The notes under the pieces are model-generated. The model was not told the origin of the DNA and ran no database searches. It was given only the letters and a program-made list of their open reading frames with translations. A stretch of 24,522 bases of DNA from positions 1 through 24,522 of the IMG/VR virus record IMGVR_UViG_3300042893_000388; one strand, written 5' to 3'. The translations under genes were made by a program, and so were the position numbers. The number at the start of each line of letters is the position of its first letter. Within the stretch, counting starts at the first letter, position 1. Shown piece after piece: positions 1-24,522 of this stretch. The stretch comes from a virus.

Positions 1-223
1 TATCCATGCTCCATGTATCATAATTATCAATCTTAACATAGTTAATAGGTGGATGTACCGTGTCTAAAATCTTTTTATATACGTCCATGACAGGACCTAA
101 TATCTTGACCGCACGTTCAACCCAGGGTTCATCATAATCAATCTCACGCCACCAACAGATCTTCTCACAGATCGTATATGGACTTAGCCAATGATCTCTG
201 TATTTGCTTATGTAAACTTTCAT
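1..223 (-). CDS. Conserved phage hypothetical protein, 3' end cut by window edge
   Basis: The ATG is at 223 and the frame is open to base 1, so about 74 N-terminal residues are visible and the C terminus lies outside the window. The visible part is rich in aromatic and charged residues (it begins MKVYISKYRDHW and contains a CWW and a DYDEPWV stretch) and has no signal peptide or obvious membrane segment. The start overlaps the stop of the upstream gene as ATGA, which supports the start and suggests translational coupling. From memory, proteins with this opening recur in T4-like aquatic phages as hypothetical proteins; I know of no function. It is the last gene of the cluster that follows thyA. 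Confidence 0.75.
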   Translation of the reverse strand, partial: MKVYISKYRDHWLSPYTICEKICWWREIDYDEPWVERAVKILGPVMDVYKKILDTVHPPINYVKIDNYDTWSMD

Positions 224-399
224 AGATGTTCTCCAGTGTCAGGGTCAAATGTTCTTAATCTTAAAGTATAATATTTTTTAGCAACATCTACGATATTAGC
301 TTCAGTTGGCTCTAGTGTCTTTTTATCTAAATCCATGAAGAATCCTAAGCCAATGATTTTTTTAGCAACGTCATAGTCCTGTTGTTCGTATTTTATCAT
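220..399 (-). CDS. Small hypothetical protein (59 aa)
   Basis: A short, mostly charged protein with no recognised domain (central GLGFFMDLDKK, C-terminal LRTFDPDTGEHL). I chose the ATG at 399 because it overlaps the upstream stop as ATGA and has a GGAGG about 7 nt upstream. The in-frame ATG at 405 lies directly against that Shine-Dalgarno sequence and is less likely. It sits between two other small genes downstream of thyA with overlaps at both ends, so the three are probably co-translated. Function unknown. Confidence 0.7.
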   Translation of the reverse strand: MIKYEQQDYDVAKKIIGLGFFMDLDKKTLEPTEANIVDVAKKYYTLRLRTFDPDTGEHL

Positions 400-716
400 T
401 TCCATTCCTCCCCATGCCTAAAAAATCTCAAACTATAATCCACGTACTCTGCTTCACCTAGATCTGCGTAGAATAGCACTGTCTTGTGCCAGCTAGTAAC
501 TTGATCGTCCATGAAATAATCTATCTCGATGTCGTTTTCCTCAACCCAACGATATTCATCAGTCTCGCTAAAATGTCCTGCACACTGTAAATAGATCTGA
601 CGGGCAGTCAGCTCGCTGGCATTGTTAAAATGGATAGCGTGGCTAAACAACCTTACACGATGAGGACGTTCATACCGCCATTGGCGCTTTGATACTTGCG
701 TAGCTGTTGTATCCAT
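396..716 (-). CDS. Hypothetical protein (106 aa) overlapping the 3' end of thyA
   Basis: A 106-residue protein with no motif I recognise. It is rich in aromatic and acidic residues and contains [14 protein letters not shown] in the middle. Its ATG at 716 lies 47 nt inside thyA in another frame, with GGAGG about 12 nt upstream. No later in-frame ATG would retain most of the protein. The overlap is long for this genome, so the true start may be a non-ATG codon nearer the thyA stop. It ends with an ATGA overlap with the next gene. Function unknown. Confidence 0.65.
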
Positions 717-1581
717 CTAGTCTAAAGTCCTCCATGGTAAATTTCGTAATGTCCTTGACCTCAGGATTAATCCACAATGTGGGGAGCGGTAAGGGTTCAC
801 GTGCCAATTGTTCTTTTACCTGCTCCACGTGGTTCAGATATATGTGTGCGTCGCCGAGCACGTGAACAAACTCACCTGCCTCAAGCCCACATACCTGCGC
901 GATCATATGTGTGAGCAAGGAATAGGATGCTATGTTAAAGGGAACTCCTAAGAACATATCGCAGGAACGCTGGTACATCTGACAACTTAACTTACCGTCT
1001 GCGCTGACATAAAACTGCGCGAAACAGTGACAGGGTGGCAAGGCCATTTCATCTAACTCACCTGGATTCCAAGCTGTTAGGATATGCCTACGACCATATG
1101 GATCTTGGTTGATACCATCAATTAATTGTTGGACTTGATCTACATGTAGGCCTACTTTGGCACGGGCCTGCATACCATTCTCGGTATTAGTCCAAGTATA
1201 GTAGGTTTCCATTTCAGTAGGTTTACGCCAATGGCGCCATTGTACTCCATACACTCGTCCTAGATCACCATCATATTGGGCTTTTGGTTGCCAATAATCA
1301 CTGGTAGCGTTGTCTGTCCAAATAGTACGCTTGTCTGCATCGCGGGTACCGTGTAGGATTTCTGCTAGCCTACGCTCATCACCTGAACCTTCGAGGAACC
1401 AAAGTAGTTCACTAAGGCAGGCACGGAATGCTAATTTTTTGGTTGTTACTGCTGGAAATCCTTTACTTAGATTGTAACGACTTTGCATACCAAAAATGCC
1501 AATAGTGCCTGTGCCCGTGCGATCTTCTCGTAGGGTACCGTTTTCTAAAACAAATTTTAGAGATTCGAGATAAGTTTTCAT
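670..1581 (-). CDS. thyA: Thymidylate synthase ThyA
   Basis: Converts dUMP to dTMP with methylenetetrahydrofolate, giving dihydrofolate that the adjacent DHFR recycles. All core ThyA blocks are visible in 303 residues: RTGTGT near residues 21-26, the SELLWFLEG helix near 57-65, [11 protein letters not shown] at 109-118, the active-site PPCHC with the nucleophile at Cys184, QRSCD at 204-208, the dUMP-contacting N215, and DAHIY at 244-248. E. coli ThyA has 264 residues; much of the extra length is an insertion around residues 120-145, as in some phage and protozoal enzymes. The gene has its own promoter, whose -10 ends 6 nt before the ATG. I see no Shine-Dalgarno sequence, so the mRNA may be leaderless. 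Confidence 0.97.
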
Positions 1582-1587
1582 TTTACT

Positions 1588-1616
1588 ATTATAGCAGGTT
1601 TGCTATACTTTGTCAA
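1588..1616 (-). promoter_or_regulatory. Consensus sigma70-type promoter for thyA, leaderless layout
   Basis: On the minus strand, TTGACA (1611-1616) is followed by a 17-nt spacer and TATAAT (1588-1593). Both hexamers match the bacterial consensus perfectly. The -10 ends 6 nt upstream of the thyA ATG, so a start site 6-7 nt downstream of the -10 would fall at or next to the ATG. The -35 abuts the stop codon of the DHFR gene. Start-site placement is inferred from spacing. Confidence 0.88.
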
Positions 1617-2114
1617 CTAGAATAACACGCGATTCCAAATTTCGTAGGTGCAGTTATTGCCTGGGCGCACTCCACTGATGCGGAAACAAGTTAGATAACG
1701 TTCTAGATCAATACGAGTATCAGCAAACCATGCTCCTTTCATACGAGTTAAGTAAACACGTTCAACAATAGATTCGGTAGCATCATACAGTTGCTGACCA
1801 CCAATGATAAACACGTGTTGTTTTGGATTTTGCTTTTGGATTTGTTTGATATTGTCTACAGCATCACCAGGAATCCAACGCACTAGGTGTTGATATTCTT
1901 TGTCTACGTGACGACTACTGACAACATAATTAACGCGATTGGGTAATGGTTTTGGCATCTTAGGATCATCCCAGGTATTACGTCCCATAACCACGATTTG
2001 ATTCTCAGTATGTTCTTTAAACCAAATCATGTCTTGTGTATGTTTAGGCCAAGGTAAGGTACCTCTATTGCCTATTCCACCTAAGTTGGTTGAAGCTAAT
2101 ATGCTACAAATCAT
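1617..2114 (-). CDS. Dihydrofolate reductase
   Basis: NADPH-dependent reduction of dihydrofolate to tetrahydrofolate, closing the cycle with the adjacent ThyA. In 165 residues (the usual DHFR size) it shows the N-terminal strand and G-x-x-G loop followed by LPW (20-22), the substrate-binding acid D28 with WF at 31-32, MGRNTW (43-48), LPNR (57-60, the arginine that holds the folate glutamate) and the cofactor-loop FIIGG with LYD after it near 102-111. The start overlaps the upstream stop as ATGA. The last base before the thyA -35 is the end of its stop codon, so DHFR and ThyA are adjacent, but ThyA has its own promoter. Confidence 0.95.
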   Translation of the reverse strand: MICSILASTNLGGIGNRGTLPWPKHTQDMIWFKEHTENQIVVMGRNTWDDPKMPKPLPNRVNYVVSSRHVDKEYQHLVRWIPGDAVDNIKQIQKQNPKQHVFIIGGQQLYDATESIVERVYLTRMKGAWFADTRIDLERYLTCFRISGVRPGNNCTYEIWNRVLF

Positions 2115-2452
2115 AGGCCTTTCAGTACCTTGTCAGTCTCGGGTTGTACAGCGTCTTTGACTTTATCGATGTCTACAAAGAAATCAACGTTCTTAATGTA
2201 TTGATCAAGCTCGTTAAACTTTTCATCTAACATAGCTTCGATCTCAAGAGGATCTTGACCGGCACCGATCAAGTCTTTGATGTTGATAGTGATGTTAGTA
2301 CCATCTATTAGTTGTACTGAAATATGTTCCAGCACACTAATAGGTACTTCACGCTTATCAACACCGTTGACTATGTCTTGCCAACTCTTTCTCTTATTAA
2401 GATTAAGTTTCTTTGCTTTATTACGCGATGGTTTTTTTGGTTGCTCTGACAT
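2111..2452 (-). CDS. Conserved phage hypothetical protein (113 aa)
   Basis: A basic N terminus of about 25 residues (many Lys and Asn) is followed by an acidic, mostly soluble region ending in VQPETDKVLKGL. No catalytic motif or membrane segment is visible. From memory, similar proteins (SWQDIVNGVDKREVPISVLE region, residues 23-42) occur in T4-like aquatic phages without a known function. The start lies 32 nt inside the upstream gene and the end overlaps the DHFR start as ATGA, so the row is probably co-translated. Confidence 0.85.
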   Translation of the reverse strand: MSEQPKKPSRNKAKKLNLNKRKSWQDIVNGVDKREVPISVLEHISVQLIDGTNITINIKDLIGAGQDPLEIEAMLDEKFNELDQYIKNVDFFVDIDKVKDAVQPETDKVLKGL

Positions 2453-3062
2453 TCTTAGCCTTTGTTTTTGGTGCTAATGAACTAGCTTCTTCTTTTAATC
2501 GTTTAGCTTCTGCTAGTAATGTCTTTGCCTGTGATTCCATTTTTGTAGCTTGGTCAAGACGTTGGTTAGCTAGATCAGCATCAGTTAATACTCCACTAGT
2601 ATTTACCGCGGCTTCAGTTTTAACTGGTTCGCCCACGTCACGACTACCATTTTTGCTAGGATCAGCGTATCCACGACCTGCATCAATGTCGGCTAGTTTT
2701 TTTGCTGCTTCTGCACTACCTTCCATCTTTTTAAGGATCTCATTGAGTTCATCTAAACGAACACTTGATTTAGCATTAGGCTTTAAAATAACCTGTTTAG
2801 TCTGTACTTTCTTTAGGTAACCACCTTTATGTAATGCACCTAAGGTATTGTTACCATCTGGCATGATATTACGGAATAATGCATCAGCTAATATAGGAGC
2901 ACTTTGCCCAGCTGAGCTTTCTACTACTTTCATAACTTCATCATGAATCATTGCAGGTAATGCATCACTGTAAATAACTAGCGCCATGTGATCTTCACCT
3001 GGTACTGTATTATAAGCAACAACTACTTTCTTCTCACCGTGTCTTCCGATATGTTTAATCAT
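2421..3062 (-). CDS. Conserved phage hypothetical protein (213 aa) with coiled-coil-like C terminus
   Basis: The N-terminal half (residues 1-90) looks globular and contains VPGEDHMALVIYSDALP and HDEVMKVVESS. I recall this block from T4-like aquatic phage proteins of unknown function. The C-terminal third (about 165-213) is Ala/Lys/Glu-rich, likely helical or coiled coil, and ends in a basic tail. The start follows the upstream stop by 2 nt with GAGGA upstream. It overlaps the next gene by 32 nt. Function unknown; a structural or complex-forming role is possible but not shown. Confidence 0.85.
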   Translation of the reverse strand: MIKHIGRHGEKKVVVAYNTVPGEDHMALVIYSDALPAMIHDEVMKVVESSAGQSAPILADALFRNIMPDGNNTLGALHKGGYLKKVQTKQVILKPNAKSSVRLDELNEILKKMEGSAEAAKKLADIDAGRGYADPSKNGSRDVGEPVKTEAAVNTSGVLTDADLANQRLDQATKMESQAKTLLAEAKRLKEEASSLAPKTKAKNVRATKKTIA

Positions 3063-3064
3063 TT

Positions 3065-3316
3065 TTATTTTTCCTCTGTTTGTGTTGCTTCAGGCGCTGG
3101 ACTTAAAGCACCAGTGCTTTGCAAGAATGCAACTAATTTTGTATATAGTGTACCAACATTAGCTAGTTCATCAGCTTTAAAAGCGCCGCGTGATGAGCAA
3201 ATTTGTATAATCTGTGCTACTAGGATTAGATCCTGCAGATTCAAACTTGGTTGTTGATCTTGCTGTGGAGCAACTTCTGCAGGAGCCTGCTCTACTTGTT
3301 TTTCTTTCTTTGCCAT
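3065..3316 (-). CDS. Small conserved phage protein (83 aa)
   Basis: Low-complexity Gln/Ala/Pro/Glu-rich ends flank a compact helical core (LNLQDLILVAQIIQICSSRG, residues 25-44, then FKADELANVGTLYTKLVAFL). From memory, the core resembles a small hypothetical protein of T4-like phages found beside the gene that follows here. The ATG has AAGGAG 10 nt upstream. The core is amphipathic rather than a clear membrane segment. Function unknown. Confidence 0.8.
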   Translation of the reverse strand: MAKKEKQVEQAPAEVAPQQDQQPSLNLQDLILVAQIIQICSSRGAFKADELANVGTLYTKLVAFLQSTGALSPAPEATQTEEK

Positions 3317-3378
3317 TTGTCAAATTCTCCTTAGGGGACAATTCTATTTAACAGCTAGATGAGAGGTGGAAAAATTTC

Positions 3379-3663
3379 TTAGATGGTGTTTATGCTTGGC
3401 AGTACTAGGCTGAAGTAGCTGGCCTCGCTGGCGAGTTCAAAAGCCACTAATAAATTTCGATCAATGGGCTTGCCGCCCGGAGTGCGGGCTACGTCTATGT
3501 TGCCTACATAGAACCGCCCTTCAAGATTTTCGTAAAGCCAATCTGTGATTTGTTTTTCTGTAGCGTAGGGCTCAAACATGACCTGCTCAAAATGAGGTGG
3601 GCAATGATTGACACGTCTTAGTTGATGAACATTTAAAAGATTAACTTCGCCACGTTTAAGCAT
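3379..3663 (-). CDS. Conserved hypothetical protein (94 aa) coupled to the VWA gene
   Basis: A soluble 94-residue protein with a PPHFEQVMFEP segment near residues 22-32 and a hydrophobic C terminus. It reads like a small one-domain phage protein, but I cannot assign a family. Its ATG overlaps the last 8 nt of the VWA/metallopeptidase gene in another frame, so it is probably translated with the MoxR-VWA pair. Function unknown; a link with that pair is inferred only from position. Confidence 0.8.
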   Translation of the reverse strand: MLKRGEVNLLNVHQLRRVNHCPPHFEQVMFEPYATEKQITDWLYENLEGRFYVGNIDVARTPGGKPIDRNLLVAFELASEASYFSLVLPSINTI

Positions 3664-4942
3664 GTTCTTTGCTTAGTTCATAGTAGGTAGTAATACCAAA
3701 TGGTGCTTCGATACTAGTTGACCCGTGGATAACAAACATAGTATCGCAGTAGTCTGGTTCACCCCACGATCCAAATGGGTAACCATCTGTGAACATGATA
3801 AACTTCTTAGGTTGGATATCGTTCTCACGCATCCACTTCCAATTGGCTTCAAAGTCTGTGCCACCACCACCCAAAGGTTCCCAATCCATGATCTCATCTA
3901 GGTTATCTGCTGTAAATACCTTGGCACCTTCTGGGTATACATCAGTATCAAATGACCATAAGTGTAAGCGGAAACTCTGATAACTTTCCATGATACCTTT
4001 GACTTCACTAAGGATATCTTTAAGCATGGTATCTGACATACTACCCGATGTATCAATGGCTACACAAATGTCAATCTCTTTGTCCCAATCACTACCTGGC
4101 ATGATAGCATCCATGTCCCACCCTTTACGGCTAGCTCTAGCCCAAGTATAATCTGTACGTAAGGTGCTTTGGATCTGTTGTTGCAATAGAGCACGCCAAT
4201 CTAACTGCGGTGCTGTTAGATCCTTGATCATACGCTTAACACCACTAGGTAAATTACCAGCACCAGCAGTTTGGGCGGCAGTCATTACAGCCTCTTTGAT
4301 CTCATCACGGATCTGTTTACGTTCTTCTTCACTTAGTTTAGGGCGACCTTTACCTTCTTTCTTTTCATCACCCTCTTCACCTTCTCCACCTTCACCGTCG
4401 CCGTCTAGGTGTTCGTCTAATAGTTGGTCCATCAGATCGTCAATGTCGATTTTATCTGCATTCTTGTATAAGTCATCATAGACTTCTTCAGCTGACCAGC
4501 CACGATATTTTGGCTCATATAACCCAACTGGAATCTTTTCACCAATACGTTGATCTAATAAGTCTTGATTTACACAATAATCATCAGCGATGTTCCATAG
4601 TTGGGGATCACGTTCACCACGACGACCCATATGGTCATAAACACAGTGTAGGACCTCATGCCCCATAAGGAATTCCAATTGTTTGGCTGGCATTTTCTTA
4701 AGGAATTCACTGTTATAGTAGAACTTACGTCCGTCAGTTGCGGCGGTTGGACACCAATCGTCAGCATTAATTAATTGTAATCTAGTAGCCAAATTACCAA
4801 AGAAAGGTGCTTTGAGCAATAAGGCGATACGGGCAGTTACTAGTTTTTCACGAACTAGAGCATCTACATCGGGTTTAGTTTTTATGCCCACATAGTTTTT
4901 GGCTTTGGTAGTTGTAGTACCTTTTGAGTTTGGTTTTGCCAT
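3656..4942 (-). CDS. VWA domain protein with metallopeptidase-like N-terminal domain (MoxR partner)
   Basis: A two-domain protein of 428 residues. The N-terminal domain (about 25-165) carries H95-E-V-L-H99, the HExxH zinc motif of the VWA-like predicted metallopeptidase family (DUF2201-type N terminus). A very acidic Gly/Glu/Lys linker at about 180-205 follows. The C-terminal VWA domain (about 287-415) has the MIDAS motif D297-T-S299-G-S301, GGGGTDF near 358-364 and FTDG near 384-387. The gene follows the MoxR ATPase with a 1-nt TAATG overlap. MoxR and VWA proteins commonly work as pairs in which the ATPase remodels or loads metal or cofactors into targets. The phage target is not known; proteolysis is a family-based guess. 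Confidence 0.9.
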   Translation of the reverse strand: MAKPNSKGTTTTKAKNYVGIKTKPDVDALVREKLVTARIALLLKAPFFGNLATRLQLINADDWCPTAATDGRKFYYNSEFLKKMPAKQLEFLMGHEVLHCVYDHMGRRGERDPQLWNIADDYCVNQDLLDQRIGEKIPVGLYEPKYRGWSAEEVYDDLYKNADKIDIDDLMDQLLDEHLDGDGEGGEGEEGDEKKEGKGRPKLSEEERKQIRDEIKEAVMTAAQTAGAGNLPSGVKRMIKDLTAPQLDWRALLQQQIQSTLRTDYTWARASRKGWDMDAIMPGSDWDKEIDICVAIDTSGSMSDTMLKDILSEVKGIMESYQSFRLHLWSFDTDVYPEGAKVFTADNLDEIMDWEPLGGGGTDFEANWKWMRENDIQPKKFIMFTDGYPFGSWGEPDYCDTMFVIHGSTSIEAPFGITTYYELSKEHA

Positions 4943-6039
4943 TAAGCTACTGCCTGAACGATATACTTACCAAAACGTTTATGGAATTCATCAAATGTTT
5001 TAAGTTTGTTAGGAACAAACGGTAAGTTATAGACGGTTAGTGCAACTCTAGCACCCATGACAGTGAGTTCTGTAGTAAAGTTCTCCATCATAAACTTGAA
5101 GAAGTTATCTACTTTCTCATGCCATTGGTCCTGATTGATACTGTCTTTCTTGTTAGTGTTAATGTCTTTAAGTTCATAGCACATAGACACAGTTAAAGAA
5201 TACATAGCTGAGATTTCTTTGATTTTAAGTTCTCGAACTTTACCATCAAGGATTTCTCTAGGGTCAGGCATTTGGCCAGCTATTTTTCTATGCGCCATGA
5301 ATTTTACTGCGGTACCTTCGCCAACTGTGCCTGCTACCAAGTCTGTTTCGACACTGGTTGGTAGATTATCTTCTAACAGTTGACTTACGAAAGTCCACGA
5401 ACGAGGTGTTGCGAAAGCACGTGATGCTGTTTTAGGATCAAAGTCAAACAAGTCCTGTTTAGCGAACGACACGTAACCTACAACGTCTTTATGAATATTG
5501 TTGAGCACTGCCCATTTTTGCCAAGCGTCAAAGTCTGGGCGCATTTCCAAATGGACGAAACGATTTGACAACGGACTAGGCATCTTAAACGTAACGCCCT
5601 TGTCACCTTCACGATTACCAGCGGCAACCATAACCACATTGTCTGGAAGACGATACTTACCAACACGACGATTAAGAATCAGCTGATAAGCCGCCGCTTG
5701 TACGCTAGGCGCCGCTGAATTCATCTCATCAAAGAATAATACGACGACTGGATACTGACTAGTAAGTTCTTCACTTGGTAAGTCGATTGGAGGTGCCCAA
5801 TCCATCAAGCCTAAATCTTTATTGTAAAAAGGAATACCACGGATATCTGTTGGATCCATCTGTCCAAGGCGCAAGTCGATCATGTAGCCACCCATTTCTT
5901 CGGTGATAGTTTCTACTAGTTCTGACTTACCAATACCCGGAGGACCCCAAAGAAAAACTGGACGTTTTTTATTGAAACATTGAACGAGTGCTACGCGAGC
6001 TTCTTCACTGGTTACGGTACGATTTTCTGTAACTGCCAT
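4942..6039 (-). CDS. MoxR-type AAA+ ATPase
   Basis: A 365-residue AAA+ ATPase of the MoxR group. Visible motifs are Walker A GPPGIGKS at 32-39, Walker B VVVLFFDEMN ending in D104-E105, sensor-1 N142 in AAGNREGD, and the SNR arginine finger at 158-160. The DLRLGQMDPTDIRGIP block (55-70) is typical of MoxR/RavA-like proteins. It likely powers conformational change on a client together with the VWA protein encoded immediately downstream. A weak AAAGGG precedes the ATG at 6039. A consensus promoter starts transcription about 30 nt upstream, so the MoxR-VWA pair and the small gene after it probably form one unit. Confidence 0.95.
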   Translation of the reverse strand: MAVTENRTVTSEEARVALVQCFNKKRPVFLWGPPGIGKSELVETITEEMGGYMIDLRLGQMDPTDIRGIPFYNKDLGLMDWAPPIDLPSEELTSQYPVVVLFFDEMNSAAPSVQAAAYQLILNRRVGKYRLPDNVVMVAAGNREGDKGVTFKMPSPLSNRFVHLEMRPDFDAWQKWAVLNNIHKDVVGYVSFAKQDLFDFDPKTASRAFATPRSWTFVSQLLEDNLPTSVETDLVAGTVGEGTAVKFMAHRKIAGQMPDPREILDGKVRELKIKEISAMYSLTVSMCYELKDINTNKKDSINQDQWHEKVDNFFKFMMENFTTELTVMGARVALTVYNLPFVPNKLKTFDEFHKRFGKYIVQAVA

Positions 6040-6074
6040 TTTTAACCCTTTCTATTTTTTAACTGTGTAGAACT

Positions 6075-6103
6075 ATTATAGCACCAAAATAGTCGTTTGT
6101 CAA
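6075..6103 (-). promoter_or_regulatory. Consensus promoter upstream of the MoxR-VWA genes
   Basis: TTGACA (6098-6103), a 17-nt spacer and TATAAT (6075-6080) on the minus strand, all at consensus. The -10 ends 35 nt before the ATG at 6039. The spacer end and -10, ATTTTGGTGCTATAATAG, match the promoter at 12113-12141 at 17 of 18 positions. The -35 lies just beyond the stop codon of the 35-residue membrane protein. Confidence 0.87.
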
Positions 6104-6104
6104 G

Positions 6105-6212
6105 TTAGATTTTGCCCTTGGATTTTAAATGGAATAGATACCAAACTACAGCACCTCCAAAAAAGGCACCTAAGGTAAACGACCAAGCATAGCATAAAAC
6201 GTATTCAAGCAT
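6105..6212 (-). CDS. Very small membrane protein (35 aa)
   Basis: A 35-codon gene with ATG at 6212 and AAGGA 7 nt upstream. The product is one hydrophobic stretch (about residues 5-29, with SFTLGAFFGGAVVWYLF in the core) followed by a short basic tail (KSKGK), so the N-out, C-in single-span topology of a small inner-membrane protein is likely. It starts 9 nt after the stop of the previous gene and ends just before the MoxR promoter. I know of no homologue; such tiny membrane proteins are common in T4-like genomes and are usually unassigned. Confidence 0.7.
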   Translation of the reverse strand: MLEYVLCYAWSFTLGAFFGGAVVWYLFHLKSKGKI

Positions 6213-6221
6213 TTTGGATCC

Positions 6222-6398
6222 TTAATGATAATAATCAGTTAGTGGAACATAAGCAATCTTGCCAGCTTCCATACGGGCTTTCATGATGTCTGCCATGGCA
6301 AAGATACCTTCGACTACCTGTGTGGCTTCTGCTTTGTCTACTTCTGAGGCATCTTCGCCCCAGATAGCGTCAATGATTTCTTGTTCTTGTGGGGTCAT
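6222..6398 (-). CDS. Small acidic hypothetical protein (58 aa)
   Basis: A 58-codon gene with ATG at 6398 and AAGGA 6 nt upstream. The protein is acidic and helical (MTPQEQEIIDAIWGED start, aromatic tail TDYYH) with no recognised domain. It lies 9 nt after the preceding gene and 9 nt before the small membrane protein, so the three are probably in one transcript. Function unknown. Confidence 0.7.
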   Translation of the reverse strand: MTPQEQEIIDAIWGEDASEVDKAEATQVVEGIFAMADIMKARMEAGKIAYVPLTDYYH

Positions 6399-6407
6399 GG
6401 TCGGTCC

Positions 6408-6728
6408 TTATCTTAAGTAAAGTGGGCCTGTCCATTGGACAGTATAACCACCGTCTATGATATTACCACGTGCAGAATTAGTTGCTGGCGCATTCCAACC
6501 TGCGGCTTTTAAGATGTCACCTTTGCGGAACTTACCACCATCTTCCTTAACGATAAAACCCCATACGCTGGTACCTTGTATGACCTTGTAATACTTCTTA
6601 CCTTCAGTAACACGCACACGGGCACTGAATTCATCGATCATCTCTTGACGATATGAAGTTAAATTCTTACCCCAGCGGGCATAGTCCGCCTTGATATCTA
6701 CTAATAGTTGATCTAGTTGTTCTAACAT
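6408..6728 (-). CDS. Conserved phage hypothetical protein (106 aa)
   Basis: An N-terminal helical region (1-40) is followed by a compact beta-rich part: SVWGFIV near residues 54-60, FRKGDILKAAGWNAPATNSA at about 67-86, and a terminal YTVQWTGPLYLR. I recall this GDILKAAGW/ARGN/WTGP.YL arrangement from many T4-like aquatic phages, always as a hypothetical protein. The start overlaps the previous stop as TAATG. No catalytic residues are obvious. The fold might be a small nucleic-acid or protein-binding barrel, but that is a guess. Confidence 0.85.
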   Translation of the reverse strand: MLEQLDQLLVDIKADYARWGKNLTSYRQEMIDEFSARVRVTEGKKYYKVIQGTSVWGFIVKEDGGKFRKGDILKAAGWNAPATNSARGNIIDGGYTVQWTGPLYLR

Positions 6729-7015
6729 TATGCAGTCTCCCCTATTACCTTACGGCGTGATGGGTCCATGACATCAAACATGATAGCCTTGGCGCAGTTG
6801 ATATATTGACGTGCTTGATTAGCAACGTCTGGACTTACCCAACCATCAGCATTAAACTCTGGGTCTAAAACCTGTTGGGCATCACTTAACAAGCCTGCGG
6901 CGAACATAAGTTCCTGTCCTGGAAAAGCCTGCGTTTTTATCATACGATTTAACTCTGCTTTTGTCATACCGTAGGCCTGAATTTCCCACTGTAAATCTGT
7001 TGTTTTTGTTGTCAT
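6728..7015 (-). CDS. Hypothetical protein (95 aa)
   Basis: A mainly helical soluble protein with no recognised domain (ELMFAAGLLSDAQQVLD in the middle). I chose the ATG at 7015, which has GGAG 6 nt upstream. The in-frame ATG at 7048 lies within the -10 of the promoter at 7047-7075, so it cannot be transcribed from it. The stop overlaps the next start as TAATG. It probably leads the transcript that runs through to the 35-residue membrane protein. Function unknown. Confidence 0.75.
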   Translation of the reverse strand: MTTKTTDLQWEIQAYGMTKAELNRMIKTQAFPGQELMFAAGLLSDAQQVLDPEFNADGWVSPDVANQARQYINCAKAIMFDVMDPSRRKVIGETA

Positions 7016-7046
7016 ATTTTGCTCCGTTTTCTTATTGTATGTAAAC

Positions 7047-7075
7047 ATTATACAGTCATTTTACCAAAAAGTCAA
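7047..7075 (-). promoter_or_regulatory. Sigma70-type promoter upstream of the 95-aa gene
   Basis: TTGACT (7070-7075), a 17-nt spacer and TATAAT (7047-7052) on the minus strand. The -10 ends 31 nt before the ATG at 7015, leaving room for a start site and the GGAG ribosome-binding site. This promoter does not have the leaderless geometry. Confidence 0.83.
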
Positions 7076-7110
7076 CCAAAAAATAGGCGATTTTAAGAAG
7101 TCTTTAAGAA

Positions 7111-7132
7111 TCAATGACTTATAAATCATTGA
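7111..7132 (-). terminator. Hairpin after the 83-aa gene, possible weak terminator
   Basis: The inverted repeat TCAATGA (7111-7117)/TCATTGA (7126-7132) forms a 7-bp stem around an 8-nt AT-rich loop, 5 nt after the stop codon at 7138. There is no clean U-tract on the minus strand, only AT-rich sequence, so termination is uncertain. It could also protect the 3' end of the mRNA. Confidence 0.4.
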
Positions 7133-7137
7133 ATTTA

Positions 7138-7389
7138 TTAGTCTTTTTTGTTGATCCAGTCCTTATCCCACATGTCTTGATAGGGATCGGGCGTTTTATC
7201 TTGAAGTTTAAATTTTGCGTCTAGGCATTCCTTGATTTTCTTGGGATCCCTATAATTACAGGGTGCTGAGAGATTAGGTGTGGCCATTTGGACTATGGCT
7301 GTTTTGTTAGATTCTTTGGCCTGTGCTTCAGCCATGAGAATCTTGTCAGTTTCATGCATGCCTACTAGGGTGGCGATATATTCAAACAT
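7138..7389 (-). CDS. Small hypothetical protein (83 aa), probably leaderless mRNA
   Basis: An 83-residue protein with a hydrophobic N-terminal stretch (FEYIATLVGM) and a charged C terminus (PYQDMWDKDWINKKD). It has two Cys near residues 43 and 54, in SAPCNYRD and IKECLD. No domain is recognised. The ATG at 7389 lies 5 nt after a TATAAT -10 and has no Shine-Dalgarno sequence. That suggests transcription starting at the initiation codon, although a later start at Met11 cannot be excluded. A hairpin follows the stop. Function unknown. Confidence 0.72.
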   Translation of the reverse strand: MFEYIATLVGMHETDKILMAEAQAKESNKTAIVQMATPNLSAPCNYRDPKKIKECLDAKFKLQDKTPDPYQDMWDKDWINKKD

Positions 7390-7394
7390 AAGTC

Positions 7395-7423
7395 ATTATA
7401 GCAAGAAAATTGATAAAAGTCAA
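7395..7423 (-). promoter_or_regulatory. Promoter with leaderless layout before the 83-aa gene
   Basis: TTGACT (7418-7423), a 17-nt spacer and TATAAT (7395-7400) on the minus strand. The -10 ends 5 nt before the ATG at 7389. The -35 contains the TGA stop codon of the upstream gene, so the promoter takes no extra space between genes. Confidence 0.83.
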
Positions 7424-7722
7424 TGGCTTTGAGTCAAGGCCGCTAGAAGAAGATCATAATTTTCTTCTAATTCAACAGCGATAAATTTACCATCTAATTC
7501 GAACATGTGTCCGAACCCTAGACTTTCAGCGATTTGAACAAATTCTTGATTTATTGCGATAACTCCACCAATCTCCCATCCGTCTGTCCGGGGGAGCAAG
7601 GACCATTTATATAATAGTCCTTGACTCTTTAGTTCAGCAGATATCGTTTTAAATTCGGTAGAATTCATAACGTATTTTATAATCCAGTCTGGACAATCAT
7701 CCTTAAAGGGGTGTACTTTCAT
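7420..7722 (-). CDS. Hypothetical protein (100 aa)
   Basis: A one-domain soluble protein with mixed alpha/beta character: an N-terminal acidic/aromatic stretch (HPFKDDCPDWIIKYV), a central GWEIGGVIAINQEFVQIAESLG and an acidic C terminus. No motif is recognised. The start overlaps the upstream stop as ATGA, so it is probably co-translated with the 172-residue protein. Its stop codon forms part of the following gene's -35. Function unknown. Confidence 0.75.
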   Translation of the reverse strand: MKVHPFKDDCPDWIIKYVMNSTEFKTISAELKSQGLLYKWSLLPRTDGWEIGGVIAINQEFVQIAESLGFGHMFELDGKFIAVELEENYDLLLAALTQSH

Positions 7723-8237
7723 CCTAGTTTACGCACCAGAGCCATATAGCTGGCATCGATATTGAGCAATTCGTACTCTGCATCCGATTGGTTTAAGGCG
7801 GCAAGTTCTTTTTCTGAAAGCTCTCTTATGTCAGCTGAAGTTGTGTTTCTATTTCTGGACCTAATCATTCCTAAAATATCTTCATCAGTCTCATGTAGAT
7901 TTCCATAGATGATATCAGATTTTTTAAGACCTTCTAACATGGCTTTTAATTTACTAGGTTCAAATGGCTTAATGTTAGGAGGGTGATTGGGGTCGTCGTG
8001 TTCCTTTTCATACTGCTCATCATACTCATCATCACCGATGAAAAGATCGTTTGGATCTTGTTCGAGGCACCAAACGTCAATCCTAACATCGCTGGCTTCT
8101 ACATATTCCCATGCACTGTTTTCGTGATCGCAATCATTGGAACATTCTATAGCATAAGTTAGCGGCTTCCCCCACGGGTCAATGCTTTCCCAAACGGTCC
8201 ACCAACCCCCCTGGTAGCTAAAATATTTGTTTGTCAT
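7719..8237 (-). CDS. Acidic hypothetical protein (172 aa)
   Basis: The N-terminal part (1-65) is aromatic-rich (YFSYQGGWWTVWESIDPWGK) and has three Cys (residues 32, 36 and 57). The middle (68-90) is very acidic with a HDDPNHPPN segment, and the C-terminal 80 residues look helical. No domain is recognised. The start follows the upstream stop with only one base between them and has a weak G-rich ribosome-binding region; the end overlaps the next gene as ATGA. Function unknown. Confidence 0.75.
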   Translation of the reverse strand: MTNKYFSYQGGWWTVWESIDPWGKPLTYAIECSNDCDHENSAWEYVEASDVRIDVWCLEQDPNDLFIGDDEYDEQYEKEHDDPNHPPNIKPFEPSKLKAMLEGLKKSDIIYGNLHETDEDILGMIRSRNRNTTSADIRELSEKELAALNQSDAEYELLNIDASYMALVRKLG

Positions 8238-8238
8238 G

Positions 8239-8541
8239 TTAGTTAACCCCCTGTTGGAATATGCTGTATTCCTGGGTGGTGATTTCTTGGCTCGATGCTG
8301 GATGCGCTAGGTATCCAAGTTGTTCTAACTCGTCTCGGGTGTTAAGATAGTCGGTAGTGTTGATTTCTGAGCACCAAGAACTTTTACTTTTAGTACCATT
8401 CTCAACAGTATATATTTCTACGGTCTGCGGAAATGCGGATTTTTGTGTTGAATAAACTTTTATTCTTGTCATAATATTGTTGTCCTTGTTAGATAATATT
8501 ATGCCAACCTGACGTTGATTATGTCTACAGAGCTGTATCAT
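8239..8541 (-). CDS. Shortened relative of the 13067-13573 phage protein
   Basis: A 100-residue protein beginning at the ATG at 8541. Two short peptides match the 168-residue protein at 13067-13573: QVG-x-IL-x-N near residue 11, and GTKSKS followed three residues later by Cys near residue 50. At DNA level both genes share an identical 19-nt stretch (8379-8397 and 13261-13279) and an 11-nt one (8502-8512 and 13501-13511). The spacing between the two matches is about half that in the longer protein, so this looks like a deleted or mosaic copy. A second in-frame ATG at 8472 with AAGGA 10 nt upstream would lose the first match. Function unknown. Confidence 0.65.
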   Translation of the reverse strand: MIQLCRHNQRQVGIILSNKDNNIMTRIKVYSTQKSAFPQTVEIYTVENGTKSKSSWCSEINTTDYLNTRDELEQLGYLAHPASSQEITTQEYSIFQQGVN

Positions 8542-8650
8542 AACCTACCATTGCCGCTTGATGCGACGCTGGGCTACCTGTCTAATGTTCGCTTCTGACT
8601 TGCGTCAGGGGCCGGGTAGGGACTCCGGTTGGCTAGGAGTGTGTTGCTTT
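8542..8650 (-). ncRNA. Candidate structured RNA or 5' leader, GC-rich
   Basis: About 109 nt between the promoter at 8652-8681 and the first ATG hold no gene with a credible start. The segment is visibly GC-rich (about 56% by hand count over 8541-8650) in an AT-rich genome. On the minus strand it has a perfect CTGAC/GTCAG stem closed by a GCAA tetraloop (+ strand 8594-8607), a 5-bp stem GTCGC/GCGGC, an ACTCC/GGAGT stem at its 5' end, and CCTACC that can pair with GGTAGG near the 3' end to close the whole domain. No known riboswitch, tRNA, ribozyme or tmRNA matched by eye. Structure and function are inferred. Confidence 0.45.
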
Positions 8651-8651
8651 A

Positions 8652-8681
8652 ATTATATAACTAAACTGCTGATTAGGTCAA
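8652..8681 (-). promoter_or_regulatory. Promoter before the GC-rich leader
   Basis: TTGACC (8676-8681), an 18-nt spacer and TATAAT (8652-8657) on the minus strand. It is slightly weaker than the other promoters (third -35 choice, 18-nt spacer). It would place transcription start near 8645, giving a leader of about 100 nt or more before the ATG at 8541. Confidence 0.7.
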
Positions 8682-8689
8682 ACAGTTTA
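8662..8689. repeat. Inverted repeat overlapping the promoter, possible operator
   Basis: TAAACTG (8662-8668) and CAGTTTA (8683-8689) form a perfect 7-bp inverted repeat with a 14-nt centre that contains the -35 and part of the spacer of the adjacent promoter. Its position would suit a dimeric DNA-binding protein blocking the promoter. It could also act as a weak hairpin. No such regulator is visible in the window. Confidence 0.4.
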
Positions 8690-8717
8690 ACTATAATTTC
8701 TATTTAGTTTTGCCAAA

Positions 8718-8748
8718 CAGAGTTGAGATTATTCATAATAAAACTCTG
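8718..8748 (-). terminator. Hairpin spanning the stop codon of the nuclease-helicase gene
   Basis: CAGAGTT (8718-8724) pairs with AACTCTG (8742-8748), with an inner ATTAT/ATAAT inverted repeat, so a two-step stem surrounds the TAA stop at 8729-8731. A short run of Ts follows on the minus strand. It could terminate or insulate this transcript from the next promoter. Part of the stem is coding sequence. Confidence 0.45.
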
Positions 8749-11700
8749 TCGGTTTCTTTTTCATCCAAGAGCCAAATGTAGTAACATCTACCTTATACGC
8801 TTTGGCAGCTTCCTTTTGTGTTGAAAATTTACCTATATGAGTTACAATTATCCTGCCTTTATTTGTGGTTGATGCTACGGGTTTTTTTGGACCAGTATTA
8901 GTATAATAATATAGATGCCCCTCTCTTAACATCATTCTTTCAAAAACAGCTGGTGTAACTCTATGTGCTTCTGCAGCTAATTTTCTACTTGAAAATATTC
9001 CTTTTGGGGTTGTAACGGATTTAGCAGTGCCAACAAGGTATTTTTTCCTATTTTTAACTGTTTGTTGTCTTGAGATTACTTTAAAATAGTTGGATATATC
9101 TTTAAGTTGTTTACGTCTGAGATTATTCGCACAATATCCTTTATTTGTGATAATACCATTAATTCTAGATTGTTGTATCACAAACTGATCTAACTCAACT
9201 ACATTTTTAAAATTTCTATAATTTAATTGGTATAGTTCAATTAACTTATCTTTATTTTTTTGTTGCGTTATCTCTAATCCTTTTATTTTTTTGTTTAATG
9301 CACTTACTTTACGCACTTCTAATTTATATTTTTCTGCTATGGGCAATGCTGTGGCATATAAACTAATAGCATTAATGTGCGGGACTTTTTTAATTTCTTT
9401 TTCAAATTCTTTTAAAACAAGATCACTAAATTTATCTGCATAAGATTTTAATTTCTTTAGTGCTTTGCTAATTGCTTGATTAAATTTAGGATCGGTGTAA
9501 CGGCCTCTCTTATTGTATGCCGCCTGTAATCCTCGTTTTGAAATTTTACCCCCATTAGAATTTACATATTTGCTACATAAATCATTAAACAATGTTAGAT
9601 ATTGTTTTTCTTTACAGTATAAGATACTGTTATTTTCAATAGTAGTGGGATCAAATGTCTCAGCAAATTCGATGATAAGATTGTCTGTAGTAACATATTG
9701 ATTGTTTCTATCTTTGTTAAACTGCTTCCATTTTTTTCTAGCTTCTATTTTTAATTTTGTAGGCAGTAAAAAATGTCTCCCAAGTCTAATATGAGCAATA
9801 GCTCTTCTACATCTGTCTGGACTAGAATACTGGGAAAAAAACTCTTTGTATTTTTCTTTGTTGGCTATAGAATCATGAAATTCTTTCATAGCGAATTGAT
9901 TGCCATATGTTATATTATAAAATTCTAAACTATCTTGGTATATTTCCTCAACAATTGATCGATGAGGATTAAAGTTTCCGTGTTGTAGGAATCCTTTAAA
10001 TGCATTTACTAATCCACCTTCTAATTCCCAAACAGGTCGGGTATATTTACTACCTTTCGTTCGACCACCACCTGGCACTGATTGATTAGTATGATCAAAA
10101 AATGTAATACTATCATCAATATTATCTCCAAGTTCTAGTGCTTCTGCTACCTGATTAATAAGAGTAAATGCCCTTTTAACTTCAAATTGATTTGTCGAAT
10201 CAACAATAATAGTTTCAATGACATTTAATTCGTCAAACCCGCCACCTAGTCTTTGTCCTCTACCAATGGTTTGAGAAATACGTATTTTGCTTCCACTGTT
10301 ATCAACGAAACTTATAGTATCAACCCACCCATCTTTTGGATCCCATCCTTCAGATAATTTTTTAACTTGACATACAGTTGCACCTTTTGGATTATTGGTT
10401 GGAATTCCGTCAACTAATCTTTGAATCTTATTATGTGAAGTTCCATTACTATAGATATCAATGAATGGTATCGCTAGCAATCGTCGAATCTCTGGGTTAC
10501 GAGAATCTCCGTATTGTTTTACAATTTCCGGCCACGCATGCTCTGTAAATTGTATGAATTTTTTTACTCTCTCATGAGAGTTTAAATTAAACATAGGAAA
10601 TTTTCTTTTGGGGTAGTCGAGTAAGTATCGGGCTAACGCATCTAATTTAAAAATCCACTCTTGTGGAGCCGCCACCCCATTGATTGTAACAATAGCAGAT
10701 TTTTTATCATGGACCGCACCTTGAATTTCTACAGGAAGATCATTAACATCATATACATTAACGATTAATTTGGTTTTTCTTTTCCACCCTCGAGCAGTGA
10801 CATCACCTTCTTGCCATTCTACCGGAGCAAATTGAGACGGTTTAGTTAAGTTCCTCCAAAGATTAGAATTACGCATACTTGTAGGAACTTGTAATCCATT
10901 TTCGTCTGCACCCTCTAAAATGTTAGCATCAGCACCTACTCTAATAGTCCAAGCACCGTATTGGTTAAAAACACATTTGGCCCAATCACTATCTTCAGAC
11001 TGAACAGTATGTTTGACTTCATCAATATACATGAAATCGCCGACGATGTTTTCAGCAATCATTATTTCGCCTAATAGTTTGTAACTATGAATAGTTGTTT
11101 CGATGTGAAGATGGTAATTCTTAGATGCCCAATCGAGCATAATATCTATCAATAAATTTTCTCTAGTAATTACTTCAGAATATTTTTTAACCCTGTTTAG
11201 TTCGTCTTTATCTTCAATACCTTTTTTAACATCTCCAGCGAGAACTATCACACGTGTCTTTGCTCCTCTGGCGTTAATATCTTTTACTTCCTTAATAAGG
11301 TTACCTGATAAAACAGTCAAACTTGGATTGACTTTAACTGTAAGCATTGATTCTTTATTAAAGAATTTTTCTAAGAAAAATTTCCAAAGTAAAATAGGAT
11401 CGGTACCTTTACCTGCCGCAGTGGGTTTAATGGATAACACTCTGGCTACTCCGTCATGCCCAATTTGGGCAACTATTTCGTCAAATAAATCTTTGATACT
11501 TTGCTCATGGAAGTCTGTGTTACCTGGGATTAAAAGTAAATCTTCTCTATATCCTGCAGGTTTAAGTTTTTCTTTTTTAGTCGGCGTTAATACATAACTA
11601 CGGATTCTATCATAAATTTCTTCGTTATATATGTCCTCGCCAAAAATATAGGTCCAATTATCAAGATATTCTTCAATGGCACTACTTACACGAGATAAGT

Positions 11701-12076
11701 TAGTAACAAGAACTCGATTTTTAATATTCGTCTTATTGAGAGCTACTTCTTTAACAGAAAGTTTATCTAGTTTAATACTTGAATCGTCATGTTGATATTT
11801 TACCTCAACAGCAGTACCTTCCATGCATTCGGTGAACCAATCAGCACCTTTTGATGTAGCGCCTGACAATAAATGACCGATATTCCATTTTTCAATAAGA
11901 GATGCAGGAATTTGATCGTGATTTGGAGAATAAACACTAGAACCATAAAAATCGTCAGTTTTGAGAAATAGACCTACTAAATCTTCAAATTCTTTTTCTT
12001 TTTGTTTTGGGGTTAACTTCTCCTCTGCTATAAGATATGAATGCAGATTCTTGTGTTTTTTTACTAGTGCTGTCAT
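8729..12076 (-). CDS. Restriction-type nuclease fused to SF2 helicase, with repeated C-terminal motifs
   Basis: A 1115-residue protein. The N terminus (about 25-125) has a PD-(D/E)xK/Mrr-like nuclease signature: E32, GAD at 77-79 and EVK at 91-93. An SF2 helicase follows: a degenerate Walker A PTAAGKGT (218-225, an extra residue in the loop), Walker B Y-I-DEVK around D352-E353, LSEGWD at 574-579 and QTIGRGQR at 602-609. This order resembles type III/ISP restriction subunits. The C terminus (about 1023-1115) has two copies of a short IENR1/NUMOD1-like helix-turn-helix motif. The gene has its own promoter and is much more AT- and Lys-rich than its neighbours, which suggests acquisition. No methylase is nearby. 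The helicase assignment is firm; the target and biological role (defence, competitor attack or mobile DNA) are not. Confidence 0.85.
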   Translation of the reverse strand: MTALVKKHKNLHSYLIAEEKLTPKQKEKEFEDLVGLFLKTDDFYGSSVYSPNHDQIPASLIEKWNIGHLLSGATSKGADWFTECMEGTAVEVKYQHDDSSIKLDKLSVKEVALNKTNIKNRVLVTNLSRVSSAIEEYLDNWTYIFGEDIYNEEIYDRIRSYVLTPTKKEKLKPAGYREDLLLIPGNTDFHEQSIKDLFDEIVAQIGHDGVARVLSIKPTAAGKGTDPILLWKFFLEKFFNKESMLTVKVNPSLTVLSGNLIKEVKDINARGAKTRVIVLAGDVKKGIEDKDELNRVKKYSEVITRENLLIDIMLDWASKNYHLHIETTIHSYKLLGEIMIAENIVGDFMYIDEVKHTVQSEDSDWAKCVFNQYGAWTIRVGADANILEGADENGLQVPTSMRNSNLWRNLTKPSQFAPVEWQEGDVTARGWKRKTKLIVNVYDVNDLPVEIQGAVHDKKSAIVTINGVAAPQEWIFKLDALARYLLDYPKRKFPMFNLNSHERVKKFIQFTEHAWPEIVKQYGDSRNPEIRRLLAIPFIDIYSNGTSHNKIQRLVDGIPTNNPKGATVCQVKKLSEGWDPKDGWVDTISFVDNSGSKIRISQTIGRGQRLGGGFDELNVIETIIVDSTNQFEVKRAFTLINQVAEALELGDNIDDSITFFDHTNQSVPGGGRTKGSKYTRPVWELEGGLVNAFKGFLQHGNFNPHRSIVEEIYQDSLEFYNITYGNQFAMKEFHDSIANKEKYKEFFSQYSSPDRCRRAIAHIRLGRHFLLPTKLKIEARKKWKQFNKDRNNQYVTTDNLIIEFAETFDPTTIENNSILYCKEKQYLTLFNDLCSKYVNSNGGKISKRGLQAAYNKRGRYTDPKFNQAISKALKKLKSYADKFSDLVLKEFEKEIKKVPHINAISLYATALPIAEKYKLEVRKVSALNKKIKGLEITQQKNKDKLIELYQLNYRNFKNVVELDQFVIQQSRINGIITNKGYCANNLRRKQLKDISNYFKVISRQQTVKNRKKYLVGTAKSVTTPKGIFSSRKLAAEAHRVTPAVFERMMLREGHLYYYTNTGPKKPVASTTNKGRIIVTHIGKFSTQKEAAKAYKVDVTTFGSWMKKKPTEFYYE
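8732..9010 (-). repeat. Two tandem C-terminal motif copies within the nuclease-helicase
   Basis: Residues 1023-1059 and 1079-1115 repeat the pattern G-x-FS-(S/T)-x-K-x-A-A-x-A-(H/Y)-x-V-(T/D), ending in an aromatic cluster (LYYYT and FYYE). The pattern resembles the short DNA-binding modules found in homing endonucleases and their relatives. The copies are diverged, so they are an old duplication rather than a slipped repeat. Confidence 0.6.
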
Positions 12077-12112
12077 ATAAGTTTGATAAATTCTCTAATT
12101 ATTGTTATAGCT

Positions 12113-12141
12113 ATTATAACACCAAAATTAGAGGTTGTCAA
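12113..12141 (-). promoter_or_regulatory. Consensus promoter for the nuclease-helicase gene
   Basis: TTGACA (12136-12141), a 17-nt spacer and TATAAT (12113-12118) on the minus strand. It ends 36 nt before the ATG at 12076, similar to the MoxR promoter, with which it shares the ATTTTGGTG block before the -10. No clear Shine-Dalgarno sequence precedes the ATG. Confidence 0.87.
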
Positions 12142-12147
12142 TTAAAA

Positions 12148-12543
12148 TCACTGGCTCAAATTGTCCAAGTATTGCTGTAGATTTGATCCATGCAAGGCCA
12201 GCATGATACTATCCTGCTCGCTGAACACATAGATGGATTTTGGACCAGATATATAGTATGGGCTGGTAAAATGTTTTTCTAATTGGATATAACTGCGATT
12301 AACCAGTTCTGTAGGCAGTTTGAAATGCCAATTTTTGATTTCTTTGTTTTTGTTCAGCATGTTAAACGCTGGACGGGTCAAGCGTAGGCTGTCTGGATTA
12401 ACTGGATTATGCCACCAAGACGCTGGATTATCGTAGCGTTGATAACGTATACCAAGTTTAGGATCTGATGTAAATGGATTTAGGGTGTGTTCTTGGAATC
12501 GAGCCTGCCATACATTCTGCAATGAGTCAGCAGTGCGTGCCAT
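12148..12543 (-). CDS. Conserved phage hypothetical protein (131 aa)
   Basis: A soluble protein with an aromatic-rich N-terminal half (ARFQEHTLNPF; NPASWWHNPVNPDSL), a central basic stretch and a beta-rich C terminus (KSIYVFSEQDSIMLALHG). From memory, similar proteins occur in T4-like aquatic phages without assigned function. It is preceded by an AT-rich gap of 3 nt after the upstream stop and lacks a strong ribosome-binding site. It is the last gene before the promoter of the nuclease-helicase. Function unknown. Confidence 0.8.
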   Translation of the reverse strand: MARTADSLQNVWQARFQEHTLNPFTSDPKLGIRYQRYDNPASWWHNPVNPDSLRLTRPAFNMLNKNKEIKNWHFKLPTELVNRSYIQLEKHFTSPYYISGPKSIYVFSEQDSIMLALHGSNLQQYLDNLSQ

Positions 12544-12546
12544 ATT

Positions 12547-12834
12547 TTAAGCAAGTACTGGAGTTCCAGCACTTAGTAATACCACTGTGAATTTATCTGA
12601 TTTAAACAAGGTATTCAGCTTTTTAGCTAGATTATGTGCATGCCCTGGATTGCTAAATGATACTTTTTTGTACTTAGGACCAGGGTAGGCTACTAGGATG
12701 TTCTGTGTTTTTAGATTGATAGGGTGGTTATCATAGAACACTGCCCAGATACCTTCACTGCTCAGGATCTGATCACTCTTATATGTTGTCTTGTTTACAT
12801 GTTCTAATAATACATTTGGTTTTGGTCGACTCAC
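12547..12834 (-). CDS. Conserved phage hypothetical protein (95 aa), GTG start
   Basis: A 95-residue protein with a compact alpha/beta look (EGIWAVFYDNHPINLKTQN; PGPKYKKVSFSNPGHAHNLA). I recall it as a common hypothetical protein of T4-like marine phages. The initiation codon is GTG at 12832-12834, chosen because a strong AAGGAGGA lies 7 nt upstream and no earlier in-frame ATG exists. A CATAAATA motif at 12856-12863 is a possible late promoter. Function unknown. Confidence 0.83.
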   Translation of the reverse strand: MSRPKPNVLLEHVNKTTYKSDQILSSEGIWAVFYDNHPINLKTQNILVAYPGPKYKKVSFSNPGHAHNLAKKLNTLFKSDKFTVVLLSAGTPVLA

Positions 12835-12855
12835 TAGACGATCCTCCTTACGTAT

Positions 12856-12863
12856 TATTTATG
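12856..12863 (-). promoter_or_regulatory. Possible T4-like late promoter
   Basis: CATAAATA on the minus strand fits the NATAAATA core used by T4-like late promoters and lies 21 nt upstream of the GTG start at 12834, inside one of the few real intergenic gaps. Short AT-rich cores occur by chance, so this is tentative. Confidence 0.35.
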
Positions 12864-12882
12864 CCATTAACTACATATATAA

Positions 12883-13104
12883 TTAGAAATTCCCACCATC
12901 AAATTCAACTGATACCACTGCTTCTGTGTCTGCGGCTCGTTTAATTTCTGTTAGGTCATTGATCTTTGTTAGTAGTTCAAAAATCTCACTGTGTATATTA
13001 CGTGCTTCTAATGCTGAAAGATTAAGATCTTTGGCATTGGTCTGATTCATCACTTTAACACGATCATTAAATTTCTTCAGATGCAGACTTAACTGTTGTT
13101 CCAT
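12883..13104 (-). CDS. Small helical phage protein (73 aa)
   Basis: A 73-residue, mostly helical, charged protein (MEQQLSLHLKKFNDRVKVMNQ start, SEIFELLTKINDL in the middle) that probably forms a coiled coil. The ATG at 13104 has GGAG 6 nt upstream and lies 38 nt inside the preceding gene; earlier in-frame ATGs are not supported by a ribosome-binding site. I recall similar small coiled-coil proteins in T4-like phages without a known function. Confidence 0.7.
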   Translation of the reverse strand: MEQQLSLHLKKFNDRVKVMNQTNAKDLNLSALEARNIHSEIFELLTKINDLTEIKRAADTEAVVSVEFDGGNF

Positions 13105-13573
13105 GTAGGGCTCCATTGGCGATACGTAAATGTTCTTGCATTTCTTCTGCTGACTCATATGGGCCGGCATAAGCATAGCGATTAAGTGTAATTAGTTTAG
13201 GGCAATATGATTTGACCCAACCGTTGTTAAATTTAACTATATAATATCCAGCACAGAAGAAACTTTTACTTTTAGTACCTTTAGTAAAGATAGGCAATTT
13301 GTGCCGTACGTCCCAAAGAATATTATTAGCTTTATATTCACACGGATAACCATAGACATTATTGCTTTCTGTGATGATCTTTTTAGGTGGTGCTTTGTCT
13401 ACTACGATGTTATACTTGTCGCTAAGCATTTTTAAACTAGCAAACTGTTCACGGGTCTGATCATGCTGATAAACAACCCCTTGTGGATTAGTTAAGATGG
13501 TGCCAACCTGATGCCCATTGTCCTCAACTACCCAACATTTATTTTTAACCACTGCTTTAGCTAAGAGTGACAT
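13067..13573 (-). CDS. Conserved phage hypothetical protein (168 aa)
   Basis: An aromatic- and Lys-rich protein that includes KCWVVEDNGHQVGTILTN (12-29), then a YPCEY segment and KLPIFTKGTKSKSFFCAGYY near residues 90-109, followed by CPKLITLNRY. From memory this resembles a widely shared hypothetical protein of T4-like aquatic phages; function unknown. The gene at 8239-8541 carries two of the same short peptide blocks. The ATG overlaps the upstream gene by 17 nt, with AGGA about 10 nt upstream. Confidence 0.83.
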   Translation of the reverse strand: MSLLAKAVVKNKCWVVEDNGHQVGTILTNPQGVVYQHDQTREQFASLKMLSDKYNIVVDKAPPKKIITESNNVYGYPCEYKANNILWDVRHKLPIFTKGTKSKSFFCAGYYIVKFNNGWVKSYCPKLITLNRYAYAGPYESAEEMQEHLRIANGALHGTTVKSASEEI

Positions 13574-13925
13574 AACTGATAATTCCTACGTAAGTTAAAT
13601 AGTGCAGAGCTTGATCCGCGCCAAGCCAAATCCAAAACTGACGATCTGCTGGCGTAAGTCCCTTGTTTAATTGTTGCTTAAAATAATCTATATGATAGTG
13701 TAAGACAAAGTCCGCAAATGAAAGTGCGATAATTGTATTTACATTAGAGCAAAAGAATACTAGAATCAGGAATGTCCAACTAGCATGGACTATAGCATGA
13801 TGTAAGCCACCGGTAGCACCATAGATACCTTTCTCACGGAGCATGTAATCATACTGCATCAAGAAATCAGCGATGAAATGCTTGATGCCAAATAAGGCTA
13901 GTAGGATGAATACTGAGGCGGTCAT
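13557..13925 (-). CDS. DUF3307-like integral membrane protein (122 aa)
   Basis: Several hydrophobic segments (about 3-18, 46-70 and 103-120) mark an inner-membrane protein. The pattern KHFIADFLMQ followed by GGLHHAIVHASWT fits the DUF3307 family, found in phages and bacteria, whose function is unknown. It starts as an ATGA overlap with queD and ends 17 nt inside the next gene. Nothing links it to queuosine chemistry except position. The family call rests on pattern recall. Confidence 0.78.
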   Translation of the reverse strand: MTASVFILLALFGIKHFIADFLMQYDYMLREKGIYGATGGLHHAIVHASWTFLILVFFCSNVNTIIALSFADFVLHYHIDYFKQQLNKGLTPADRQFWIWLGADQALHYLTYVGIISYVTLS

Positions 13926-14470
13926 TTGTAATATACGCTACGGCTCTTAGGAGTTTCCCACCAATCAATGTGGTCAACAGTTACATTCAATGATTTCATT
14001 TTAACATCCACTAGATCTGCCATCCAGCTACTTAGGTTTTCACTTGTCGGAACAAAGTCTACGATCATAAATCCTTCATAGTATTCATACTCTGGTGTAT
14101 TAGGATCTAAGCCTGTTAAGTCTAGATGCCATCCCGCTACGTGTTCTGTGTTTGGAACTAATACTGGAACTAATCCACGGTCGCCAACAATTTGATTATA
14201 CAATGGATCATTCTTGTCTAATACAAACTGATGATCGATATATTCATTGATCCATTTCTTTAACCATTCTAAATGTCGGAAGTCAGTTACCATACCAGTT
14301 GGATCTAATTCGCCGGTTGGGCTTTTTAGATATACCTGCATCTTACCTTCATGTCCATGTAGGTGACGACAAGCACACTTCAAGTCTGCCGCATACTCAC
14401 CATTTAGTTTCTGTGTCCAAACTCTGTGTCCATAACAGAATTCAAATGTTTTATCGATTATATGTGCCAT
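13922..14470 (-). CDS. queD: QueD-like 6-carboxytetrahydropterin synthase
   Basis: Converts dihydroneopterin triphosphate (the GTP cyclohydrolase product) to 6-carboxy-tetrahydropterin, the second step of the preQ0/queuosine pathway. In 182 residues it shows H15 in YGHRVW, then CRHLHGH (34-40) with zinc ligands H38 and H40 and the catalytic cysteine C34, MVTDF (60-64), DHQF (79-82) and PTSEN (141-145). Mammalian-type pyruvoyl-tetrahydropterin synthase is related. The CxRxHGH context and the co-occurring QueE favour QueD. The protein is longer than E. coli QueD (about 120 residues), with extra residues in the middle. The gene begins directly after the upstream stop. Confidence 0.9.
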   Translation of the reverse strand: MAHIIDKTFEFCYGHRVWTQKLNGEYAADLKCACRHLHGHEGKMQVYLKSPTGELDPTGMVTDFRHLEWLKKWINEYIDHQFVLDKNDPLYNQIVGDRGLVPVLVPNTEHVAGWHLDLTGLDPNTPEYEYYEGFMIVDFVPTSENLSSWMADLVDVKMKSLNVTVDHIDWWETPKSRSVYYK

Positions 14471-14713
14471 TTATTTCTTTTCCTCAACGTAATGTTTATT
14501 CCAATCATACTGTGTTTCCTGATGTTGTTTACTCTGATAATGACTAGGACCATCATAGTAGTCTAGTCCAAAATGGCGACGTATGTTCTTTTGATCACCT
14601 TGGCTACCACAGATGTCAGCACAACGCTCACCAACTAGACGATAGAAATATTCAAGATTATCTGTTACGGGTAATCCTGCTTGAGCTGCTAGTTTTTCTA
14701 ATTCTTTAGTCAT
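14471..14713 (-). CDS. Small conserved phage protein (80 aa), probably leaderless mRNA
   Basis: An 80-residue, charged protein with LVGERCADICGSQGD in its centre (two Cys about 4 apart) and a polar C terminus rich in His, Gln and Tyr. From memory, short proteins with an ERC.xIC block recur in T4-like phages. The ATG is 5 nt after a TATAAT, with no Shine-Dalgarno sequence. Its stop abuts the queD start. Function unknown; a metal-binding role is not demonstrated by two Cys alone. Confidence 0.75.
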   Translation of the reverse strand: MTKELEKLAAQAGLPVTDNLEYFYRLVGERCADICGSQGDQKNIRRHFGLDYYDGPSHYQSKQHQETQYDWNKHYVEEKK

Positions 14714-14718
14714 ACTAT

Positions 14719-14747
14719 ATTATATTTAGATTTTTGATTAAAGTCAA
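14719..14747 (-). promoter_or_regulatory. Promoter with leaderless layout before the 80-aa gene and queD
   Basis: TTGACT (14742-14747), a 17-nt spacer and TATAAT (14719-14724) on the minus strand. The -10 ends 5 nt before the ATG at 14713. The -35 includes the TGA stop codon of the 3'-5' exonuclease gene. It should drive the 80-aa gene, queD and following genes. Confidence 0.84.
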
Positions 14748-15325
14748 ATGTTTTTTGCACTGTCTAGTATGCTTTCTAGTCGGGCTTGCCTGTCCAATAA
14801 TTTAAAAAATAATGCTAGGGTATTAGCCGCATCAACATCTGCTCTGTGTGCCGCACCTTTGAAATGCAATTTGAAGTAGCCCATGGCTGACGCCAACCCG
14901 CCACTGGCGGCTTTACCTCTGGTCAGCATCAAGTATGTATACCAGGTCTTAACATCGATCCAACGACGGCCAAAATGCGGGAATTCAGCATGATTTTTGC
15001 AGAATTCTGCTAGTAATTCACTACTATCACCACCACCCCAAGTCACTGGATTGATAAAGCACTTGTGTTCTTTAATTAACTCACCGAGCTCACGGGCAAC
15101 ATGTTCATGGCTGTATGCTTCAGCACGTATATCAGCATCTGTTATGCCGGTGAGATCATTGATGAACTCGCTGATAGGTTCCTGTGGATCTATGTACCAT
15201 TTACGGACAACATAGTCTTCAAAGCGTGTGTTCTTGTCACCTATAGCTACACCAACCTGTATGATCTTACCACTGGGCTGGTTAAGTTCTAGATCTAATG
15301 CGAGGAACTTGCCATCTGCTATCAT
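14744..15325 (-). CDS. DEDDh-type 3'-5' exonuclease
   Basis: A 193-residue RNase T/DnaQ-like exonuclease. Motif ExoI is A-L-D11-L-E13 near the N terminus. ExoII is less obvious, perhaps around GGGD (97-100), and ExoIII ends with H160-x4-D165 in AAHRADVDAANTLALF. The family degrades ssDNA or RNA 3' ends and proofreads. As a free-standing protein it may trim DNA or RNA during phage replication. It starts as an ATGA overlap with the 5'-3' exonuclease gene, so the two nucleases are co-translated. The exact substrate cannot be told from sequence. Confidence 0.9.
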   Translation of the reverse strand: MIADGKFLALDLELNQPSGKIIQVGVAIGDKNTRFEDYVVRKWYIDPQEPISEFINDLTGITDADIRAEAYSHEHVARELGELIKEHKCFINPVTWGGGDSSELLAEFCKNHAEFPHFGRRWIDVKTWYTYLMLTRGKAASGGLASAMGYFKLHFKGAAHRADVDAANTLALFFKLLDRQARLESILDSAKNI

Positions 15326-16323
15326 GCATGTTCTTTCTGCGGATAACTAGCCATCAACCATTCACTGATTGCGCTGGCATTGTCACTGAGTTTAACCAGG
15401 TCATATTTGCCACAGAACTTTAAGAACTGTGCGCCTATCATGGGCATGTTCTTAGGCACCTGTGCGGCCGCAATAGTTTCTGCCATCTTAATCTTTATAT
15501 CATCTGGTTGTGCTGTTAGATCTACTAGAACACGATTACGTTCATAGTCATCTAGTACACGATGTTCGAGGCCATTGTGATCAACCCAACGCTGTAACAT
15601 CATGTTGTTCCAATTATAACCTTTTTTATCTTTGTCACTGTAGGCTTCTTCAAGTCCTACCTTGTTCTTACTACCTTTAGTGCGCACGCCTGGAAATGCT
15701 GAAAATATGTTGTCAGTGGGGTCACCACGCATACACTTTTCAAAAAGTATAAACTGTGGATTAGGTATCTTCTTGGGCTCTTTAGTTTTCTTATCTATGA
15801 CTGGTTTGCCTTTCTTGTCAAAGATACCTTTTAGTGTATGGAGCTCATCGCTGATACCATTATATTGATTAACATTGTCTGCTAAGAGTTGATAGAAGTC
15901 TGTGTCACTGGATATGATAGTATGGTGATCATCTGGATGACTTTGTATCCACCCTGCTATAAGATCATCAGCTTCTAATTCACCGTGTTGTAGAACACTA
16001 CAGTTAGTCTTTTCTGCGACAAATGTTTTTAAGTTGTCAAAGGTTTCCCAGAACAAGCGATCTTCTTCCTGTTCACTCTCAGTAAGCGCCGCACGTGCTA
16101 CGCTACGATTTTTCTTATAGGGTTCATAGAAGTCTTTGCGCCAGCTACGTCCTTCTAAACAGAATATAACATGATCAGCTTTCTGATCGCGCCAACTTTT
16201 ATTGATTGATGCTAGGGTTACGTGGATAGCAAAACCCAGCTTGTCCCAAGTATCACTTTGGCGATGTGCTGAATGTCTTGCTCTAAAGAATGTGTTTGCG
16301 GTGTCAACTAATAGATATCTCAT
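15322..16323 (-). CDS. 5'-3' exonuclease / flap endonuclease (T4 RNase H-like)
   Basis: A 333-residue FEN/PIN-fold nuclease that removes RNA primers and 5' flaps at the replication fork. Metal-binding acidic residues are visible: D7, E117 and D119-D120 in GELEADD, D140 and D142 in SSDTD, D201 and D204 in GDPTDN. The helix-three-turn-helix region follows (FPGVRTKGS, 210-218), and a basic arch patch lies near 57-73. T4 RNase H has 305 residues. The gene has a consensus promoter inside the upstream gene's last bases and ATGA overlaps at both ends. The leaderless geometry suggests extra transcription beyond read-through. Family call is secure; the name rnh would follow T4 usage. Confidence 0.93.
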   Translation of the reverse strand: MRYLLVDTANTFFRARHSAHRQSDTWDKLGFAIHVTLASINKSWRDQKADHVIFCLEGRSWRKDFYEPYKKNRSVARAALTESEQEEDRLFWETFDNLKTFVAEKTNCSVLQHGELEADDLIAGWIQSHPDDHHTIISSDTDFYQLLADNVNQYNGISDELHTLKGIFDKKGKPVIDKKTKEPKKIPNPQFILFEKCMRGDPTDNIFSAFPGVRTKGSKNKVGLEEAYSDKDKKGYNWNNMMLQRWVDHNGLEHRVLDDYERNRVLVDLTAQPDDIKIKMAETIAAAQVPKNMPMIGAQFLKFCGKYDLVKLSDNASAISEWLMASYPQKEHA

Positions 16324-17009
16324 TTAGTTATTATACTTTCATTTATGATTTTTGTCAAATGGTTTGCCCAAGATTGGTGTGCATCTGGACCATAATGATA
16401 ACTTTTTGGATTAACCGTTTTATAACCTTGATTGCTTAACCAATGATAGTAAGTATATGCATTATCGTATGGATATAGATAACTATTATTCCAATCATAC
16501 TGTGTGGTAAAATTTAATGCTAGATAACTGTTAAAAAATAAATGCGGAATATCAGATAATTCTTGGTGTAGTGCCCAAATTTTTTCATGTGCTTCTTGTT
16601 CTTTTTGCTGGTGATCTATATTGTTAATCCAATGTTTATATTGTTGCTTAATAGCATCTGGCCAGTCATCACCAACTCCACCTGCATTAATCTGCCAATA
16701 TTGTCCTTCGTACAACCATTCTTCACGTTCCCAAGTACTCCACCCGATTACGATCAAATCTGGACGATTGTTTTTAAGATAATGTTTAGTAGTGCGGATA
16801 ATACGATCATTACTGCTGGCGCTTTCGGCATCACAGTATAGTTCAGCTGAGAGATTTTTTGCTAGGATATTACCATAACTAACGAATAAGTTATCAGGAT
16901 GGGGGTCTCTTCCTAGATATTTGTACTGTGGGTCATCATTAGCGAAAGCAAATGAATTTACTGCTTCGGCACCAGCCGTGTGGCTGTCACCATTGACATA
17001 TAGGATCAA
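16320..17009 (-). CDS. SGNH-hydrolase-like protein (229 aa), TTG start
   Basis: The N terminus VNGDSHTAG (5-13) matches block I of SGNH/GDSL hydrolases with S9 as candidate nucleophile. The C-terminal GPDAHQSWANHL (207-218) resembles the block V D-x-H region. Glycine and asparagine blocks II and III are less clear. I recall a comparable protein from T4-like aquatic phages, function unknown. Initiation must be at the TTG at 17009 (GGAAG just upstream, TTGA overlap with the previous stop) because there is no ATG before the GDSH motif. No signal peptide is visible, so an intracellular esterase role, for example on a modified sugar or lipid, is only inference. Confidence 0.72.
   Translation of the reverse strand: MILYVNGDSHTAGAEAVNSFAFANDDPQYKYLGRDPHPDNLFVSYGNILAKNLSAELYCDAESASSNDRIIRTTKHYLKNNRPDLIVIGWSTWEREEWLYEGQYWQINAGGVGDDWPDAIKQQYKHWINNIDHQQKEQEAHEKIWALHQELSDIPHLFFNSYLALNFTTQYDWNNSYLYPYDNAYTYYHWLSNQGYKTVNPKSYHYGPDAHQSWANHLTKIINESIITK
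16330..16358 (-). promoter_or_regulatory. Consensus promoter with leaderless layout before the 5'-3' exonuclease
   Basis: TTGACA (16353-16358), a 17-nt spacer and TATAAT (16330-16335) on the minus strand, all consensus. The -10 ends 6 nt before the ATG at 16323. The promoter is entirely within the coding end of the SGNH-like gene. Confidence 0.86.
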
Positions 17010-17380
17010 CTTACTTCCGTTCTACCATCACCTAAATCACGGCGATTACTGGCACGAATTTCTGGATCCGCTTGCTCTTGCTCAAAGTTTTCTTGTATAA
17101 CATTACGACATACTGCTTTGAACCAATTATCTACTATGTCTTGATCTGTTTTACCTTGATACCCAGCACGTATTAAATTAGACAAAAATTTGTCATTCCA
17201 ATCTAATTCAAATGCACCATTACCTGGATTATCTTTATCGATATCCATACTTAATACTTCTACCCAAGGTTCGTCACGTTCTGTGGCCAAATCTTTTGGG
17301 GTCTTTTTGATTTTTTGTTCTTTAATAACTGCTGGTTCGGGTTTAGTACCAAACAAGCTATTAATTAATTTCTTTATCAT
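17006..17380 (-). CDS. Conserved phage hypothetical protein (124 aa)
   Basis: A basic N-terminal stretch (MIKKLINSLFG, then a Lys-rich region to about residue 35) precedes a conserved-looking block: EPWVEVLSMDIDKDNPGNG, FELDWNDKFLSNLIRAGYQG and DNWFKAVCRNV. I recall this block from T4-like aquatic phage genomes, where it has no assigned function. The ATG at 17380 has AAGGA 5 nt upstream and directly follows the metK stop; upstream in-frame ATGs lie in metK and are not credible. The stop overlaps the next start as TTGA. Function unknown. Confidence 0.82.
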   Translation of the reverse strand: MIKKLINSLFGTKPEPAVIKEQKIKKTPKDLATERDEPWVEVLSMDIDKDNPGNGAFELDWNDKFLSNLIRAGYQGKTDQDIVDNWFKAVCRNVIQENFEQEQADPEIRASNRRDLGDGRTEVS

Positions 17381-17381
17381 A

Positions 17382-18488
17382 CTAATCCTTGAATAAATCC
17401 ACGGCTTCCCATGGTAAATCTGCTTTACCAAAGTGTCCATAGTTGGTTGTTTGGCTGTATATAGGGCGGAACAGCTCAAATTTATTTATGATGCCTGCTG
17501 GTGTAAGATCAATATTTCCACGTATCCAACTAGTAATAGTATTATCAAACTCAATGCCTCGGTCAGTCTTAACAAACAAACTAGTGGGCTCTTTGACACC
17601 AATAGCATAGCTGATCTGTACAGTAGCTTTGTGTGCACCTTTGGTAGCTACAATGTTCTTAGCTAAGTATCTAGCCATATAAGCCGCACTACGATCTACC
17701 TTAGTAGGATCCTTACCTGAGAAAGCACCGCCACCGTGTGGACTATAACCACCATAGGTATCTACAATAATCTTACGTCCTGTTAGACCGGTGTCGCCAT
17801 CTGGACCACCAATAACAAATCTGCCAGTTGGGTTAATCAAGTATTCTGTATTGGTATCAATTAGATTGTCTGGTAGAACTGTGTCAATAATAGTCTTAAC
17901 TTGTTCACGTACATCTTCAATAGCTATCTCAGTTAAGTGTTGTGTTGAACATACCACCTTAGCAATACGACGCACACTACCACCATCATTGTATTCCATA
18001 GTTACCTGTGACTTAGCATCTGGACCTAACCATACTGCTCCACTCTTACGCACAGCAGTTAATCGTTTAACAATCAAATGACTGTAGTAAATAGCACTAG
18101 GCATCAGATCTGGGGTTTCATTAATAGCATACCCAAACATTAAGCCTTGGTCACCAGCGCCAAATGTGTCTGTACCTAGGGCGATGTCTGCACTTTGTCC
18201 ATGCATCAAGTTAGTGATCTTCGCAGTTTCCCAATGGAATCCATCTTGCTCATATCCAATGTCACGGATGACACGACGCACAGCATTTTCAACTTCTTGA
18301 TGATTATAGATACCTTTGTATTCGCCAGCTATGATGACCTGATTAGTTGTTACTAGTGTTTCGCAGGCACAACGATAGGCCTGATTGCCTTCTCGCATCA
18401 TTAAATCTAACACAGCATCACTGATAGCATCTGCTACTTTATCTGGATGTCCTTCACTGACACTTTCACTGGTAAACAAATAACTCAT
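17382..18488 (-). CDS. metK: S-adenosylmethionine synthetase MetK
   Basis: Makes SAM from methionine and ATP. In 368 residues the family motifs are in order: FTSESVSEGHPDK (5-17), GAGDQGLMFGYA near 113-124, the GGGAFSGKD loop near 255-263, then DRSAAYMARYLAKN, and a C-terminal DLPWE. E. coli MetK has 384 residues, so this looks complete. I start at 18488, where the ATG overlaps the upstream stop as TAATG and the protein begins as bacterial MetK does; the ATG at 18497 would add three residues. A phage-borne metK is uncommon. SAM would serve the radical SAM QueE and any methyltransferase; that use is inference. Confidence 0.95.
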   Translation of the reverse strand: MSYLFTSESVSEGHPDKVADAISDAVLDLMMREGNQAYRCACETLVTTNQVIIAGEYKGIYNHQEVENAVRRVIRDIGYEQDGFHWETAKITNLMHGQSADIALGTDTFGAGDQGLMFGYAINETPDLMPSAIYYSHLIVKRLTAVRKSGAVWLGPDAKSQVTMEYNDGGSVRRIAKVVCSTQHLTEIAIEDVREQVKTIIDTVLPDNLIDTNTEYLINPTGRFVIGGPDGDTGLTGRKIIVDTYGGYSPHGGGAFSGKDPTKVDRSAAYMARYLAKNIVATKGAHKATVQISYAIGVKEPTSLFVKTDRGIEFDNTITSWIRGNIDLTPAGIINKFELFRPIYSQTTNYGHFGKADLPWEAVDLFKD

Positions 18489-18751
18489 TAAATCCATCCC
18501 CCAGCTCTAGCAATACCAACTAATCCAACTATGATCCAAAATCCATTTAATAAAGTATAAGCTGGGTCTTTTCTGACGCTTGCACAATAGGTTAATAGAA
18601 TAGCATCAATGGTATTAAAGATCCATACAAACATAAACGGACTATGAGGACCTAACCACGATACTAAACTGAAACTGATAATGCGCATGATAACTCCTAA
18701 CATTTCCATTTGCGGAATATGTGAGTCGATATAATCTAATATTTTATTCAT
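18488..18751 (-). CDS. Small membrane protein (87 aa)
   Basis: Two or three hydrophobic stretches (about 22-42, 46-62 and 69-83) with Lys/Arg between them, so a small polytopic inner-membrane protein. No catalytic motif is seen. I start at the ATG at 18751, which has GGAG 6 nt upstream; the frame also runs further upstream but overlaps the previous gene. It ends as TAATG against metK. It is similar in character to the membrane protein at 20739-20978, but I see no clear sequence identity. Function unknown. Confidence 0.75.
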   Translation of the reverse strand: MNKILDYIDSHIPQMEMLGVIMRIISFSLVSWLGPHSPFMFVWIFNTIDAILLTYCASVRKDPAYTLLNGFWIIVGLVGIARAGGWI

Positions 18752-19892
18752 TTTTTTCTCCTGTATAAGCAAAAGCATATATCTTTTTAATATAATCCAA
18801 CGAAGCTTGCGAATCTAATAAAATATTTTCATCAACAAATACTAACTGTATTCCCTTATCTAGTGCTAGTTGCATGATTTCTAATCTAAGTTTAGGTTCT
18901 GCGGTAAATGCATAGATACTTGGGAACGCGATAGCTTCAGCAACTCCACTATTTAAAATAAATTGTAAATTAATATTCCAATCGCAATGTAGATATTCAT
19001 TATTCCATTCAATTGGAATAATGTTATAACGTTTACACCAAGATAACAAAAATTCACGAATAATAAACTGTGGGGTAGCATCAATATAATCACTACCTTG
19101 ATCAGAAAATACAATCCATTTTTTAGTATTATCTAAGGTATCAGGGATTTCAAAATCATTTTGTTGATTACGTAGTCTCCAAAACCCACCAGGATATCTA
19201 AATCCATAATTAGTTCCCTTGATCATTGCACGGACATCAAAACTGATACGAGTTACTCCGGTATCATTATTTAAATTACCATGTAAATGTCCTTGATTGA
19301 ATAACCAAGATTGACCTACTTCTAAATTAGTTGGCCAACACAAGGATTTACATAGATCTTGAACTTCGGTTAATGGCATAGATTCTGAATGTATCCTAGT
19401 CATCGCAGTAATAGTGTCGGCCCATGACATTACCTGCATCGCATTGCTATCCCAAGTTTTTGTTACAGGAGTCCAAACGGTATACATACCATTATTATAA
19501 CCTGTCCAATGACCGGTATGGAACGACAGCAACCTACCTTTCTTGGCTTGATCGGGCACTAATAAACGTATACCTGGTGTTTTCTGAATCATATAGTCCT
19601 GTGCAGGTACTATTGGACTTATATATTCTTTAAAGAATTTATCAATCTTAGATCGAAAATAATCACCTTGACTCATACGCTCTAAGTGTTTACGTAGATC
19701 AACTAGTTGTTCAGTTTTAACATGAAGATGTAGATGATCTAATCTATCTAATGTTGGAAATTTTTCTCGGATGGTTTCTAAAAATATAGTCGGCCAATCA
19801 AATTTGTTTTTATCATAATTTAATATTTTATTGTCCCAAGCTGATTCTAGATATTTGTCATCATAACGCTCTAAAACTTTAAGATTATTCAT
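18744..19892 (-). CDS. Putative 2-oxoglutarate/Fe(II)-dependent oxygenase-like protein with extra C-terminal domain
   Basis: A 382-residue protein. The middle part has a double-stranded beta-helix feel: LLSFHTGHWTGYNNGMYTVW (near 122-141), and W-L-F-N-Q-GHLHGN followed after a few residues by TRISFDVR (near 206-229). These order like the H...H...R arrangement in phytanoyl-CoA/StrG-like dioxygenases, although the first H-x-D is not clear (HTG instead). The last 120 residues look like a separate alpha/beta domain I do not recognise. I start at the ATG at 19892 with GGGGA about 7 nt upstream. The oxygenase call is tentative. It sits between queE and metK, which could suggest modified-base or tRNA chemistry, but this is inference. 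Confidence 0.6.
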   Translation of the reverse strand: MNNLKVLERYDDKYLESAWDNKILNYDKNKFDWPTIFLETIREKFPTLDRLDHLHLHVKTEQLVDLRKHLERMSQGDYFRSKIDKFFKEYISPIVPAQDYMIQKTPGIRLLVPDQAKKGRLLSFHTGHWTGYNNGMYTVWTPVTKTWDSNAMQVMSWADTITAMTRIHSESMPLTEVQDLCKSLCWPTNLEVGQSWLFNQGHLHGNLNNDTGVTRISFDVRAMIKGTNYGFRYPGGFWRLRNQQNDFEIPDTLDNTKKWIVFSDQGSDYIDATPQFIIREFLLSWCKRYNIIPIEWNNEYLHCDWNINLQFILNSGVAEAIAFPSIYAFTAEPKLRLEIMQLALDKGIQLVFVDENILLDSQASLDYIKKIYAFAYTGEKNE

Positions 19893-19893
19893 T

Positions 19894-20742
19894 TTATTTT
19901 CCCCAACTATTGCCCCAAAGATCAACATGTAACCTTGGGCTGTAATAATAACCACGACGCATGGCTTCATCGGCTACATTAAATTTATTACCATCGTAAA
20001 CTTTAACCACACCGCCTACTGGCATAATGTATATAACACCTTTGAACTTGACCTTCCTGTATTCTGATACTGCACGATCTACTTCGTCAAAATCATTGGG
20101 TTTTTCAACAACAAATTTAAGATACGTAGTACCGACCTTTTCATAGCTACGAACAATCTCAGGTTTGATAGCATCAGCCCACTTTTCACCTGATGCACTT
20201 AATTTGGCACTTACGCTAAATGTAATCTCTCTACTACCACGATTCCAAAGTTTTAAATATTTGGCAAAGTCTTCATGTAGTTCCTGGGTACCATTTGTTT
20301 CAAATGTTAAGTTCTTTAGATTATACATGTCTGGATGACTTAATAATTCACTGTAAGCACGTTGCCAACCCAGCAATGGCTCGCCACCTGTGATAACCAA
20401 ATGTGTATCATTACCATTAGGCATAGTCCAACTGTTACTAGGAACCAGTGCTAACATCTTTTCAACTACAGTACTAGTCTCATATGTTGGACTAAGATGT
20501 TTGAATCTAGGATCCCATGAAGCATAACTATCACAACCAGTATTTACTAGTGGAAGGTCTTCATAGCGATCATATAACTCTACCTTGACTTGATCACGTT
20601 CAGTTGAGCAAGTACCTCTAGGCATACCAAACCCACCACAGGTAAAATTACAGCCAAAGGTCCTTAAGAATACACTAGGTACGCCAATAAAGCGACCTTC
20701 ACCTTGTGCTGAATAGAATATTTCACTTACTTTTAATTTCAT
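19894..20742 (-). CDS. queE: QueE-like radical SAM 7-carboxy-7-deazaguanine synthase
   Basis: Radical SAM enzyme that converts 6-carboxy-tetrahydropterin (the QueD product) to 7-carboxy-7-deazaguanine. Residues 1-30 (EIFYSAQGEGRFIGVPSVFLRTFG) are the QueE substrate and loop region. Cluster cysteines would be C31 and C35 (C-x3-C) and C70 in GCDSYASWD, which matches the usual third Cys followed by D-T/S. GGEP (119-122) is the SAM-binding signature. Instead of the usual two residues, 34 separate C35 from C70, with an extra C45 in the insert. The gene starts as ATGA overlap with a small membrane protein. QueE function is well supported; the unusual cluster loop is a real feature of the sequence. 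Confidence 0.9.
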   Translation of the reverse strand: MKLKVSEIFYSAQGEGRFIGVPSVFLRTFGCNFTCGGFGMPRGTCSTERDQVKVELYDRYEDLPLVNTGCDSYASWDPRFKHLSPTYETSTVVEKMLALVPSNSWTMPNGNDTHLVITGGEPLLGWQRAYSELLSHPDMYNLKNLTFETNGTQELHEDFAKYLKLWNRGSREITFSVSAKLSASGEKWADAIKPEIVRSYEKVGTTYLKFVVEKPNDFDEVDRAVSEYRKVKFKGVIYIMPVGGVVKVYDGNKFNVADEAMRRGYYYSPRLHVDLWGNSWGK

Positions 20743-20978
20743 CTAATTAACCCATAAAGATATATGAATAATATTATGGCATTCAATGACCATAACTCTG
20801 GTTTACGCCATAGTAGTCCTGTCAGCACCCAAAATACACAAGCCAATGATAATATGGCAATGTTGAGCGGATACACATCGAGACTAGTGAATACAACACC
20901 AACAACGGTAATGATATTGGCCAACCATCCTATTAGTTTACTATTATTTTTGAAAAATTGCAAGATTATCTTTCCCAT
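20739..20978 (-). CDS. Small membrane protein (79 aa)
   Basis: Three hydrophobic stretches (about 12-30, 36-53 and 60-77) suggest a small multi-span inner-membrane protein; the central region includes W-V-L-T-G-L-L-W. The ATG at 20978 lies 13 nt inside the upstream phosphoribosyltransferase gene; a TTG at 20993 would add five residues. No ribosome-binding site is strong, so coupling to the previous gene is likely. It ends as ATGA against queE. Function unknown; transport of a metabolite is only a guess. Confidence 0.75.
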   Translation of the reverse strand: MGKIILQFFKNNSKLIGWLANIITVVGVVFTSLDVYPLNIAILSLACVFWVLTGLLWRKPELWSLNAIILFIYLYGLIR

Positions 20979-21511
20979 GGATAAACTATCCAAACATCTT
21001 CTTCAGCTTTGTTTATCTCTACAGCATTGTAGTCAACCTTGCGGCTAAACTTGCTAGACAAGTTATCAAATAACACAGCAAAGCGAACATTGTTGCCCCA
21101 GACGTCCGCCCAGGCTGGATCATTTGGCAAACAGCCACTAGGCCAATCTTTGATGATCCAATCTAGTGTAGCACCAGTATCATTGATATCATCTAAGATC
21201 AAGATGTTTTTACGTAGTGCTGGGTCACTAGTTGATTCACCTACCGGACGAGGAACTGTGCTAGCATCTATATAACCAAACGCATCTTCAGCCATCCAAC
21301 CGTTGCTTTCTCCACCTGTACCATCACGTAGGGCTACTTTTAATGTTTCCATTGGGATATCTAATGTATGACTCATATACACAGCAGGGATTAATCCACC
21401 TCTGGTTAGTCCCACGATATAGTCTGGGCGCCAATCGTCCTTATACATTTTAAAACTGATTTGATTCACATATTCTTGAATCTGTTGATCACTAACATAT
21501 AATTTTTTCAT
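20966..21511 (-). CDS. Phosphoribosyltransferase (purine/Gpt-like)
   Basis: A 181-residue type I phosphoribosyltransferase. The PRPP loop ILILDDINDTGAT occupies residues 103-115 (the DD is followed by a T-G-A/T). An N-terminal GLTRGGLIPA (34-43) resembles the PPi loop, and the C terminus (VDYNAVEINKAEEDVWIVYPWE) resembles the Gpt/Xgpt base-binding tail. It would make purine nucleotides from a free base and PRPP. The base cannot be told; a deazaguanine salvage role is possible from the neighbours (QueE, QueD, FolE) but unproven. The ATG at 21511 follows the upstream stop by 2 nt. Confidence 0.86.
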   Translation of the reverse strand: MKKLYVSDQQIQEYVNQISFKMYKDDWRPDYIVGLTRGGLIPAVYMSHTLDIPMETLKVALRDGTGGESNGWMAEDAFGYIDASTVPRPVGESTSDPALRKNILILDDINDTGATLDWIIKDWPSGCLPNDPAWADVWGNNVRFAVLFDNLSSKFSRKVDYNAVEINKAEEDVWIVYPWER

Positions 21512-21513
21512 TA

Positions 21514-21843
21514 CTATCCCTTATAGGCTCTGATACTACTAATTTTACCTGCGTCATTGAATTTAATAACGTCAACAACACTCAAATGTACAGTACCACT
21601 GACTACTATGCTTAGTTCTGCAGCCACAGTATTAGTATCTCGATACAGATGCAGTGGCATTACATGGATATATTCAACACTATCAAATATCTTTTTGTTA
21701 GCGGTTAATACTTCATCAATACCATTAGCACTGATTTCCCAATCACGTAGTGTCACATCACCAGTAAACATCAACGCAAGGCCGTCTAGGTCTCTGCGTG
21801 AGAATGTTTCGAAATATTCTAAACAAATTGATTTTAAATCCAT
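21514..21843 (-). CDS. NTF2-like / SnoaL-like fold protein (109 aa)
   Basis: The sequence reads as a cone-shaped alpha/beta NTF2-like fold: helix DLKSICLEYFETFSRRDLDGL, then MFTGDVTLRDWEISANGIDEVL (22-45) and a C-terminal sheet (AAELSIVVSGTVHLSVVDVIKFND, GKISSIRAYKG) typical of SnoaL/KSI families. These bind small molecules or act as isomerases or hydrolases; the ligand is unknown. I start at the ATG at 21843 with AAGGA 8 nt upstream, just past the stop of the autotransporter gene. The domain call is by pattern only. Confidence 0.72.
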   Translation of the reverse strand: MDLKSICLEYFETFSRRDLDGLALMFTGDVTLRDWEISANGIDEVLTANKKIFDSVEYIHVMPLHLYRDTNTVAAELSIVVSGTVHLSVVDVIKFNDAGKISSIRAYKG

Positions 21844-21844
21844 C

Positions 21845-24307
21845 TTAGAATTCCTTGTTAAGAGCAAAACCAAATAGTTGATTGGTCATGCCCGCTTGAT
21901 TGAGATAGTTTGTTTGGTGTTCACCATAAGTAATCAAGTTTAAGTTTTTAGTTTTATACTTGTAATACACTCCCATATCATACTGCATTGCAGTTGGAGT
22001 AATGCTTACACGGCTACGATCATATGCTATTTCACCGTTAGCAGTCCAACCAATTGGCACGCTAACATCAACAGTACCTTTACTCACAGTAACTGGTTGG
22101 CTTACTGTAGCACCAAAACTGTGTTTTTCTTTAGTATAATCTACGCCCATGTTCCAACTATATGTCTGTGTAGCACCCACATTGGTGATCAATCCACTAG
22201 TCTGTAAGTTGGCCTGTGTATAACCTACCCAAGCACTACCAAATAAGCTCAAGTTTTTATTTAAGTTATATGCACCAGTAAAGTTCATGAACTGTGTATA
22301 ACTACCATTGACTTCACCCATCATACCTGAGATCTGATTGCCCATCCAAGCATTGCGTTCATTCAACATGCCAAAGCCCACACGGTAGTTTGCCTTGTCA
22401 TTGAACTTAGTGGTATACCCTGATTCAACTAGTCCTGTTTGGGTAAACTCATTCATTGACATCCTAACATCATACTGCCCTAGAGCAACTTTACCACCAT
22501 TGGTGTAGTAGTTTAACTTATTATAAGGATTGTAGTCTTCGTAAAAGTTTGCTTTACTTATAGGATTAAAAGTACCTGTAGCTCGTTTAGCATTGGCGGT
22601 TGATGCCATGTTAACATAATAATCACGACCAAACTCATCTGTCACCATTACTGAACTTAGTGCACCAACTGACGCTAATCCACCTGACGTGCTAGTTGAG
22701 AAGCCACCACCAAGTGCGACTTTTCTACCAGTTGTAGGAATACCTACTACACCATATGGACGAGTCGCTTTTTCTAAATCTAATAGGCCTGCACCCATTA
22801 CATCTTTATCATAATTTACTAGATCTTTATTAGCGGTAGCTGTTAAAAGTTTAACGATATTGCTACCAGTCATCTGTGGCCATTGTTGATGGATAATAGC
22901 TACAGCACCCGAAACCACTGCAGCCGCTTCACTAGTGCCTGTTGAACTAGTATACACATCACCAGTTTTACCAGCAGAGAATGCATTACCTGGTGCTAGG
23001 ATATAAAAGTCACTCATGCGATATGTGTCATTACAAGTACCAGCAACAATATTAAATCCTTGACACAAGTGTCCAGCTTTATTACTGTAACTAGCGATAC
23101 TATTGGTATTAATATCATATGCTCCAACTACTAACATTTGGCCATTTAAGTATAATGTTCCATCTGGACGAGTAGCATAGGCCATTGGTGCGGGGTTCTG
23201 TGGATATCTCAATCCACTATTACCAGCTGAGTTAACGATAACCATTTCACTTGAGCCCAATGCTTCAGCCCAGGCTTTTGGGTCTTCATTGTTATAAAAT
23301 CCAGTTGCACGCTTACCAGTGTAATAGTTTGTCTTATACGCGGCACTGCTGTTAGCCCAAGATCCATCGTTCAGTTGATAAAAAGTTTTTCTAGACGCAT
23401 TATCATATACACTGTTAGCACTGATATTAGCTACATCTGCGCCAATAGTAACACCCCAAGCTATGGCCTGACGAGCTTGGCTAAAGCCATAAGAGGTAGT
23501 ATCAGTGACCTTGGCGATAGCTAACATTGCATCTGGTGCTACACCAGCCACCCCAACGCCATCCCAATTAGCAGCAGCGATACTGGCCATTCTAGTACCG
23601 TGACCAACGTTATCATTGATTCCAAATTTAGATCTAACGAAGTCTTTAGTATCAGTGATACTATTTAAAAACTCACTGTGTTTGGCATTTATACCACTGT
23701 CGATGATCAAAATCTTAGACCCTAACCCAGTATACCCTCTGCTCCACGCTGAACTAGCGTTAACTACACGTAGATAGTCATCATTGGAGTTACCGGCACT
23801 GATTCCGTTTGCAGTATATTCTGCTGTAGCATACGGTGACAGGTTAATCCCTGGACTAGTTGGCGCCGTCGTAGTGACTACAGGAGTAGTTGCTACGAGC
23901 GTGGCTGGTGGAGTAGTTACTGTCGGTACCGGACCATATACAATAGCTATTTGTCTTGCTTGTTCTGCTAGTATTGCCGAGCGATCTGCCTCCGCTTTTG
24001 CCGCTACGACCGCTTTTGCGTCTGCTACTTCTTTTACGGCAATTTCTGCAGGAGTTAATGCCGGAGTAGTTACAACAACCGGTGTATTCACAACTGCCGG
24101 AGTAGTTGACCCATTAAGCGGTTTACCATAAACTATTTGATATTGTCTTGCCTGTTCAGCTAGTATTGCAGCCCTGGCTGCATCTGCTCTGGCTGTTGCA
24201 GCCGCTTTAGCCTGTACAACTTCTTCTGCTGGTGTTAGGGCAACTGCCTGATGACTGATCAACGATCCTGCTAGTGTTAATCCTAATAATATTTTTCTAA
24301 GTTTCAT
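21845..24307 (-). CDS. Phage-encoded subtilase (S8) autotransporter, outer-membrane protease
   Basis: An 820-residue secreted serine protease. A signal peptide (about 1-23, K/R then hydrophobic, cleavage after AVA) starts it; the ATG at 24307 follows a purine-rich RBS. Two diverged Ala/Thr/Pro-rich 60-residue repeats (24-83, 84-148) follow, then an S8 subtilase domain (about 175-510) with D203 (IIDSG), H236 (GHGT), oxyanion N363 (AGNSG) and S459 (GTS). The Cys pair C415/C425 could be a disulphide. A linker precedes a C-terminal beta-barrel (about 600-820) with alternating aromatic strands and a terminal Phe, as in outer-membrane proteins. It acts at the host surface. This is not a usual phage gene. 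Its job (receptor or surface protein trimming, superinfection exclusion or release) is inference. Confidence 0.9.
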   Translation of the reverse strand: MKLRKILLGLTLAGSLISHQAVALTPAEEVVQAKAAATARADAARAAILAEQARQYQIVYGKPLNGSTTPAVVNTPVVVTTPALTPAEIAVKEVADAKAVVAAKAEADRSAILAEQARQIAIVYGPVPTVTTPPATLVATTPVVTTTAPTSPGINLSPYATAEYTANGISAGNSNDDYLRVVNASSAWSRGYTGLGSKILIIDSGINAKHSEFLNSITDTKDFVRSKFGINDNVGHGTRMASIAAANWDGVGVAGVAPDAMLAIAKVTDTTSYGFSQARQAIAWGVTIGADVANISANSVYDNASRKTFYQLNDGSWANSSAAYKTNYYTGKRATGFYNNEDPKAWAEALGSSEMVIVNSAGNSGLRYPQNPAPMAYATRPDGTLYLNGQMLVVGAYDINTNSIASYSNKAGHLCQGFNIVAGTCNDTYRMSDFYILAPGNAFSAGKTGDVYTSSTGTSEAAAVVSGAVAIIHQQWPQMTGSNIVKLLTATANKDLVNYDKDVMGAGLLDLEKATRPYGVVGIPTTGRKVALGGGFSTSTSGGLASVGALSSVMVTDEFGRDYYVNMASTANAKRATGTFNPISKANFYEDYNPYNKLNYYTNGGKVALGQYDVRMSMNEFTQTGLVESGYTTKFNDKANYRVGFGMLNERNAWMGNQISGMMGEVNGSYTQFMNFTGAYNLNKNLSLFGSAWVGYTQANLQTSGLITNVGATQTYSWNMGVDYTKEKHSFGATVSQPVTVSKGTVDVSVPIGWTANGEIAYDRSRVSITPTAMQYDMGVYYKYKTKNLNLITYGEHQTNYLNQAGMTNQLFGFALNKEF
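23864..24238 (-). repeat. Two Ala/Thr/Pro-rich repeats in the autotransporter passenger
   Basis: Residues 24-83 and 84-148 both begin LTPAE and share AILAEQARQ followed by IVYG (47-61 and 111-125), followed by Thr/Pro/Val-rich linkers. The copies are diverged with a four-residue offset. The first half of each looks helical or coiled coil, the second half a flexible stalk. Confidence 0.75.
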
Positions 24308-24317
24308 TTCCTTCCCC

Positions 24318-24522
24318 TTATCTTGGAGCAAATTCTTGTTGAAGTTTCACATTATCCATGAACTCTTTCTTAGTACCAGGATCAGTATTAAATGCTCCTT
24401 TGAGTACTGTAGTTTGAGTCAATGAACTATGTGCCATGATGCCTCTATTCTCACAACATCCATGAATCGCCTGGATGTAGACTGCTACATTCTCACTGCC
24501 AGTAGCTTTCATGATTTCTCTG
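24318..24522 (-). CDS. folE: GTP cyclohydrolase I, C-terminal part (5' end outside window)
   Basis: The frame is open to base 24522; the last 67 residues are visible. They match the FolE C terminus: the strand V-A-V-Y-I-Q-A-I-H-G-C-C-E-N-R-G, in which H-x-C-x3-R-G carries the distal zinc Cys, then SLTQTT and GAFNTDPGTKKEF near the terminus. FolE makes dihydroneopterin triphosphate from GTP, the input to folate and to QueD. Its stop is followed by the autotransporter ATG 11 nt later, so they are probably in one transcript. The start is not visible; the internal ATG at 24512 is not a start. Confidence 0.88.
   Translation of the reverse strand, partial: REIMKATGSENVAVYIQAIHGCCENRGIMAHSSLTQTTVLKGAFNTDPGTKKEFMDNVKLQQEFAPR

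Follow-up and report, generated by a model that had tools for sequence, protein, structure and literature searches.

A phage-encoded subtilase with a predicted outer-membrane-type barrel: a candidate autotransporter-like protease of large T4-like phages

Results

A phage gene combines a signal-like N-terminus, an S8 domain and a predicted C-terminal barrel

The DNA analysed here, referred to as the window, is the whole 24,522-nucleotide stretch of IMG/VR virus record IMGVR_UViG_3300042893_000388. It encodes an 820-residue subtilisin-like protease that probably works like an autotransporter, through a translocator-like barrel whose family has not been catalogued (Table 1). As expected from the original prediction, a signal peptide, the S8 triad D203/H236/S459 and a C-terminal barrel-like domain were all present in the predicted protein, as judged by the reading frame, Pfam and the structure model, with the signal peptide read by eye. 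The coding part of the gene occupies 24307..21848 on the minus strand and the stop codon occupies 21847-21845. The N-terminus, MKLRKILLGLTLAGSLISHQAVA/LTP, resembles by eye a Sec signal peptide and contains an AxA site, and the N-termini of the complete phage relatives are signal-like by the same judgement.

Table 1. Features of the protease and of its neighbours in the window (positions are those of the window)
Feature	Position	Strand	Basis
folE 3' end (GTP cyclohydrolase I), immediately upstream of the protease, truncated by the contig edge	24318..24521	-	PF01227 (GTP_cyclohydroI), E 1.4e-11
Phage S8-barrel protease, coding sequence, 820 aa	24307..21845	-	open frame; end-to-end relatives in viral contigs and one bacterial chromosome
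Predicted signal peptide, residues 1-23, MKLRKILLGLTLAGSLISHQAVA	24239..24307	-	n/h/c regions and AxA, read by eye
Variable spacer, residues 24-184	23756..24238	-	two helical repeats rich in Ala, with Thr/Pro-rich connecting stretches
Subtilase S8 domain, about residues 185-512; D203, H236, N363, S459	22772..23755	-	Pfam, conserved sites, Foldseek
Linker, residues 513-600; predicted helices 582-591 and 594-597 directly ahead of the first strand of the barrel	22508..22771	-	structure model
Predicted C-terminal beta-barrel, residues 601-820, 12-13 predicted strands, terminal Phe	21848..22507	-	structure model, strand polarity, homology to barrels of bacterial S8 proteins
SnoaL/NTF2-like gene, overlapping the protease end	21514..21873	-	PF12680, E 6.4e-10
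Phosphoribosyltransferase	20966..21511	-	PF00156, E 1.2e-11
queE-like radical SAM enzyme	19894..20742	-	top NCBIfam matches are QueE models, below cut-off

The region between the signal peptide and the S8 domain was variable in length. Among the phages, L011 (6888-8300) and L030 included, the length ahead of the S8 motif ranged from 41 to 468 residues, and the long Ala/Glu/Leu-rich helical repeats were seen in the lineage of the window only. The spacer may act as a stalk or as a propeptide. The spacer helices of the window protein were modelled with low confidence. In one phage copy (L017, 1-1362), a tandem duplication takes in the linker together with the last part of the S8 domain.

The S8 domain keeps its active site

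Peptidase_S8 (PF00082) matched residues 196-507 with an E-value of 1.1e-29 and a score of 104.1 bits against a cut-off of 21.8, and all 28 family members in the aligned set matched the same model. D203 lies in IIDSGI, H236 in GHGT and S459 in GTSEA; N363 is the oxyanion Asn. The sites were then counted in the 43 distinct sequences that are 440 residues or longer, each sequence being counted only where it covers the site. The catalytic residues, whose retention in phage relatives had been proposed as a check, were present in every distinct relative that covers them (Asp, 40/40; His, 40/40; oxyanion Asn, 42/42; Ser, 43/43).

Among eight near relatives, the dN/dS ratio of spacer residues 24-160 was 0.24, against 0.10, 0.11 and 0.09 in the S8 domain, the linker and the barrel, respectively. 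By these ratios, the S8 domain and the barrel are under strong purifying selection. An inactive pseudo-protease was also considered; it was ruled out by the conserved catalytic sites together with the low dN/dS.

Foldseek comparison of the structure model recovered the subtilisin fold with a TM-score of 0.85-0.89 on the target, and the passenger structure of the Serratia autotransporter Ssp (8e7f) was among the matches. When the protein was compared with a library of defence systems, the resemblance was confined to the S8 domain.

The C-terminal domain is modelled as a barrel outside PF03797

Residues 150-820 were modelled by AlphaFold2 from 41 sequences, with a pLDDT of 83 and a pTM of 0.70; this model superseded an earlier one, made from 13 sequences, whose pLDDT was 54. 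It consists in order of a subtilisin fold, two helices and a barrel-like sheet of 12-13 strands in the C-terminal ~220 residues. Structural modelling of the barrel region, which had been suggested as a further check, thus returned the strands together with a preceding helix. The side chains of the strands alternate in polarity beyond shuffles (p 0.0016), the last residue of the window protein is Phe, and an aromatic residue stands at or beside the C-terminus in almost all complete relatives among the 43 distinct sequences. The C-terminal domain appears to be an outer-membrane-type barrel, with 12-13 strands as predicted.

The barrel could not be placed in a known family. No Pfam model matched it in the 28 members, and PF03797 gave no match in them at E<=1. 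Furthermore, hhalign of the barrel against 17 PF03797 barrels gave probabilities of 1.1-3.1%, that is, no detectable kinship. Filing the protein as a PF03797 member was consequently rejected. The label "autotransporter" stood in part: the predicted anatomy (signal, S8 domain, helix and barrel) fits it, but membership of PF03797 was supported neither by Pfam nor by hhalign. Since the barrel lies outside PF03797, the secretion route is proposed by analogy.

In a search of the barrel sequence against solved structures, FapF was the only hit, and it was not significant (E 0.84). The Foldseek matches of the model in the PDB were dominated by subtilisins. In a library of viral structures, the best match was A0A6J5TBB6, full-length, with a TM-score of 0.73; porin-annotated phage proteins aligned to the model as well (E 6e-4 to 9e-4), and phage proteins annotated as autotransporter beta-domains were also among the matches. 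An outer-membrane barrel in a phage gene had been called unexpected. The S8-barrel gene is real, but the porin and beta-domain annotations are precedents for such barrels in phages.

The protease belongs to large T4-like phages

Relatives were found on 58 further viral contigs of IMG/VR, some of which possibly represent the same phage sampled twice. The scan with the window protein as query gave 27 loci and the scan with the alignment as query gave 50. Among the contigs are ones of 335, 200, 164 and 115 kb. Of eight contigs tested, six carry a major capsid gene of T4 type (Gp23) and four a terminase; DNA polymerase B was found on four of five tested. The window itself contains no recognised virion gene, but its gene order is common to L011, whose contig carries Gp23. 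The large T4-like phages that carry this protease family are known from metagenomes only, and the phage lineages of the family are 34-39% identical to each other.

Since the gene is close to one end of the window contig, it could be recent cargo, or the product of a chimeric assembly, with no function for the phage. This reading has next to no probability. Relatives lie on 58 contigs besides the window, of up to 335 kb, and independent contigs keep the same flanks within each lineage, which excludes a chimera or an edge artefact; the low dN/dS is against it as well. The suspicion of a chimera, raised along with the original prediction as a way in which it might fail, was therefore dispelled; signal-like N-termini are also kept in the complete relatives, and the triad in all distinct ones that cover the sites.

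Two other parts of the window were recorded. At 3656-6039, a MoxR-type ATPase is followed by a protein resembling a VWA-domain partner; the ATPase is nearest to those of PA5oct-like jumbo phages of Pseudomonas (49%), which is not a host assignment. At 8729-12076, a 1115-residue protein had no Pfam or PHROGs match, and parts of it read like a helicase.

The protease gene lies among metabolic and replication genes

The metabolic operon described for this locus was largely recovered, with folE, the NTF2-like gene and the phosphoribosyltransferase matched by Pfam and queE identified through NCBIfam matches below cut-off. In L009, folE is complete and stands at the same place relative to the protease, and the SnoaL/NTF2-like gene is the next downstream gene in 21 loci. 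A phage S-adenosylmethionine synthetase gene (metK, above the NCBIfam cut-off) lies at 17382-18497 of the window, beside queuosine-pathway genes. Three gene orders were distinguished. Group 1, that of the window, has folE before the protease and the NTF2-like gene after it; group 2 has c5 or c55 before it and mostly c30 after it; group 3 has c19 or c48 before it and c26 after it. The c5 gene (358-399 aa), located just upstream of the protease in L009 (3416-4489), in L056 (6778-7881) and in 23 other loci of two lineages, resembles glycosyltransferases weakly (PF00534, E 0.0035). A surface module of protease and glycosyltransferase is conceivable.

The setting with folE, the phosphoribosyltransferase gene, queE and metK would suit an auxiliary metabolic gene for nutrient acquisition, whose displayed product digests dissolved or neighbouring protein so that the peptides feed the infected cell. 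However, the lineage of L037 and L023 carries the protease without the metabolic neighbours of the window, and no peptide importer was noted adjoining the protease; we consider nutrient acquisition quite unlikely.

In the loci read, the protease was set among nucleotide, queuosine, exonuclease and DNA polymerase B genes, and not among virion genes. Proteases take part in the head maturation of phages, and S8 proteases are present in other phages, so that a virion or prohead maturation protease that merely resembles an exported protein was weighed too. It is very improbable, given that the signal-like N-terminus and the barrel are kept in the complete relatives and that the gene lies outside the recognised virion gene blocks.

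Upstream of the protease, a sigma-70-like promoter was found at a similar position in most group 2 loci. The match was perfect in L024, 11/12 in L053 and 10/12 in eight more, these being related sequences and not independent cases. No consistent T4-type late promoter motif was found upstream of the protease. In the lineage of the window, no promoter of the protease's own was seen, the gene directly following folE. Inside the operon of the window, two perfect and one near-perfect sigma-70 matches lie on the coding strand (12141-12113, 14747-14719 and 16358-16330, minus strand); the total number of such matches was not above that in shuffles. The group 2 promoters suggest early or middle expression by the host RNA polymerase.

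Timing bears on another reading, in which the outer-membrane-anchored protease is a release or lysis factor that acts late on envelope or receptor material, aiding lysis or freeing progeny from debris. A predicted outer-membrane anchor and a fold of broad specificity would fit such a role. Nevertheless, we regard it as unlikely, since the gene stands among metabolic and replication genes, sigma-70-like promoters precede it in one lineage, and no recognised virion or lysis genes were seen nearby in the loci read.

Bacterial S8 proteins carry a homologous barrel

A genome scan with a single protein as query gave no match. Nevertheless, a chromosomal alphaproteobacterial protein, L158, located on a 2.75-Mb contig, matched the phage protein end to end (residues 154-816, 35% identity, E 1e-99). 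This identity is about equal to that between the phage lineages. In the tree, L158 stands beside the window lineage on a long branch, with support of 93/86, a placement compatible with a single or a double capture by phages. Taken alone, the barrel is homologous to those of bacterial S8 proteins, with 99.6% in hhalign and hmmsearch E-values as low as 1e-31. Six chromosomal alphaproteobacterial S8-barrel proteins (L158, L159, L161, L162, L165 and L166) have both an S8 domain and a barrel homologous to those of the phage protein, and share with it the barrel motif SQPxxV..P and the linker motif, which reads ATRPxGxVGIPTTG in L158. The signal region of L158 contains a lipobox-like Cys, which the window protein lacks. 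Like the phage barrels, those of the bacterial relatives had no PF03797 match, with the exception of L061, which carries a PF03797 barrel.

The separate searches of passenger and barrel that had been recommended gave a divided answer. The barrel matched bacterial S8 proteins, but among the isolated phages of INPHARED only the S8 domain was matched, and the barrel matched no phage record there. The end-to-end match to L158 indicates that the phages encode an entire S8-barrel protein of bacteria. Most simply, judging from these alignments, the phage gene would be a bacterial protein taken whole, with the direction of transfer as we infer it.

Discussion

We propose that ancestors of large T4-like phages captured a bacterial S8-barrel protease whole, presumably in that direction. 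The protease would be synthesised during early or middle infection and exported by Sec through the predicted signal peptide, and the BAM machinery of the host would insert its barrel into the outer membrane. The subtilase passenger, if oriented outwards, would be displayed outside the cell, where it may cleave host surface proteins. For an enzyme on the surface at that stage of infection, the simplest task would be the cutting of surface proteins; such shaving, phage receptors included, could limit superinfection and the re-adsorption of progeny to doomed cells and debris. Among the purposes that can be imagined, this is the one we favour. Taken as a whole, from capture through Sec/BAM export and display to the shaving that limits re-adsorption or superinfection, the proposal stands in our judgement about evenly between right and wrong. 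That an early, outer-membrane-anchored protease serves a widespread T4-like phage group as superinfection exclusion by surface shaving, with an uncatalogued family of translocator barrels, is a possibility that we advance tentatively.

A displayed protease might instead protect the infected cell by cleaving external attackers (tail proteins of other phages, bacteriocins or predator proteins) and not the cell's own proteins. Surface subtilases are known to act on the cell surface and, once released, on outside targets as well (PMC9289746). However, nothing specific in the sequence points to protection, the target not being readable from it, and we hold this decidedly unlikely.

If the protease is displayed and active, phages would be altering the exterior of the cells they infect with an enzyme of their own, beyond binding or blocking proteins. 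Display and activity would also amount to a new mechanism of superinfection exclusion or of progeny release, and would give a name to a family of translocator-like barrels common to phages and Alphaproteobacteria that is missed by current domain libraries. Since the libraries miss it, proteins of this kind currently carry no annotation beyond "S8 peptidase". No description of a phage subtilase autotransporter was found in the literature searched, which included few subscription papers and no preprints.

Compared with known phage proteins, the S8 domain is about 30% identical to those of the subtilisins of the Bacillus phages Goe3, BSP14 and FADO; the match ends at the S8 domain, and the hosts of these phages are Gram-positive. 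A deposited protein, A0A6J5TBB6 ("Peptidase S8/S53 domain containing protein", uncultured Caudovirales phage), matched in structure over its full length with 29% identity. At 689 residues it is shorter than the window protein, and it is annotated by its S8 domain only; it is apparently a member of the same family that has already been deposited.

The subtilisin-like type Va autotransporters NalP, SphB1, AasP, EprS and Serratia Ssp make up Group 15 of a published classification and process surface proteins (PMC9289746), and a helix preceding the barrel has been described for type V translocators (PMC9289746, PMC3297439). The phage protein has the same order of parts, namely a putative signal peptide, an N-terminal S8 domain, a predicted helix, a predicted C-terminal barrel and a terminal Phe, and the NCBIfam model of EprS matches its S8 part. 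It differs from Group 15 in three respects. The ~200-residue beta-helix of these proteins (PMC9289746) is replaced by a linker of about 85 residues; the barrel of type Va autotransporters is PF03797, whereas the phage barrel has no detectable relation to that family; and, unlike the members of Group 15, the protease is encoded by phages.
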